Positions 1 through 64,000 of a stretch of DNA of 64,000 bases are shown piece by piece (the stretch's first letter is position 1; every line of letters starts with the position of its first letter). Below the pieces are notes generated by a model. It was given only the letters and a program-made list of their open reading frames with translations. It was not told where the DNA came from and did not search any database. The stretch is taken from positions 1-64,000 of IMG/VR virus record IMGVR_UViG_3300013109_000059, one strand, 5' to 3'. Source of the DNA: a virus. The translations under genes and the position numbers were made by a program.

Positions 1-1441
1 CACCTGAACCACCAGCGGCGCCTGTACCATATCCTGATCCGCCACCGCCTCCACCAATTGCTGTAGCAATGCTTCCAAAAGAAGTGTTGCCACCATTACC
101 TGCTACACCATTTGTATGTGTAGAACCCGAGCCGCCACCGCCAATAGATATTACGTGAGCTCCTGTACTAATAGTATAATTTGTTGCTGTTAACATACCA
201 CCAGCACCACCGCCACCACCAATGTGGCTTCCTCCGCCACCTCCGCCTGCGACAACTAGGTAATCAATAGGACCTCCTGTTGTAACAGTAAATGTTCCTG
301 ATGATGTAAATGTGTGCATAGTATAACTTCCATATGTTGATGTAGTGCCACCCGATGCTGAACCACCCCATCCGCCATATAAATCTCCTTCGCCCTCTCC
401 TATATTACTCCAAATATTATTATTAGTTGTAGCATCGGTACAAACATAAGATTCACCAGAAGAAGAATTAATCCAAAGATGTCCTACTGCTGATGGGTTA
501 GCTGTTATAGTTGGGTCTGAAGATGATACTGTAGCATCTGTTAAACTAGCAAGTGTTGATGAACCTGATGATATACCTGTTAAGGCAGAACCATCTCCAG
601 TAAATGCTGTTGCACTTACGGTTCCTGATACAGTTACACCAGAAGCAGTTGTTTCAATTTTCTTAGAGTTGTCGTAATATAAATCTACAGAGCCATTTAC
701 ATCTGCTCTGATAAGAACTTCACTACTAGCTTCGTTTACTACATAAAAGTTACCATTAGTTCTCAATGCTAAATTACCAGTACCTTTATCTTTTATTATG
801 CTATCAGAACCATCATGATAAATATTAAAATCATCACCAGTACCCATTTGTATTATACCATTATCAGCAAGAATAATTTCATTAGCACCCATATTAAGAT
901 TGCCTGACATAGTTCCGCCAGTTGTCATTAATGCACCAGATGATGTTACATTTGCTGTATCAGTTACGTCTGCTAAAGTCTCAATAGTATCTAATTTATT
1001 CTTTAATGTATTTGTAAAGTTATTTTGAGTTAATCCGCCGTCACCTACTGAATATGTAGTATCTGTGTAATTACTAGCATGTATAGTACCTGCTGATGCT
1101 TGTGCCCAATCAACAATACCAGAAATATTAGTTAAAGCAGAACCATCTCCAACAAATGAAGTTGCTGTAACTGTACCTGCTGTAAGATTACCTTTAACAA
1201 GACTTAAATCTGTGGCATCAACACTATTAACTGAGGTTGATCCTAAACTAATTGAATTTATTAAAAGAAACTCATCTGTACTGCTATCTTTAACAAGACC
1301 TGCATATGATGTAGCTCCTATTTTACCTAAAAATCCAACATCAACCGCAGATGATCCGTCTTTGTTCAGTATAAGAAGTGGGTCAGTAAACCCAACCTCT
1401 GTACTTATTATGTTAGTTGATTGTATTCCTCTAAAAGCCAT
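1..1441 (-). CDS. Glycine-rich tail fibre or adhesin protein (C-terminus cut by window edge)
   Basis: The frame is open from an ATG at 1441 to the window start, so about 480 residues are visible and the C-terminus is missing. It begins MAFRGIQSTN, like the fibre gene at 5454. The body carries short fibre repeats of the type GDGSALTNISG and GDGSALTGISS. The last visible part is a glycine-rich region (VVAGGGGGGSHIGGGGGAGG) common in adhesive tips of marine phage fibres. An AAAGGAA ribosome site lies just before the ATG and a late-type promoter lies at 1465-1473. The role is inferred from composition and from the four fibre-like genes next to it. Receptor binding is likely but not shown. Confidence 0.7.
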   Translation of the reverse strand, partial: MAFRGIQSTNIISTEVGFTDPLLILNKDGSSAVDVGFLGKIGATSYAGLVKDSSTDEFLLINSISLGSTSVNSVDATDLSLVKGNLTAGTVTATSFVGDGSALTNISGIVDWAQASAGTIHASNYTDTTYSVGDGGLTQNNFTNTLKNKLDTIETLADVTDTANVTSSGALMTTGGTMSGNLNMGANEIILADNGIIQMGTGDDFNIYHDGSDSIIKDKGTGNLALRTNGNFYVVNEASSEVLIRADVNGSVDLYYDNSKKIETTASGVTVSGTVSATAFTGDGSALTGISSGSSTLASLTDATVSSSDPTITANPSAVGHLWINSSSGESYVCTDATTNNNIWSNIGEGEGDLYGGWGGSASGGTTSTYGSYTMHTFTSSGTFTVTTGGPIDYLVVAGGGGGGSHIGGGGGAGGMLTATNYTISTGAHVISIGGGGSGSTHTNGVAGNGGNTSFGSIATAIGGGGGGSGYGTGAAGGSG

Positions 1442-1464
1442 TTGCTATTCCTTTAATTATAATA

Positions 1465-1473
1465 GTATTTATC
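1465..1473 (-). promoter_or_regulatory. T4-type late promoter (GATAAATAC)
   Basis: Read on the minus strand the site is GATAAATAC. With T4 spacing the start would be about 1460, giving a leader of about 20 bases to the fibre gene start at 1441. It lies just downstream of a terminator, so it restarts transcription for this gene. Confidence 0.65.
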
Positions 1474-1483
1474 GAATAGCCAT

Positions 1484-1511
1484 AAAAAAGCAGGGTATTT
1501 CTACCCTGCTT
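1484..1511 (-). terminator. Intrinsic terminator after the S74 fibre gene
   Basis: On the minus strand a perfect stem, AAGCAGGGTA with TACCCTGCTT, encloses a GAAA tetraloop and runs into six T residues. It lies 22 bases past the stop codon at 1533. Confidence 0.88.
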
Positions 1512-1532
1512 GATTATTTTGTAATTAAATAA

Positions 1533-2807
1533 TTACTTAGCTTTAAGTTCTGCTACTTGTGCTGAAAGTTCTTTAACAGCTTCAATTAATAGACCTGTAA
1601 TGTTACCATAAGCAACACTCTTAAGTCCGTTAACGTCTGTATGAACCGCTTCTGGAAGTACTGCTTCAAGTTCATGAGCCACAACACCTGTTGAGGTTGA
1701 ACCATCTTCAATACGATCAAAAGTTACACCACGGATTGCTTCAACTCTACCTAATGCACCGTCAATTACTTGAATATTAGTTTTCAAGCTCTCATCGGAA
1801 TAAGCAGTAATGTCACCAGTTGCTGTGAAGCTACCAGTATATGAACCACTCATTAAGAACTCAGTACCACTTAACGTCATACCGTTGCCGGCTGTGTAAG
1901 TTGTATTTGCATCATTTGCATCTGCATAGTTTTGAGCCGCTGTTTGAGCCGCTGCAATTGCCGCTGTTACTGATGCCGCATAGTTTGCGTCGTCACCTAA
2001 TGCTGCCGCTAGTTCGTTCAACGTATCCAGTGTACCTGGAGCTGAATCTACTAGGTTAGCTACTGAAGTATCAGTGTAAGCATTTGCTGTTGTAACTGCG
2101 TCTGCTTCAGCTGTATCTGCGTAAGTTTGTGCAGAAGCTAACGTTGCCGCGTCGCCTGCTGCCCATGCAGTATTTTGTGCTGTAGCAAGAGCTGTATTAG
2201 CCGCTGCCGCTGTTGCTTCTGCCGCCGCTTGTGCCGCATTTGCTTTAGAAGTTGCATCTGCCGCCGCTGTAGCAATTGCGTCTGCTTCTGCAGTATCTGC
2301 ATAAGACTGTAACGAAGTTGTTTGAGCTGTATCAGCCGCTAACCACGCCGCATTAACTGCTAGGTCTGCGTTTGTTGCGAATGCCTGAGCATTTGCTTGA
2401 GCTGTATCTGCTTTGGTAGTTGCATCTGCCGCTGCTGTTGTAACAGTTGCCGCATCTCCCGACGTAATAGCTGCCGCATTAACAGCATCCGCCGCATCTA
2501 CGTATGTAGTTGCCGCTTTTGTGCCAATACTTGCAGTGATTGTTGCCGAAAAGTTTGCATCATCGCCTAGTGCTGCCGCAAGTTCGTTGAGTGTATCTAA
2601 CGTACCTGGAGCTGAATCTACTAAACTTGCAATCTCAGCATCGACATAACCTTTACTTGCACCATCGCTACTTGCTGTTGCCGCTGCAACATTTAGGATT
2701 TTATTACCATCCATATCAATTGTGCCGCCCATTGTCAAGTTAGCTAATAGCTCAGAAGCATCGTCAGTTTTAAAACCACCGTCAATTATAAATTTTCTTT
2801 GTGCCAT
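1533..2807 (-). CDS. Tail fibre/spike with C-terminal S74 intramolecular chaperone
   Basis: This 424-residue protein has a long Ala/Thr/Asp-rich shaft. A unit containing APGTLDTLNELAAALGDD occurs twice, once in the N-terminal third and once past the middle. The last 90 residues (from about 336) match a peptidase S74/endosialidase-type chaperone: YSDESLKTNI with the conserved Ser at about 337 and Lys five residues later, then GVVAHELEAVLPEAV and a terminal helix. In this family the chaperone trimerises the fibre and then cuts itself off at that serine. The gene follows the fibre gene at 2833-5454 by 25 bases and ends at a strong terminator. Confidence 0.85.
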   Translation of the reverse strand: MAQRKFIIDGGFKTDDASELLANLTMGGTIDMDGNKILNVAAATASSDGASKGYVDAEIASLVDSAPGTLDTLNELAAALGDDANFSATITASIGTKAATTYVDAADAVNAAAITSGDAATVTTAAADATTKADTAQANAQAFATNADLAVNAAWLAADTAQTTSLQSYADTAEADAIATAAADATSKANAAQAAAEATAAAANTALATAQNTAWAAGDAATLASAQTYADTAEADAVTTANAYTDTSVANLVDSAPGTLDTLNELAAALGDDANYAASVTAAIAAAQTAAQNYADANDANTTYTAGNGMTLSGTEFLMSGSYTGSFTATGDITAYSDESLKTNIQVIDGALGRVEAIRGVTFDRIEDGSTSTGVVAHELEAVLPEAVHTDVNGLKSVAYGNITGLLIEAVKELSAQVAELKAK

Positions 2808-2832
2808 TTTATTGACTCCTTCTTAATTTAGA

Positions 2833-5454
2833 TTACACATCAATGTAAGTTGCGATAACTTTCACTGTTGCTGATCCTGTTGTTGGTGTATACTGTAGTA
2901 GAACATCACTGCCCGACATAGTAACACTTGCATCACCAATTAAGTCTGCTCCGGTATAAACCATTGCGTACTCAGTGATGTATGCAGTCGTACCATCGTG
3001 TACAACTAATGCTTCTCTTGATTCGTAGTTACCTGCACCGTCGTCAACTTGCATGATATATTTTGCTGAACGGTATGTACCGCCTGCAAAAGTATCAATT
3101 GTAGTTGCACCTGTTACTGCAACGTCAGATCCTTGTACATACGCCTTAACGTCTGTGCCCGCGATTTGAGTTGATGTTACAGAACCTGCCTGTAATACTG
3201 GTACTGAAGCTACTGCTGGGTTAATTACAACCGCCTGCGTTCCTGTTGGAATGTTTGACGTAAATGTAATTGATGAACCAGTAATAGTATAGTGAGTTGT
3301 TGGATCTTGAATAACACCACCTACAAACACATAAGCATGGCTTTGTGAGCCTGTGAAGCCTAGTGCGTAAGTTGCTACTCCTGAACCGTTTATTACTACA
3401 CGATTCTGACTGCCCCAAACAACTACTGCTGGATCTACAAGTTCCATCGCTGTTGCGCCGGAATTAACTTGTAAAACGTAATCAGCTTTTGCTGTAAATG
3501 TATTATCAGTTACGTCAGTTAGCTCTAATAGAGCTGCCGCCGCATCACCAACTATCCATTCGCTGCCATCATGCTTTAAGAACTTACCTGAAGCTGCACC
3601 TGTTGTGTCAACATCTGCAAGATCTCCAACGCCTGCTAAAGCAATACGTGCATCTGCTACTGTGATTCCACGTGCAGTTGTCCAATATAAATTTGAAGCT
3701 TCTGCAACGTCGTCAGTATCTAATGCTGAGATTGTGTTGTTAATTGTTGTAACTTGACCATCTACGTATGTTTTGTTAGCCGCATCACCGCCTGCTGCCG
3801 GAGCTGCAAGACCTGTAATTGAGTTTGAACCCATTGCAATGTTGCCAGTCATTGTACCACCAGCTAAAGCTAGTTTCGTTGCTAGATTTGTTGTCATTGT
3901 ACCTGCGAAGTTAGCGTCATCATTTAATGATGCGGCTAGTTCGTTCAATGTATCTAGAGCCGCTGGTGCCGCGTCAATAACCGCTGCAACTTGAGCATCT
4001 ACATATGTTTCTGTAGCATATGAGTTTGTACCTAAGTACGATGCAACACGTGCATCTGTGTAGTATAAGTTACCTGAACCTTCTGTTAGGTCATCAGTAT
4101 CTTTTGTAGCAAGACGTGCATCAAAGTTAGCGTCTTTGTATGTTACTACACCGAACGCACCAGTAGTTGAGTTATAAGTTAAATCACCTGTTGCCGAAAG
4201 GGCACCACGTGCTAACGCCTCAATTGCTGAGTTTGTACGCTCTGTATAAGACATAACACCAGTTGTTGCATTATATGCCAACGAACCGGATGCACTTATT
4301 GAGCTACGTGCTCTTGCTGTTGTAAAGTACAAGTTTGTACCTTCACTTAAATCATCAGTATCTAATGCCGCAATACCCGCATTAAAGTCTGCTGTATCAA
4401 AGTGATCAGCTGTTGTAAATGATGAGCTTCCACCATCCCAAACGATTGTGTTACCGCCTGCGATTCCTGAAATATCAACATCTGAAAGATCACCAACCGA
4501 TGCTCCAGCAATAACTGCGTTTGCACGAGCATTTGTAAAGTATAAGTTGCTTGAACCTTCTGATAAATCGTCTGAATCAGCTGCTGCTAACTTTGTATCA
4601 AACGCCGCATTTGCACGAGCGTCTGTGTAGTATAGGTTTGTTGAACCTTCTGATAAATCATCAGTGTCAGCCGCTGCAATTGCTGTATTGAAACGTGCTT
4701 GTGTCCAATATAGGTTGCTTGAACCTTCTGATAAATCGTCAGTGTCGTGGTTAGCAATTGATGAAACTGTACCAGTTACTGTACCAGTTATGCTACCAAG
4801 AAATGAACCTGATGTGTATAGGTTTTCTGCACCTATTGACCATCTGTCATTTGTTTCGTCCCAGATAAACGACTTGTCGCCATCTGATCCACGCTCAACT
4901 GTAATACCTGCGTCTATTGTACCCGTTGTTGCGTCTTTGTTTAATACAAGGATGTTATCAGAAATTTCAACTGTAGTTGAGTTAACTGATGTAGTTGTAC
5001 CTTGAACTGTTAAGTCACCACCAACAATCATGTTACCAGAAGTTGTCACGGTAGCTGATGTGATGTCATCTGTTGTTAATGTACCGTCAACTGCTACGTT
5101 GTTAAACGTAACGTTGTCTGTAGTAGCAACAGCCTGACCAATTGAGATAGCTCCACCTGCAACAGCAACACCTGTGCCGCCTGTTACATAGCCGTCTACT
5201 GAAGTACGCACACGTGCGTCTGTAAAGTAAACATTGGTAGAACCTTCACTTAAATTATCAGTATCATAAGAACCAATTAGATTAGCTGAGGTGATTTTTT
5301 TCAAAGCACCGTTTGCTGAATCATGAACCATTAATTCGTCTGCTCCAATAAGTGATGTAACAGCTGAGTGGCCTGAAACTGCTGTAACGTCTAGCTTGGC
5401 TGTGATAACTGCCTGATCCGCAAGAGCAGGAGTTTTAATTTGTCTAAAAGCCAT
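2833..5454 (-). CDS. Large repeat-rich tail fibre protein
   Basis: The protein has 873 residues from the ATG at 5454 (MAFRQIKTPALADQ), which has GGAG seven bases upstream. A longer reading from an upstream TTG is unlikely because it would cover that ribosome site. Seven copies of a unit like DTDDLSEGSTNLYYTDARA occur through the protein, a repeat widespread in marine phage fibres. A block containing LDTLNELAASLNDDANF is shared with the S74 fibre. The C-terminus is beta-rich with no chaperone signature. The likely role is a structural fibre shaft. The leader upstream holds three hairpins. Confidence 0.75.
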   Translation of the reverse strand: MAFRQIKTPALADQAVITAKLDVTAVSGHSAVTSLIGADELMVHDSANGALKKITSANLIGSYDTDNLSEGSTNVYFTDARVRTSVDGYVTGGTGVAVAGGAISIGQAVATTDNVTFNNVAVDGTLTTDDITSATVTTSGNMIVGGDLTVQGTTTSVNSTTVEISDNILVLNKDATTGTIDAGITVERGSDGDKSFIWDETNDRWSIGAENLYTSGSFLGSITGTVTGTVSSIANHDTDDLSEGSSNLYWTQARFNTAIAAADTDDLSEGSTNLYYTDARANAAFDTKLAAADSDDLSEGSSNLYFTNARANAVIAGASVGDLSDVDISGIAGGNTIVWDGGSSSFTTADHFDTADFNAGIAALDTDDLSEGTNLYFTTARARSSISASGSLAYNATTGVMSYTERTNSAIEALARGALSATGDLTYNSTTGAFGVVTYKDANFDARLATKDTDDLTEGSGNLYYTDARVASYLGTNSYATETYVDAQVAAVIDAAPAALDTLNELAASLNDDANFAGTMTTNLATKLALAGGTMTGNIAMGSNSITGLAAPAAGGDAANKTYVDGQVTTINNTISALDTDDVAEASNLYWTTARGITVADARIALAGVGDLADVDTTGAASGKFLKHDGSEWIVGDAAAALLELTDVTDNTFTAKADYVLQVNSGATAMELVDPAVVVWGSQNRVVINGSGVATYALGFTGSQSHAYVFVGGVIQDPTTHYTITGSSITFTSNIPTGTQAVVINPAVASVPVLQAGSVTSTQIAGTDVKAYVQGSDVAVTGATTIDTFAGGTYRSAKYIMQVDDGAGNYESREALVVHDGTTAYITEYAMVYTGADLIGDASVTMSGSDVLLQYTPTTGSATVKVIATYIDV

Positions 5455-5509
5455 ATAGATTTCTCCAATCAAATATATTTGATTTCCCTATAATCTATAT
5501 AAGGAAAAG

Positions 5510-5611
5510 GTTAAGTGTGGTATATGAACTCCACATTTAACACTACGCAAGTATGAGTAAAATTCTTTTCTTATAAACATACTTACGTTACACAGGTCGT
5601 AAAACCTTGTG
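5510..5611 (-). other. Three consecutive hairpins in a fibre-gene leader
   Basis: The gap between fibre genes (5455-5680) holds three stem-loops: 5510-5520 with 5531-5541 (GTTAAGTGTGG/CCACATTTAAC), 5546-5555 with 5578-5587 (CGCAAGTATG/CATACTTACG) and 5591-5596 with 5605-5611. They lie between a late-promoter-like site and the gene start at 5454. They could form a structured leader or an RNA processing or termination region. The function is unknown. Confidence 0.45.
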
Positions 5612-5616
5612 CAAGT

Positions 5617-5624
5617 GTATTTAC
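5617..5624 (-). promoter_or_regulatory. Possible late promoter (GTAAATAC)
   Basis: The minus-strand sequence AGGTAAATACAC resembles the late element, with GTAAATAC in place of ATAAATAC or CTAAATAC. It is the only such match in the gap upstream of the 873-residue fibre gene. It would give a leader of about 150 bases containing the three hairpins. Confidence 0.35.
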
Positions 5625-5664
5625 CTATATTTGAGTGGAATTAACTTATTTGAGAACTAGGATT

Positions 5665-5696
5665 TTAAAAAAATATTTCCCTAGATTGGGAAATAT
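5665..5696 (-). terminator. Intrinsic terminator overlapping a stop codon
   Basis: On the minus strand a perfect 9-bp stem, ATATTTCCC with GGGAAATAT, is followed by seven T residues. The TAG stop of the fibre-like gene ending at 5681 lies at the end of the loop, so the last sense codons form the 5' arm. Confidence 0.85.
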
Positions 5697-7225
5697 CTAA
5701 AGTCAACTGTAGCACTATTTGCTGGTGCAGTTGACATTGTTAGTGTCGAGCCTAGTATACTATATTCTGATGGTTGCAATATTAATCCATCGACTATAAC
5801 TAACATACTATGAACAGTATGTCCTGATTGTATAGTATATTGTGTAGTACTATTGTTTCCGGTATACTGGTCACTAGTATATATCAAATCTAAGTGTTGG
5901 TTTTCTACAGAGTTATTTACTAAACTTACATTTGTTGCATTCGGATATCTATACTTAACATATATGTTATCATCAATAGCAGGAGTTTCATTAAATGTTA
6001 ATGTAGTTCCGGCTAATGAATAAATGCTTGGACGTTGCAAAACGTCATTTACATAAACGTCAATTGATTCTTCATCTGCTGGTGAATCTGTTAATGTAAA
6101 GTCTACAGTTGATCCATCACCTGTAAAGTCTTGAGAAGTAGGAATAGAGTTAGATGTAATACTATTATTTGTAAATGAGAAGTTACCATTACCATCTGTT
6201 TGTAATACTTGTCCAACTGTACCATCAGCTATGCCAAGGTCTAATAAATCACTAATATCACTAGCAATTGTTATACCTTGTGAACCTGGAGTAGTAACCG
6301 GAGTAATTGTAATGTTATTACCAGCACGTATATCAATTTCATCAACACCTGACGCAACAATATCAGTTGGTGTTGTATCTGTTGCAGTATCATAGACATG
6401 CCACGTTTTAAATGTTGACTCAAGTTTTACTGTTACTGTACCGTCTGCATTGTCTGTAAGTGCAAACCCACCGTCTACGTCAAATTTTAATCCTGTTACA
6501 TTTGATACTGATACATTTGATACTGGGTCATTAATTTCACTAACTGTAAGTTGTTGAGCTACTAAGGCCGCGTTTGTTGCTAAGTCTGCCGTCTGGAATG
6601 ACGAAACAATTTCTGTTAATGAATCTAATGTTGCTGGATCTGTATTTGATAGTATGTCATCTATTTGCGATTGTAAGTTGCTTATAGCACTACTTGAACT
6701 TACTCCAAATAGTCCAGTATATGTAGCACCTGTAATATAAACACTTTTACCAGTAAAGTTTACACCATTAGGTAAGTTATCACCAATAAAGTTTAATACA
6801 CCACTTTGATAATCAAAGAACCATTCGTCGTTGTTACCACTACCAGTAGTAAATACTTTGTTGCTTAAACTTTCAGCACCTGCTGAATCACCAGCAGTGT
6901 GAATATAAACATTTACTAAGTAAGTACTACCAAATTCTGTTGGAATCCAATCTGTAAGTCCTGTTTTCCAAGTTCTATTAGTTGATGCTGTAATATCTGC
7001 TGTTGCTTCTACTGCTGTTTGTAAAGTTACTACACCACTTGTTGTTCCAGGTTTTACTGCTGGAATATTACCTGCTTCAGCCCAAACTTTATCACCACGT
7101 AATAAAAGTGGACTTGGTATGCTTTCATTAGCCGCTAATTTATTAAAAACTGTATCTGTTTTAGAAGCGCCGAAACCGACCTTCTTAAATAAATAATCTA
7201 ATTTTTGATTATCAGAGATTGCCAT
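5681..7225 (-). CDS. Virion structural protein, fibre-associated
   Basis: The protein has 514 residues. It opens with a helical segment (MAISDNQKLDYLFKKVGFG), has Thr/Ser-rich beta regions in the middle, and ends in two similar units: one with DFTGDGSTVDFTLTDSP..DVYVNDVLQ and a second with YTGNNSTTQYTIQSG..VIVDGLILQPS. A related unit occurs inside the 3464-residue protein at 36361. The ATG overlaps the stop of the upstream gene (TAATG), indicating translational coupling. Similar proteins occur in T4-like marine phages, but the exact position in the particle is unknown. Its stop codon lies within a terminator hairpin. Confidence 0.6.
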   Translation of the reverse strand: MAISDNQKLDYLFKKVGFGASKTDTVFNKLAANESIPSPLLLRGDKVWAEAGNIPAVKPGTTSGVVTLQTAVEATADITASTNRTWKTGLTDWIPTEFGSTYLVNVYIHTAGDSAGAESLSNKVFTTGSGNNDEWFFDYQSGVLNFIGDNLPNGVNFTGKSVYITGATYTGLFGVSSSSAISNLQSQIDDILSNTDPATLDSLTEIVSSFQTADLATNAALVAQQLTVSEINDPVSNVSVSNVTGLKFDVDGGFALTDNADGTVTVKLESTFKTWHVYDTATDTTPTDIVASGVDEIDIRAGNNITITPVTTPGSQGITIASDISDLLDLGIADGTVGQVLQTDGNGNFSFTNNSITSNSIPTSQDFTGDGSTVDFTLTDSPADEESIDVYVNDVLQRPSIYSLAGTTLTFNETPAIDDNIYVKYRYPNATNVSLVNNSVENQHLDLIYTSDQYTGNNSTTQYTIQSGHTVHSMLVIVDGLILQPSEYSILGSTLTMSTAPANSATVDFRYFPI

Positions 7226-9813
7226 TAACTAGCCTCTCCTATTGATAGCCCTGTAATTTCTTTACCGGCTGATAGTGCAATTCTAACTAATACAACATTA
7301 TCAGTTGCATTACTCATATTCTCACTACCTAATGTCATTGTATAACTTGAATTAATACTTGAACCTGTTGGAACAACGTCTGCACCTGTTAATGCACAAC
7401 CGTTTGATCCATTACCACCGTTACCTGTATCACTACCTGGTACGCCAGCACCTGCATATTGAGATGTACATTCAAGCCAACCGTTTAAACCACTAGCACT
7501 ATCAATAGCAGTGCCTGGTGCCGCTATCCACATACCTGCTATACCATTTGAATTAATATCTATATCAAAGTTAGCAACAACTTGTCTGCGGAATGCAAAT
7601 GTAAAATATTGTGTTCCTGTATCTGCACTTCTATTTGGCCCTACTGGCAAATAGCCAGTTGATAAATCTGTTACAAAATGTTTTATATCTCCCCATCTAG
7701 TAGTTGCTTCTTGTGTTCCTTCAACTGCAACTGCTCCATTAAATAAACTGTTTGTATAAAAATTAGTACTACTAGTATACGAAGGTGTGTCTGTTGTTTC
7801 TGAAAGGAAGTCTGAAATTCTTTTACCGTCATCTGTGTAAGTACCATTTCCTAAACTATTTGCAACTAATATATCTTCTTCATCTATACCACTTGGACTT
7901 GCTGTATGTACTTGAATTAGTGTTGTATTATCTACATCAAATGAACCTGATCCATTTGAGTTTTTTGCTCTCATTTTAATTGACTGAATTGATCTTCTTG
8001 AACTTGTTGTAATTGGTAGAGTTAATGCTGTTATTGCATATGGTGTTCCTACGCCTGTGTCAGCAATTGGGGTTCCACTACTAAGCATAGTTGACGCACC
8101 ATCTATATTGCTGTATGTAAAATCTAAATTATTAATAACATCGCCACTTGTACCTTCTTGGTTTATTGCACCTTCAACTTCAACTGGACTTGATGTGTTT
8201 TGATATGTTTGTCCTACAAAATTTTCTACTGTACTTCCTGTAAGAGTTAAACTAGGTGAACCTGTATTATAATATGGTATACCTGAAATAAATCTAAAAG
8301 TTCCTGGAACGTTTTCTGTAATAGTTCCAATTACACTAGTAGGTGTTGCTGTTAATGTATCTTTAACAAACTCAACAGTATTAGTTGCACCTGTTGTACT
8401 ATGATTTAACTGCATACTGTTTACACCATTGCTTATACCTGAAGCTGATGTTGATACTTTTGCTTTAAATCCTTTGTATAATCCTGGGTGGTATATGCTA
8501 TTTGCAAAACTTGTACTTGTTCCACCTGCATTTAATAAATTATAATCTTCTTCATCAGTTACTGTTAAACTAGCATTTGATCCAGTTTCATTACCACTAG
8601 TAAATGCTATGCTACCGTCTACTGCATTATTAACTTTTGCTTCTAATGTTCCTGCATCAGCATCATATGCATATGAAGTAATTACATCACTCTCAATATT
8701 ACCTGCTGTTGCTGTTACCCTTTTAACACTGCTACCAGCAGTTAAACTAGTACCTGGAGTATTATCTGTGAAACTTGCCGCTAAGTATGGAGATGATCCT
8801 GTTGTATCACTAAATGATAATGTTTTAGCACTTAACCCATTGGGTGCAGTTGGCGAACTAGCATAAACTTTTAACTGTTTTGTAGTTGAATCGGGAATAG
8901 AGGAAGGTAATGCTGTACTATGCGTTAGCAAAGTTAATGTAACTGTATCCCTAGATGTTCCTGATGATGTACTTGGAGCCCATGTATGCAATAATCTTGC
9001 ACCATTGACTCCTCCATCTGCAGAATCACTAGCAATGTTATCAACAGATGAGCCATCACCCCAATCCATTGAATATGTTACATCTGCACTACTTGTGTTA
9101 GTAGTATCGTTTTCTAAGTATAAATTATCACCTTCAACAACATACAAATTGTTGCCTGTTAATGCTGATCCGCCTGTTGCATTTCTATACAACTCCATAA
9201 CTGCGTTTGGATCACTTGTAAAAATAGTAATGTAGTCTTGCCTTAATTTACTTGATGTTGAGCCTGTTCCTACACCTGCATTGTTAAATGCAGTAACAGT
9301 AACATCAAATGGGCTACCTGAGTTGGTAGCGTAAGTATGTGAGGGAGTAGAATCGGAAGTAGCTGTAGTTGAATTGCCATCACCCCAATCTACGGTATAT
9401 CTATTAGGGTTTCCTGTTGCAGTAATAGTAAGAGTAGTATTAAGTCCTGCACCACCTGTTGTAGGATTAGCGGTAAAATCCACACCTTTAACAAATGTAC
9501 TATTTTGTACATTTAACATTGCTTCATTTAAGTCGTCAATAGCATCACCTACTGTCGTACTTTGAAGCCATCCTTCAATTGCGCCATCTGTCCAACTACT
9601 ATCTGAACTTACGCCCAATGTTAAATCAATGGCACTGCTACCACTGTTTGCTTCGAGGTATGATTTTGTTACAAGGTCTTGTGCATCTACTGGGTCTGAT
9701 GCGTTTTTAACAATCTTTGCCGAAACATCGATGTTACTTGCCGCACCTGCGTCCAGTATTAAGTCAGATTCAGATTTGATCTTATCTGCACTATGATTTA
9801 TATTAATAGCCAA
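7225..9813 (-). CDS. Large virion protein with PKD-like domains
   Basis: This protein has 862 residues. Near residues 120-200 it has a PKD-type Ig-like fold with YTVDWGDGNSTT and later SHTYATNSG. A second copy follows (SMDWGDGSSVD, then LLHTWAPS). The WGDG motif is the hallmark of PKD domains, which mediate protein or carbohydrate contacts on surfaces. The rest is Ser/Thr/Gly-rich beta sequence ending in a domain with WIAAPGTAIDSASGLNGWLEC. It sits between two fibre-like genes in the same operon. A fibre or adhesin role is inferred. No enzymatic motif was seen. Confidence 0.6.
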   Translation of the reverse strand: MAININHSADKIKSESDLILDAGAASNIDVSAKIVKNASDPVDAQDLVTKSYLEANSGSSAIDLTLGVSSDSSWTDGAIEGWLQSTTVGDAIDDLNEAMLNVQNSTFVKGVDFTANPTTGGAGLNTTLTITATGNPNRYTVDWGDGNSTTATSDSTPSHTYATNSGSPFDVTVTAFNNAGVGTGSTSSKLRQDYITIFTSDPNAVMELYRNATGGSALTGNNLYVVEGDNLYLENDTTNTSSADVTYSMDWGDGSSVDNIASDSADGGVNGARLLHTWAPSTSSGTSRDTVTLTLLTHSTALPSSIPDSTTKQLKVYASSPTAPNGLSAKTLSFSDTTGSSPYLAASFTDNTPGTSLTAGSSVKRVTATAGNIESDVITSYAYDADAGTLEAKVNNAVDGSIAFTSGNETGSNASLTVTDEEDYNLLNAGGTSTSFANSIYHPGLYKGFKAKVSTSASGISNGVNSMQLNHSTTGATNTVEFVKDTLTATPTSVIGTITENVPGTFRFISGIPYYNTGSPSLTLTGSTVENFVGQTYQNTSSPVEVEGAINQEGTSGDVINNLDFTYSNIDGASTMLSSGTPIADTGVGTPYAITALTLPITTSSRRSIQSIKMRAKNSNGSGSFDVDNTTLIQVHTASPSGIDEEDILVANSLGNGTYTDDGKRISDFLSETTDTPSYTSSTNFYTNSLFNGAVAVEGTQEATTRWGDIKHFVTDLSTGYLPVGPNRSADTGTQYFTFAFRRQVVANFDIDINSNGIAGMWIAAPGTAIDSASGLNGWLECTSQYAGAGVPGSDTGNGGNGSNGCALTGADVVPTGSSINSSYTMTLGSENMSNATDNVVLVRIALSAGKEITGLSIGEAS

Positions 9814-9878
9814 CTTCTATTCCTCACAATTTCGCCGCTCTTGCGTTTTTGTTTCTATTATTCTTTACTAACGTTGCT

Positions 9879-10478
9879 TTATGCTACGCTAGGTCCATAA
9901 ACAGAAAGAATAGACCAGCCTGCACTTGTATAAATCATCTCTACACTTTGACCAGCTGTTGTGAACGCTACAGTACTGAAACCGTTCGCTGTACTAGGAG
10001 TTACAACAACTGTACCGGCTGGTGTCGCTGTAGTAACTATAACTTTTCTCTCACCCTCTATACCGTTTGATAGTGATAGTGCTAAATCTGTACTTGCGTC
10101 TACGTATACTGTGCCTCTAGTATCTAGTGAAACAGAATTTGTAGCTGACTTTGTTAATATTACTATTTTTTGTAAATACCCAACATTCCATGGATTAGTG
10201 TTACTACCTATATTATATTGTATGCCTGAGTCTATATTAGGTATAACATCGCTACTGATATTGGCATTTAATGTTAAGGAACCGCCTCCGTTACCTAGTG
10301 ATATAACATCTCCGTTTACAACAAGGGTGCCTCCGATATACATATTACCGGCCGCATACGTTCCACCTTTATTATAAAGAGATGCACCTACTGGATCAAC
10401 AGGAGATACGCCAACATCCAATGTGTTGGTGCTTTCTATAACTAATGTTCCAGAATCTGGATTAATGTGTGATGACAT
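9879..10478 (-). CDS. Small fibre-like virion protein
   Basis: The protein has 199 residues and is the first gene of the fibre operon. The N-terminal half has a beta-rich motif, GGTYAAGNMYIGGTLVVNGD, of the kind found in fibre and spike heads. A segment IGSNTNPWNVGYLQKI follows, and the C-terminal half is rich in Thr/Val strands. There is no identifiable enzyme motif. Two late-promoter-like sites lie just upstream. A structural role is inferred from context and composition only. Confidence 0.5.
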   Translation of the reverse strand: MSSHINPDSGTLVIESTNTLDVGVSPVDPVGASLYNKGGTYAAGNMYIGGTLVVNGDVISLGNGGGSLTLNANISSDVIPNIDSGIQYNIGSNTNPWNVGYLQKIVILTKSATNSVSLDTRGTVYVDASTDLALSLSNGIEGERKVIVTTATPAGTVVVTPSTANGFSTVAFTTAGQSVEMIYTSAGWSILSVYGPSVA

Positions 10479-10500
10479 AATACTTTTTTCCTACTACTTC

Positions 10501-10509
10501 CTATTTATA
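10501..10509 (-). promoter_or_regulatory. T4 consensus late promoter (TATAAATAG)
   Basis: The minus strand reads TATAAATAG, an exact match to the T4 late element TATAAATA. It lies 23 bases upstream of the fibre operon start at 10478. The predicted start is about 10496. Confidence 0.7.
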
Positions 10510-10520
10510 TAATTATATAT

Positions 10521-10529
10521 GTATTTATC
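10521..10529 (-). promoter_or_regulatory. Second, tandem late promoter (GATAAATAC)
   Basis: The minus-strand GATAAATAC lies 20 bases upstream of the consensus site. It has the form seen before most other late operons in this window, so the fibre operon may have two late starts. Confidence 0.5.
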
Positions 10530-10556
10530 AAAGGTAAGATGTTTTGAACTGTCATA

Positions 10557-10813
10557 AGAAAAGACACATTAAATTAATAATGCGTCTTTTCCGTTAATAA
10601 GTTAAATAGGTAGGACTTGGTTACACCTACAAGCCGGAAACACAGATACCATTCTATAATTCCAGCAACCTAACCCCGCCAGTGACTGCGATGTGACTCC
10701 CTCTGTTTTCCAGATAAAGCCTGGGTACCACCCCTGGTTAGTCAAGTTAGAGCCTCTGGTAAGACCCTCTTCCTTGCACTATTAACAAAAAGTAATTAGT
10801 TTTTTGTTACTTA
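10557..10813 (-). ncRNA. Candidate stand-alone structured RNA between capsid and fibre operons
   Basis: This gene-free gap has its own sigma70-like promoter on the minus strand (10821-10849) and ends in a hairpin at 10559-10590, predicting an RNA of about 255 bases. It is more GC-rich than its surroundings and contains pairable segments: CTAACC at 10670-10675 with GGTTAG at 10736-10741, GTAGG at 10610-10614 with CCTAC at 10626-10630, and CCAG/CTGG pairs. No open frame of useful length was seen. It is not a tRNA. The family is not recognised, and the strand is inferred from the promoter and terminator. Confidence 0.45.
10559..10590 (-). terminator. Hairpin terminator of the candidate RNA
   Basis: The stem is AAAAGACgCATTA with TAATGtGTCTTTT around a TTAATT loop, with one mismatch. 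On the minus strand the stem ends in TTTT followed by CTTAT. The symmetry would allow some function on either strand. Confidence 0.6.
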
Positions 10814-10820
10814 TGTGTTT

Positions 10821-10849
10821 AATATATAACAGTTTTGCCTAAAGGTCAA
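10821..10849 (-). promoter_or_regulatory. Sigma70-type promoter for the candidate RNA
   Basis: On the minus strand TTGACC (10849-10844) is separated by 17 bases from TATATT (10826-10821). The predicted start is about 10813. It lies between the capsid terminator and the RNA-like region, so it serves no protein gene directly. Confidence 0.5.
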
Positions 10850-10886
10850 CCTTTTTTTTAATCTTTTTTTAATTTTATCCACAGCC

Positions 10887-10916
10887 AAAAAAATAGGCCC
10901 ATTTCTGAGCCTATTT
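10887..10916 (-). terminator. 23: Intrinsic terminator after the major capsid gene
   Basis: The minus-strand stem AAATAGGC/GCCTATTT with a ten-base loop is followed by a T-run. It lies about 30 bases past the capsid stop codon at 10947. Confidence 0.85.
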
Positions 10917-10946
10917 TTATGTAAAAAATTGTATTCTAGTAAAATA

Positions 10947-12116
10947 TTACTGGAATGACAAGTTACTTGCGTTAACATCAATTTTAGAAACGTAGTCCGC
11001 CGCATTACCAAGAGATGAAGCCTGGTTATTTAGCTCAACATAGCCATAACGTGTCATAAATGATACTGTTGGCTCGAATGTTGCCGGATCTAATACTGTG
11101 CCTGAAGACATTAGTGGAATGTATGGGCAATAAAATGCTGCCGCATCAATTTCACCGTCGCCTTTATAGCCAACTAGTACTGGAGCATTATCTGCCGCGT
11201 ACTGGTCAACAAAAACACGCATAGTGCCATTCAAAGTACCTACAAATTTAGTATTTGTTGGAGCTTCAAAAGGTCCTTCAGTTGTTCTTGCGAACGCTGA
11301 AGTTGTTGCACTTTGTAGTACTGTTAACATAGTTGGTGAAACAACGACATAGTTACCTGCACCACGACGTGTTCTTGCCGCGATTAGGTTAGCTGATCTG
11401 TTTATAAGAACTGCTAGTGCCGCATGTTGGTCTCCAACGAAAGTTGCTGTACCTGATACTGAACCTTGGTCATATGTATCAGTTGCCGCGCCTGCTAATG
11501 TACGTAGTGAACCGATCACTTCTTGATCAATCTCAGCAGTAATTTCTTGGGCAAGTGCCTGCATAATTTCTGCTTCAACGTCTAGACCGTGCATTGCGTT
11601 TGCGTCTTGAGCCGCTTCAAACGTCCAACGAGCACTCAATTTACGAGTTTTCGCTTCAACTGTTTGCTTCAATACTTGGATAGAAAGTTTCTTTCCAGCT
11701 TCTGCTTCTAAAGAAGAAGTTGAAGTTGCTGCGCCTGCTGATGCGTTTGCATCACCTGAGTATCCTTTTGCAATTGCAAATGGAGATAAAGCTTCATCAC
11801 CTGCTGAAACGCCTGATGCTGTTTCGCCATATCTTACTCTAAGTGTATGTATTTGTCCTACTGGACCTGTCATAGGCTGTACGCCTACAAGTTCGTTTGC
11901 GATAACTGTTGGCATCACACGTCTGATAACTGGAAGAATCACTTTGTTAAGTGATGCAACGTTACCCGCCATAGTTGTGCCAGCTGTAGCTGATTCTGAA
12001 AGGTAGCTCTTAGTGTTTTCAAGAACTGATTCCATTACAACCTTTTTGTTACCTTCTAAGCCATCTGTTAGGGCGTCTTTTGTAACGTCCCAATTTTCAA
12101 ATAGATTCTGTGTCAT
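10947..12116 (-). CDS. 23: Major capsid protein gp23
   Basis: The 389-residue protein resembles T4 gp23 in sequence (LNKVILPVIRRVMPTVIANELVGVQPM, TFEAAQDANAMHGLDVEAEI, YVELNNQ near the end) and in gene order after 20-21-22. T4 gp23 is 521 residues, so this is a short form. The N-terminal part holds LSE at about 39-41, a candidate site for the gp21 protease, whose T4 specificity is [LI]xE. GGAGAATT precedes the ATG. It is the last gene of the head unit and is followed by a strong terminator. It forms the hexamers of the head shell. Confidence 0.93.
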   Translation of the reverse strand: MTQNLFENWDVTKDALTDGLEGNKKVVMESVLENTKSYLSESATAGTTMAGNVASLNKVILPVIRRVMPTVIANELVGVQPMTGPVGQIHTLRVRYGETASGVSAGDEALSPFAIAKGYSGDANASAGAATSTSSLEAEAGKKLSIQVLKQTVEAKTRKLSARWTFEAAQDANAMHGLDVEAEIMQALAQEITAEIDQEVIGSLRTLAGAATDTYDQGSVSGTATFVGDQHAALAVLINRSANLIAARTRRGAGNYVVVSPTMLTVLQSATTSAFARTTEGPFEAPTNTKFVGTLNGTMRVFVDQYAADNAPVLVGYKGDGEIDAAAFYCPYIPLMSSGTVLDPATFEPTVSFMTRYGYVELNNQASSLGNAADYVSKIDVNASNLSFQ

Positions 12117-12128
12117 TTGGAATTCTCC

Positions 12129-13229
12129 TTAGTTGATTCCTGCTAACTTTTTAAGGTTAATAATTTCGGCTTCACTATCCGTGTTTGCTGGAGTGTTAGC
12201 CTTGTTACCGGTAATCTCAGTCTTCTGAGATTCTGTTAGTGTTTTTTGTGAATCTTTGTTTGTGCCTGACTCATTAAGTACCGTTGGTAGGTATTTGTTG
12301 AATTGGGCTTTTAACTTGCTTGTAGCTATGCTTTCAAGTAAGTTGTTCATTAATTCACGTTTATCTTTGGCCAAAGGAGACATAAGTTCAGTTATAACTG
12401 CCTCACGCTCACGGCTTTCATTAATTCTAGCAACTTCATTTGTTGCTTCAGTAATTTTTGCCTCTTTAGCTTCAATTTCTTTTTGCGATTCTTCAATTTG
12501 AGTCTTCGCATCTGAAAGTTCTTTTGAAAGTTTTGAAATATGTGTTCCCTCAGCGATATGCGAACCCATAAACTCAGCCGCAAAAGTTTCGAACAGTTTA
12601 CGTCCGAACATATTTTCTTTTGCCTGCTTAATATCTTCTTTTAACGTACCTAATTCTGTTGTAAGTGTCTTATCAACAATAGTAGCTAGTTTTGTAGAAG
12701 CCTTGTCTATGAAGTCAGTTTTTGCTTTGGTAATCATTTCTTTACCTTCTGCAACAAGTTTTACCTTTTGTTCAATAAGGTCTTTCTTGTCTTTATGGAA
12801 TTCATTAAGTTCTGAAGTAAGTTGTTCCATCACAAAGTCTTCTAACTTCTCAAAATTGCTTTCTTGAAGTTTTCTGTCGTTGCGTAGTTCGCCAATTTCC
12901 TTTTTAAGTGTTTCCATAACAAACTTATCAAGGAGCTCAGCATGTTCTGCGATTTTACGTTTATACTCAACTTGAGATTCAACTGCCGCTTTTTTATCTG
13001 CTGCAAATTCTGCTAATTCAGTTTTAATTGTATCTGATACCATTGCATCTAGTGCTTCCACCATTTGCGTTTTGTCAGTTTCATATCTGTTAGCGAATTC
13101 TTCACGTAATTCGGCAGTGATCTCTTCACGAGCTTCACCTAATCTTGCTTCCCATGCTTCTGAAAGTGTTGAACGCACTTCCTCAGATAGGACTTCTGAA
13201 CTTAGGAGTTGTTCTATTGCATTTGCCAT
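12129..13229 (-). CDS. 22: Prohead core scaffold gp22
   Basis: This 366-residue protein is rich in Glu, Lys and Ala with long predicted coiled coils over most of its length. Repeated segments are of the type KFVMETLKKEIGELRNDRK and DFVMEQLTSELNEFHKDKK. The position between protease and capsid genes, together with the composition, fits the T4 gp22 scaffold, which fills the prohead and is degraded by gp21. It ends 12 bases before the gp23 start and begins one base after the protease stop. Function rests on synteny and composition, not on an active-site motif. Confidence 0.82.
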   Translation of the reverse strand: MANAIEQLLSSEVLSEEVRSTLSEAWEARLGEAREEITAELREEFANRYETDKTQMVEALDAMVSDTIKTELAEFAADKKAAVESQVEYKRKIAEHAELLDKFVMETLKKEIGELRNDRKLQESNFEKLEDFVMEQLTSELNEFHKDKKDLIEQKVKLVAEGKEMITKAKTDFIDKASTKLATIVDKTLTTELGTLKEDIKQAKENMFGRKLFETFAAEFMGSHIAEGTHISKLSKELSDAKTQIEESQKEIEAKEAKITEATNEVARINESREREAVITELMSPLAKDKRELMNNLLESIATSKLKAQFNKYLPTVLNESGTNKDSQKTLTESQKTEITGNKANTPANTDSEAEIINLKKLAGIN

Positions 13230-13859
13230 TTAGCTTCTCCTAATATCTAGTTTTTCAATGAACTTTAATACTTCCTTCTGGAGGTATTGATTTGCTATTG
13301 TGTCGTCTTTTACTGCGGATGCAACGTCAAGTAAGATGTTACCACGTTTACCATTCATAATTTGTTCATATAAAGGGTCTGGGTAAGCATCTGGTGCACT
13401 TGGATTAGCAACAAGATCAACTGTTTGAATTTCAAACTCGCTAACATTGCCGCTTTCTGTTACATTTCCACTACCTCTTGACGAAACGCCAAGTTTTACT
13501 CCATTCTCTATAAGGGTTTTACAAATATTTCCCATTGGAGTAGGTAACAGTTTTAATCGACCATAACCGTCTTGACCGTCCATCCACATTTTTTCAATCA
13601 TGTGACTAACACGGTCTAAATTAACTTGCAAATCATCTGGATGATCTGCCTCGCCTAAAACCGAATATCCAGTTTCAATTTTTTCTTGTATTGCTTTAAC
13701 AGCTTTTGAAATTTCATTAACTGGGTAAACTCTTGAGTTTTGATTACGAGTATTTCCTTGTACAAAGATACCTTGCATAAAAAGGCTTTTACCGTCCTGA
13801 GCTGTCTCAGTTATGATTTTAGCCTGATCATATGTTAGGTTCTCTTTAAGTGTAAGCAT
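13230..13859 (-). CDS. 21: Prohead maturation protease gp21
   Basis: The protein has 209 residues. It shows the family signatures EADHPDD with the candidate catalytic His at 73, and GVSSRGSGN with the candidate nucleophile Ser at 126 or 127. An early segment, FVQGNTRNQNSRVYP, is typical of T4-type and HK97-type head proteases. It cleaves scaffold and capsid proteins during head maturation and then itself. The length equals that of T4 gp21 within a few residues. It is tightly packed between the acidic core gene and the scaffold gene. Confidence 0.9.
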   Translation of the reverse strand: MLTLKENLTYDQAKIITETAQDGKSLFMQGIFVQGNTRNQNSRVYPVNEISKAVKAIQEKIETGYSVLGEADHPDDLQVNLDRVSHMIEKMWMDGQDGYGRLKLLPTPMGNICKTLIENGVKLGVSSRGSGNVTESGNVSEFEIQTVDLVANPSAPDAYPDPLYEQIMNGKRGNILLDVASAVKDDTIANQYLQKEVLKFIEKLDIRRS

Positions 13860-13861
13860 AA

Positions 13862-14767
13862 TTATTCAGCTTTGCCTTTTTTCTCAGCGCCATGACCTTT
13901 TGGTTCTGCTTTAAGATCGCCTGCCTCTTGTGGGCCATCAACGTTCATATCTTTAGCATCGCCTGTTAGGCCTTTTTTGCTGCCGTCTGAAGATTTCTTA
14001 GACATGTCTACTGCTTTGCCGCCCATATCGTTTTTACCTGCAACTGGTGACGCTTTACCGTCATCGCCTGCTGGCATACTAACTGGAGCTGCTTTTAGTT
14101 CTGCACCTTCTTCGATTTCTTCTGTTTTTTCATCGGCTTCATCTTTTGCTTCTTCTACTTCCTCTTTATCAGATTTAGTATCTTCAGCTTTAGTGTCCTC
14201 AACAACAGCAGTTTCTTCCATTTCTGGTTCCATTTCTAGTTCTGGTTCCATTTCTGGTTCCATTTCCATTTCTGGCTCTTCTGCTGGAGCTTCGTCGCCC
14301 ATTACTTTAGCAAATTCTGCTTTTAGATCAGCTAGTGCGTCTTCAACGTCTACTAACTTATCTTCAATCTCTGCGTGATCTTCTTCGTGACTGTCTACTT
14401 CACCGTCACCGTCCATATCAGCTTCGCCATCTTCATCTGATAATTCCATTTCAGCTTCTGGTTCTGTTAGTTCAGCTTCGGGTGCGTCTTCGCCCTCAGA
14501 ATCTTCACCATACATCTCTTCTGCTTCAATTTCGTCATCATCTTCTTCGATGTCGTCAATGAAGTCGTCAGCTTTTTCGTCGCCTATTGCTTCATCTATA
14601 TCTTCTTCCGCTACTTCATCTTCAACAACTTCGTCTGCTTCGACTAAGTCATTCCAGATTTCACGTGCTTTTTCTACGAATGCTTCGTGTAAGAGGTCAG
14701 AAGCTTTAGCCTCCTCACCATTAACTAGGCTTTCTATTACTTTAATATAACGTTCGCGAGTACTCAT
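13862..14767 (-). CDS. Very acidic prohead core-like protein
   Basis: The 301-residue protein has a short helical N-terminus (MSTRERYIKVIESLVNGEEA) and then a very acidic Glu/Asp/Ala-rich tract from about 45 to 220 with near-repeats such as EMEPEMEPELEMEPEMEE. The tail is Lys/Gly-rich (SKKSSDGSKKGLTGDAKD). In T4 the genes between 20 and 21 encode prohead core proteins 67 and 68. This gene occupies that place, so a core or internal-peptide role is inferred. A late promoter and AGGAGA ribosome site lie directly upstream. Confidence 0.6.
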   Translation of the reverse strand: MSTRERYIKVIESLVNGEEAKASDLLHEAFVEKAREIWNDLVEADEVVEDEVAEEDIDEAIGDEKADDFIDDIEEDDDEIEAEEMYGEDSEGEDAPEAELTEPEAEMELSDEDGEADMDGDGEVDSHEEDHAEIEDKLVDVEDALADLKAEFAKVMGDEAPAEEPEMEMEPEMEPELEMEPEMEETAVVEDTKAEDTKSDKEEVEEAKDEADEKTEEIEEGAELKAAPVSMPAGDDGKASPVAGKNDMGGKAVDMSKKSSDGSKKGLTGDAKDMNVDGPQEAGDLKAEPKGHGAEKKGKAE

Positions 14768-14800
14768 TTGACATTCTCCTTTATCGAGGTTATAACGTAT

Positions 14801-14808
14801 GTATTTAG
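14801..14808 (-). promoter_or_regulatory. Late promoter (CTAAATAC) for the 21-22-23 unit
   Basis: The minus strand reads GACTAAATACATACG. The predicted start at about 14796 lies 29 bases before the acidic core gene. It follows the terminator of the portal unit, so capsid genes can be made in larger amounts than portal. Confidence 0.6.
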
Positions 14809-14838
14809 TCTTGGTTTACGGTAAGATGTCTTAAATAC

Positions 14839-14866
14839 AAAAAAAACCGTGGTTTTGACGCCACGG
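14839..14866 (-). terminator. Intrinsic terminator after the portal unit
   Basis: On the minus strand the stem CCGTGG/CCACGG, with an eight-base loop, is followed by eight T residues. It separates portal and small core gene from the capsid unit. Confidence 0.87.
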
Positions 14867-14898
14867 CTATGATTTTTGTCGTTATGTAGGTGTATTAC

Positions 14899-15096
14899 TT
14901 ATTCTTTATCTTGGCTAGTGCCATACTGTAATTGCACGTCTTCTATCTTATCTGCATGTTCAGATCGTGTCATTTCACGTCTATTTCGCATTTTATTTAA
15001 ATGTTTTAACGTCAACTTAGGTCTACGAGTATCATCTTCGTCCCATTTATTGAAGTTATCATCTTTTGCGTTTTGTGCTAATTCATTAAATCGCAT
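14899..15096 (-). CDS. Small protein after the portal gene (gene 67 position)
   Basis: The 65-residue reading starts at the ATG at 15096 (MRFNELAQNAK), which overlaps the end of the portal gene and has an AGGAG nine bases upstream. An earlier in-frame ATG at 15141 lies deeper in the portal gene and is less likely. The protein is highly charged, with a conserved-looking centre, DEDDTRRPKLTLKHLNKMR. Small charged proteins follow the portal gene in T4-like marine phages. A prohead core role (gp67-like) is inferred from position only. Confidence 0.6.
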   Translation of the reverse strand: MRFNELAQNAKDDNFNKWDEDDTRRPKLTLKHLNKMRNRREMTRSEHADKIEDVQLQYGTSQDKE

Positions 15097-16756
15097 CGTC
15101 TGGTACTCCTGTATCTCCACCAGCATCTGGTACTTCTGCACCGCCAGTGTCTCCTAAGTCGGATTCGGGTTCTGCATTTTCTGCGTCGACATCAGTAGGT
15201 TGGAAACTATCTACGTCTGAGCCTCGTAATCCCATTCCACCCAAGTCACCGGTTGCTGAGCCCGATGGTTTATTACCTGCTTGGTTTTCTTCTTTCCACA
15301 TTCTTTCATTCTCAACCATTTCTTCTTCGTTAAGTCCTAAGTATCTTGCAAGTATAAATCTTCTTGATAGATAAGGAACACCTTCAATAGAACTGAATAG
15401 ATTTGCTTTTTGTGCATCAATTTCAATTGTTCTATATTGTGAGAAACTTTGTGGTTCAGTAAATGATAAATCAAATAAACTAGCACTAATATCTAGTCCT
15501 CTGTGTTTACAAAATAATTTAAACTCATGGTCTAATGCTTGTTGTAGTGTTAGTTGTAATCTTTCACAATACTTCGCAAAACGGAATTCTTGAATCATTG
15601 CTGTACCTATACGTCCGTCATTAAACGCCGCTATACCGTCTTCACTTCCAGTAGGAAGGTACGATGTTGGTACACGAAGTCCACGCATTAACTTGTTATT
15701 AAAGTATTTTAAATCATCAATCTCACCAAGGTTTTCACCACCCGGTAAAACTTCAACTTTAGATCCACGTCCTTCTGCTGTTTGTGCAAAGAAATAATCT
15801 TCCATTATTGATAACGGATTATAAGCCGCATCAACAACTTTAGTACCACCACCACTCATATTTGGAATACGTGTTTGGTGTACCTCGTTTTTAACTCTTT
15901 CAACAAAGCCCATTGCTTTGTGTGCTGGCATATTACCTACGTCAATATAGAACACACGTCTTTCAGGTGCTCTTTGTACACGATAGATAATAATACTATC
16001 TTCTAATAATTCTTTTTGTTTATAAACTTTAAATACAGGTTCTAAAATACTATCACCAAATGGCCAGTTACTATTCATTCCATCTGATAAACTAACATGT
16101 ACTACATGCGTAGAGTCTACTGCAAATTCTGAATTCATACCTGATGAGTTTGGTGTTACAATACCTGCATTTCCTTTTCCTACTGTATAACCTGTTGTAG
16201 GATTAACTGCTGTAGCATCTTGATGTTTTTTAGTATCTGTTGCTACTAACTCTTGTAAGTTAAGTGCAATATTTTTAATAACGTATTGATCAATTCTTCT
16301 GCCTTCGCTTTCATTGACAATTGTTTTTACTACATCACCGGATTGTACCGCAATAAGTTTATATGTTTCTGGATCTCTAATAAAAAATTGATCTCCATAT
16401 TTAATGCAAGATCTAAACATAGAAAAAATTCTACGTTCAAAGTTATTAATGTTAACCCATTGTTTTAATGTAGTTTCTAATGCAGTTACTTCTGAATCAG
16501 TTGGATTTGTTTTATATTGAATTTCAAATGGTATATTAGATTCTGGATGTAATTGTGTACTAAATTCTGCAATTGTATCAAGTGCCGCATTAATTTCACT
16601 GTCTTGATCCATTTGATCATATTGTGTGTAACGTTCAATACGGTTTGGTTGGCCCGAGTATACCTCTGGTAGCCAACTCTGCCAACGGCTGGTATTCGCT
16701 GATCCGCTTGTTCCATCCATTGGATTATATCTTGTAAAGTGTTTTTTCCAACTCAT
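15086..16756 (-). CDS. 20: Portal vertex protein gp20
   Basis: This 556-residue protein matches the T4 gp20 family in length and in landmarks: SEINAALDTIAEF, the KYGDQFFIRD segment, RAPERRVFYIDVGNMPAHKAM, then LRVPTSYLPTG and GRIGTAMIQEFRFAKY. It forms the dodecameric portal through which DNA is packaged and to which the tail joins. The C-terminus (about 60 residues) is acidic and Gly/Pro-rich. Upstream lies a late promoter at 16781-16789. The downstream small gene overlaps its stop codon. Confidence 0.93.
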   Translation of the reverse strand: MSWKKHFTRYNPMDGTSGSANTSRWQSWLPEVYSGQPNRIERYTQYDQMDQDSEINAALDTIAEFSTQLHPESNIPFEIQYKTNPTDSEVTALETTLKQWVNINNFERRIFSMFRSCIKYGDQFFIRDPETYKLIAVQSGDVVKTIVNESEGRRIDQYVIKNIALNLQELVATDTKKHQDATAVNPTTGYTVGKGNAGIVTPNSSGMNSEFAVDSTHVVHVSLSDGMNSNWPFGDSILEPVFKVYKQKELLEDSIIIYRVQRAPERRVFYIDVGNMPAHKAMGFVERVKNEVHQTRIPNMSGGGTKVVDAAYNPLSIMEDYFFAQTAEGRGSKVEVLPGGENLGEIDDLKYFNNKLMRGLRVPTSYLPTGSEDGIAAFNDGRIGTAMIQEFRFAKYCERLQLTLQQALDHEFKLFCKHRGLDISASLFDLSFTEPQSFSQYRTIEIDAQKANLFSSIEGVPYLSRRFILARYLGLNEEEMVENERMWKEENQAGNKPSGSATGDLGGMGLRGSDVDSFQPTDVDAENAEPESDLGDTGGAEVPDAGGDTGVPDDAI

Positions 16757-16780
16757 AGTGTGTTTTGCCTCATTCTATTT

Positions 16781-16789
16781 GTATTTATC
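16781..16789 (-). promoter_or_regulatory. Late promoter (GATAAATAC) before the portal gene
   Basis: The minus-strand GATAAATAC lies 24 bases upstream of the portal ATG. The predicted start is about 16776. It sits in the 39-base gap between the tape-measure-like gene and gene 20. Confidence 0.65.
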
Positions 16790-16795
16790 TATTGT

Positions 16796-18793
16796 TTAAC
16801 CGTTTATGTAACCCATTGCAATTCTGGCTTCTTTGCTAAACTGAATATTCTCTTTTATTTGAATTTCTTTTTCAAGTGATGTTATCATTAATTTTGTTAA
16901 TCTTATCTGTTCCTCTATTTGCCTTTTCTTTGCGTTTCCTACCGCACCAGAAAAATCCCTAGGAGTATTAGTTATTATATTAGGATTTGTAAGAGTTGTC
17001 AACCTTTCTTTCAACATTGGAAGGTCTTTTTCAGTTGCATTTGCTGGTAAATCAGCTACATTTTCTAAAACAGTTGTAGCTGACACTTTAGATGTGTCAT
17101 TTTTACTAGAATTTACTGTATTATCTTTAGATTCTACTGTAGCATCGCTATCTTCTTTATAATCATTAAATAAACCATTTAACCAATCTGAACCATCAGC
17201 TAATAATCCAGTTACAAATTCCAACTTCTCACCCATATCTTGCATAGGATATGTAATAAACTCTTGGGCTGTTAGAAACATTTTTGACATATCATTCATT
17301 GCTACAGTTGATTTACCACTTGCTTCTTGCATTTTTGCTTGAATCTTTTTTTGTTCTTCCATATTTACGCCTTCTAACTTACCAAAGTTTTGCATTATTA
17401 AGTATAAACTATTTTGCAAACTCTGTACTCTACCAATACCTTGATTACCTGCGGCAACGGCCGCTAATCTTTCTCTATCATATGTTGCTAATATATCTAT
17501 TAAAAAAGTTTCAGATAATTTACCACCTGTAGTTTCTGCATCTTGAACTGTTTCATTAATTTTTGTAAGTAATCCAGGAAGTGCTACTTCTAAAGCACCT
17601 ACTGCTTCACCATCCATTGCACGTAATACTTGTATAATATCAAAATTACCCATATTGTGAGAAAACTGAGCTGTTGCATTATTCATTGCTGTTTGTACTT
17701 GTCCCAATAAATCAGATGGTCCAACATCTGAAAATAGAGAAATTTGTTTTGCAAGAGATTCAACTACGTCTGCTGTTTTTTCTAATCCTTGATCTTCTAT
17801 TGCCGCAAGTCCTGCCGCTAAGTTTGTGTCTGACAATGCACCTAACATTTTTGCCATTGTCTCACCTCTAGTAAGTGCTGTTAAGTTTGCTATTGCTCCT
17901 GATTCAAGTACTAATGATTTAAAACTAGCCTCAAGTGCTTCACCTTCTCCTACTAGTTGTTTATCTAACTGTCCTGTTATACGTTGCGTTTCTATATAAC
18001 CTGCATAAGCATTCATTAAATCTACGTTTGACATACCCAAGTCACCTAATATTTCTGAATTATCAGAAAGTCTTTTAAACATTCCTATATATGCTTGAGC
18101 ACCTCGAGATACATCTCCGCCTATGCCTACCATTGTTCCACCAAAATTACTAATAATTGATGCAAAACTTTTATACGTTATACCTGCTTGAAAACTGTCT
18201 TTATATAATTGATCAAATACATCAGCAGTGTCATATACAATAGCACCGGAGTCTATCATCATTTTTTGTACTTCAGCAAACTGTTCAAACTTGGCTGCAT
18301 TCCAACCTGCCCATGCTAGTCCAATATCTACTGCTACGTTGGCTACTTGTCCCAAAGTCTTTGTCATCATCTTAGCAAATGGAATTTGTGCCGCTGTACT
18401 TTTGTCTAATTTGCCTGACGCTCCTTTAAGTTTCTTTACTATATCTTCAGTTGCACTAACCATACTAGTTAATGGCTTCTCTGAATCACCAAAGAAAGTA
18501 GCAGTGTCTTTTATTTGCTGTGCACCTTTTAATAATAAACTTGATCTACCTTTTGCATTTTCTTCATTTGCCTTAGAATTTTTTACTCCAATTTGTAAAT
18601 TCTTTTCTACTGCTTCTATAATTTCATCATCTAACTTAGTGTTCTTTTTAACATCACCTAACATTTCTTTAGTAAGAGAAACTGCATTCTTTGATTGCAT
18701 TGCCAATGCTTCCATTGTTGTTTCACTTGCCCAAGCTGGTACCTGAAGTATTAAATCATCTGAAATTGGTATTTGATTTGTTTTATCAGCCAT
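16796..18793 (-). CDS. Tape-measure-like virion protein (paralogue B)
   Basis: This 665-residue protein is mainly helical. It has a Gly/Ala-rich hydrophobic stretch near 130-150 (GQVANVAVDIGLAWAGW) and long amphipathic helices. It shares layout with its upstream neighbour: both begin with a PAWASETTMEAL/PWATEITLEKV-type segment, and both have a DLGMSNVDLM or DFGMGIQDQT region followed by a Q..TGQLDK or LGELTS segment. The size is close to the 590-residue T4 tape measure gp29. Its ATG shares a base with the neighbour's stop. It could be a tape measure or a related tail-tube protein; the evidence is indirect. Confidence 0.5.
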   Translation of the reverse strand: MADKTNQIPISDDLILQVPAWASETTMEALAMQSKNAVSLTKEMLGDVKKNTKLDDEIIEAVEKNLQIGVKNSKANEENAKGRSSLLLKGAQQIKDTATFFGDSEKPLTSMVSATEDIVKKLKGASGKLDKSTAAQIPFAKMMTKTLGQVANVAVDIGLAWAGWNAAKFEQFAEVQKMMIDSGAIVYDTADVFDQLYKDSFQAGITYKSFASIISNFGGTMVGIGGDVSRGAQAYIGMFKRLSDNSEILGDLGMSNVDLMNAYAGYIETQRITGQLDKQLVGEGEALEASFKSLVLESGAIANLTALTRGETMAKMLGALSDTNLAAGLAAIEDQGLEKTADVVESLAKQISLFSDVGPSDLLGQVQTAMNNATAQFSHNMGNFDIIQVLRAMDGEAVGALEVALPGLLTKINETVQDAETTGGKLSETFLIDILATYDRERLAAVAAGNQGIGRVQSLQNSLYLIMQNFGKLEGVNMEEQKKIQAKMQEASGKSTVAMNDMSKMFLTAQEFITYPMQDMGEKLEFVTGLLADGSDWLNGLFNDYKEDSDATVESKDNTVNSSKNDTSKVSATTVLENVADLPANATEKDLPMLKERLTTLTNPNIITNTPRDFSGAVGNAKKRQIEEQIRLTKLMITSLEKEIQIKENIQFSKEARIAMGYING

Positions 18794-20748
18794 TATTCAA
18801 CTGTTGCCTCCTCTTTTCCTAATAATTCAACTTTCTTTGCTTGTAACTTTTCTTGGTATGATAATAATTCATTTAATTCATCTTGTTGATCCATTAATAA
18901 GTTCTCTAAGTTTTGTCTTTGTTCATCTGTAATTTTTTCTCCCTCAATAACTTCACCAGTTTCAGGATCTGTCCAATCAGGTGCCATTCCATCTTTAGCA
19001 TCTAATATTGCTTGTAACTCATCTGTAGATTCTCTCATTTGTTTAATTTGCATCTCAACTATTTGGACATTAGATACAACATTACCTTCATTTATTTGTG
19101 ATAACCTTTTGTCATGTATTGAAGCTCTGTGTTCTTCCCAAAAAGTTTCAAATCTATTATCACCTTGTTCGTCACCATGAAAAAGTTTGCTTACGCCTCT
19201 ACCAAATCTCATCAAACTTCCAGATAACGTTCTAAATCCAGTTGCCATGCTACCAAATCCAGGTGTTAATAGCTCTTGCATTTCTTGGAATGCAATTGCC
19301 ATATTATTCATTACTTCTATACTAGTATCTGCATTATCAGCAAGATTTGCATAATAACCTGATGTTAATGTATCTGTGTCTGACATTAAAAACTCTTCAG
19401 CACCTGCCGCTGTTTTAGCTGATGCAAGTAATGCGTTAAGTGCTTCAAGGTTAGGATCACCTGCTGTTACTTTAAATGGTACATCTCTTATTAATTTAAA
19501 AAACTTCTTATAAGCATCTACTGTTTCTGCTTCAGTTTTAAATTGCCCTGTACCTATTTTTTCAACAAGATCAATAAGTGCTTCTGACGCACCTGGAGCA
19601 CCTTGTAAAGTTTCTATCATTGTTTTGCTTATATTATTTGCCGCTGTCTGATCAAAACTAATATCACCCACGAATCCTGTTATGACACTTTCCATGGCTC
19701 CAGCAAAATCTGCACCAAATAATTGTTCATTTAATACTCTAACAAGACCGGTTGCGTCTGAAATGTTTTTACTAGCTTGTTCGCCATATGTTTTTTCAAT
19801 AAATGCTTTATTTTGCAACAACCCAACCCTTAAATCAACATTATTCCTTGCCTCATCTCTTAATCTTAATGCTTCTTCTCTTTGCATTCCAAAAACATCA
19901 CCAGTAAATAATGCAAGGTTATTTGCTGATCTATATGAATCGATTACTCTTTTTCTACCAACTTCATTCATGGAAGTTAATTCTCCTAGCTGATATAATG
20001 TTTGTATTTCTTGAGCAATGAATCTAGTTTGGTCTTGTATTCCCATTCCAAAGTCTCTAAATGTTTTGTCTTGATCAATTTCTTTTGCAAACTCTGCTAA
20101 TCTTAAAGCACCTTCGAATAAATTTTCTTCTGCTTGAACAAGAAACGGTTTAGACTCTGCCATTAAATCAGTAAAGTCTTTTAGTCCCATTCCTAAATCT
20201 CTAGTTGCAAATCTTAAGTTAGTCCAATGATCTACATCACTTACTACTGCACCAAAGTCTATTAACTGTCTAGCTTGTTTTTCTTGCTCGGTTAATAACT
20301 TTGCAAAAATTATACCCATACCTGTTGCTACTACAAGTGGAGTACCTGCATGTCTTGCCACCATTTTAAGACCCGAAGCCCATTTTCCCATTCCTGCTCC
20401 CATGTTTGACACACCTATACCAGCATTTGCCATAATCTTTGCTGCCTCGTGTGCTAATTCAGCGGTAGCATTAACAGGATCACTGCTTTTCATTATTACA
20501 TTCATTGCACCGCCTGCTACTTTTGTGGCTTTTACAGTAGCTTCACCGGATGCTGTAACTAGATCTTCTGCTTCTTCTGCGTCAGCACTTAATGCTCTTA
20601 TAGACGCCGCATCTTTTTTACCTAGCACAGCCGCAATCATGGCCATAGTAGAATTGTTTATGGTCATGCTAGAGCTTACTTTTTCTAATGTAATCTCAGT
20701 TGCCCAAGGATACTGTTGATAAATTAGGTCTATTTGTTGTTGGTCCAT
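18793..20748 (-). CDS. Tape-measure-like virion protein (paralogue A)
   Basis: This 651-residue helical protein is the first of the paralogous pair. Features are an N-terminal YPWATEITLEKV segment, a Gly/Ala/Met-rich central hydrophobic region near 110-145 (ANAGIGVSNMGAGMGKW) and a long charged C-terminal coiled coil ending in KVELLGKEEATVE. It lies beside the divergent baseplate hub genes 26 and 51, a natural place for tail-length genes. Late transcription is likely from 20806-20814. No enzymatic motif was seen. Confidence 0.5.
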   Translation of the reverse strand: MDQQQIDLIYQQYPWATEITLEKVSSSMTINNSTMAMIAAVLGKKDAASIRALSADAEEAEDLVTASGEATVKATKVAGGAMNVIMKSSDPVNATAELAHEAAKIMANAGIGVSNMGAGMGKWASGLKMVARHAGTPLVVATGMGIIFAKLLTEQEKQARQLIDFGAVVSDVDHWTNLRFATRDLGMGLKDFTDLMAESKPFLVQAEENLFEGALRLAEFAKEIDQDKTFRDFGMGIQDQTRFIAQEIQTLYQLGELTSMNEVGRKRVIDSYRSANNLALFTGDVFGMQREEALRLRDEARNNVDLRVGLLQNKAFIEKTYGEQASKNISDATGLVRVLNEQLFGADFAGAMESVITGFVGDISFDQTAANNISKTMIETLQGAPGASEALIDLVEKIGTGQFKTEAETVDAYKKFFKLIRDVPFKVTAGDPNLEALNALLASAKTAAGAEEFLMSDTDTLTSGYYANLADNADTSIEVMNNMAIAFQEMQELLTPGFGSMATGFRTLSGSLMRFGRGVSKLFHGDEQGDNRFETFWEEHRASIHDKRLSQINEGNVVSNVQIVEMQIKQMRESTDELQAILDAKDGMAPDWTDPETGEVIEGEKITDEQRQNLENLLMDQQDELNELLSYQEKLQAKKVELLGKEEATVE

Positions 20749-20777
20749 AATGCTTTATTAAGTGGTATTTTAATTCA

Positions 20778-20786
20778 GATAAATAC
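20778..20786 (+). promoter_or_regulatory. Late promoter (GATAAATAC) for gene 26
   Basis: The plus-strand GATAAATAC gives a predicted start at about 20791 and a 64-base leader to the gene 26 ATG at 20855. It forms a divergent pair with the minus-strand site at 20806. Confidence 0.65.
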
Positions 20787-20805
20787 TATTGTATATACGT
20801 TACTA

Positions 20806-20814
20806 CTATTTATG
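20806..20814 (-). promoter_or_regulatory. Late promoter (CATAAATAG) for the tape-measure-like pair
   Basis: The minus strand reads CATAAATAG, with a predicted start at about 20801. It overlaps the leader of the plus-strand unit, so the two late transcripts overlap slightly at their 5' ends. Confidence 0.6.
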
Positions 20815-20854
20815 GAAATCATAATATACGTATATAATTGGAGAAATACAAAAC

Positions 20855-21685
20855 ATGACAAACCCATTAATTCAAGCATATAGAAAGCCTGCTTTATACA
20901 TTCCATTACCAAGTGGCGGTAAATTCTACAAAAAGAAGCCGAAACTTAGCATAGATAATGAACTGGCAGTATATGCTATGACAGCAAGGGATGAACTTAT
21001 TACTAAAACCCCAGATGCTTTGTTTAACGGAGAAGCTACAATTAGTTTGATTAAAAGTTGTTGCCCTGATATTGTTGAACCAGAAACAATGCCAGTAAGC
21101 GACTTACTTGTAATCTTAGTAGGTATTAGACAAGCAAGTTATGGAAAAAATATAGACATCGATGTTAAATGTCCTAAGTGTGAGTTTGATAATCAATTGC
21201 AATTAGATGCAAATATAATGTTATCAAACGCAAAAACTGGCACAATTGAGCAAAGTGTAACATTACCAAGTGATTTTAAAATTATTTGTAATCCATACAC
21301 ATTAAAAGATAGAACTATGTTACAAGTTCAACAAATTAAACAAAACAAGATGATACAAGGATTGGCTAGTGAGAAACTAGAAGATGCCGAAAGACAAGAT
21401 CTTTTTGGAAAAACATTTGTTGAAATTGCAGAACTTACTGTTAGTTTAATTACTAATAGTATTGTAAGTGTACAAGGTAAAGACACTGATGTTATCACAG
21501 ATAAAGATACTATTAAAGAATGGCTACAAAATATTACTAAAAATGATTACGAAGTAATCAGAACTAAAATAGAGGAACTAAGCGAAAGTGGCTTAGAAAC
21601 TAAATTTGCTGCCAATTGTCAAGACTGTGGACATAGTTGGAAGACTGGTGTGGACTTAGACGTCGCAAATTTTTTCGGGGGTTGA
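20855..21685 (+). CDS. 26: Baseplate hub protein gp26
   Basis: The 276-residue protein resembles the T4 gp26 baseplate family. The N-terminal segment is IPLPSGGKFYKKKP and a central one is DLLVILVGIRQASYGKNIDI. Two CxxC pairs, C106/C109 (KCPKCE) and C255/C258 (NCQDCG), could bind one metal ion. GGAG precedes the ATG. The 3' end carries overlapping slippery heptamers (21667-21676) and a downstream hairpin, so a fraction of ribosomes may shift into the next frame. In that case a fusion of about 351 residues with the gene 51-like product would be made. Confidence 0.82.
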   Translation: MTNPLIQAYRKPALYIPLPSGGKFYKKKPKLSIDNELAVYAMTARDELITKTPDALFNGEATISLIKSCCPDIVEPETMPVSDLLVILVGIRQASYGKNIDIDVKCPKCEFDNQLQLDANIMLSNAKTGTIEQSVTLPSDFKIICNPYTLKDRTMLQVQQIKQNKMIQGLASEKLEDAERQDLFGKTFVEIAELTVSLITNSIVSVQGKDTDVITDKDTIKEWLQNITKNDYEVIRTKIEELSESGLETKFAANCQDCGHSWKTGVDLDVANFFGG

Positions 21686-21702
21686 TAGCTTCTCGTCAAC
21701 CC
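21667..21702 (+). promoter_or_regulatory. Candidate programmed -1 ribosomal frameshift signal
   Basis: In the gene 26 frame the codons read GCA AAT TTT TTC GGG GGT TGA. This contains A AAT TTT (21667-21673) and T TTT TTC (21670-21676), both of the X XXY YYZ form. Two bases later a perfect 7-bp stem forms between GGGTTGA (21679-21685) and TCAACCC (21696-21702). The downstream open frame is exactly the -1 frame. All elements of a -1 frameshift signal are present; use in vivo is inferred. Confidence 0.65.
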
Positions 21703-21909
21703 GAAGACATTGTAAAATTAGTTGAACAGTATAATAAGGATTTAGAAACTACAGAAGGTAGCTACTTAGATGTAGTTATTCGTAGTGAAGGTGCGGTTAG
21801 TTATAAAGACATTCTGCAAATGCCTGTGAGCAGTATTAAACTCTTAATAGAACGTATGAATAGTCGTGTTGAGGAAATTAATAAAGCAAGAAAAGGTAAT
21901 AGACGTTAG
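21682..21909 (+). CDS. 51: Baseplate hub assembly protein gp51-like
   Basis: The frame is open from upstream of the gene 26 stop to 21909. It has no good ATG near the junction. Either it starts at the TTG at 21682, overlapping the gene 26 stop (75 residues), or it is made only as a -1 frameshift fusion to gp26. The protein is helical (EDIVKLVEQYNKDLETTEG, then MPVSSIKLLIERMNSRVEE). Gene 51 follows gene 26 in T4 and acts in hub assembly; identity here rests on size, position and the LPxxxIKxLI-like segment. Confidence 0.6.
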   Translation: MIASRQPEDIVKLVEQYNKDLETTEGSYLDVVIRSEGAVSYKDILQMPVSSIKLLIERMNSRVEEINKARKGNRR

Positions 21910-22349
21910 TGGCCTGTTATTAAATTATAATAATCTTCTGGCCAACTGTCATAATATGTGGTGTTTTTGTGTAAATGTTTACGTTTTTCATGTAAATCGC
22001 TTTTTCTTTGAACAAACACACAGTCAGTAAAGTTCTTTACAAAATGTCCACTTGTTCTTGTACTAGTAAAATATAATAAGTGAGGATGTTTTTCTCTAAG
22101 CTCTGCACAAGTCTTTTCTATAAAAGACATATCATCTACATCACCCAACCAACAAATAGCCATTTGGTACTTAACATGGTCAAATGATTCTAAAGCCAGA
22201 ACATTGTCACGTGCATCAACAAACTGTAATGCATTTTTAATTCTTGCACTTTTTGCATACGGACATATAGGATATCCATCATCCTTTAAAGGCTCAACTG
22301 ATTCTTCTGCAAACTTTAAAAATTTAATCCGAAATTCGTCCAACGTCAT
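21906..22349 (-). CDS. Conserved-looking protein of unknown function
   Basis: This 147-residue protein is convergent with gene 51, overlapping it by four bases. It is soluble and mixed alpha/beta, with GYPICPYAKSARIKNALQF near 25-43, a KYQMAICWLGDVDDMSFIEKTC centre and a histidine- and lysine-rich segment (DLHEKRKHLHKNTTYYDSW) near the end. No family was recognised. The leader holds two perfect hairpins and a late-promoter-like site. A sigma70-like promoter lies 600 bases upstream. Confidence 0.65.
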   Translation of the reverse strand: MTLDEFRIKFLKFAEESVEPLKDDGYPICPYAKSARIKNALQFVDARDNVLALESFDHVKYQMAICWLGDVDDMSFIEKTCAELREKHPHLLYFTSTRTSGHFVKNFTDCVFVQRKSDLHEKRKHLHKNTTYYDSWPEDYYNLITGH

Positions 22350-22371
22350 GTATATGTTTTCCTGATATAAT

Positions 22372-22415
22372 TGATGTCTTCGACATCATCAACTTCGCAA
22401 AGCTAATCGCTTTGC
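22372..22415 (-). other. Two perfect hairpins in the leader of the 147-residue gene
   Basis: TGATGTC with GACATCA (22372-22388, three-base loop) and GCAAAGC with GCTTTGC (22397-22415, five-base loop) lie between the late promoter and the ATG at 22349. Neither is followed by a T-run, so they are not ordinary terminators. They may stabilise the messenger or be part of a longer structured RNA. Confidence 0.5.
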
Positions 22416-22444
22416 TCGTTGTTGTTGCTTACGCTTTATACACT

Positions 22445-22452
22445 TATTTATG
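22445..22452 (-). promoter_or_regulatory. Possible late promoter (CATAAATA)
   Basis: The minus strand reads AACATAAATAAG. The predicted start at about 22440 would give a 90-base leader with the two hairpins. Confidence 0.45.
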
Positions 22453-22500
22453 TTAATTTATATTGAATTTAAATGACTACTTGACAAGATGCTTTATTCA

Positions 22501-22947
22501 CACTTAGCCTTATACAGGCCAAGTGTAAATTGTTCTTGACATAGAACTCTACCCACAGATACTATAGTAAACCTAGTTTAGCACCTAGGAAGGGCGGTTA
22601 CGCGGTACCCTTATTACATACTGCTTTATAACGCAGAAACACCCATTGCCATAGTATCAACTTTGGGTTGTCCTCAAGTTCCAAATTGTCAGGAGAGCTT
22701 GATCATTTTGATTTGTCAAATCAGTGCATTGACTTATAGGCACACCAGTTCTGGTCACAATGAAGTAACCTCAAGGTGAGTCGAGCGAATCTCGACCAAT
22801 CAGGGCCTTGTAGCCTATGTTAGTTTTTATTAGCCTAAAATTGTATTTGAGTTGGAGCCGGACTTTAAGTCTGTATGAGTTTTGGTTTTACACTATTAGT
22901 TATCTTATGCTTTAATTATTAGCTGATAATAAAGTTAAAACGCTACT
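22501..22947. ncRNA. Candidate structured RNA region in a 629-base gap
   Basis: No protein frame is supported in 22350-22978. Many pairings are visible: GATACTAT (22558-22565) with ATAGTATC (22651-22658) enclosing CCTAG/CTAGG, AAGGGCG/CGC..CCCTT and CTGC/GCAG hairpins; ATAGGC (22736-22741) with GCCTAT (22813-22818) enclosing ACCAG/CTGGT and GTCGAG/CTCGAC; and a 10-bp arm at 22501-22525 with one mismatch. The first domain has a cloverleaf-like layout but no tRNA sequence marks. Promoter-like sites exist on both strands, with the minus-strand one the better match. The family is not recognised. Confidence 0.45.
22536..22565 (+). promoter_or_regulatory. Possible plus-strand sigma70 promoter
   Basis: TTGACA at 22536-22541 and TACTAT at 22560-22565 are 18 bases apart. 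The -10 overlaps one arm of the long helix described for this gap, so it may be a chance match within a structured element. Confidence 0.3.
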
Positions 22948-22953
22948 TTTGTT

Positions 22954-22982
22954 ATAATAACAAAAATTTAATACGTTGTCAA
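22954..22982 (-). promoter_or_regulatory. Sigma70-type promoter firing into the 22.3-22.95 kb gap
   Basis: On the minus strand TTGACA (22982-22977) and TATTAT (22959-22954) are 17 bases apart. The -10 lies within an inverted repeat, TTTTGTTATTATAACAAAA, that could bind a dimeric regulator. Its -35 overlaps the stop codon region of the nuclease gene. The transcript would cover the structured region and may reach the gene at 22349. Confidence 0.6.
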
Positions 22983-23425
22983 CCTTTCTTTAAGTGTTCC
23001 GTAAGAATTTTTGAACTACCCACCCTTACGTTAATAATGCCGTTATAGTATTCATCGGTTTCTAATACTCTACGGTCAAATTGTTCTTTTGCTTCCATGT
23101 AACTTAATACACCTTTACTAGGACAATAATGTAAAATTTCTCTAGTAAATTTATTTGAACCAAGTGTTAGGACATCTGCGTTTAAATGATCTGATGACCC
23201 CCAATAGTCTTGCCAATCACTTTCTTTATATCCACGTCTTTTATTCTTTTTACCTTTAAGTGGTGGCTTAGTTGTTTTAAATCTTGCTAGTTTTTTACCT
23301 ATGTATTTTTTATTGTTAGTAAGATTTGTAATTACATATACAAATCCTTCGCAATCATTAGGTAATTCATTGACTATTTTATTTTTATATGTCCATGGAC
23401 AATTATTCTTCTTTGACCCATTCAT
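22979..23425 (-). CDS. GIY-YIG-like nuclease
   Basis: This 148-residue protein has an N-terminal GIY-YIG signature: EGFVYVITNLTNNKKYIGKK (residues 26-45), with VYV standing for GIY and KYIGK for YIG. A basic linker (KPPLKGKKNKRRGYK) and a SYMEAKEQFDRRVL helix with a candidate catalytic Glu follow. GIY-YIG enzymes in T4-like phages include homing and repair nucleases. It sits with the recombination genes 46 and 47, so DNA processing is possible. It overlaps the small gene upstream by 23 bases. Confidence 0.7.
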   Translation of the reverse strand: MNGSKKNNCPWTYKNKIVNELPNDCEGFVYVITNLTNNKKYIGKKLARFKTTKPPLKGKKNKRRGYKESDWQDYWGSSDHLNADVLTLGSNKFTREILHYCPSKGVLSYMEAKEQFDRRVLETDEYYNGIINVRVGSSKILTEHLKKG

Positions 23426-23561
23426 TTATTGTTTTCCTAATCAAGTCTAAAGTATCTATACCTAGTTCGTCCTTTTTTATTGTTTCCGGTGCATGTAATA
23501 ATACATAAGTCCATTTTTCGTGTAATTCTAATTCTTCTTGTTTGTTATATGTATTACGCAT
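23403..23561 (-). CDS. Very small overlapping gene of unknown function
   Basis: A 52-residue frame (MRNTYNKQEELELHEKW..TINEWVKEE) runs from an ATG that overlaps the last codons of gene 46 and ends 23 bases inside the nuclease gene. It exactly fills the 128-base gap between them, which otherwise would be the only large gap in this operon. The product is acidic and helical. Overlap at both ends suggests translational coupling. The function is unknown. Confidence 0.6.
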   Translation of the reverse strand: MRNTYNKQEELELHEKWTYVLLHAPETIKKDELGIDTLDLIRKTINEWVKEE

Positions 23562-25332
23562 CAATTACTTCTACTTCAGTGTCAAATGTAGTGAAGCCAT
23601 TTTCTTTAGTAACTTGTAGCACTCTGCTAACTCTACCTACTAATTCATCTCTGTGTGAAATAAGTAAAATATTCTTATTTCTATCACGTTCAAATTTCTT
23701 TAACACACCTAATGCACTATCAACACCAACTGTGTCCATACCACTATCAACAAGTTCGTCTATACAAACAAAGTTAATAGGATGATTCATACTTTCAAAT
23801 ACATCACGGAATGCCCAACTAAGTCCAAGTATAAGTCTATTACGTTCTCCCCTTGATAAATTATCAAAATCTAAATCTTGACCAAGTTGTGTAATAGTTA
23901 CAGTTAAGTCACTTTGAAATTCTACTTCATGCGGTAAACCTAGTCGTGTAATATAATATTCTAAACGTGTGTTTAAAAATTGTAAGTTTTGTTCAATAAT
24001 CTTTTTACGAATAAAACTATCTTTGTTAGTTAATAGTTTTAATAAAAAGTCTTGATGTTCTCTTAATTCTTCAAGTGTATTTACTTCTTCCCAATCTACA
24101 TCTTGTAATCCTGTATTTTTTAAAACATCAATTTGTTCTATATACGGATTAGTTTCGTTTGCGGCATTAGTCATTGATGATTGTAACTTATCTATTTTAC
24201 TTTGATGCTTATATGCTTCTTGTAAGGTATTATATTCAATTGTGGGAGCATTTCCAATTTCACCAATGGCAGTAATTGCATTTGTGTACGATTCAATTAA
24301 TTCGTTCTCTTCAGTAATTTGAGTTTGACTTTCATTTACAAGTTCTGTTTTTTGAGAAACTATTTTATCATGTTGTTCATCATGAATATCTTGTCCACAT
24401 GCATAACATTTATGTTCTAATGTAGCAGTTAAATCTTCTTGTGCCTTATCTAAACGTTTCTGTTCACGTTCAGAACTACTTGTAAGTCTAGCTATTTCAG
24501 CATTTAAAGTATCTATTTGGCCTTTCTTTTCATTAAATTCAGCAAACTCTTCGTGTGCTTTTATTTCTTTATCAATGTCAATATGTTCTAATGCTTGTAT
24601 CTCACTAGTATATTCTTGAATACGTCCTTCTAGTTGTGAAGCCCATGTCTTTTCTCTACGTTCAAGATCTTTAATACTATTATTAATACGTTCGTTTGCA
24701 TCTTCTACTCCTTTAAGTCTATATGTTTCTTCAGTTATTCTGTCTTTAGTATTTTTTAATAGTTCTTTAAGTATATCAGCCTTCTCACTAAGTTTAGTAA
24801 TTCCTAACAATTGCTCAATCATGTCACGTTGATCATTTGCTCTCATACTTAAAAATGGTTCAGTGTATGTATTCAGTGCAATAATATGCTTAAACATATT
24901 ATGAGTCATACCAAGTGTTTGTTCAATTACGTGTTGGCTTTCTCTGCCTTGTCCTTGCATTTCATCTGTAATGCCGTCGTCATTGCTATCTACGTCATTA
25001 ACTAGATATTTAAATACATTGGGTTTGCGTCCACGCTCAATACGATAATTTACACTGTCTATTTCAAAATCAACAGTGACCATCATATTTTTATTATTAG
25101 TTTTATTAACTAAGTTATCTTTTTTAATACTGTATAATGCACTGCCAAACAATGCATAACTTAATGCATTAATAATTGTCGTCTTACCTGTACCATTACG
25201 TGAGCCATCACCACCTAAATCTAAGTTATTACCTAATACAAGTGTTAGCCCAGCATCATCAAAGTGAACAGCCTGTGTGACATTGCCCACACTCATAAAG
25301 TTCTTTACGGTGATATTTTTAATTATTAGCAT
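23554..25332 (-). CDS. 46: Recombination endonuclease subunit gp46 (SbcC/Rad50-like)
   Basis: The 592-residue protein is an SMC-type ATPase. It has a Walker A region (SRNGTGKTT, about 44-52), a long coiled coil interrupted by a zinc-hook CxxC (HKCYACGQD), the ABC signature LSRGERNRL and a Walker B VCIDELVDSG. With gp47 it forms the nuclease complex that resects DNA ends for recombination-dependent replication, and in T4 also helps degrade host DNA. It begins immediately after the gene 47 stop. Length fits the T4 family (560). Confidence 0.95.
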   Translation of the reverse strand: MLIIKNITVKNFMSVGNVTQAVHFDDAGLTLVLGNNLDLGGDGSRNGTGKTTIINALSYALFGSALYSIKKDNLVNKTNNKNMMVTVDFEIDSVNYRIERGRKPNVFKYLVNDVDSNDDGITDEMQGQGRESQHVIEQTLGMTHNMFKHIIALNTYTEPFLSMRANDQRDMIEQLLGITKLSEKADILKELLKNTKDRITEETYRLKGVEDANERINNSIKDLERREKTWASQLEGRIQEYTSEIQALEHIDIDKEIKAHEEFAEFNEKKGQIDTLNAEIARLTSSSEREQKRLDKAQEDLTATLEHKCYACGQDIHDEQHDKIVSQKTELVNESQTQITEENELIESYTNAITAIGEIGNAPTIEYNTLQEAYKHQSKIDKLQSSMTNAANETNPYIEQIDVLKNTGLQDVDWEEVNTLEELREHQDFLLKLLTNKDSFIRKKIIEQNLQFLNTRLEYYITRLGLPHEVEFQSDLTVTITQLGQDLDFDNLSRGERNRLILGLSWAFRDVFESMNHPINFVCIDELVDSGMDTVGVDSALGVLKKFERDRNKNILLISHRDELVGRVSRVLQVTKENGFTTFDTEVEVIDA

Positions 25333-26355
25333 TTATGTTGTTAGTCCTCTGTAAATATCTACTAGTAGTTGCTTTTTAATAGTATCACTTTGTACTGAGT
25401 TAAGTTGCGACAGTACAATGCTATCTACGTTTTCTACTTGGATATCAACTCCTTTATTCCAGTCTTGTGTATGTTCTTCTTTTTTGCTAGGCATAAGAGC
25501 AATCTCACGTAAGTTGTATTGTTTAATAAATGTTTCTTTAATAAAGTTTGCTTCTTCGTATGTAATACCAACATCTAATGTAACACGGCAATGTGTTTTA
25601 TCAGATAAGTATTTGTCTGGGTTATCTATTAATTTACTTAATGTTAAAGTTCTATACTTAGGAGCATCTGGCCATGCTAGATATTCTATATTGCCATCCC
25701 AATCTAAAAACATGCATCCTCTGTCGTCGTCCCATGTATCAGCATAGTTATGTGGGAAACAATTGCCTGGGTAAATTACATTGCCACGTTTTTGTCTTTT
25801 ATGAAAGTGTCCACTAAAAACCATCTCAGGTTTTGATAAGTCTTCTGCTTTAAGACCTCCTGTGTCTGGCATTTGTACAAGGGCATTCATATAAAAGTCT
25901 GGCAATTCAAAATGACCAAACATAAATTTACATTCAATTTGTTTTAACTTTTTCCATTCGTCATCACATAGCCAAGGAATAAATGCTACGCCATCTTCAA
26001 TAAGCATTTCCTTGTTTACCATTCTAATTTTTTTGAAGTCCTCAATCATTGATAAACTATGAATCTCACGCTTTTCACGATAATATAAATCATGATTACC
26101 AGTGATCATTATAATCTCATCAAAGTTCTCATTAAGTCTTCGTAAGTTACTAGTGGTATAATTTAGTGTGCTAACATTGATACTAGCACGATTGTGATGC
26201 CAATCTCCTAAGAAGAAACATTTTTTAATGCCTCTTTTATGAGCTTCAGCAATCATCCATATGATAAAATCTTCACAATCCTGGTTATGATATCTACTGT
26301 TATTCTTCATGCCAAAGTGAATATCAGTAAAGATCACTGCTTTGTCAAAAAACAT
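25333..26355 (-). CDS. 47: Recombination endonuclease subunit gp47 (SbcD/Mre11-like)
   Basis: This 340-residue protein is a metallophosphoesterase with the family motifs in order: FTDIHFG (about 10-16), FLGDWHHNR (about 48-56), ITGNHDLYY (about 84-92) and GHFHKRQ near 190-196. These residues bind two metal ions. It is the nuclease partner of gp46. The start codon directly follows the gene 55 stop and its stop directly precedes gene 46, so the three are translated as one unit. Confidence 0.95.
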   Translation of the reverse strand: MFFDKAVIFTDIHFGMKNNSRYHNQDCEDFIIWMIAEAHKRGIKKCFFLGDWHHNRASINVSTLNYTTSNLRRLNENFDEIIMITGNHDLYYREKREIHSLSMIEDFKKIRMVNKEMLIEDGVAFIPWLCDDEWKKLKQIECKFMFGHFELPDFYMNALVQMPDTGGLKAEDLSKPEMVFSGHFHKRQKRGNVIYPGNCFPHNYADTWDDDRGCMFLDWDGNIEYLAWPDAPKYRTLTLSKLIDNPDKYLSDKTHCRVTLDVGITYEEANFIKETFIKQYNLREIALMPSKKEEHTQDWNKGVDIQVENVDSIVLSQLNSVQSDTIKKQLLVDIYRGLTT

Positions 26356-27273
26356 TTACTCTCCTGTTTCTTCAGTTTCTTCGTCGGGAATTTCGTATGT
26401 TGTTACTTTTAACGTAGGATTTTCTAGTTTCTTTTTTTCTTCACTTCTAAGATGAGCTTCCCATTCTGCATTAAATGTTCTAGTGCTACTTGGATTTAGC
26501 CCTTCTTCTTCTAGTAAGTCATCTCTAATATTTTGACTACGTTTTTCTAAGTTTAAAACTCTTGTAAAACTATTATTAATTGCCGCAGTATAATAAGCAA
26601 ATGGGTTTTGACTCTTAAGTTCATTAAATTGTAAGCCAATTTGTGCAAGTTGTAACAACGCCTGCCCACGCATCTCATCTACATATGTGTATCCACGCCA
26701 GTTACCTCGCATACTATAACGTTCGCATAGTTTAATATACATTTTTGCTAAAGAATCTGTTGTTTGTCCATGATGAACATTAAAATGACCGTTATCTTTT
26801 CCACCTTCCCAATGGCTTCTAACTACTTCATTCCATTTGCCATTCTGCATTGCATAATGTTTAAATGGAGGAAAATTACATTTACTATGTAAATCTGCTT
26901 CTGATTTTGGTTTATTTTTTCTATTTTCTTCTGGTATATGATCAAATGTCATTACACGTACTACAATGTCATCATCTTTAATAGTATCAATATCAACTGC
27001 AAAATCTGCAGCTCTTGGTTTAGTTTTCTTTCCTGTTAAACCTTGCTCCCATCGTCCTACTTCAACTTGGTGTGCTAACTTTTGTAATCTTGTTGCTCTG
27101 TTTTGTTTTGCTTCTGCAATTGCTTCTTTTGTTATTTCTTCAAATCCGGTTACAATAAGATCAAAATGTGTATAATTATCATCTTTAGTCCAACAATACG
27201 TCATTTTACTATTATGTATTTCTCTTAACAAATCTTTATTTGTTAAGTAAAAAGTTTTCTTTTTGGTTGTCAT
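26356..27273 (-). CDS. 55: Late-transcription sigma factor gp55 with long N-terminal extension
   Basis: The protein has 305 residues, against 185 for T4 gp55. The gp55-like part is in the C-terminal half (LAKMYIKLCERYSMRGNWRG, then FNELKSQNPFAYYTAAINNSF and LEKRSQNIRDDLL). The first 150 or so residues are extra and contain a WTKDDNYTHFDLIVTG segment and an FPPFKHYAMQNGKW segment not seen in T4 gp55. gp55 directs host RNA polymerase to late promoters, which fits the ATAAATA sites found here. A strong sigma70 promoter at 27302-27331 makes it an early gene. Confidence 0.85.
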   Translation of the reverse strand: MTTKKKTFYLTNKDLLREIHNSKMTYCWTKDDNYTHFDLIVTGFEEITKEAIAEAKQNRATRLQKLAHQVEVGRWEQGLTGKKTKPRAADFAVDIDTIKDDDIVVRVMTFDHIPEENRKNKPKSEADLHSKCNFPPFKHYAMQNGKWNEVVRSHWEGGKDNGHFNVHHGQTTDSLAKMYIKLCERYSMRGNWRGYTYVDEMRGQALLQLAQIGLQFNELKSQNPFAYYTAAINNSFTRVLNLEKRSQNIRDDLLEEEGLNPSSTRTFNAEWEAHLRSEEKKKLENPTLKVTTYEIPDEETEETGE

Positions 27274-27301
27274 AATGTGAAAGTTCCTTTATGTAATTAG
27301 T

Positions 27302-27331
27302 ATTATACGGCATATGCCATGTCTGTGTCAA
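27302..27331 (-). promoter_or_regulatory. Sigma70 promoter for the 55-47-46 unit
   Basis: On the minus strand TTGACA (27331-27326) and TATAAT (27307-27302), both perfect consensus, are 18 bases apart. The predicted start is about 27295 and the gene 55 ATG is at 27273. The spacer contains GGCATATGCC, a perfect palindrome that could be an operator. Confidence 0.8.
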
Positions 27332-27347
27332 CCTGTTTTTTTAAATT

Positions 27348-27356
27348 GATAAATAC
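27348..27356 (+). promoter_or_regulatory. Late promoter (GATAAATAC) for the nucleotidyltransferase-baseplate operon
   Basis: The plus-strand GATAAATAC gives a predicted start at about 27361, 15 bases before the ATG at 27376. It makes any start codon upstream of 27361 unlikely. It is the first of the late promoters of the plus-strand tail operon. Confidence 0.7.
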
Positions 27357-27375
27357 TACGAACGGAGAAGTAATT

Positions 27376-27987
27376 ATGTTAATTGAACATGTTTTAAAAG
27401 AGGGCGTAGACAACATAGCTGTATTTTATGGCGGTCGTTTTCAACCTATGCACCAAGGACATCACGATGTTTATAAACATCTAATCCAAAAGTTTGGTGC
27501 TGATAATGTATTTATCGCCACAACATTTAGCCAAAAAGCTGTGAAAGCACACTCACAGGGCGACTACGGTAGTGATCCTTTTACATTTGATGAAAAGGCA
27601 AGTATCATGAATAAGATGTTCAATATACCCGGTGATAAGATTATTAAAACTAATCCATATAGACCAGACATGGCAGCGGCAGGTAAAGACCCAGAAACTA
27701 CTGCACAAATACTTGTGTATGGTGAAAAAGATGCTAATAGACTTGCTACAGGTGGTGAAGGGTTCTTACATAAATTACCAACCGATATGAATGAATTAGT
27801 TCCTACAGCACAAGAACGAGGCTACGTATATGTAGCACCACTTATGCAAGGTGGAATGAGTGCAAGTGATTTCCGTGCAACAATGGCTAAAACAATGGAC
27901 GAAAAAGAGAAACAACAAGCATTTACAAAGTTTTTTGGCAAATTTGACGAACAAGTTTATCGTTTTATTGAGGAGAGATTAACATAA
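27376..27987 (+). CDS. Nucleotidyltransferase (cytidylyltransferase/NMN adenylyltransferase-like)
   Basis: The protein has 203 residues from the ATG at 27376, chosen because it has a GGAG site and lies just past the late promoter. It carries the HxGH signature (FYGGRFQPMHQGHH, residues 17-30) and a late SASDFR segment that matches the second active-site motif (ISSTxxR-type). Enzymes of this fold transfer a nucleotide to a phosphorylated substrate, such as NMN or pantetheine phosphate. The substrate here is unknown. Its place at the head of the baseplate operon is odd. ATGA-type overlap couples it to the next gene. Confidence 0.75.
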   Translation: MLIEHVLKEGVDNIAVFYGGRFQPMHQGHHDVYKHLIQKFGADNVFIATTFSQKAVKAHSQGDYGSDPFTFDEKASIMNKMFNIPGDKIIKTNPYRPDMAAAGKDPETTAQILVYGEKDANRLATGGEGFLHKLPTDMNELVPTAQERGYVYVAPLMQGGMSASDFRATMAKTMDEKEKQQAFTKFFGKFDEQVYRFIEERLT

Positions 27988-28631
27988 TGGCAGGCGTAAC
28001 AAACAAAGCAAAATTACTAATGAAAGAAAAAGGTAAACCATTTTTCTTAGGTTCTGGTAGATTAACTCATGAGCAAAGTATATTAAACCCACTTAGTAAT
28101 GACGGTGGTGTAGTGTTTCCTTTAACACCTACTATTCAAATGTCACATAGTGCTAACTATGGAACATATGATGTGACTGGATCAATATATCAACAAAATT
28201 ATTATATTAACACACCAAATCCGCCTATATCAATAACAGCATTGTTTCCTTCTAATACAGCAGAAGAAGCGGCATATACAGCGGCGTCATTACATTTTTT
28301 TAAATCATGTATGAAATCTGATTTTGGTTCACAAGCAGGAGCTACAGCAGGTACTCCACCACCAATATTAAAGTTTAGTTGTTATGGCTCAGTACATGCC
28401 TCAAACGTTCCGTGTGTTATTAGAAACTTTACATACACATTACCAGAAGACACAGACTACGTAGAAGTTAAAGCAGGAAACGGTGAAATGATTGCCGTTC
28501 CTACATTATCACTAGTATCAGTAGAACTAGTACCTCAACTTCCACCAAAAGCAGTTAAAGATCGGTTCAACATAAGAACATATGCAAGTGGAATTGCATT
28601 AAATGATGGCAACCCAGACGGATTTATATAA
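27987..28631 (+). CDS. Baseplate tail-tube cap-like protein (gp48-like)
   Basis: The 214-residue protein is beta-rich. It has SANYGTYDVTGSIYQQNYYINTP in the first half and a C-terminal segment of the type VPTLSLVSVELVPQLPP..RFNIRTYASG, which resembles tail tube and tube-cap proteins of T4-like phages. T4 gp48 is longer (364), so this may be a shortened form. It shares one base with the nucleotidyltransferase stop and precedes gene 53. The assignment rests on the C-terminal motif and context. Confidence 0.5.
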   Translation: MAGVTNKAKLLMKEKGKPFFLGSGRLTHEQSILNPLSNDGGVVFPLTPTIQMSHSANYGTYDVTGSIYQQNYYINTPNPPISITALFPSNTAEEAAYTAASLHFFKSCMKSDFGSQAGATAGTPPPILKFSCYGSVHASNVPCVIRNFTYTLPEDTDYVEVKAGNGEMIAVPTLSLVSVELVPQLPPKAVKDRFNIRTYASGIALNDGNPDGFI

Positions 28632-28632
28632 T

Positions 28633-28917
28633 ATGGCAAATTACAGAACAGACAGTTTATACAGAGATACAAAAATCATTAATAAACAATATTTAGATGT
28701 ATTAGATGTTAACAGTATTGATATAGCTAATACAGCAACTAAACTATTAATACTAGAAGAAAAATATAATGAGAAACCAGATCTGTTAGCATACGACTTG
28801 TATGGTAACGCAAAATTATGGTGGGTGTTTGCTTTATTTAATCAAGACGAATTAGCAGATCCTATTGTAGATTTTAAAACAGGCTTAAAAATATCAGTTC
28901 CTATAAGGTTCTCATAA
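28633..28917 (+). CDS. 53: Baseplate wedge protein gp53
   Basis: The protein has 94 residues from the ATG at 28633, one base after the upstream stop. It contains LLAYDLYGNAKLWWVFALFNQD followed by DPIVDFKTG and a closing SVPIRF, the pattern of gp53-like, LysM-related wedge proteins. T4 gp53 is about 196 residues, so this is a minimal version. It helps join wedges around the hub. An earlier in-frame ATG inside the upstream gene is less likely. Confidence 0.75.
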   Translation: MANYRTDSLYRDTKIINKQYLDVLDVNSIDIANTATKLLILEEKYNEKPDLLAYDLYGNAKLWWVFALFNQDELADPIVDFKTGLKISVPIRFS

Positions 28918-28918
28918 C

Positions 28919-30823
28919 ATGGCATTCGAAGATACAACAGGAACATCAACAGTTAAAGAAATTAGAGAAATAAGAAATCTAACTACTTTAAAAAACACTG
29001 TTTCTCCTAATTGGTTAAGTTTAGTTGATAGTCCAACATATCTTTGGACATTATATCTTGTAAGCAATGAAATCTGGAATGATCCTAACTTAATAGGAAA
29101 TGATGATGCGGCCTTAAACAACAAACAAGCATTTATTGTTGCTAAACAAGGAGTAGACGCTGAATTTAGTTTAGACAATTTTATGTCGTTAGCAACAATC
29201 ACACCAGGACAAAAACATGGTAATGCTACTCCTGGTATAATACAATTTGATTTATTTGAAACTTTAGGATTTACATTTATGGATAGAATTCTAACTGCTG
29301 GTAAAAATCTTGGCAAACCATCTAACTTATATTCACAAAACTTTATATTAAAATTAGAATTTAAAGGAAGAGATCCAGTAACTAGTGCAAGTGTTCCATT
29401 TCCTGGTGTATACTTATATCCAGTTAAGTTTAATCAAATAAGGAGTACTACAGGACCAGAAGGAACACGATATAATATTATTGCATGGTCTTCTCTTAAA
29501 CACGCACAGACAGAAGGGGTATTAGATTCTGATGTTACTATAGAAAACATTAGAACAGTAGAAGATTTTGTTAAAGGATTTGAAAAAGAATATAATGATG
29601 GACAGTTAAGTCTTATGAGTCCAATGGACCAAAGAAATGGAATGCCAGCACCTAAACAAATAGAAATAAATTTTGATAAAAAAACTTCATATGCAAAACC
29701 AGGTACAGAAAGAAAAATTAAAGGAAATCCGTTATCTTGGTTTCATTTGCCATCAAAACCTTTTTCAGGCACAACAGACCAAGCAACCAGTTCTAGAACT
29801 GGACAAGGTTTACACAATGATTATAAAGACACAAATACAGTTACAGTTGAAAGAGAAACTAACATCGGTATGTGGCTTCAAAAAACAATATCTAATAATT
29901 GTACTGCTTGGAGCGAATGGGTAATTGAAGCAAACAAGTTTGGATTAACGCCTCATATAGTAGTTGAAAGTGAAGTAAAATATCCACCAGGTACAAAAAA
30001 AGAAAACTATGGTAACGTGGAACCAACATTAATTGTATATACTATTAAAATAGGATATGGTGATACAACATACGACGCTAGTATAGCTGAAGGAAATAAA
30101 AAATTAAATGATACAAAACACCAAGTAGATAGATTTAAAACATTACCTATTGAAAAAAGTTACACATATTTGTATACAGGTTTAAACACAGAAGTAATAA
30201 ATTATCAATTAGATGTACAAAATTTATTCTTTGTATTAGATCAACCAGGGGCGGCTACATTTGTAGCAGGTAAAACTTCAGAAGGTAAACAGCAATTTAC
30301 GCCAACTCAAATAACAGATTCTATATATCTATCAGATATAAAACAATCATCTGTTGAATTGGGATATTTTAATCCAGTAGTAGGTGGTGTTGCAAAAACA
30401 GATTCAGCTGAAAAGGCGCAAGTAAATGAATATAATTTAAATGAAAACTCAGCACTAGCACGTAGATTACAAGACATGGCTAAGAGAGAATATGATGCAT
30501 TAAATGTTTCTATAGAAATTAAAGGTGATCCACATTGGATGGGCAACATGCAGGCAGTAATAAAAGGAAAGTTAGAGAAACCAGACTATGCTAAACAAGA
30601 TGCACTTATAACGTTCTTACAGTTTAACCCTAATGCTGATAAGTTATTAACTGAACAAGTTAAAGGTGAAATTGATCCAATTAGTACAGGAATATATAAA
30701 TTAACTACAGTAGAAAGTAGATTTCAAGGTGGACGATTCACCCAAACATTAAACGGATACAAAGATGTTAATTCAAATACGTCTTTATTGTTACCGAGCA
30801 TAATAGAACTATCAGGAGTATAA
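28919..30823 (+). CDS. Baseplate hub protein in gp27 position
   Basis: This 634-residue protein lies directly before gene 5. It has SPNWLSLVDSPTYLWTLYLV near the N-terminus, a GFTFMDRILTAGKNLG segment and an NFILKLEFKGRD beta strand, then a long C-terminal part rich in mixed strands (SVELGYFNPVVGG, NAKLEKPDYAK-like). In T4, gp27 (391 residues) binds gp5; the larger size here agrees with hub-type proteins of marine T4-like phages. Sequence alone does not prove it is gp27. Confidence 0.55.
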   Translation: MAFEDTTGTSTVKEIREIRNLTTLKNTVSPNWLSLVDSPTYLWTLYLVSNEIWNDPNLIGNDDAALNNKQAFIVAKQGVDAEFSLDNFMSLATITPGQKHGNATPGIIQFDLFETLGFTFMDRILTAGKNLGKPSNLYSQNFILKLEFKGRDPVTSASVPFPGVYLYPVKFNQIRSTTGPEGTRYNIIAWSSLKHAQTEGVLDSDVTIENIRTVEDFVKGFEKEYNDGQLSLMSPMDQRNGMPAPKQIEINFDKKTSYAKPGTERKIKGNPLSWFHLPSKPFSGTTDQATSSRTGQGLHNDYKDTNTVTVERETNIGMWLQKTISNNCTAWSEWVIEANKFGLTPHIVVESEVKYPPGTKKENYGNVEPTLIVYTIKIGYGDTTYDASIAEGNKKLNDTKHQVDRFKTLPIEKSYTYLYTGLNTEVINYQLDVQNLFFVLDQPGAATFVAGKTSEGKQQFTPTQITDSIYLSDIKQSSVELGYFNPVVGGVAKTDSAEKAQVNEYNLNENSALARRLQDMAKREYDALNVSIEIKGDPHWMGNMQAVIKGKLEKPDYAKQDALITFLQFNPNADKLLTEQVKGEIDPISTGIYKLTTVESRFQGGRFTQTLNGYKDVNSNTSLLLPSIIELSGV

Positions 30824-30824
30824 T

Positions 30825-32030
30825 ATGGCAGGATTAATAAAACACGACGGTGTACATGTTTCAAACAGAGGCAAACAAAGTAGTGAAATAGGTATCAACA
30901 ACCTTAGTGGAATATATGTTGGTGAAGTTATTAATAATACTGATAGTTTATATACAGGCAGAATAACTGTACGCATATCAGAGTTTGGTGCAAAAACTTC
31001 TGAGAGGATTTGTTTATTAGTTACACCATATGGTGGGCATACAAAAATTCAAGATAGCGGTAAAGATGTAAAAAAAGAAGCACAGGCACCAGTAAGTTAT
31101 GGTCTATGGCCACAGCCACCAGAAATAGGAACAAATGTTGTTATAGCATATACTGGTAGCATGGAGCAAGGTATTGTAATTGGTTCTCTAATAGCCAAAG
31201 ACAGAAATGCAATGATGGGTGGTAAAGCAAGTGGACAAGTTTATGCTAATGATCAAACAAGTTTAGGAACTGCCGTAGAGAAAAATCCACACGATATAAA
31301 TGATGCCGACACCAAACCACTAGATGAATACTTTCAAGCGATATTAAATCAACAAGGACTAAGTCTTGACTATGTTAGAGGACACAGCCAAAGTAGTGCA
31401 AGAAGAGAATCACCTAGTAAAGTTTTTGGAATTACAACACGACAAGGGCATGTTCTTACAATGGACGATGGTGATGCTAATGGTACCAGTAACAATATTA
31501 GATTGAGAACCAAAGGTGGTGCTCAAATATTAATGGACGATAGTAATGGTTTTATTTTTATTACAAACCAACAAGGCAGTGCTTGGGTTGAAATGGATAT
31601 TGCAGGACACATAGATGTTTACAGTCAGTCAGGTATAAACATGCACACAGAAGGTGATTACAATGTACATGCTAAAGGCAGTATTAATATGCAGGCTGAA
31701 ATTGGAGTCAATATAAAAAGCTCAGGCGGTGAAGGAATAAAATTAGAAACAAGTGTAGCTGGTGTTGATGTATATAGTGCGTTAGATATAAATTTACAAG
31801 CAGATGCTAATTATAATTTACTAGTAGCAGGAAACATAATTTCTAAAGGTACTAGAATAGATATGAACGGCCCTGAACCAGGTACTGCAACAAAACCTAC
31901 AGTACAAAATCAAATATCAAACACTAGTGTAAAGACTAGTATAGCAAGTAGAGTACCCGAACATCATCCGTGGCAAGGAGTTAGTGGAGTAGAAGAAACA
32001 TTTACAGCAGGAAAAGGGAACACATCATAA
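30825..32030 (+). CDS. 5: Baseplate central spike protein gp5 without lysozyme domain
   Basis: The 401-residue protein has an N-terminal OB-fold (IYVGEVINNTDSLYTGRITVRI, then GTNVVIAYTGSMEQGIVIGSL). A middle segment reads FGITTRQGHVLTMDDGD, and a C-terminal beta-helix has regular repeats (INMHTEGDYNVHAKGSINMQ). This is the gp5/VgrG spike arrangement. T4 gp5 has a lysozyme domain between these parts; here none is seen. The next gene may be the separated lysozyme-like domain. The spike punctures the outer membrane. Confidence 0.85.
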   Translation: MAGLIKHDGVHVSNRGKQSSEIGINNLSGIYVGEVINNTDSLYTGRITVRISEFGAKTSERICLLVTPYGGHTKIQDSGKDVKKEAQAPVSYGLWPQPPEIGTNVVIAYTGSMEQGIVIGSLIAKDRNAMMGGKASGQVYANDQTSLGTAVEKNPHDINDADTKPLDEYFQAILNQQGLSLDYVRGHSQSSARRESPSKVFGITTRQGHVLTMDDGDANGTSNNIRLRTKGGAQILMDDSNGFIFITNQQGSAWVEMDIAGHIDVYSQSGINMHTEGDYNVHAKGSINMQAEIGVNIKSSGGEGIKLETSVAGVDVYSALDINLQADANYNLLVAGNIISKGTRIDMNGPEPGTATKPTVQNQISNTSVKTSIASRVPEHHPWQGVSGVEETFTAGKGNTS

Positions 32031-32737
32031 TGCCAAGTTTTAGTTTACAATCAACTGTTGATAGTAAAAATCTAATAGATTATGGATTGTTTACCGTAAT
32101 TGACAGTACAGCGGTTAAAACATTAATAAACTTGTCTGAACACGAAGCAAGTGATAAATTAATTAATTTTAAAATTAGAAGTACTAGATGGTTAGGCTAT
32201 GCAAAGAATTCAGTTATTGGATATAAAGGAACAGTAGGTTTAACTAGTAAAGGATTAACTGAAGCAGAATCTTATACAAACTGGTTAGAAGAATTTAAAG
32301 ACAAAGAAAGAAGTTTTAAAAAACAACTTCCATTAACTACATTATCACAATCACAATATGATGCAATGTTAAGTTTATATGTAGATACAGGATCATTTAC
32401 TCATGTTGGTACTAAAAACAGACAATTTGAAATATTAGAATTTATTTCTAATAGACAATGGGAACATGTGGCCACTGCATTAACACTTAGTGGTGCCGAT
32501 AGGCTTACTAGGCAAGTAGAAGCAAAAATATTAATATTAGGTGACTATGGAACATATAAAAATAGATCTTATATTAAAGAAGAAGGTATACGAACTCTTA
32601 TAAAAGATTATAGTACTAATCAATTAAATGATGAACAAACGAAACAAGCAGAGTATGTTTATTACGCAGAAACAAAAAGATTCTTACCTAATATGACTGA
32701 AAGTAGAAAGAGACTTCTAGCAAACGAACTCAGTTAA
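32030..32737 (+). CDS. Lysozyme-like protein following the spike gene, possibly degenerate
   Basis: This 235-residue protein has a middle region resembling T4-type lysozymes: GLTEAESYTNWLEEFKDKERSF, then LSQSQYDAMLSLYVDTGSF, the counterpart of the LTxxQFDALxSFxFNxG stretch. The usual N-terminal catalytic Glu/Asp/Thr arrangement is not evident, so activity may be lost. It overlaps the spike gene by one base. It could be a separate spike-borne muralytic protein or a structural relic. The assignment is tentative. Confidence 0.5.
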   Translation: MPSFSLQSTVDSKNLIDYGLFTVIDSTAVKTLINLSEHEASDKLINFKIRSTRWLGYAKNSVIGYKGTVGLTSKGLTEAESYTNWLEEFKDKERSFKKQLPLTTLSQSQYDAMLSLYVDTGSFTHVGTKNRQFEILEFISNRQWEHVATALTLSGADRLTRQVEAKILILGDYGTYKNRSYIKEEGIRTLIKDYSTNQLNDEQTKQAEYVYYAETKRFLPNMTESRKRLLANELS

Positions 32738-32778
32738 TTCATAATAATCCAATCATAAACTACATAGTTAATCTTTTG

Positions 32779-32787
32779 CATAAATAG
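32779..32787 (+). promoter_or_regulatory. Late promoter (CATAAATAG) directly before gene 25
   Basis: With T4 spacing (last A of ATAAATA at -6) the +1 falls at 32792, which is the A of the gene 25 ATG. No ribosome site lies between. The messenger from this promoter would be leaderless. Confidence 0.6.
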
Positions 32788-32791
32788 TTGT

Positions 32792-33175
32792 ATGAGCAAT
32801 ATATTTGGATATACAACATTAGACCAACCTTACACAAGTAAGAGTCTGAGTGGCTTAGAATTAGCCAAACAGGATCTGTTAAATCATTTTAAAATCCGTA
32901 AAGGTGAGAAATGGTCAGACCCTACGTTTGGGTGCGACTTAGAATTATATGTATTTCAACCGTTAGATCAAGAAACACAAGATAGCATCAACGAAGAGGT
33001 TTATAACGTAATAAGTTATGATCCTAGGTTTGAAATATCTGATTCAACTATAAATGTTGTACATGATGCCCATTCGGTAACAGTTAATGTAAAATTAACT
33101 TACTTACCAACAACAACTGCGACCGAGTTGCAGATTAAATTCGATAAAGAATTCACAGAAAACGAAGAGTTTTAA
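32792..33175 (+). CDS. 25: Baseplate wedge protein gp25
   Basis: The 127-residue protein has the gp25 pattern: LAKQDLLNHFKIRKGEKWSDPTFG in the first half (T4-type RKGExxxxPxFG), LELYVFQPLDQETQDSI, and ending in beta strands with VNVKLTYLPTTT. It is the conserved sheath-initiation component of contractile tails. It starts exactly at the predicted late RNA start with no ribosome site. Length matches T4 gp25 (132). Confidence 0.9.
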   Translation: MSNIFGYTTLDQPYTSKSLSGLELAKQDLLNHFKIRKGEKWSDPTFGCDLELYVFQPLDQETQDSINEEVYNVISYDPRFEISDSTINVVHDAHSVTVNVKLTYLPTTTATELQIKFDKEFTENEEF

Positions 33176-33177
33176 TT

Positions 33178-36100
33178 ATGGCACAGAAATCAAGACAAAA
33201 TAAACTTTTTGCGGCAGAGGACTTTACAGTAATTTATGAATCATACATTAATGCAAACTTTCAAGCATTTGATTATGATACTATTAGAACTGCAATGGTT
33301 GACTATGTACGCAATAATTATCCAGAAAACTACAATGACTGGATAGAATCAGCTGAATTTGTTTCACTACTCGATGTAGTCGCACAATTTGGGCACAACT
33401 TAGCATATAGAGTAGATATGAATGCTAGGAATAATTTTTTAAGTACATCAGAACGACAAGAATCAGTTTACAAATTAGCAGAATTTTTAGGTTATCAGCC
33501 AAGACGTAATGTGCCAGCGTATGGCGAGCTAAAAGTAGTAAGTGTTAAAACAAACGAAAATATTATTGGAAGCGATGGAACAAGTTTAGGTGGAACTGAT
33601 ATTAAATATGAAGTTTCAAACAATGTAAGTAACTTAGATGATTTTATTACTATAATGAATTCAGTTTTACAAAATAGTAATCATTATGGTAGTCCAAAAA
33701 AATCAGTAGTAATTAATAACATAACAACAGAATTTTATGATCTTAATAACAATCCTAATCAATTTAAATTTGATGTTAATGGAGCAGTATTAGGTTCTTC
33801 ATCTACATTTAATGTTATAAGCAGTGACTATGATAATACTACAAAATCATTTGCAGAAAAATCTCCAGACTCTGCAGGAAGTTTTGGAATATATTTTAAA
33901 AATGATGGCAAGGGTATAAACAGTGTTAATACTGGATTTTTCTTTGGCGTTAAGCAAGGAACATTACAATATGAAGATTTTACTATAGATACCCCAATTG
34001 ATAGTATGTCATTAGATGTAACTTCTAAAAATGTAAATGACACAGACGTATGGGTACAGAATATTGATAGCACAGGTGGCATTGTTAAAGAGTGGACAAA
34101 AGTAACAGATGTTAATAGTAATGTAATTTATAATAATCTAGCAACAGGTGAACGAGATATATTCAGTGTAAAAACAAGAGAAGATAATAAAATATCAATT
34201 TTATTCCCTGATAGTACTTTTGGTAATATTCCAAAAGATACAATTAGAGTTTGGTATAGAACAAGTGCTAATAGTACATATGTTTTAAGACCAGATGATT
34301 TAACAAGCAAAAAAATACAAATAAACTATACTGGGTTTGATGGTAACACATATGTAGCGGCATTTACTATGCAACTTAAACAATCAGTATCAACAGCAAG
34401 TTCAAATGAAACTATAGATGAAATAAGAGAAAACGCACCAAAGAACTATGCTAGTCAAGACAGAATGATTACCGCACAAGACTATAATACTATGTTAGGA
34501 AATTCTAATGGAGGTATTGTAAAAATTAAAAGTGTTAATAGAACATTCAGTGGGCATAGCAGATATTCAAAATTTATCGATCCTACAGGAACATACAGTA
34601 ATTTATATTTAACAGGAAACGATGCAGAAATAAGATCAGCTGACAACTTAGAAGAATCTGCAACAGCATCAACTGAAAATGCAAAGTTAATATATGAGAA
34701 ATATGTAAAAGATATTTTAAATAATGATGAGTTTGTAAATTTATATTATACAAGATTTAGAAAACATTTTGTAGCATTGGCAGTTACAGCTGGTCACTTT
34801 GATGGCACAATTGATTCGGGTACTGGATTTTCTGCAGACACTACGGAAACTGTAGAAGCATCATCTACATATACATGGAACACAGATAGTACTACTGCAA
34901 GTAACATTTTAAATGGCTATTTTACAGATCCAGCAAATGCTATTAAACGAGTAGGTACTACAGTAACTGATTATACACAATACATTACACCAGGTGCCTT
35001 AATTAAATTTAAGCATATTGATACAACAGTAACTCCTAATGTAACTACAACTAAGTGGGCAAAAGTAGTTGACATAGTTGGGCATGGACTTGGTATAGAA
35101 GGTACAGGAAGTAATGCAGGACAACCAACTGGTAAAAAATCAGATGGTACGGGTGCTATTGTATTAGATGTTGGAATACCAACTGGTAGCACTATTGAAA
35201 TTGTATATCCAGGATTATCTAAAAAGTTTTCTACTAGAGAACAAGAAATAATTACAGATCTGTTAGAAGCAAAAAGATCATTTACTATAAAGTATAGCCC
35301 AGCAACTAAAGCATGGGTTGCAGATGTAACACCTGCTGTATTTAATGCGACAACTACTTTCCCTACAGACTTTGATACTGCAGATGCAAGTTGGGTTATT
35401 TATTTTAATTATGCAGACACATCATATAATATTTACTTGAGAACACTAGGAATTAAATTTAAAAGTTCTAAAGTAAACTTAGGAAACATTAGAAATGAAT
35501 TAGAGATAGGAACATATACTAAAAAAGCAAAACGAGATATTATTACTATGTTAGGCTCAGATGGCACAAACATAACTAACAAAGGAACTTTCTACGTATA
35601 TGGTTATAATGTTTATGTTAATTATAGTGATTACAGACTAACGTTAATTGATGGCAATGCTGACGCTAGACCAGATAATCCAGATACATTTAGAGATGTA
35701 GTAGGCGTAGGAAAAACAACATTACTTGCTACGGCTGATGTTCCAGTAAACTTTCAATGGGAACATATTGCCGCAGACAATCAAGTAGTAGACCCTAGCT
35801 TTACAAACATCATTGATGTATTTGCTTTGTCAAAAACATATGACACAGAATATAAAAATTACTTAAATGATGTAATCATAACAGAACCTACACCACCTAC
35901 TAGTTATCAACTAGGAACACAATTTGCTGGCCTTGATGGCAAAAAAGCAATAAGTGATACTATTGTTTATAAACCTGTTAAGTATAAACCAATGTTTGGA
36001 ACACATGCAGAATCACATCTTAAAGCAAGGTTTAGAATAATTAAATTATTTGGTTCGAACATTACTGACAGTGATTTAAAATCAAAAACAGTATCAGCTA

Positions 36101-36357
36101 TAAATGCTTTCTTTGAATCAAGCAATTGGGAATTTGGTGAAACATTTTACTTTACAGAACTAGCGGCATATGTACATAAAGAACTCGCTGGTGTATTAAG
36201 TAGTTTTGTTATTGTACCACAAGGAGCAGGTAGTGTATTTGGTGATATGTTTGAATATACACCAAACACAGATGAACTTATTATAGCAGATGTAGATGTA
36301 GATGATATTGATATTATTGAAAACATCACAGACGCAAACATTAAAGCAGGAAGTTAA
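33178..36357 (+). CDS. 6: Baseplate wedge protein gp6
   Basis: This 1059-residue protein follows gene 25 by two bases, as gp6 does in T4-like marine phages. The N-terminal part resembles gp6/gpJ: FQAFDYDTIRTAMVDYVRNNYP, then SLLDVVAQFGHNLAYRVDMNARNNF and TSERQESVYKLAEFLGYQP. The C-terminal part has FFESSNWEFGETFYFTELAAY. T4 gp6 is 660 residues, so the central part is enlarged with Thr/Ser/Asp-rich sequence. gp6 joins neighbouring wedges into the baseplate ring. Confidence 0.88.
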   Translation: MAQKSRQNKLFAAEDFTVIYESYINANFQAFDYDTIRTAMVDYVRNNYPENYNDWIESAEFVSLLDVVAQFGHNLAYRVDMNARNNFLSTSERQESVYKLAEFLGYQPRRNVPAYGELKVVSVKTNENIIGSDGTSLGGTDIKYEVSNNVSNLDDFITIMNSVLQNSNHYGSPKKSVVINNITTEFYDLNNNPNQFKFDVNGAVLGSSSTFNVISSDYDNTTKSFAEKSPDSAGSFGIYFKNDGKGINSVNTGFFFGVKQGTLQYEDFTIDTPIDSMSLDVTSKNVNDTDVWVQNIDSTGGIVKEWTKVTDVNSNVIYNNLATGERDIFSVKTREDNKISILFPDSTFGNIPKDTIRVWYRTSANSTYVLRPDDLTSKKIQINYTGFDGNTYVAAFTMQLKQSVSTASSNETIDEIRENAPKNYASQDRMITAQDYNTMLGNSNGGIVKIKSVNRTFSGHSRYSKFIDPTGTYSNLYLTGNDAEIRSADNLEESATASTENAKLIYEKYVKDILNNDEFVNLYYTRFRKHFVALAVTAGHFDGTIDSGTGFSADTTETVEASSTYTWNTDSTTASNILNGYFTDPANAIKRVGTTVTDYTQYITPGALIKFKHIDTTVTPNVTTTKWAKVVDIVGHGLGIEGTGSNAGQPTGKKSDGTGAIVLDVGIPTGSTIEIVYPGLSKKFSTREQEIITDLLEAKRSFTIKYSPATKAWVADVTPAVFNATTTFPTDFDTADASWVIYFNYADTSYNIYLRTLGIKFKSSKVNLGNIRNELEIGTYTKKAKRDIITMLGSDGTNITNKGTFYVYGYNVYVNYSDYRLTLIDGNADARPDNPDTFRDVVGVGKTTLLATADVPVNFQWEHIAADNQVVDPSFTNIIDVFALSKTYDTEYKNYLNDVIITEPTPPTSYQLGTQFAGLDGKKAISDTIVYKPVKYKPMFGTHAESHLKARFRIIKLFGSNITDSDLKSKTVSAINAFFESSNWEFGETFYFTELAAYVHKELAGVLSSFVIVPQGAGSVFGDMFEYTPNTDELIIADVDVDDIDIIENITDANIKAGS

Positions 36358-36360
36358 TAA

Positions 36361-39300
36361 ATGGCTAAGAAACGATCAGGACAGCAAACGGTCAATAATG
36401 TAAAATCTAGTAACTTCTTACCTACTGTTTTTCAAACAGAACTTAATAAAAGTTGGTTAGATAGTACACTTGATCAAATGGTTTCTAAAGGACCACTTGA
36501 GAATATAGATGGTTACATTGGAAGTAGAAACGGAAAAGTATCATTAGCAAGTGACGACTACTTAGAAACAAAAGAAACTAAAAGCCAATTAAAACCTGCA
36601 GTCGTTTCATATAATAAACAAAAAGAATTAACTAATGCAATTACATTTGATGATATTGCAAATTCTATTAATACAAACTTTAGCACATATAACTATAATG
36701 CGGCATATGCTTCAGACAGATATAGTTTTAATCCGCCAATTAATATTGATAAGTTTGTTAACTATACCAACTATCGTTGGGTAGAAGAATTACCTGTATA
36801 CGAAAGTATATGGACAGGTTCAGCTAAAAATCCAATAACAGATATACAAACTAACGGCAAGTCACAACTAGTAGATGATAACAATACATTTACAGTTGAG
36901 AACAATATGCTTATTAAGTTTACTGGTTCTGGATGGAACGCAAGTGTTTTAAACAAAACATATATAGTAGCAGGCTCGGCAGGTAAACATAAATTATACG
37001 AATATATAGATGAGAACGGTGTTAGAGTATATAACAACACAGTAAAACATTCAGAAAACAATGATGGTGTGTGGCATAACAATGTATTATTTAATGCAGA
37101 ATTAAATACAAACTACAATGGATATAATGCTGGCACTGTTGAGTCACCAGAGCAATTAGTAACACACTACAATAATACTAATCCAAGATTACCATTTTTT
37201 GATGGGTTTAACTTCCCACAACTAACATCTAATCCTACACAACTTATTAGTGATATGCTTGTAAAATTTACAGGCAGTTGGGTACACAGTGGTATAACAA
37301 ATAGTACTGATATATTTTCAATAACAATTAATGCTACTACTGGTGATATAGCAATAACAGCGGCAACAGCTGCCCAAATAATATCTGCAAATGAAACATT
37401 ATCACCTGACAATAATTTAATGTATGATGAAGGCAATGCAGTAACCCCACAAAAAGATTATATTGTTATTACAAAAGATGACCCATTTCAAACTGCATGG
37501 AGTAGAGCTAACCATTGGGTTAATATTAGTACAATTAATAAACTAGTTGACCTGATACCTACTTACGATTTTACTGAAATTAAAAATATTAAAAGAAAAG
37601 CACAAAGGCCTATCATAGAATATAATGCTGGTATAAACTTATGGAACCAAGCAGAACACACAGGCGTTCAATACTTAGGAGCAGTACACGGATTAGCACA
37701 AGCAGACGCTAAGCCAACTACAGTAGGTGACAAGTATCTTTACATTGATAATAGTGATTACAAACTTTATACAGTTGCATCAGGAACAGATACTTCAGTA
37801 GATTTAACAGACAATGATACGTTCTCTATTAAATCTACTTTACATACTTCATGGGTAGAAGCAGATGGTTATTGTATTGATGGTACAATTACACTAGCAC
37901 AACAAAAAACAAAAATCAATCAATATCCTTTATATAAATTTTATAACATGGAAGGTGAATCATTAGAAGGTGGATGTGGTAAGTCATTTACAGGTGATAA
38001 GATTTTTGGTTACAAAGTAGGAACAGGTACAAACGATACAGAGCTAGGATTTCCATTAAGTTTTAAAGATACACCAAAGGGTGCTGAATATGAATTTGAA
38101 AACTTTATTTTAACTAACAAGTATTATACTAATCACTCAAACGCAGAATACTCAAAAGCAACTTATTCAAAAGATCAAATAGGATACAATTTATTTAAGC
38201 AGAACAATGTACTAAAAACTATATATACACCAGCTGGCAATATAGCAGGTGCATTTGAAAATGCACAATATAAAATAGAAGCAATAGATGCACCATTAAC
38301 AATCCCATATGGATATAATAACTGGAGACCAACATCAACATATTTAATTCATAATATAGACAACGATGTTTCTATTACTATTGCTCATGACAATGGAACT
38401 ACTCACACAACACGTACAGGTAACGCAGAACTATATACAGTAGGTGAAAACCAAACAGTTGTATTTGAGAATTTAACAGGATTAGCATTAACAGTTGTTT
38501 CATATGGTGTAGATATTGAATCAACATCTATACCAGAAATTTCATTTGCAAGGTCAGGACAAAAAATAACTTTAGTAACAAGTGCATCTAGTAACAATAC
38601 TCATTTTGATATTGTTGCAGGCGGAACAACAGTATTACAATCATTTATTGTAACTCAACAATGGGATAATTCATTTTACAAACTTACAGTAAACGGTAAC
38701 AACATAGAACCAGCAAAAATAACTATAGGTGCAACAACTGTTACAATAGACGAAAGTGCATTTGCAATTAATGACTTAGTTGACTTTAGTTGGCGAAATA
38801 ATGACTTAGCAAATAAAACAACTAATATAAGTTTACCAGATGTACATATCCATAACGCAAACAACACAGCTATTGAAACATTTACAATGAGCGAAACTAT
38901 TAACCACTGGACAGATAAACTAAATGCAATGCCAGGGTTCGATGGCAATATGCTTGGTGATAATAATTTTGCTAGTATACCTCATACAACACACCACGGT
39001 GGCACAATCTTTATGCATGAGAATATTAGTGCAATGCATGATATTAATTATTCTAATAACAATTTAACAATTACAGGAGCATTAGTTGAGCAAGGAAAAG
39101 AGTTTGATGCATTTAGAACAAGAGTAGGTGCCCAAGCAAGACGATTATATACATTAGGTACTACAACTATACAAGCATTAACAGATAGTGCAATAACTGA
39201 AATTCTTAGAAACAAACAAAAAAGTAAATTATACAACACGTCTAATATGCTTTATACAGATTTAATTAATAAACATGAATTTGATTTAGAAGATGCAGAC

Positions 39301-42300
39301 CCGGCAAACTTTACTAAAACATTTAAAACAAGATTTACATTTAACGGTGATACTAATATTAGAGATCACGTATACGTTTACTTAACAGAAAACAATGGTA
39401 GCAACGTACAAGTAAGAAAACTTCTTTTAAAAGATAGAGATTATACATTTCTAAGTGATACAGTTACATTAAATGTTACTTATGCCGCATTAGACACTGC
39501 TAAGACAGCTCCTAAAGTAGAAGTTTATCATATTAAAATGGACGAGGAATCTTATGTTCCACCTAGTATGGTTAAACTTGGATTAGCATATGGTGTTGAA
39601 CCGCAAGTACATGGAAACATTTTATACACACATGATGGTAAACAAATAGATGTAACGGGCAAAGATATTGAAAACATTGGAGCAGGTGCAACGTTTGATC
39701 CTGTTAATGCAGTAATATTTGAAATGGAAAAACGTATATATGCTGGACTAGTTAAAGAAGATGCTATGTACAATGATGAGAGTGAAGGAGTAGATAGATT
39801 TAATTCTCCAGTAGAATACATACCAACTGAACATGTAGGTACATGGTTTAAATTAAATGATTTAAATAATTACGTAGAAAAACATTATTACAAGTGGGCA
39901 AGACTTAATAAAATTACAAGCCTAAACACAGCTAATTATTATGATGCCGCAGATCCATTTACATGGAATTATAGCACCATAACAATTAGTGGACACTTTA
40001 CAGGCAATACATTACCAGGACATTGGAAGGGTGCGTACACACACTTATTTGGAACATGCACACCACACATTACTCCGTGGCATATGTTAGGTTACGCATT
40101 TAAGCCAACTTGGTGGGATGCAAATTATAGTTGGACAGATGCAACTAAACGTACAGCATTATTAAATGCATTGAGTAAAGGTATTATTTCAAATCCAAGT
40201 AGCAATACAACACAAGTAATAAGAAATGCAAGACACTCTTGGGATTTTACAACTAAGTGTCCAGTTAAAGCAGATGGCACACTGGAAGATCCTAGCACAG
40301 TATTAGGCATGCCAGCAAATATTGATAAAGAAAAAGAATTTGTATTTGGTGATTGGGGACCTGTAGAAGCACAATGGAGACTAAGTGCATTTGGTCAATC
40401 TATGATGCTAGACGCAGTATTAAAATTAAATCCTGCAAAAGCATGGACAGACTTTTTTCAACCTGGTGTTATTGGCAAACATAACGCAATTATAAGAAAT
40501 ACAAATCATTATAATAAATTATTGCCTGCAACAGGTGATTATAAAATTCCAGGAAAAATATATGAGAACAGCATTGAGAGTTTAACACTTAATAGTAACT
40601 CATCAAACACATTAGAAAAAACAGGATATTTTAATATATTAGATGATAGCAAAAGTACTATTGCTAGAGCAAGATATAGACTTACTGTACCAAGTGCAAG
40701 TACAGGAACAGCAGAAGTTCTTAGTTTAATAGAACGTGGGCTAGACTTTACTGGGCAACCAATTGTTTCATATGTTGGATCTGATTCAGTACTAAATCCT
40801 ATAGATGTTGCAATAAAACTTAAACAAGTTCCATTTACAGCAAATGGAATAGCACAAGCACAATACAACTATATAATTAGAAATAGCATTGACGTTAGTT
40901 TAGAAGACTTATATAAAAATTTAACAACTAAATTACAAGCAAAACTAAACGGTTTTACTAGTAAACATTTAATAAATGTATCTGCAGAAACTAGTGTAGT
41001 GGGTGACTTTGAATTAGGAATTGCTGATTTTAATGTTAGCATGTATGAAGGTTCTGTAACAGAACTAGTTACAGCAAGTTTATTAGTTATTACAAAAACA
41101 CTTACTGGTTATAAAGTAGCAGGTATTAATAATAACACTAGAGAGTTTAAATTTTATGAACCGAACTTAGTAAGCCCAACAGATTATACAACACAAACTA
41201 TTGCTGGGCAAACAGTAAGACGATATAATAAATTTGTTACAACACCAAGTATTGTTGAGTATGATGCAGAATTTGAAAAACTACAAGACATGTATAATTT
41301 TATACGAGGCTATTGGAATTGGATGGAAACAAGCGGGTATACACCTGCTTACGATGGTGACAGCTCTGCTAGTGATTTTGTTACATGGGCATTACGTGCA
41401 GAAGTTAATAACGGATATATTTTACAAATAGGTAGAGAAATTAAATTTAAACCAACAAGTGGTCATGTATATGAGTATAACCAATTAGAATATAATAGCA
41501 ATGATATTTTATTAACGGATTCTACTAGAATAGAAAATAGCAAGTTAGGTATTAAACGTGCTGATGGAACAACTTCAATTGAAACAAAAAATAAAGAATT
41601 TATAGGAAGTGTTACCAGTGCTGTTTTAGATTACGAACATATTATTATATTTGAAAACAAAACAGCATTAGGAGTAAATATTTTTGATGACGTTAAAAAT
41701 AATAGTCAAGAACGACTTCGATTAAAAGGACAAAGAACACAAAATTGGACAGGTGAAAAGAAAGCACCTGGTTACTTAGTATTTAATGATAGCATTGTAC
41801 AAAACTTTGACAGTGCAGTACAAAGCATTGATGATATGTACAGAACAGATGTAGATCATTTTAATGAGTCATTTTCAAAAGCAAAAGATTTAACAATAGG
41901 AAATGTAGAAGGACTGTTATTAGATAATTTAGGTATTAATAAAAACGTACTAACAAACTATCATCAAGGTATGATAAAAGAAAAAGGTACAAAGGGTGCA
42001 GTAGAACATATAGGTAAGAGTGATATACTACATAATAGTGAAACAAAAGTTTCCGCATACGAACAATATATGTTTAGGCAATCACATTTAGGTAATGACG
42101 ATTTTGATAATGCACTTGAAATAGAAATAGTTTCGAGCGATGTTAATTCATCACCTCAAGTAATAACCCTTGATAAAACATCTACAGATTCTAATGTAAT
42201 TGTAGCAACTAGTGATAAAATTGTTAATGATAAATCTATTACATTTGATACATTAAGTTATGAAGATTCAAATTCTGACATACTTACAGGAGGCGAGGCT

Positions 42301-45300
42301 CTAGCTACTGAAACAAAATATAGAGTATTAAATTCAACTAAATTAAGTTCTGTATTTGACAGTACTGCTGATTATGCAATAATTCCTACATGGAGCCCTA
42401 TAGTTAGTTATAAAAAAGGTGATCAAGTACGTTTCAGAGGTGAGTTGTGGAAATGTAATACAAACTTTACTGGCTTAGATGTAGTAGCACCAGCTATAGA
42501 AGTAACAACACCATTAGCAACAGATCAACAAATACTTACATACGGAACAGTAGCAAACATTGCTGGAACAACAGTTACTATTGAGAAAACAAATCTAGCA
42601 TATAATGATATTGTTGCTACAGGTTCATCTTTTACTCCATTCTTAGAAAGCGAAACTCTTAGTATCGCAGGTGAAACAATTACATTTAATAAACAAGAAA
42701 GTATACCTACAGTAATAGGACCAGCAGTTATACTTGGTGAAGCAGGACCTGTTTCATTTACTGATGTAACTGGCAAGAGCATTACTATTAATATTAGACA
42801 TGGTACAAATGGTGATAGTAATACAGTAATTGATTTTGATACAACACCAGCAAACGTAGTTGAAAACTTTACAGGCGATGGAACTACAACACAATTTACA
42901 ATAGCACAAACAATGTCGGGTGCTACTTACATGGTAGACAGTATAACAGTTAACGGTGTAACACAAAATGTAACAACAGACTATACACAAAATTTGCAAA
43001 TTATTACTTTTGTAAATGCACCAGCAAATAGTGCCGCTATTGTTATAACATTAGTACACACGCCACACCAGATGAGTTCAACACAAATTAGAGATCGTAT
43101 TAATTCTTATGGTATAGCAAACTTAACAGCATCACTTGAAACAGCAGGCACTATTGAAGTATTACAATTAAGTTATCAAGATACTGATGTAGAAAATGAA
43201 TTAGTCTTGGAAGCGGGTTCAACTAATAACGATTTAGGATTCATTACAAGTCCAATAAATCAACAGATAGTTAAAGCACAACCACAACAAGGAGTACTTA
43301 CTCCAACTAATTTAACTGTAGAAGAAGTTAGAGATCAGATTAATAATACATCTGTTCTTCCAACAAATATAACAGCAACAGTCGCTAGTGGTAATATTGT
43401 ATTAACAGATACAACAGGATCAACCCCATTATTAATATCTGGAACAGCAAGAACAAAATTAGGTTTAGATGCAAGTTATCCAGTAAGTACATATTCAGCT
43501 AATCGCTCAGCAACATATTCAGAAGCAGTAGCAGATATACAAGCGGCTCTTACAGCGGCAAGTATAACAGATGTTAGTATTGTTGTAATTGGAAACGCAA
43601 TTAAAATAACATCAACTGCGGCAAGTTTAACTTTAGGTGATACTACTTTTAATAGCCAAACAGGATTACAAACAGGAACTATATATGCGGCAGAAGGTAA
43701 TATTGATAATATATGGGACAGCGATCATGCATCTTACTTTGATGCAATAACTGCCGACCCAGCATTATATAACATACTAGTAGCAGACGATAGTGATTTT
43801 GAAATTACTTCTTCTGGTGCAGTACAAACAAAGTTCTGGGGATGGAATGTTCTTCAAGTAACACAAAGACGACAAGATGTTTCAGGAGTACTTACTACTA
43901 CACCATTATATAGTTTACCAAGTGCGGCTAAAAATGCGGCTTCATCAAATCCTACTACATGTGGTATATGTGCAGGTACTTCAAGTAAAGATGGTAATGA
44001 TGCTGAAATAACAACTAACCTTCCACACGGATTACAAGTAGGTGATTGGGTACAATTATTAAACACAGATACTACACCAAACATAGATGGAATACACAAA
44101 GTAACAAAAGTAGATGCAAACGACAATCAAATATTTTATATAGACGAGTACATTGAACATTGTGGTAATGCAGTATCAATTATGCCATTAGTAACTACTA
44201 GATTTACAAACATAGATCAAAGAGACGGAGATGGTACTGTAACATATAATAATATAACAGGTGCAGAGAGTCTTGCACGTTGGAATATTCCAACTGATGC
44301 ATATACTTTCCTTAGTTATGTAGATGCAGTTAGAGGAACATATGTATACAAAAAAGGTACAACACTTGCTACTAGAATTAATAAAACAAGGCCTACTAAT
44401 AAAGATATAGACAGTGTAGTAATTTATAATCATAAAGAAAATAAATCAAAAGTGCAATTAGAAGTATGGGATCCAATGAGAAAGATTATTCCTGGTATAG
44501 CTCAACAAAATTTAGATTATATTAATTTCTCTGACAATGCAATTTATACCACATCAACTGATACTAATCATCTTGTAGACTTAGATAATGCATGGGGTGA
44601 AGAACAAATAGGAACTAGATGGTGGGATATAAGTAAAGCAAGATACTATGATTACGACCAAGGCGGGTCGGTTAATAAGACAGCCGCTTGGGGATACTTA
44701 TACCCAGGAGCAGAAATTGTTGTTTGGGAATGGATTAAATCAAGTGTAGCACCAGATGATTATGCTGATGCAGTAACTAATTTAACAGAAATGTTTGGAA
44801 CAATAGCAACTGGTGAAGCATACTCTGTTTACGATAATGTTGCAAAAGAAACATTATATTACTATACAACAGAAAAAGAATATAATAGACAAACAGGATC
44901 TTATAATGATGTATATTATTATTGGGTTAAAGATAAAACAACAATGTCAGATACAAGAACATTATCAGCATATGATGTTGCTAGTATGATTGAAAATCCA
45001 ACAGCAAGTGGTGTTAGTTGGTTTGCAGTTATAAGCGAAAACGAAATTATCATTGATAATATTAATTATTATATAGAAGATAAAAATACTGTATTACAAA
45101 TTAATAAAGCAGGTAATAAATTTAACTCACATAACGAATGGATGCTTATTGCAAAAGATTCAGATTTAATTCCAGAGTATTATATAAATGCTATGAAACG
45201 TAATTTTGCTGGTAGAGATGGTAGTAAAACACCATTGCCATATTCAACATTACATAAGTTTAATAGATACGGTGATGATATGACTATTGGTCAAACATGG

Positions 45301-46755
45301 TTTAATAATTTATCGGATGCCAGAAGAAATGCTATAGTAACACTTAATACTCAATTGAAAAATATTAATCTAAATGATGAATTTGAACATACATGGGATA
45401 GAACATTTATAACTAATAACTTTCCTACATTGTTATGGAATTGGGTAGACTATGAATTAAAATCATATACAGGAACACTTAATCATACAACAACAATTAC
45501 AATATATTCAGATTTAGATACTATAGATAAAGATTATCATTCAGTAGCTAAATTAAATATATTTGATAACACTGATCAACTTGACAGAAGTGAGATATAC
45601 GCATACAACGAATCAACTAGTAAGTGGGAGTTAGTATTTAAAAAGAATAATACAATTAAATTTGATGAGGCACTATTATCCGCAGTAGGTGGATGGGATA
45701 GAAATGTATGGGATTCTACACCGTGGGATTTTGCAGACATTGCTGAATATTGGGAAACATTACTAGATGCATTAAACAACGATATATTTGTTCATTATAA
45801 TAAACATCAAATGAATACTTTCTTCTTTAGTGTTATTCACTATGTATTAAGTTCAATGGAACAAACAACTTGGGTTAGAAAAACAACATATATTAGATTA
45901 GAATTTGCTGACGCAATTAATACAACTACTAAAAAATATACAAAGAGTAAAATTAATAATGTAATAGGATACGTACAAGAAGTTAAACCTTTCCATACTA
46001 AGTCAAGTACAGTACTTACAAAACATACTAACTTAGATGAAGTTGGCCTTACAATAACAGAGGATCCAAAAACAAATATAACTATTAAGCCACAAGCATA
46101 TGATGGTGTATTTGGTGGCAACACATATGCAGGTGCATCGGATTGGGGCACAACATATGATGATTACATTACAGGTGAAGGTACAAATATATACAGTGGC
46201 CCTGACTTTATAGCTCCTGAGTTATTCAACTATACAGTTGATGGGCATAACAGAAATAGTTTAGTAGAAATTAGCCCACTTGAATTATTAAGAATTAACG
46301 TACAAACAAATGCTTCAGGTAGTACACATGCAACTACTTCAAGAACATTTGCACACGTACAAGATAATAATGGATATGTAAATGCATATTCATTAACAGA
46401 AGCAAAAGAAACAACATTAACAGCCGCACTAGATTTAGATGACACAACTATAAGTGTAGCAAGTACAACAGCATTTGATAGTGTTGGTATTGCTTATATA
46501 GGCGGCGAGCTAATAGAATACGTTGTAGCAGATGCTACAACATTAGGAATTACAAAACGTGAGATTGCTGGAACATTTAGTGTTATAGCAAGTATAGGAG
46601 ACTCAATAATAAATGTAACTAACTCAAAACTTACATTTGCTAATGATGATCCAAGTCATTATCAGTATAACACGTTAAGTGATACAATTTTAAACAGCCC
46701 AGGCTCAACACAGGCACAAGAGTTGCAATCATTAGGCAAGGGTGTAGAATTATAA
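36361..46755 (+). CDS. Giant baseplate/virion protein in gene 7 position (3464 residues)
   Basis: A single unbroken frame encodes 3464 residues. The N-terminus (NFLPTVFQTELNKSWLDSTL) and following YSFNPPINIDKFVNYTNYRW are typical of large wedge proteins in marine T4-like phages. The middle repeats beta domains with short Trp-rich motifs. Around residue 2000 a segment, WSPIVSYKKGDQVRFRGELWKC, resembles small carbohydrate-binding modules, and just after comes a FTGDGTTTQFTI unit like that at 5681-7225. T4 gp7 is 1032 residues. The likely role is a wedge scaffold with host-contact domains. Confidence 0.6.
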   Translation: MAKKRSGQQTVNNVKSSNFLPTVFQTELNKSWLDSTLDQMVSKGPLENIDGYIGSRNGKVSLASDDYLETKETKSQLKPAVVSYNKQKELTNAITFDDIANSINTNFSTYNYNAAYASDRYSFNPPINIDKFVNYTNYRWVEELPVYESIWTGSAKNPITDIQTNGKSQLVDDNNTFTVENNMLIKFTGSGWNASVLNKTYIVAGSAGKHKLYEYIDENGVRVYNNTVKHSENNDGVWHNNVLFNAELNTNYNGYNAGTVESPEQLVTHYNNTNPRLPFFDGFNFPQLTSNPTQLISDMLVKFTGSWVHSGITNSTDIFSITINATTGDIAITAATAAQIISANETLSPDNNLMYDEGNAVTPQKDYIVITKDDPFQTAWSRANHWVNISTINKLVDLIPTYDFTEIKNIKRKAQRPIIEYNAGINLWNQAEHTGVQYLGAVHGLAQADAKPTTVGDKYLYIDNSDYKLYTVASGTDTSVDLTDNDTFSIKSTLHTSWVEADGYCIDGTITLAQQKTKINQYPLYKFYNMEGESLEGGCGKSFTGDKIFGYKVGTGTNDTELGFPLSFKDTPKGAEYEFENFILTNKYYTNHSNAEYSKATYSKDQIGYNLFKQNNVLKTIYTPAGNIAGAFENAQYKIEAIDAPLTIPYGYNNWRPTSTYLIHNIDNDVSITIAHDNGTTHTTRTGNAELYTVGENQTVVFENLTGLALTVVSYGVDIESTSIPEISFARSGQKITLVTSASSNNTHFDIVAGGTTVLQSFIVTQQWDNSFYKLTVNGNNIEPAKITIGATTVTIDESAFAINDLVDFSWRNNDLANKTTNISLPDVHIHNANNTAIETFTMSETINHWTDKLNAMPGFDGNMLGDNNFASIPHTTHHGGTIFMHENISAMHDINYSNNNLTITGALVEQGKEFDAFRTRVGAQARRLYTLGTTTIQALTDSAITEILRNKQKSKLYNTSNMLYTDLINKHEFDLEDADPANFTKTFKTRFTFNGDTNIRDHVYVYLTENNGSNVQVRKLLLKDRDYTFLSDTVTLNVTYAALDTAKTAPKVEVYHIKMDEESYVPPSMVKLGLAYGVEPQVHGNILYTHDGKQIDVTGKDIENIGAGATFDPVNAVIFEMEKRIYAGLVKEDAMYNDESEGVDRFNSPVEYIPTEHVGTWFKLNDLNNYVEKHYYKWARLNKITSLNTANYYDAADPFTWNYSTITISGHFTGNTLPGHWKGAYTHLFGTCTPHITPWHMLGYAFKPTWWDANYSWTDATKRTALLNALSKGIISNPSSNTTQVIRNARHSWDFTTKCPVKADGTLEDPSTVLGMPANIDKEKEFVFGDWGPVEAQWRLSAFGQSMMLDAVLKLNPAKAWTDFFQPGVIGKHNAIIRNTNHYNKLLPATGDYKIPGKIYENSIESLTLNSNSSNTLEKTGYFNILDDSKSTIARARYRLTVPSASTGTAEVLSLIERGLDFTGQPIVSYVGSDSVLNPIDVAIKLKQVPFTANGIAQAQYNYIIRNSIDVSLEDLYKNLTTKLQAKLNGFTSKHLINVSAETSVVGDFELGIADFNVSMYEGSVTELVTASLLVITKTLTGYKVAGINNNTREFKFYEPNLVSPTDYTTQTIAGQTVRRYNKFVTTPSIVEYDAEFEKLQDMYNFIRGYWNWMETSGYTPAYDGDSSASDFVTWALRAEVNNGYILQIGREIKFKPTSGHVYEYNQLEYNSNDILLTDSTRIENSKLGIKRADGTTSIETKNKEFIGSVTSAVLDYEHIIIFENKTALGVNIFDDVKNNSQERLRLKGQRTQNWTGEKKAPGYLVFNDSIVQNFDSAVQSIDDMYRTDVDHFNESFSKAKDLTIGNVEGLLLDNLGINKNVLTNYHQGMIKEKGTKGAVEHIGKSDILHNSETKVSAYEQYMFRQSHLGNDDFDNALEIEIVSSDVNSSPQVITLDKTSTDSNVIVATSDKIVNDKSITFDTLSYEDSNSDILTGGEALATETKYRVLNSTKLSSVFDSTADYAIIPTWSPIVSYKKGDQVRFRGELWKCNTNFTGLDVVAPAIEVTTPLATDQQILTYGTVANIAGTTVTIEKTNLAYNDIVATGSSFTPFLESETLSIAGETITFNKQESIPTVIGPAVILGEAGPVSFTDVTGKSITINIRHGTNGDSNTVIDFDTTPANVVENFTGDGTTTQFTIAQTMSGATYMVDSITVNGVTQNVTTDYTQNLQIITFVNAPANSAAIVITLVHTPHQMSSTQIRDRINSYGIANLTASLETAGTIEVLQLSYQDTDVENELVLEAGSTNNDLGFITSPINQQIVKAQPQQGVLTPTNLTVEEVRDQINNTSVLPTNITATVASGNIVLTDTTGSTPLLISGTARTKLGLDASYPVSTYSANRSATYSEAVADIQAALTAASITDVSIVVIGNAIKITSTAASLTLGDTTFNSQTGLQTGTIYAAEGNIDNIWDSDHASYFDAITADPALYNILVADDSDFEITSSGAVQTKFWGWNVLQVTQRRQDVSGVLTTTPLYSLPSAAKNAASSNPTTCGICAGTSSKDGNDAEITTNLPHGLQVGDWVQLLNTDTTPNIDGIHKVTKVDANDNQIFYIDEYIEHCGNAVSIMPLVTTRFTNIDQRDGDGTVTYNNITGAESLARWNIPTDAYTFLSYVDAVRGTYVYKKGTTLATRINKTRPTNKDIDSVVIYNHKENKSKVQLEVWDPMRKIIPGIAQQNLDYINFSDNAIYTTSTDTNHLVDLDNAWGEEQIGTRWWDISKARYYDYDQGGSVNKTAAWGYLYPGAEIVVWEWIKSSVAPDDYADAVTNLTEMFGTIATGEAYSVYDNVAKETLYYYTTEKEYNRQTGSYNDVYYYWVKDKTTMSDTRTLSAYDVASMIENPTASGVSWFAVISENEIIIDNINYYIEDKNTVLQINKAGNKFNSHNEWMLIAKDSDLIPEYYINAMKRNFAGRDGSKTPLPYSTLHKFNRYGDDMTIGQTWFNNLSDARRNAIVTLNTQLKNINLNDEFEHTWDRTFITNNFPTLLWNWVDYELKSYTGTLNHTTTITIYSDLDTIDKDYHSVAKLNIFDNTDQLDRSEIYAYNESTSKWELVFKKNNTIKFDEALLSAVGGWDRNVWDSTPWDFADIAEYWETLLDALNNDIFVHYNKHQMNTFFFSVIHYVLSSMEQTTWVRKTTYIRLEFADAINTTTKKYTKSKINNVIGYVQEVKPFHTKSSTVLTKHTNLDEVGLTITEDPKTNITIKPQAYDGVFGGNTYAGASDWGTTYDDYITGEGTNIYSGPDFIAPELFNYTVDGHNRNSLVEISPLELLRINVQTNASGSTHATTSRTFAHVQDNNGYVNAYSLTEAKETTLTAALDLDDTTISVASTTAFDSVGIAYIGGELIEYVVADATTLGITKREIAGTFSVIASIGDSIINVTNSKLTFANDDPSHYQYNTLSDTILNSPGSTQAQELQSLGKGVEL

Positions 46756-46772
46756 TATTATTTAATGAATAG

Positions 46773-46781
46773 CATAAATAG
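46773..46781 (+). promoter_or_regulatory. Late promoter (CATAAATAG)
   Basis: The plus-strand CATAAATAG gives a predicted start at about 46786, 14 bases before the ATG at 46800, with AAGGAATAGGA as ribosome site in between. Confidence 0.65.
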
Positions 46782-46799
46782 TGTATAAGGAATAGGAAT

Positions 46800-47414
46800 A
46801 TGAAAACATTAAACGAAAACTCAATAGTTAAAGTAGAAGGACACGTTGTAATCACAGATGTTGATACAGGTGAAGTTTTACTTGACAAATATAACGCGAT
46901 TAATTTTCAGAACTTTGCATATGCTGTAGCGAAAGCTATGGCTAATCAAACAAATGTCTCTACTGGCAATGGATATTATATATCTAAACTAGCGTTTGGT
47001 TATGGAGGTACTGAGATTGACGTAAACGGAAATATGACATACAAAGATGCAAGAGTATCAGGTGAGTCAGTTGATGGATTGTATAACGCAAGTCCAGCAA
47101 CAATAGGAGCTGACCCGGCAGTAAGTCCATTACAAAAAGCAGTAACTACATTTACTGTTAACAATGCCGCTAATCAACCATACTCAGATTTAGAGTGTAA
47201 GGTTGTATTAGACTACAACGAGCCAGACGCAACAGGACCAGCTACAGACAATGCATCAGACTTTGACGATGCAGACAGTTTTGTATTTGACGAAATTGCA
47301 TTAATGACTAATACAGATACTTACTTAACACATTTAATATTCCATCCTATTCAAAAAAGTAATAACAGAAAATTAGAGATATTATATACTCTAAGAATTA
47401 GAGCAGGAGTTTAA
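46800..47414 (+). CDS. Virion structural protein, baseplate-associated
   Basis: This 204-residue protein follows the giant gene and has its own late promoter. It has an N-terminal VEGHVVITDVDTGEVLLDKYNAINFQNFAYAVA segment, often found in phage baseplate-to-fibre connectors, and a C-terminal FDEIALMTNTDTYLTHLIFHP..LEILYTLRI. The Asp-rich stretch around 150 may bind calcium. No T4 name can be assigned with confidence; it may correspond to the gene 8-9 region. Confidence 0.5.
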   Translation: MKTLNENSIVKVEGHVVITDVDTGEVLLDKYNAINFQNFAYAVAKAMANQTNVSTGNGYYISKLAFGYGGTEIDVNGNMTYKDARVSGESVDGLYNASPATIGADPAVSPLQKAVTTFTVNNAANQPYSDLECKVVLDYNEPDATGPATDNASDFDDADSFVFDEIALMTNTDTYLTHLIFHPIQKSNNRKLEILYTLRIRAGV

Positions 47415-47416
47415 TT

Positions 47417-48361
47417 ATGGCATCAGGATATACAATTAGCAAACACGGTGTTACAGGCACTAATAATGGCGGAAGTTTTAATATCGCTGATGATACTGTA
47501 AACGTAACAGATACTAGTTTAAGTTTAGTGGGCAAGTATCATGTTGGATATGGTGCAGACATTGCACAAAACTCGGTTAGCTTATTAGAAAATTTTGCAA
47601 GTGACACAGAACCATCTAATCCAATTGAAGGTCAACTATGGTGGCACCCAGCAGAAGAACAATTAAAGATAAGACATGACGGTGCATGGTTAGGAATAGA
47701 TTCAGATTCAAAAGTAGCTACAGTAAAAGATACTCTGAACGTAAACCATACTGTAGTATTAACTAAAGTAAATGGTGTTTATGTTTCTTTAACAAGTTCA
47801 GATAATGCAGATTGGATTATTAATGTATCTGAAACAACAATTGAACCTTACTTTAGAAATAACGGTTTAGTAGGTACAGCGGATAACGCAACTATTAAAC
47901 CAGGTATTAATTTAAGTACAGATAGTACAAGAGGAATGAAGTTTCATGGAACAGCAACCACTGCACAATATGCTGACGTTGCAGAGCTTTATACATCTGA
48001 TATAGAATATGCTCCAGGTACTGTCCTAACAAACAACACAGATGATTCACAAGAAGTTACCCAAACAACACATTCATTAGACAATAATGTTATTGGCGTA
48101 GTAACTACAGACCCAGCATTATTAATGAATAGTGTATTGCCAGGAACTACGGTTGGGGTAGCATTACTTGGCAGAACACCATGTAAGGTTACCGGCGAAG
48201 TTACTAAGGGTGATAGAATTATCAGTAGTGACGTTCCAGGACACGGTCAATCAGTAAACGCTGTTGAAGAATTTTCATATCAACATATTGTTGGCAGAGC
48301 GATTGAATCAAAAACAACTCCAGGCGAAGGTATAATAGAAGTAGTAATCGGAGTAAAGTAA
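47417..48361 (+). CDS. Fibre-like virion protein with hedgehog/intein-like or G2-like C-terminal domain
   Basis: The protein has 314 residues. The first part is beta-rich with QLWWHPAEEQLKIRHDGAW, a common fibre motif. The second part has a long conserved-looking region, ATTAQYADVAELYTSDIEYAPGTVL, then VIGVVTTDPALLMNS and LGRTPCKVTGEVTKGDRI. This C-terminal pattern is widespread in marine phage fibres and resembles autoproteolytic or chaperone domains. The exact domain name is unsure. It overlaps nothing and lies in the operon after the connector gene. Confidence 0.55.
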   Translation: MASGYTISKHGVTGTNNGGSFNIADDTVNVTDTSLSLVGKYHVGYGADIAQNSVSLLENFASDTEPSNPIEGQLWWHPAEEQLKIRHDGAWLGIDSDSKVATVKDTLNVNHTVVLTKVNGVYVSLTSSDNADWIINVSETTIEPYFRNNGLVGTADNATIKPGINLSTDSTRGMKFHGTATTAQYADVAELYTSDIEYAPGTVLTNNTDDSQEVTQTTHSLDNNVIGVVTTDPALLMNSVLPGTTVGVALLGRTPCKVTGEVTKGDRIISSDVPGHGQSVNAVEEFSYQHIVGRAIESKTTPGEGIIEVVIGVK

Positions 48362-49588
48362 ATGCTAACAAAGCCTTTACCAGTTGTCACAGGCGAACTA
48401 ATTGAAGCCGAGCACTTAAATGATCTTGTTGCTTACTACAATGAGATTTGGAATACCCCTTCAACGGGCCCATTTGCATTTAATACTCATAACGATGCCA
48501 CAGGTAACAATCTTGATAGAAGATTTGGCTGGGGGCAATCATTAGCAACAATTGTTCCAACTCCAATAGCATCTACTTCAGCAAATAGTTATAATGGAAC
48601 AAAAGTAACTCTTAGTGATATTAATCAAATTACTGCTCAAATAAACGCAGGTGGATATCATAAAGAAGACGATCCAAGTCTTGCAGGGTTAATAGTACTT
48701 ACTAGTTTTTCAGTAGGTGACAAAATTCCAACTACATTATATAATAGTGTATGCACTCACGCAGAAAATTTAACAACAAACAAATACAAAGTAGACTGGA
48801 TTAATTTAAGTTTAGCAGAAGTCACATCAACAAACACAGCATCTTGGACAGAGGATCTAGAAGTAGTTCATAAATTTGCATTTACAGATTATAACGAAGC
48901 AAGATACTTTTTTAATAGTGGTGGTGAACTTACTTTTGAATTAACAATGGCATCGGGTGGAACAGCCGCCAATCAAATATGGCAAGATATATTTAATCAA
49001 TTTGACAGCATTAGAATTGGTGCTGAAACTTGTAGAGTTGTTACTGATGATGACGCAGGTGAAACACAATGGGATGTTATAGGTACAAGTAGTATTAATA
49101 AAGGATTTTATACTGGAATAATATATTCAGCCACACCAGCATTCAATACTATACTAGATGCAGGTGTTTTTAGTTATCTTGATAGTCCAACTAACGAAAA
49201 TGCCTATGTTTACATATACAGTGAGTATAACAGCAGAAGAATTAGAATACAATTAAAAGCAGATGAAGTAGGTGGAACTTTTAATGTATATGTTAAGGTT
49301 ATACTAATTGAAGATGCTGATGATACGTTTGCTATTACACAAGCCATAACATTAGAATCTGGATATGTGCAACCAAGTACTACTCCATTAACAGCAGATA
49401 CTAATAAATCATTTATGACTGTAGGCAGTACAATGTATCAATTCTTAGAAAGAAATGCTCCTACTGTTACAGAAGAACAACCATGGACACCTGTAGATGC
49501 ACCAGATGGTGAACAATTAAATTGGGCATCAACTGACCCGGGTACTATATGGCAAAATACCGGCGGATCAAAATTCACTAAGATTTAA
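48362..49588 (+). CDS. Virion structural protein, last of the tail operon
   Basis: This 408-residue protein starts at an ATG directly after the previous stop. It begins with a helix, LIEAEHLNDLVAYYNEIWN, then DRRFGWGQ, a short motif common in marine T4-like structural proteins, followed by beta-rich sequence with VYIYSEYNSRRIRIQLKADE near residue 290. The closing part is Thr/Pro-rich. No enzyme motif was seen. It marks the end of the structural region; the accessory island begins after a 64-base gap with a dual promoter. Confidence 0.5.
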   Translation: MLTKPLPVVTGELIEAEHLNDLVAYYNEIWNTPSTGPFAFNTHNDATGNNLDRRFGWGQSLATIVPTPIASTSANSYNGTKVTLSDINQITAQINAGGYHKEDDPSLAGLIVLTSFSVGDKIPTTLYNSVCTHAENLTTNKYKVDWINLSLAEVTSTNTASWTEDLEVVHKFAFTDYNEARYFFNSGGELTFELTMASGGTAANQIWQDIFNQFDSIRIGAETCRVVTDDDAGETQWDVIGTSSINKGFYTGIIYSATPAFNTILDAGVFSYLDSPTNENAYVYIYSEYNSRRIRIQLKADEVGGTFNVYVKVILIEDADDTFAITQAITLESGYVQPSTTPLTADTNKSFMTVGSTMYQFLERNAPTVTEEQPWTPVDAPDGEQLNWASTDPGTIWQNTGGSKFTKI

Positions 49589-49597
49589 CAAACCCCA

Positions 49598-49626
49598 TTG
49601 ACAAACAAGACTAAATAGTGTATTAT
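49598..49626 (+). promoter_or_regulatory. Superimposed sigma70 and late promoters before the accessory island
   Basis: TTGACA (49598-49603) and TATTAT (49621-49626) are 17 bases apart, a good sigma70 promoter. Within the spacer lies CTAAATAG (49611-49618), a late-type element. Predicted starts are about 49633 and 49623. The gene at 49653 follows with AAGGAG. Confidence 0.7.
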
Positions 49627-49652
49627 ATACATATATAATAAAGGAGTATTCT

Positions 49653-50000
49653 ATGGACGAAAGACTCGAGAAGGCACTAGAGTTTAGTAATTATGCTTTA
49701 ACCATTAATAATCAAAAAAGAAATATTAGAAATAGAGTTGCACAATTACAAATTGTACATCACTTAGGTGGTGTGTTTATTGCTAATCACGAAACAATTG
49801 CTTTTGTAAAGGCATTAATTGACTTAAAACATAAGAATTCTGTTGTTATTGATAGTAAAAACAATCCTATTACAGTAAAAAGTTTAAAGGATTTACTAGA
49901 AAAACTTGTAGATGCATACACAAGTGCTACTACTGAATTTGATATTGAGAACGAAAAACTTAAGAAAGCACGAAACATTAAGAAAATAATGGATTGGTAA
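49653..50000 (+). CDS. Small helical protein heading the accessory island
   Basis: The 115-residue protein is helical: LEKALEFSNYALTINNQKRNIRNRV, a middle HHLGGVFIANHETIAFVKAL, and a charged C-terminus ending in KIMDW. Proteins of this shape occur in T4-like marine phages, but no function is known to me. AAGGAG precedes the ATG and its stop overlaps the next gene (TAATG). Because it lies first in the island under both promoters, it may be the most strongly made product. Confidence 0.65.
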   Translation: MDERLEKALEFSNYALTINNQKRNIRNRVAQLQIVHHLGGVFIANHETIAFVKALIDLKHKNSVVIDSKNNPITVKSLKDLLEKLVDAYTSATTEFDIENEKLKKARNIKKIMDW

Positions 50001-50899
50001 TGGGAGAAATTCTTGCACCAAAGGGCATATGCTTCTTTGCCTATAACAATGATCAACTAGACTATGTAAAAATGGCACTTACCGCTGGTAAGTATGCTAA
50101 GAAAAATTTACATTTGCCTGTATGTTTAATTACAGATGATGGTTCTGAAAGTTGGCTAACCGAAAGTCAACCCAAAAAACTTATTAAAGAAGTGTTTGAT
50201 TACATTGTGATTACTAATGATAAGTTGAAAGAAAATCGCAGACGTCACTTTGATAGCCCGTGGTCGGAATTCGCTGCACAATTTAATAACAGTAACAAAC
50301 ATAAAATATATCAATACAGTCCATTTGAACAAACATTATTATTAGACATTGATTATATTGTAAAGACAGATGCATTATTAAAATACTTTGACAGCACCCA
50401 TCCAGTATGTATGTTTGATAATGCATTAACTATTAGAAACGAACTACCACTGTTACCTGAACGTTTCTTATATGATGCAGGAATTAAAATGTGGTGGAGT
50501 ACTGTTGTTTATTTTGATCGTAGTGATTGGAGTAAATTATTTTTTGATACGTGGGCACACGTAGCTGATAACTATGAATTCTATCAGTACTTGTATAACT
50601 TTCCAAGTAAGTTATTCCGTACAGACTATTGTGTAAGCATAGCAGTGCATATACTTGGCGGTATGCAAGAAACTCAAGTATCTCTAGGTAACTTTGATGA
50701 TACTCCTATAGTGAACATGAGTCAGAAAGATGATATTATAGAAGCAAATGATATTAATGAATGGATAATGATTGCACATGATCAAAAAGAAGAATGGAAA
50801 AACATTTTAGTTAAAGTAGGTAAACAAGATATACATGTTATGAACAAGAGAGCATTTGAAAGAGTAATTCCAAAGTTAATGGAGACATTAAATGGATAA
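50000..50899 (+). CDS. Glycosyltransferase-like protein (GT-A type)
   Basis: The protein has 299 residues from the ATG at 50000. After an N-terminal strand (GICFFAYNNDQLDYVKMAL) it has TLLLDIDYIVKTD with a DxD motif (D116-I-D118), the metal and nucleotide-sugar site of GT-A enzymes. The pattern and a later WWSTVVYFDRSDW segment fit a GT8-like or phage-type glycosyltransferase. The substrate is unknown. It overlaps both neighbours by a few bases. Confidence 0.6.
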   Translation: MGEILAPKGICFFAYNNDQLDYVKMALTAGKYAKKNLHLPVCLITDDGSESWLTESQPKKLIKEVFDYIVITNDKLKENRRRHFDSPWSEFAAQFNNSNKHKIYQYSPFEQTLLLDIDYIVKTDALLKYFDSTHPVCMFDNALTIRNELPLLPERFLYDAGIKMWWSTVVYFDRSDWSKLFFDTWAHVADNYEFYQYLYNFPSKLFRTDYCVSIAVHILGGMQETQVSLGNFDDTPIVNMSQKDDIIEANDINEWIMIAHDQKEEWKNILVKVGKQDIHVMNKRAFERVIPKLMETLNG

Positions 50900-51743
50900 G
50901 GAAGATAGAGGCTATGTAATATTGGCTATGCAAGACTTTGAATATGAACAAGCCACTGCTCTTGCATATAGTATTAAGATACATAACAAAGATGCTAGTG
51001 TTACATTAGTAACTAACTATGTTGATCGTGTACCACATCATTACGAAGAAGCATTTGATTATTTGGTCGACTTGCCGTACCCTAGCAACGATATTACTAG
51101 AGTAAATGATTGGCAATTATATTGGGCTACTCCATATGTACATAACATTGTAATTGATTGTGCAAGTCTTGTAAAAGAGAATCATGATAGTATTTGGGAA
51201 TACTTGGAAGACCATTATGATATTTACTTTTTTAATCAATCATTTAATTTTAGAGGAACACAATTAGAAAACAAAACATTTAAATTACTTGAAGAAGAAT
51301 ATAAACTTAGTACAGTATACTCACATATGTTTTACTTTAAACACGATACGGATTTAGCACTTGCATTTTTTAAACTAGCTGACGTGTATATGCAGAACTG
51401 GAGAGAAATTTTTGCACATTATATAGGAGAAGCACACCGCCCAAGTACATATGTTAATGACATAATGTATAGTTTATTAAACACAATAATATTATTTGAA
51501 CAGCCGGCATTGCATAACAACATTATAAACACAATTAACATGCCAGCTACATTAATGGCAGGCGACATTGGGCAATGGGACAAATGGACTGATAGACTAA
51601 ATGTTTGGAACAGCTATGGAGCAAAAGTAAAAATTCAAAACTTTGCAGTCGCTACCAATTTATATTATGGAGAACAAGAGTTCATGACGGAAGATATTTT
51701 TAATGGCCACCGAGACACTTATAGAGCAACAGCAAAACGTTAA
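50892..51743 (+). CDS. Diverged glycosyltransferase-like protein
   Basis: This 283-residue protein has a layout related to its neighbour: YVILAMQDFEYEQATALAYSIKIHN at the start, then HNIVIDCASLV where the DxD motif would be (D89-C-A-S), and later FYFKHDTDLALAFFKLAD. The missing second Asp suggests a changed or lost catalytic metal site. It may be a partner subunit or an acceptor-recognition protein. It overlaps the previous gene by 8 bases and the next by 41. Confidence 0.5.
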   Translation: MDKEDRGYVILAMQDFEYEQATALAYSIKIHNKDASVTLVTNYVDRVPHHYEEAFDYLVDLPYPSNDITRVNDWQLYWATPYVHNIVIDCASLVKENHDSIWEYLEDHYDIYFFNQSFNFRGTQLENKTFKLLEEEYKLSTVYSHMFYFKHDTDLALAFFKLADVYMQNWREIFAHYIGEAHRPSTYVNDIMYSLLNTIILFEQPALHNNIINTINMPATLMAGDIGQWDKWTDRLNVWNSYGAKVKIQNFAVATNLYYGEQEFMTEDIFNGHRDTYRATAKR

Positions 51744-52683
51744 ACGTTCTTACTTTATAGTATTTGATGAGAGCGGAAAGATACGTAAGATCAATAGCAC
51801 CCCAATAACAAAGTTAAATGATAAAACATTAACTCAAATTGAAAGTACTAATCCAGTCTGTAAAAAACTTATTAAGGGCGAGGTTGGTTTAAAGAAGTAT
51901 GGAATTATATGGGACATACTTAATGAGAAATGGGATATTGATCTTCGTCGTACTAAATTAGTGCTAGAGTTAAAGCATAATAAACTATTACCATTTGTAT
52001 ATGGAACTGATATAACAACTACAGAAATGTTTGTTAATATATTTTATAATGATAATGTTGCTGTAGTACAAGTCAATAAAGATAAAATTAAACGTATTAA
52101 AAATTTAAGTGATATAACAGAAATATCAACACACGAAACAGAGTTACTAGATATATACATTACAAGAAAGAATGATCCAGATTATTTAATTACTGTACTT
52201 AAATTAGATCCATTAACTCTTTTTAGAACTGGGTTGCAAAAGATAGAACTTGGTATTACTGAACACGTAGACTGGCAAAATATTAGTATGTATACAAAGC
52301 CAGTGTTTAGTAATTATGGTTGGAATTTATTAGACTCTATGGCAGACGTTCCTATAATAACAAACACAGTTTTACAGAAATCAAATAACAAAGATAAAAA
52401 TAACATAAATATTAACGTAGTAGATAATACTTTATATCTTAATAGTAAGTTAACTAAAGCACAAGAATATTATTTTGATGGACAGGCTGTACTACGTGTT
52501 GTTGTATGCGACCATACTCCAGATAACTTAGTAGGTGCGTTTGAGGTACCTGTTAAACTTTTATTAGATAATGAAGTAAGCACGACAACAATAAACTTTA
52601 AATGGCCTAAACAGCCATTGCTGTTATATAAAAATAATTATTTAACAGTTAGCACAGGAGATACACATGAGCAAAATGACTAG
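51703..52683 (+). CDS. Protein of unknown function in the glycosyl gene cluster
   Basis: The 326-residue protein is not recognised. It has an N-terminal helix, then FIVFDESGKIRKINSTPITKL and a series of short Lys/Asn/Ile-rich strands, ending with LLLYKNNYLTVSTGD. The sequence suggests a beta-rich, non-enzymatic protein. The ATG lies 41 bases inside the upstream gene, and the next gene starts 17 bases before its stop. It could be a fibre-tip or recognition protein that is the substrate of the nearby enzymes. Confidence 0.5.
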   Translation: MATETLIEQQQNVKRSYFIVFDESGKIRKINSTPITKLNDKTLTQIESTNPVCKKLIKGEVGLKKYGIIWDILNEKWDIDLRRTKLVLELKHNKLLPFVYGTDITTTEMFVNIFYNDNVAVVQVNKDKIKRIKNLSDITEISTHETELLDIYITRKNDPDYLITVLKLDPLTLFRTGLQKIELGITEHVDWQNISMYTKPVFSNYGWNLLDSMADVPIITNTVLQKSNNKDKNNININVVDNTLYLNSKLTKAQEYYFDGQAVLRVVVCDHTPDNLVGAFEVPVKLLLDNEVSTTTINFKWPKQPLLLYKNNYLTVSTGDTHEQND

Positions 52684-53653
52684 CATTAATGAGTTTGATA
52701 TTGTATTCATTAGCTATGACGAACCAAATGCAGACGAAAACTATAATGATTTAATTAACAAAGCACCGTGGGCTAAACGTAGTCATGGAGTATTTGGAAG
52801 TGATGCGGCACACAAGGCCGCGGCAGACTTAGCAGAAACAGATAGATTTATTGGAATTGATGCTGACAATATTGTACATGATGATTTCTTTGGTGTTGAA
52901 GTTGATATGAAAAAAGTTAGAGATACTGACGTTATTAGTTGGGCTGGAAAAAATATAGTTAATGGATTAGTATATGGCAACGGTGGGATTAAGTGTTGGC
53001 CTAAAGAAGTTGTGTATGGAATGCAAACACATGAGAACGCACCTAAGGGTGACAAGAGAGCACAAGTAGACTTTTGTTGGAATATTAATTACGTGCAAAT
53101 GAATAATATTTACTGTGATGTAATGAACAATGCTAGTCCACTACAAGCGTGGCGAGCAGGTTTCCGTGAAGGTGTTAAGATGGGATTAGTTAATGGTGAT
53201 GTTATTGATCCTTTACAACTTAGAGAAAAGGTACACGACAAGAATTATAAACGATTGCTTACATGGATGAGTGTTGGTGATGATTGCGAAAACGGACTGT
53301 GGGCTATTTACGGTGCAAGGTTAGGATGTCATATGACAAACATTACTAGAGAAGATTGGGATTGGAAAAACGTTAGAGACTTTGATTGGCTAACTAAATT
53401 CTATCACAGTGATGTGTTACCAAACTTTGAAGAGAGTAGTGATCAACTTTGTCCACGTACTGGAATGAAATGGAATTATAAAACATTACAAGATGAAAGT
53501 AATAGACTTGGTTATGAGCTACGTTCTAAATTAGATCTTGAAATTGCTGACTTAGGTAAAGAAGGCTCACGCTTCTTTAAGAAAGTATATATAAACCCTA
53601 GCAGAATGGGTGCTCAGATTAGAGAAGACCAAGTAGAAGATACATTGGAGTAA
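52667..53653 (+). CDS. Putative glycosyltransferase with DADN motif
   Basis: This 328-residue protein begins with FDIVFISYDEPNADENYNDL and has FIGIDADNIVHDDFF at 61-75, where D65-A-D67 matches the DxD site of GT-A glycosyltransferases. A KRAQVDFCWNINYVQ and a WMSVGDDCENGLWAIYGARLG segment follow. GGAG precedes the ATG. Similar proteins occur in T4-like cyanophages. Donor and acceptor are unknown. Confidence 0.6.
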   Translation: MSKMTSINEFDIVFISYDEPNADENYNDLINKAPWAKRSHGVFGSDAAHKAAADLAETDRFIGIDADNIVHDDFFGVEVDMKKVRDTDVISWAGKNIVNGLVYGNGGIKCWPKEVVYGMQTHENAPKGDKRAQVDFCWNINYVQMNNIYCDVMNNASPLQAWRAGFREGVKMGLVNGDVIDPLQLREKVHDKNYKRLLTWMSVGDDCENGLWAIYGARLGCHMTNITREDWDWKNVRDFDWLTKFYHSDVLPNFEESSDQLCPRTGMKWNYKTLQDESNRLGYELRSKLDLEIADLGKEGSRFFKKVYINPSRMGAQIREDQVEDTLE

Positions 53654-53655
53654 TT

Positions 53656-54879
53656 ATGTCTAATACACGACAAAATCTGAGTCCAGGAGAATCATCAATT
53701 AGGTGGACAAAAGATCCTTTGTTTGGTAACGTATGGATTAAAGATACTACAGGACTAGACTTTGATGAAGATCCTGACTTGAGTGGTAAGTATTGTCAGA
53801 AACTTTACACATGGTTTGAGGTTGATACGTATGGGAACGCCTGGATGTGTTGTCCTGCTTGGTTGCCTTATAGTATTGGTAATATATTAGAAAATAGCAT
53901 AGAAGAACTTTGGAATGGCAAACGAGCACAGGAATTACGTAATCAAGTTTTTACTGGTAAGTGGAAATACTGTCAAGCTAGTTTTTGTCCATGGATACAA
54001 GGAGACCATCTTCCTGACATAAAAGATGTGTTATTAAAAGAAAACTCAACATTATATATTTCAGATGCAGAAATTAATGCATTACAAAATAAGTCATTAA
54101 TATCTACACGATTGCCTACAAACATTAACTTTAGTAATGATGAGAGTTGTAACTTAAGGTGCCCAAGCTGTAGAATAGAAAAAATATTATACACCGAAGG
54201 ACCATTATATAATAAACGAAAGAAAATTAATGATAAAATTATTGAGACATTTTTAACAACACCAACAGACAGACATTTTAGTATTTTTGTAACTGGCAGT
54301 GGAGATCCATGGGCTAGTAAAATTTATAGAGAAATGTTGTATAACATAGACGGAAACGACTTTCCTAATCTCGGAATTAGTATGCAAACAAATGGTGTTA
54401 TGTATACTCCTAAATTATGGAATCGTATTAGTAAGATACATAAAAATTTAAGAGACTGTCGTATTAGTTTTGATGCTGGAACTAAAGAAACATACGAACA
54501 CAAAACAAGATTAAATGGAGATTGGGATTTATTATTATCTAATTGTGATTTCTTAGATAAAAAAAGTAATGAGCTTTCTGGATTTAACATTCATTATGAC
54601 TTTGTTGTACAGTATGACAACTACAAAGAAATGAAAAGATATATAAGGCTTGTGCAAGAACGTTTTCCTAATCACGCAGATATTTGTTTTAGCTTGGTTG
54701 CCGATTGGGGCACATGGTCTGATACGTCTGCAGAAAATTATAACAGTAAATGTATATGGAAAAAAGATCATCCAGAGCATCAAAATTTTTTAAACATTTT
54801 AAAAGATCCTATATTTGATAGCAAAGGAGTTGTCTTAGGCAATTTAACATCAATGAGAAAGAAAGCGTTATCGCAATGA
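53656..54879 (+). CDS. Radical SAM protein with N-terminal cluster domain (1 of 3)
   Basis: The 407-residue protein has the radical SAM motif CNLRCPSC (C165, C169, C172), which binds a 4Fe-4S cluster and S-adenosylmethionine. Before it lies a Cys-rich twitch/SPASM-like domain with C47, C65-C66, C106 and C111 and an IGNILENSIEELWNG segment. SPASM domains usually follow the core; here the order is reversed. It starts two bases after the glycosyltransferase stop. The reaction and substrate are unknown. Confidence 0.8.
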   Translation: MSNTRQNLSPGESSIRWTKDPLFGNVWIKDTTGLDFDEDPDLSGKYCQKLYTWFEVDTYGNAWMCCPAWLPYSIGNILENSIEELWNGKRAQELRNQVFTGKWKYCQASFCPWIQGDHLPDIKDVLLKENSTLYISDAEINALQNKSLISTRLPTNINFSNDESCNLRCPSCRIEKILYTEGPLYNKRKKINDKIIETFLTTPTDRHFSIFVTGSGDPWASKIYREMLYNIDGNDFPNLGISMQTNGVMYTPKLWNRISKIHKNLRDCRISFDAGTKETYEHKTRLNGDWDLLLSNCDFLDKKSNELSGFNIHYDFVVQYDNYKEMKRYIRLVQERFPNHADICFSLVADWGTWSDTSAENYNSKCIWKKDHPEHQNFLNILKDPIFDSKGVVLGNLTSMRKKALSQ

Positions 54880-56357
54880 ATGAAAACGAATTAAAACATG
54901 CATTAGTTATGAAAGACCGACTTAATAAAGTTGGTTCGGGATTCTGTTTGGCTAAGTGGGATCAGGTAACAATGCATTTACATAATGGCATGACTCATAG
55001 TTGCCATCACCCAGCACCTCATAAGATACCGTTGATAGAGATTGAAAATAACTATAAAGCAATTCATAATAGTAAAGAAAAAATCAGTGAACGACAAGCA
55101 ATGATAAACGGAGAACGTCCTAGCCCTTGTAACTTTTGTTATAAAATGGAAGATAATAATTCTGAAGCAGTTAGTGATCGTTATCTCAAAAGTGCTAATC
55201 TATTTGAAAAGAGTTTTGATAAAATTGTTAAGAGCGGCACAGGAAAAGAATATGTTCCAGAGTATGTTGAGGTTAGTTTTAGTAATGTATGTAATTTAAA
55301 ATGTACGTATTGTGGCCCACACTTTAGTAGCAAGTGGCAACAAGAACAAGAACAAGAAGAACCAATTATGTTACAAGATGAGCATGGACCTAATTGGGAT
55401 TATCATAGTCTTGACTATCTTAAAAGCAAAGACGAACTTCCTATACCACATAAAGATCATAATCCATATGTTGAAGCATTTTGGAAATGGTGGCCTGAAT
55501 TAAGAAACAATCTTAAAACTTTACGTGTTACTGGCGGCGAGCCTTTAATGGCAAAGGACACATTTAAACTTTTAAAAGAGTTAGAAAACATTCCAGCACC
55601 TGAAATGCAATTAGGAATAAACACAAATTTAAATGCTCCACAGAAAAATTGGGAACAACTAATAGACTTTATAAAGAAAAACGAACAGGAGAACCTTGTT
55701 AAGAAAATAACATTGTATACTAGTTTAGACGGATGGGGAGAACAGGCAGAGTATATACGTAGTGGATTAGATTTTAAATTGCTATGGGATAGATTGCTTT
55801 ATATAATTGAAGAGCATCCTTCAGTAGACAATACTATTATGACAGCGTACAGTGTATTAAGTTTACCAAGTTATAAAAAAATGCTTGAAGAAGTATTAGC
55901 TATAAAGAGAAAACATAATATGTATAACGGAGGTCTAGAAAGTAGATTCTATCAATACAAAAACTGGATGCAAGAAAATGGAAACGGTGATTTCTTTGTT
56001 AGAGGTGAAAAGCCATGTAGTGTACATATAGATATTAGCCCTATACGTTTTCCTTGGTTTCTTAGTTTAGCAAGTGCCCCTAAAGAATTATCAATGCCTT
56101 ATCTTTGGGATCAATATAAATTTATGATGGGAAATTTAACACTAGGCAACGACAACAGAAACTTTTATGACTTTGAAGCAGAAAAGATGGGTCGTGTAAA
56201 TGACTTGGCTTTCTACAGAGAAATGTCAGATAAATGGTCAAGAATTAACATGTCTAATTTTAGAAAGTATATTGATACAATAGACAAACGTAGAGGTACT
56301 AACTTTTGTAAAGTATTTCCTGAACTAGAAGAATACTACAGAGGTTGCAATGAATAA
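54876..56357 (+). CDS. Radical SAM protein with N-terminal cluster domain (2 of 3)
   Basis: This 493-residue protein has CNLKCTYC (C139, C143, C146) and an N-terminal set C24, C43, C85 and C88. A TLRVTGGEPLMAKDTFKLL segment matches the GGEP motif that binds the SAM amino group, and LYTSLDGWGEQAEYIRSGL follows. The C-terminal 150 residues are unique. It overlaps the previous gene by four bases (ATGA-type) and is overlapped by the next. Confidence 0.82.
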   Translation: MNENELKHALVMKDRLNKVGSGFCLAKWDQVTMHLHNGMTHSCHHPAPHKIPLIEIENNYKAIHNSKEKISERQAMINGERPSPCNFCYKMEDNNSEAVSDRYLKSANLFEKSFDKIVKSGTGKEYVPEYVEVSFSNVCNLKCTYCGPHFSSKWQQEQEQEEPIMLQDEHGPNWDYHSLDYLKSKDELPIPHKDHNPYVEAFWKWWPELRNNLKTLRVTGGEPLMAKDTFKLLKELENIPAPEMQLGINTNLNAPQKNWEQLIDFIKKNEQENLVKKITLYTSLDGWGEQAEYIRSGLDFKLLWDRLLYIIEEHPSVDNTIMTAYSVLSLPSYKKMLEEVLAIKRKHNMYNGGLESRFYQYKNWMQENGNGDFFVRGEKPCSVHIDISPIRFPWFLSLASAPKELSMPYLWDQYKFMMGNLTLGNDNRNFYDFEAEKMGRVNDLAFYREMSDKWSRINMSNFRKYIDTIDKRRGTNFCKVFPELEEYYRGCNE

Positions 56358-57639
56358 AATTTTTGATATTATTAATAACAATGCTTCTGAAAAAGAAATT
56401 ATAAAACAAACAGAAAGTTATTGCCCATTGCCGTGGAGCCACTTACATGTCAGTGCAAGTGGTGATGTGCTTCCTTGTTGCATAGGGCAATGGAAAATGC
56501 CATTGGGAAATATAAACAAACAAAGTTTTGATGACATATGGCAAGGTGATGAAATTAATAAAATACGCAAGGCACTTGTAGATGATAAGAAAGTACCTCA
56601 ATGCAGTACGTGTTACTTAAAAGAAAAGGATAGTGGATTTAGTTTACGGCATGATGCTATTGCGAAGTTTCATAATGTAAGTAAGGACATGGTACTTAGT
56701 ACTAATGAAGATGGGTCGGCTCCTGATGCACGTCCAGTGTATTGGGATATTAGGTTCAGCAATATATGTAATATGCGTTGTAGAATGTGTGGACACTTTA
56801 GTAGTAGTAAATGGTATGCTGATGCTAAAAAGTTAGCAGACGATGGCATATACAATTATGGCACTGATAAAGATCAAGCTATAATACATGGTGTGGAAGA
56901 TAGTGAAAAATTATTAACCAGGTTAGAAGAGTATTTGCCTTACGTGCAAGAGTTATACTTTGCAGGAGGTGAGCCACTGTTTATGGAAGAACATTATACT
57001 ATATTGAATAAACTTATTGAGATGGGGATAACAGATGTGTTCATTCGTTATAGCTCTAACCTTAGTATAATGAAATATAAAAATACAAATGTAGTAGACT
57101 TATGGAAACATTTTAGTAATGTTTATTGTGCAGGCAGTATAGATACATACGGTGCTCGTGCAGAAAACATACGCAAGGATACAGTGTGGTCTGAGATAGA
57201 AGATAATATGAGACTAATAAAAACAACAGCACCAAAAGTTTGGCTAGGCATTAGTCCTACAATACAAATTATGAATGCATATACAGTATGTGAATTAAAC
57301 GAGCAATGGATTAGTAATGGTTGGTTAAATCGTTGGACTATGTATTGGAATATTTTATCCAGCCCTAGTTTTTATAATATACAACACTTACCAGATCATA
57401 TGAAACAAGAGCTTATAGAGATATGGACTAAGCATTTGAAATGGCTTAAGATTAAAAAAAATAGTCCAGTTCATCACACAGTTAATGCTACTATTAAGTG
57501 GATGCTTAGTGGAAAACACAATCCAGAAGAGTTGATTAAAATGTGCGACCACACCAAACGTATTGACAAGTTGCGTAATGAAGATACACGTTCAGTTTTT
57601 CCAGAGCTTAATTATATATGGGAAAACTATTGGGAATGA
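56350..57639 (+). CDS. Radical SAM protein with N-terminal cluster domain (3 of 3)
   Basis: The 429-residue protein has CNMRCRMC (C140, C144, C147), a LYFAGGEPLFMEEHY GGEP motif and an N-terminal cluster domain (YCPLPWSHLHVSASGDVLPC with C25, C43-C44, then C85 and C88 in QCSTCYLKE). The N-terminal domain is clearer here than in its neighbours. All three share domain order yet are diverged, so they are likely old duplicates with separate steps or substrates. It overlaps the next gene by an ATGA. Confidence 0.85.
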   Translation: MNKIFDIINNNASEKEIIKQTESYCPLPWSHLHVSASGDVLPCCIGQWKMPLGNINKQSFDDIWQGDEINKIRKALVDDKKVPQCSTCYLKEKDSGFSLRHDAIAKFHNVSKDMVLSTNEDGSAPDARPVYWDIRFSNICNMRCRMCGHFSSSKWYADAKKLADDGIYNYGTDKDQAIIHGVEDSEKLLTRLEEYLPYVQELYFAGGEPLFMEEHYTILNKLIEMGITDVFIRYSSNLSIMKYKNTNVVDLWKHFSNVYCAGSIDTYGARAENIRKDTVWSEIEDNMRLIKTTAPKVWLGISPTIQIMNAYTVCELNEQWISNGWLNRWTMYWNILSSPSFYNIQHLPDHMKQELIEIWTKHLKWLKIKKNSPVHHTVNATIKWMLSGKHNPEELIKMCDHTKRIDKLRNEDTRSVFPELNYIWENYWE

Positions 57640-58865
57640 TACCTTACATAGAACAGAACGAATATTGGAGAGATAATCTCATACTTGAACTACTTGATTC
57701 TAGATATAAGCTGATACAAAGAGATAATGGTGTTTACATACACTGGTGTGAAATTACTAAAGACCCTGACAGCCATGACGCTATACAAGGTAACATACTG
57801 CCGTTTATTCCTACTAAAGTAATAAACGACTTACGTACAAACGACGCATGTATTGTTTTTAGCACATGGCAAGAAAGTACTAACCCAGTGGATGATTATC
57901 CAATAGAACATTGTATTGATTTTGACTTAGTATTAGAAAAGTTTTGCGATGATAATAATATACCTTGTCGCAATGTTGTGTGGGTTAGTGGAGACTTAAA
58001 AGTACAAGAGAGGCAAAAGAGTAAACGTATTAAAGCATATGGATTTACATGCTATGGGCATGATATACTACGACACGTAGAAACTGAGATAGACAAGACA
58101 CAATGGAACTTGCAACCAATTACTAAGCGAACGTTTGAAAAAGACTTTATATGCTTACAACGTTTTATGAAGCCAGGTAGAATATACTGGAGTTTATTAT
58201 TGTATAGGAATAACTTTATACATTCACAGTATGTTAGTATTGCAGATAAAATAGCAGGCTGGAGTTTTTTTGAAAAGGCTAAAGCATTTTATTTGTCAGC
58301 AAAGAAACATTATAAACATATGTCTGCTTACAACTTATCGTGCGACCAATACTTTAAAGATATGTGGCATGACTTAGCAGATTTAGGACTTAGTGTTCCT
58401 GTAACAGTAGATGTACAAGACCATGATAAGAATTGGTGTGCAGGTTGGGATACTACATTAAGTAGTTTGGAATTTTATAATAAAAGTTTTGCAAGTGTAA
58501 TAACTGAAACAGACATGCAGAGCAATGGATTGTATATTAGTGAAGCTACATTTAGGCCATTTATATATCAACAACCCTGTGTCTGGGCAGGACAAGCAGG
58601 CATTGTTAAGCAATTAAATGATTGGGGATTTAAGACCTGGTCTTGGTTAGCAAGTGAAGATTATGATAATTGTCATTATATGATTGACAGATTAAATATG
58701 TGCAAGGATAGTTTAATAGAAATGATATCAACAAGTAGAGATAAAAAAGTTTTAGAACGTATACACGAACAAAATATCTATAACTGGAATCATCTACAGA
58801 ATAAATTTGTGGAAGACCAAAGAACTAGATTTATTAAATTGTTAAATGATATTGTAAATAAATAA
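57636..58865 (+). CDS. Glycosyltransferase-like or sugar-handling protein
   Basis: The protein has 409 residues from the ATG at 57636 (MIPYIEQNEYW), in ATGA overlap with the radical SAM stop. The N-terminal half has no recognised motif. The C-terminal part has GLYISEATFRPFIYQQPCVWAGQAGIVKQL followed by GFKTWSW..DYDN. This resembles the SEKTWKPF..GF.TF..YD region of uncharacterised glycosyltransferase-like proteins in phage and bacterial glycan clusters. The activity is not established. Confidence 0.55.
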   Translation: MIPYIEQNEYWRDNLILELLDSRYKLIQRDNGVYIHWCEITKDPDSHDAIQGNILPFIPTKVINDLRTNDACIVFSTWQESTNPVDDYPIEHCIDFDLVLEKFCDDNNIPCRNVVWVSGDLKVQERQKSKRIKAYGFTCYGHDILRHVETEIDKTQWNLQPITKRTFEKDFICLQRFMKPGRIYWSLLLYRNNFIHSQYVSIADKIAGWSFFEKAKAFYLSAKKHYKHMSAYNLSCDQYFKDMWHDLADLGLSVPVTVDVQDHDKNWCAGWDTTLSSLEFYNKSFASVITETDMQSNGLYISEATFRPFIYQQPCVWAGQAGIVKQLNDWGFKTWSWLASEDYDNCHYMIDRLNMCKDSLIEMISTSRDKKVLERIHEQNIYNWNHLQNKFVEDQRTRFIKLLNDIVNK

Positions 58866-58876
58866 CATAGGAGTAA

Positions 58877-59740
58877 ATGGTGATTTTATTAACAGGTGCA
58901 AATGGATTTATAGGAAACTATTTGCGTAATAATATAGACTGTATCACAGTTGACTATGAAAACTGTGACTTCAATGGAGATTTAAATGACTGGAATTTTA
59001 TTCAGAGTTTGCCAGATGTTGATACAGTAATACATTTAGCCGCGTTTAATAGTACAAAGAATTTTTATAGTACGCCGTTTAGTGTAATAGATAGTATTAT
59101 AACTCCTACAATGAATTTATTAAAGCGTTACACTAATGCTCACTTTGTATATGCCGGAAGTAGTGAAGGATATGCTGGTACTGTAAATTTGGGTTGGACT
59201 GAACCACCCACACCAGAAAATGTTCCTCTAACAATAGAAGACATAACTAATCCACGTTGGAGTTATGCTAGTGGTAAGATTGCAATGGAGAGTGCAGTAA
59301 TCAGTAATAGCGTACAAAATGGGAACACATATACTATTATTCGTTTTCATAATATATACGGGCCTGGACAAAAGAATCATTTTATTCCAGAGTTTGTAGA
59401 TAGAGTACGCAATAAAGATTTTGTTCTATATGGATATGATAACACTCGTAGCTTTTGCTATATTGATGATGCAGTAGACTTAATAACAAAAGTATATAAT
59501 ACTAAAAATGAGATTATTAATATTGGTTCTCCAGATGAGAATAAAATAATAGATGTAGCTCGTGTTATTATGTCGCAACTAGAATTAGATAATGAGAAAT
59601 TAGAACTACATCCAGACCCACCTGGTAGTACACGAAGAAGACTACCAGACTTAACTAAACTGAATAGTCTTGTTACTGACTTTCAGTACACACCGTTAGA
59701 AGAAGGAATAAGGAGAATATTAAATGGTATTAAAAACTAG
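58877..59740 (+). CDS. NAD-dependent sugar epimerase/dehydratase
   Basis: This 287-residue protein is an extended SDR enzyme. It has a Rossmann motif TGANGFIG (6-13), a VIHLAAFN segment, an AGSSEGY strand and the catalytic Y130-A-S-G-K134. RFHNIYGPGQKN and SFCYIDDAVDLI follow, as in NDP-sugar epimerases and 4,6-dehydratases. GGAG lies before the ATG. It likely changes a nucleotide-sugar for the cluster. The exact sugar cannot be told. Confidence 0.85.
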   Translation: MVILLTGANGFIGNYLRNNIDCITVDYENCDFNGDLNDWNFIQSLPDVDTVIHLAAFNSTKNFYSTPFSVIDSIITPTMNLLKRYTNAHFVYAGSSEGYAGTVNLGWTEPPTPENVPLTIEDITNPRWSYASGKIAMESAVISNSVQNGNTYTIIRFHNIYGPGQKNHFIPEFVDRVRNKDFVLYGYDNTRSFCYIDDAVDLITKVYNTKNEIINIGSPDENKIIDVARVIMSQLELDNEKLELHPDPPGSTRRRLPDLTKLNSLVTDFQYTPLEEGIRRILNGIKN

Positions 59741-60236
59741 CGACAACATGATTGGCCAGAAAGCATGGGCTATTGGAGATATGGTAAATGGCACACCAAG
59801 TCTTGTAATGATTATTTGTAACCACTGTCCTTATGTATTATTTAGAATGCCAGCAATATCACAGTTAGTTAAAGATTATAATGACAGAGTATATTGCATA
59901 GCAGTGAATAGCAATGATAGTAGCAAGTATGAAGAAGATGCTCCAGAGCTTATGCCAGAGTTTAAAAACAAATATGGTCTTGCATGTGAATATATGTTTG
60001 ACGAAGATCAAAGTATAGCACGTGCATACGGAGCAGTATGTACTCCAGAGTTTTATGTAGTTAACAGCGAAGGCATTATAGTGTATCATGGCGAACTAGA
60101 CGCAAGTCATACAAGCAATGACTTAATGCCCACAGGCAGTAGTTTACGTCATGCATTAGATTTAACTCTTGCTGGAAAAGAAATTACATGGGATGTAAAT
60201 CCAAGTTTTGGTTGTAGTGTAAAATGGAAAGCATAA
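59724..60236 (+). CDS. Thioredoxin-fold redox protein
   Basis: This 170-residue protein has a CxxC site, CNHCPYV (C32, C35), and a cis-Pro segment, CTPEFYVVNSEG, as in AhpC/TlpA/resA-type thioredoxin-like proteins. AVNSNDSSKYEEDAPE follows, as in redoxin-family members. It may supply reducing power or protect the radical SAM clusters. It starts 17 bases before the epimerase stop with AAGGAG upstream. Two further Cys residues occur, one near the end (GCSVKW). Confidence 0.75.
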   Translation: MVLKTSDNMIGQKAWAIGDMVNGTPSLVMIICNHCPYVLFRMPAISQLVKDYNDRVYCIAVNSNDSSKYEEDAPELMPEFKNKYGLACEYMFDEDQSIARAYGAVCTPEFYVVNSEGIIVYHGELDASHTSNDLMPTGSSLRHALDLTLAGKEITWDVNPSFGCSVKWKA

Positions 60237-60973
60237 TGGAAAGACAAAGCCGTAAGTATAAAAATGATTATAGAGATTTGAGTTATCGTTGGCAAGACGA
60301 ACTTAAATCTATAGACAACGAAGAATGGAAAAAAGAAATTGCATACAACTGTAGTCCATTTACTGTTACGCAATTGCCAGCAGTTTTAGATTTAATAGAT
60401 ACAGTTGAAGATATTATATTAAATGACATACCAGGAGACTTTGTAGAATGCGGAGTCTTTATGGGCGGCAGTTGTATGATCATAGCTGAGGTTTTAAAAC
60501 ATTATAATGTTAATCGTACTATATGGCTTTTCGATACATTTGATGGAGTACCTATGCCGAGTGAACATGATGTTACTCCTGAAGGCGAAAGTTTAAAGGA
60601 TTGGTATAAGAATAAAAAATTAGATACTAATAATAAAAGCACATGGTGTTATTCTGCATTAGATGATATAAAAGAAAACTTTACAGAATGTAATTATAAA
60701 GGTGATACAAAATTTATAATAGGCAAAGTAGAAGATACTATACCTAATAATGCTCCTGATAACATTTCTCTTTTAAGAATAGATGTTGATCTTGCAGAGT
60801 CAACAAGACATGTATTAAATCATTTGTATCCAATACTAGTTACAAACGGACATTTAATTTTAGATGACTATGGACATTTTCCTGCTGTTAAAGAAACAGT
60901 AGATGATTATTTTAAAAATGATCCTAAGACATTACAAGAAATTACATATACAGTTAGGCATATAATAAAATGA
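60224..60973 (+). CDS. TylF/MycF-type sugar O-methyltransferase
   Basis: This 249-residue protein has the TylF pattern: DFVECGVFMGGSCMIIAEVL (SAM-binding), IWLFDTFDGVPMP, SLLRIDVDLAESTRHVL and HLILDDYGHFPAVKETV. Family members methylate sugar hydroxyls using S-adenosylmethionine and Mg2+. It overlaps its neighbours by 13 and 4 bases. Together with the sugar genes it suggests a methylated sugar in the product. Confidence 0.87.
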   Translation: MESIMERQSRKYKNDYRDLSYRWQDELKSIDNEEWKKEIAYNCSPFTVTQLPAVLDLIDTVEDIILNDIPGDFVECGVFMGGSCMIIAEVLKHYNVNRTIWLFDTFDGVPMPSEHDVTPEGESLKDWYKNKKLDTNNKSTWCYSALDDIKENFTECNYKGDTKFIIGKVEDTIPNNAPDNISLLRIDVDLAESTRHVLNHLYPILVTNGHLILDDYGHFPAVKETVDDYFKNDPKTLQEITYTVRHIIK

Positions 60974-61761
60974 AAATAGGATTAATAGGATTAGGTGTTG
61001 TAGGCAAAGCCTGTAAAGAAGGCTTTGAACATTGTGGCTACAATGTAGTTGCACACGACATAGCACTTGATACAAAAATAGAAGATGTATTAGAAACTGA
61101 GATTACATATCTTTGTGTTCCTACACCTACTAATGACAAAGGCGAATGTGACACTAGTATTATTGAAAGTGTTATTCATGAGTTAAGGCAGTTAAAATAT
61201 AAAGGCGTTATAGCAATTAAGTCAACTGTTGAGCCTGGAACAACAGCAAGGTTAATAAAACAGTACGATGATAAAATTGTATTTGTTCCTGAGTTTCTTA
61301 AAGAACGTAGTGCAGAATATGATTTTATATTTGACCACAGACTGTTATTAGTAGGAACAGAAAACGTAAACTATTATTATCTAGTACAGCGTTCACATGG
61401 TAAGTTACCAGATGACATAATGAGAGTGCCACCAACAGAAGCAGAACTAATGAAATACTATCACAACACATTCAATGCATTACGTGTAGTATTTGCAAAT
61501 GTAATGTTTGAGATAAGTGATAAACTTAATGTGTCATATGATACAGTGAAAGAAGCATTTTTAAAGAACAGCGATTTACCTGATGAGTATCTTGATGTTA
61601 AACCTGAACTGCGAGGATACGGTGGTGCTTGTTTACCTAAAGATGTTTTAGCAATGAACAACGCATGTAAAAAATTAGGAATACCAAACAAGTTGTTTGA
61701 GTATATTGATAAAGAAAATAAACTATTTAAGAAAACAGTATTCAAAGGAATGAGACTATAG
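60970..61761 (+). CDS. Nucleotide-sugar dehydrogenase (UDP-glucose/GDP-mannose family), short
   Basis: The 263-residue protein has the NAD motif GLGVVG (7-12), VPTPTN, KSTVEPGTT, VPEFLKERSA and GYGGACLPKD with the catalytic Cys at 221. Full-length family members have about 400-450 residues with a C-terminal UDP-binding domain; that domain is absent here. The catalytic residues are kept, so it may be active or use another subunit. It shares one base (TAGTG) with the next gene. Confidence 0.82.
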   Translation: MKIGLIGLGVVGKACKEGFEHCGYNVVAHDIALDTKIEDVLETEITYLCVPTPTNDKGECDTSIIESVIHELRQLKYKGVIAIKSTVEPGTTARLIKQYDDKIVFVPEFLKERSAEYDFIFDHRLLLVGTENVNYYYLVQRSHGKLPDDIMRVPPTEAELMKYYHNTFNALRVVFANVMFEISDKLNVSYDTVKEAFLKNSDLPDEYLDVKPELRGYGGACLPKDVLAMNNACKKLGIPNKLFEYIDKENKLFKKTVFKGMRL

Positions 61762-62420
61762 TGAGTTATTTAGAAGACAATAAAGAAAATGTATATTTTA
61801 ATAATGATGCTAATCTGTTTTGGGGGGTCATAGAACATTTTAGACACAGTGATAATAACCGTCTTTGTATCGATATTGGCACATTTTATGGAGGCTATGC
61901 AGAGAGATATGTATCTTTATTTGAAAACGTAGTTTGTTTTGAAGCTAATTATTATATTGAAAAAGATTTAAGAAATAGAATGGCTAAAACAAAACATGAT
62001 AATTATAAAATTTATATGAATGGACTAGGCAAACCCGAAGACCATAACACTGAAAAGTTGTTCTATGCAGTTACTTGGGCGCCTCCTCACAATACACGTT
62101 GGAGTGGCATCAGCAGTTACAAAAGCGATCACTTCACAAACTGGCCCGAGAAAGAAGTGAACATAACTGAAATTACTACTACGGTTAGGACATTAGATAG
62201 CTATAACCTAGCACCTAGTTTTATTAAAATGGATGTAGAGAATTCAGAATCAGATGTTATTATGGGTGGAATAGAAACTATATCAAAGCATAAACCCACA
62301 CTACAAGTAGAAGGCAAAGGAAGTATAGAATTAATAAAAAGTTTAGGATATCGTTTAGTAGCTCAACGAAAATGTCATGGCGCACTACACGATAATATAT
62401 ATGTATATGGACAAATGTAA
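61761..62420 (+). CDS. FkbM-family methyltransferase
   Basis: This 219-residue protein starts with GTG overlapping the previous stop. It has LCIDIGTFYGGYAERYV (SAM site), VVCFEANYYIEKDL, and a later FIKMDVENSESDVIMGGIETI, the pattern of FkbM methyltransferases. These methylate sugars or small molecules. It may act in the same pathway as the TylF-like enzyme. Confidence 0.82.
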   Translation: MSYLEDNKENVYFNNDANLFWGVIEHFRHSDNNRLCIDIGTFYGGYAERYVSLFENVVCFEANYYIEKDLRNRMAKTKHDNYKIYMNGLGKPEDHNTEKLFYAVTWAPPHNTRWSGISSYKSDHFTNWPEKEVNITEITTTVRTLDSYNLAPSFIKMDVENSESDVIMGGIETISKHKPTLQVEGKGSIELIKSLGYRLVAQRKCHGALHDNIYVYGQM

Positions 62421-62781
62421 AATACTTACAGCAGATTTATTTGAAGATGAAAGAGGAACTACTCGTAGTTTCTATCCTGACGAAGATATTGTAGAGTATA
62501 ATCTAATGATTACTAAAAAGGGCGATGCTCGTGGTTATCATTATCATCCACACTTTGTTGAGTATATGATTATAGTAGATGGTGAATGTTTGTTTAAAGA
62601 GTACAGCGATAGTATACATGAAACAGTGCTAACCGAAGGCGACAGTATACGTATACCTAGTGGCACAGCACACACGTTTATAGCATTAACAGACTTTAAG
62701 TTTGTTAGTATGCTTACAAAAAGGTGGCACGATAGCGACCCGCCAATAGTAAAGGTAGATGAATATGGCAAACCCATTTGA
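62407..62781 (+). CDS. Cupin-fold sugar isomerase/epimerase-like protein
   Basis: The protein has 124 residues from the ATG at 62407. It is a small cupin with EDERGTTRSFYPDEDI, GYHYHPHFVEYMIIVDGEC and IRIPSGTAHTFIAL, as in sugar 3,4-ketoisomerases and RmlC-like epimerases. It overlaps the previous stop by 14 bases. Next to an aminotransferase, a ketoisomerase role making an amino-sugar is plausible. Confidence 0.7.
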   Translation: MDKCKILTADLFEDERGTTRSFYPDEDIVEYNLMITKKGDARGYHYHPHFVEYMIIVDGECLFKEYSDSIHETVLTEGDSIRIPSGTAHTFIALTDFKFVSMLTKRWHDSDPPIVKVDEYGKPI

Positions 62782-63373
62782 TACAGTACATAAGTTTGAG
62801 AGAGTAGTTGCAGATTATTCTGGTGCTCCTTATGCTATTGCTACTGATTGTTGTAGTCATGCTATATTCTTAAGTGCAATATACTACAAACAAAAACACG
62901 GAACATGCACAGTTACAATGCCCAAGAACACATATGTAAGTGCGCCTGTGCAAATGATACACGCTGGATTTGATGTAGAGTTTGTAGACAAACAATGGTC
63001 AGGTGTGTATAAGATTAACCCAACAAACATTATAGATGGTGCTCCTAGGTTTACATATAATATGTATATCAAGGGAAGTTATCATTGTTTAAGTTTTCAA
63101 TTTAAGAAAATATTAAGCACAGGCAGAGGCGGAATGATACTAACAGACGATGAAGAGTTTTATGAGTGGGCTCAACGTGCAATACACGATGGAAGAGATA
63201 TGAGTATACCATATGAAGAAGATACTGTTACTATGCTGGGCTATCATATGTTTATGACTCCTGAAGTTGCACAAATTGGATTAGATAAGATGAGAACTAT
63301 GCCACGTATCAATAGTGATGTTGCAACCAACAACACTTATCCTGATATTAGTTATATAAAAGATTTCAAATGA
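62765..63373 (+). CDS. DegT/DnrJ-type aminotransferase, short form
   Basis: The protein has 202 residues from the ATG at 62765, starting within the cupin gene. It has the PLP-dependent aminotransferase pattern: AIATDCCSHAIFLSAIYYK, PKNTYVSAPVQMIHAG and HCLSFQFKKILSTGRGGMI with the likely PLP lysine at 115. Family members have about 370 residues; here the C-terminal half is missing. The next gene follows by ATGA overlap. It may be a minimal active enzyme or need a partner. Confidence 0.75.
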   Translation: MANPFDTVHKFERVVADYSGAPYAIATDCCSHAIFLSAIYYKQKHGTCTVTMPKNTYVSAPVQMIHAGFDVEFVDKQWSGVYKINPTNIIDGAPRFTYNMYIKGSYHCLSFQFKKILSTGRGGMILTDDEEFYEWAQRAIHDGRDMSIPYEEDTVTMLGYHMFMTPEVAQIGLDKMRTMPRINSDVATNNTYPDISYIKDFK

Positions 63374-64000
63374 GAATACATTTTAAAAGTGGAATAGTAG
63401 AAATAGAATTACTAGACAACGAGTTTGTAACACAATGGCACAACACTGTTAGCAAACTACAGCCTATAGAAACTTGGAATGAAAACTTAATTCCAAAAGT
63501 AACTATTAGTGATGAAGAAGTTTTTCGTATACGTTCTACGTATGTACCAAAGTTTAATGCTCATGTTAAAGAATTAAAAGACAAATATGGTTTAGAGTTT
63601 CCAGGAGAAATGGAATTAAATATGAAACAAGAGCGTCTTAATTTATTGCACAAGTGGGTAACACACGGTGCATTTACAAAGACTAATTGGGATTTGCCAA
63701 ATGCTACTGTAGAAGATATTAATAACAGTAAATGGAATCATTGGCAAGACTATAACTTCGCAACTGATCATGAACCAGAGTTTGAAGTTCCTGTAGATGC
63801 TATTGATGACATTACACATATATTATTTGAAATGAACTGTGATATACACTGGTATGAAGAAACAATTACAAGTCCTAGAGTACAACAATTATATGATTGG
63901 GGTTACAATTATAATGATGGTAACCATATTATACAACGATACACTAGTGGTGCAGACAGAGCATTTGATGTAGTTGATATACCTAACGAGTATAGAAAGT
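63370..64000 (+). CDS. Protein of unknown function (C-terminus cut by window edge)
   Basis: The ATG at 63370 overlaps the aminotransferase stop (ATGA) and the frame is open to the window end, giving about 210 residues. The sequence begins MRIHFKSGIVEIELLD and continues with Trp- and Asp-rich mixed sequence (WDLPNATVEDINNSKWNHWQ). No family was recognised. It continues the accessory operon, whose end is not in view. Confidence 0.6.
   Translation, partial: MRIHFKSGIVEIELLDNEFVTQWHNTVSKLQPIETWNENLIPKVTISDEEVFRIRSTYVPKFNAHVKELKDKYGLEFPGEMELNMKQERLNLLHKWVTHGAFTKTNWDLPNATVEDINNSKWNHWQDYNFATDHEPEFEVPVDAIDDITHILFEMNCDIHWYEETITSPRVQQLYDWGYNYNDGNHIIQRYTSGADRAFDVVDIPNEYRK

Follow-up and report, generated by a model that had tools for sequence, protein, structure and literature searches.

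A divergent manA-family RNA beside the major capsid gene of a marine T4-like phage: comparative evidence for a probable stand-alone RNA gene

The manA RNA motif (Rfam RF01745), whose known home is the T4-like marine phages, was published by Weinberg et al. (2010, PMC2864571) as a riboswitch-like candidate for cis regulation. Its structure was corrected in Rfam 14 (PMC7779021) and a copy was noted in phage S-CREM1 (PMC9964418); these three papers and a 2025 review (PMC12197685) all list it as cis-regulatory. No paper treating manA as an independent transcription unit was found in a literature search that reached few subscription journals. T4-like marine phages have further structured RNAs, in part within the same genomes, such as the wcaG RNA (RF01761) and the glutamine riboswitch or glnA RNA (RF01739) of cyanophages; these are different families with no match in the region described here. 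Phages also produce stand-alone small RNAs (PMC12197685), which the present RNA resembles in being short, untranslated and predicted to have a promoter and a terminator of its own, although it is larger and more intricately folded and no antisense target was found for it. The manA family is thus already known; what is new is the comparison with relatives that points to an independent unit, a sub-type scoring below the Rfam cut-off, sites from which the RNA is missing, and the reading of tRNA-linked and antiparallel copies as evidence on its role.

The stretch of DNA analysed (the window, 64,000 nucleotides) belongs to a virus contig of 82.7 kb, whose T4-like structural block includes a scaffold-like protein, gene 23 and the portal; its source is a marine virus of bacteria belonging to the T4-like phages. 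The features of the locus are collected in Table 1. Gene 23 and the 199-aa gene are separated by 468 bases (10479–10946) holding no credible gene, in agreement with the original prediction of a gene-free stretch; a 47-aa ORF on the minus strand (10602–10745) was rejected as a gene because nearly every frame is closed by stop codons in 45 diverse homologues. Neither ARAGORN nor Rfam detected a tRNA or tmRNA in the window. The nearest named relatives of the window's gene 23 are those of the jumbo phages Phosso, Vibrio phage 2.275.O and the PA5oct group, at 68–70% identity. Under stricter filters, manA RNA was not found in the tested jumbo phages with the most similar gene 23, nor in Syn9, S-PM2, S-SM2, S-RSM4 and HTVC008M.

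Table 1. Predicted and annotated features around the RNA locus (window positions)
Feature	Position	Strand	Basis
Gene 23, major capsid protein, upstream neighbour of the RNA	10947..12116	-	389-aa ORF; tblastn to phage major capsid proteins
Gene 23 terminator hairpin	10889..10918	-	13-bp stem, -18.3 kcal/mol, z = -6.2, then T run
Sigma70-type promoter of the RNA, TTGACC-17-TATATT	10821..10849	-	Chance level alone; place conserved in relatives
manA RNA, multibranched fold	10600..10806	-	Rfam full-length match; covariation on 45 relatives
5' hairpin P1 of manA RNA	10786..10806	-	Rfam alignment; covarying in relatives; near expected start ~10813
Intrinsic terminator of the RNA	10557..10592	-	15-bp stem, -19.1 kcal/mol, z = -8.9
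T4-late-type promoter element of the next gene, GATAAATA	10522..10529	-	Motif [TG]ATAAATA, predicted
Downstream gene, 199 aa, no PHROG	9879..10478	-	Beside structural genes; differs between relatives

The RNA segment of the minus strand matches RF01745 in sequence and structure over the full model (positions 1–192 of 192), scoring 57.8 bits where the gathering score is 55.2, with an E value of 3.8e-12 for the 64-kb window. With only 2.6 bits above the Rfam cut-off, as compared with 181–186 bits for the manA RNAs of three Prochlorococcus phages, it is classed on this match as a divergent member of the family. Like the copy in Prochlorococcus phage P-HM1, it adjoins gene 23; unlike the motif as filed, a cis leader, it comes with a promoter and a terminator of its own, and no gene is evidently under its control. 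A DNA similarity search with the region gave one true homologue, Pelagibacter phage Mosig, and short AT-rich matches to Staphylococcus phages that were judged spurious. Relatives were drawn from two IMG/VR pattern scans that required the exact core, which yielded 111 distinct sequences with a complete RNA among the matches listed; the counts given below describe the sample drawn by these scans, not the ocean. A manA sub-type with the core GATAGTGCAAGGAA (contigs L011, L022, L025, L033, L046 and others) has the core, fold and promoter in common with manA, scores 36–50 bits, below 55.2, and is missed by Rfam searches at the gathering score. A pattern scan of bacterial genomes gave no credible manA among the hits kept and did not recover the bacterial copies reported in 2010; a Photobacterium hit was rejected for having no manA match.

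Over the whole stretch from 10557 to 10849, the minus strand folds at -90 kcal/mol (z = -4.9), and none of 200 shuffled sequences was as stable, so that the folding check proposed for this locus came out in favor of a structured RNA. The long-range complementary segments that had been noticed in the original prediction correspond to the helix of 5 bp that closes the manA fold, in which 10779–10783 pair with 10605–10609. Covariation among homologues, which had been set beforehand as one of two tests, was found: 45 representatives show 395 two-sided changes, compared with 160 in column shuffles, which break the relatedness between sequences, and at most 207 when pairing partners were slid, a control that keeps it. 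For the same representatives, 79% of the cells in the Rfam structure are paired (63% in column shuffles, 38–54% with partners slid), and two-sided changes occur in 42 of 55 pairs, a result equalled by none of 500 shuffles. Much of the covariation lies in the helix at columns 88–93/160–165 and in the two 3' hairpins, whereas the closing helix shows no variation in its inner pairs. This covariation supports the view that the family secondary structure has been kept. The loop tip of P1, in the window and its relatives, takes one of a few distinct forms (GACG, GATA, TAGC, TAATTA, TTATAA, TAGCTA, TGATCA). Kissing interactions between P1 loops were considered and rejected, since the palindromes among these (TAATTA, TTATAA, TAGCTA, TGATCA) are mainly confined to one sub-type and the others have GACG or GATA.

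The promoter is one of 6 such sites in the window, where 6.9 +/- 2.5 are expected, and is therefore at chance level when the window is scanned alone. Comparison with relatives nevertheless bore out the claim that the RNA has its own sigma70-like promoter: among the matches listed, 103 of the 111 relatives have a promoter at the same place (at least 10/12 positions, a spacer of 16–18, 29–41 nt before the invariant core), as against 1.3% of shuffled upstream sequences. It is present in 42 of the 45 representatives, which are less than 88% alike, and reaches 10/12 or better in 92 of 94 cyanophage-type relatives (among the matches listed). In P-HM1, P-SSM4, P-SSM2 and S-SSM7 promoter and RNA are directly adjacent, so that the 5' hairpin begins approximately at the expected transcription start. 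A conserved sigma70-type promoter is accordingly predicted directly in front of the RNA. At 112679–112740 of P-HM1 (contig L373), the -35 box of the RNA, TTGACA, lies inside the gene 23 terminator hairpin (GGGTGCTTGACACCCTTTTTTT), and terminator and promoter thus overlap.

The order of elements in the window lineage is capsid terminator, own promoter, RNA, own terminator and T4-late-type promoter of the next gene. Both hairpins of the original prediction, the RNA's own terminator and the one insulating it from gene 23, stood up to analysis (Table 1), and the transcript expected from promoter and terminator, from ~10813 to ~10557, agrees with the predicted length of about 255 nt. Most relatives have a terminator at the same place as the window's, unrelated in sequence, and in most relatives of the window lineage it lies ~11–17 nt past the closing helix. 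A wider finder located a terminator within 90 nt in 65 of 106 window-type relatives among the matches listed, compared with 1.3% of mononucleotide shuffles; in three more a tRNA-Gly takes its place, for a total of 68/106 with a terminator or tRNA. The late motif [TG]ATAAATA is rarer in the window than expected (8 against 19.4) and is found downstream of the RNA in 44 of 60 terminator-bearing relatives among the matches listed, where 1.65 would be expected. The mark of a stand-alone small RNA gene, its own promoter and terminator conserved in relatives, is present here. Just 3' of a number of cyanophage-type manA RNAs lies a conserved terminator with internal loops, AGACCTAAGATGCAACTC-loop-GAGTsGGGCAGATGGTCT followed by T, of which a pattern found 18 distinct copies (in L386, L388 within 3470–3600, L390, L397, L410, L415, L419, L421, L441 and others); it has no Rfam match and may represent a separate RNA motif.

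The placement of the RNA in relatives points in the same direction. In relatives that lack it, the downstream gene's late promoter follows directly on gene 23 and its terminator. P-HM1 has the block behind gene 23 and P-HM2 lacks it, and the published P-HM2 transcriptome is therefore uninformative for this site. Among relatives, the block is present or absent as a whole. In contigs L035 and L098 the RNA and gene 23 run antiparallel and converge. tRNA genes adjoin manA in S-CREM1, where it lies between tRNA-Leu and tRNA-Asn, in S-SSM7, where tRNA-Gly starts next to it, in L032, L132 and L204, and in several cyanophage-type contigs. These antiparallel and tRNA-linked copies would further support the independence of the RNA gene.

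Taken with the conserved promoter and terminator and the covarying fold, these observations suggest that the region is probably a self-contained gene for a stand-alone, early-transcribed, trans-acting structured manA RNA. Host RNA polymerase with a sigma70-type factor would transcribe it early in infection, a timing suggested by the promoter type, and the transcript would end at its own terminator; elsewhere, the RNA may be cut out of a precursor shared with tRNAs. It would act in trans through its compact multibranched fold, and because the conserved positions are found in junctions and helices and not in an extended single-stranded seed, its most likely binding partner would be a protein or ribonucleoprotein of the host or the phage.

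The strongest rival is a cis-regulatory leader, in which a signal-sensing RNA is followed by a regulated terminator, the hairpin at 10557–10592, that controls the 199-aa gene. This accords with the classification of manA as a cis-regulatory candidate in Rfam and by Weinberg et al. (2010), with the terminator between RNA and gene, and with the many relatives in which the RNA directly precedes gp32, rubrerythrin, peroxiredoxin or other genes. However, a riboswitch or attenuator calls for a terminator that is mutually exclusive with the sensor fold, and here the terminator lies outside the fold, its mean longest pairing with its own RNA being 6.28 bp against 6.33 bp when terminators and RNAs are swapped between phages. 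Its stem varies freely in sequence between relatives, the gene behind it differs, and there is no gene for the antiparallel and tRNA-linked copies to control. Nor does the window copy lie in the 5' UTR of a controllable gene, given the terminator and the separate late-type promoter predicted for the next gene; this leaves family membership intact, since the role is an annotation and not part of the model. The lack of support for a regulated terminator and the next gene's own late-type promoter favor the stand-alone, early, trans-acting RNA, and a leader role at this locus is considered unlikely.

The evidence that counts against a stand-alone RNA comes from copies with neither a terminator nor a tRNA in the stretch examined (38/106 window-type and 46/88 cyanophage-type copies among the matches listed, a class in which inspection showed that the finder had missed some terminators and tRNA genes), many of which directly precede a protein gene and fit a leader. 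Many precede gp32; in Mosig, manA precedes a rubrerythrin gene, and other copies precede peroxiredoxin, Hsp20, transaldolase or purL (gene names on contigs read from protein sequences). A leader function in cis is possible in this class. In its window-type gp32 members the late promoter begins 6–7 nt past the closing helix, so that transcripts would include the RNA only if started at the early promoter. The gene behind the RNA is preceded in many relatives by a late promoter of its own and carries a structured leader of its own, the freshwater-2 RNA (RF02980; L023:5273-5344, 55.2 bits vs 49.9, with 64 distinct leader sequences of the same gene in related contigs), which would make a further leader upstream unnecessary. 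One contig with manA before gp32 also has a permuted tmRNA gene (L301:5983-6247).

The tRNA neighbors mentioned above would suit an RNA made like or with phage tRNAs and acting on the translation machinery. Most copies have no neighboring tRNA, and no tRNA-like end was seen; this reading, which is a special case of the stand-alone RNA, is improbable. It is more doubtful still that the region is a transcription module with a functionless RNA, whether as a transient insertion or as an early promoter cassette with an incidental product: presence and absence of the block at the same site would fit, but strong covariation over deep divergence indicates selection on the RNA fold. A small protein gene, to which annotated hypothetical ORFs overlapping manA in P-HM1, P-SSM4 and S-SSM7 and the 47-aa ORF might point, can be practically dismissed in view of the interrupted frames, the covariation and the indels.

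Beyond the window, it is tentatively proposed that manA has been misfiled, and that across marine T4-like phages it may chiefly be an early, stand-alone, trans-acting promoter-RNA module, ending in a terminator or with tRNAs behind it, that is gained and lost at various places in the genome; copies at gp32 and metabolic genes would share a transcript with the gene rather than act as riboswitches. The copy next to gene 23 offers a clean test, because an early-type promoter there sits inside a late gene block. If manA is indeed stand-alone, the search for a ligand of this RNA, an orphan riboswitch candidate since 2010, would be misdirected, and a widespread RNA of the ocean's T4-like phages would act on the machinery of the host or of the phage itself.
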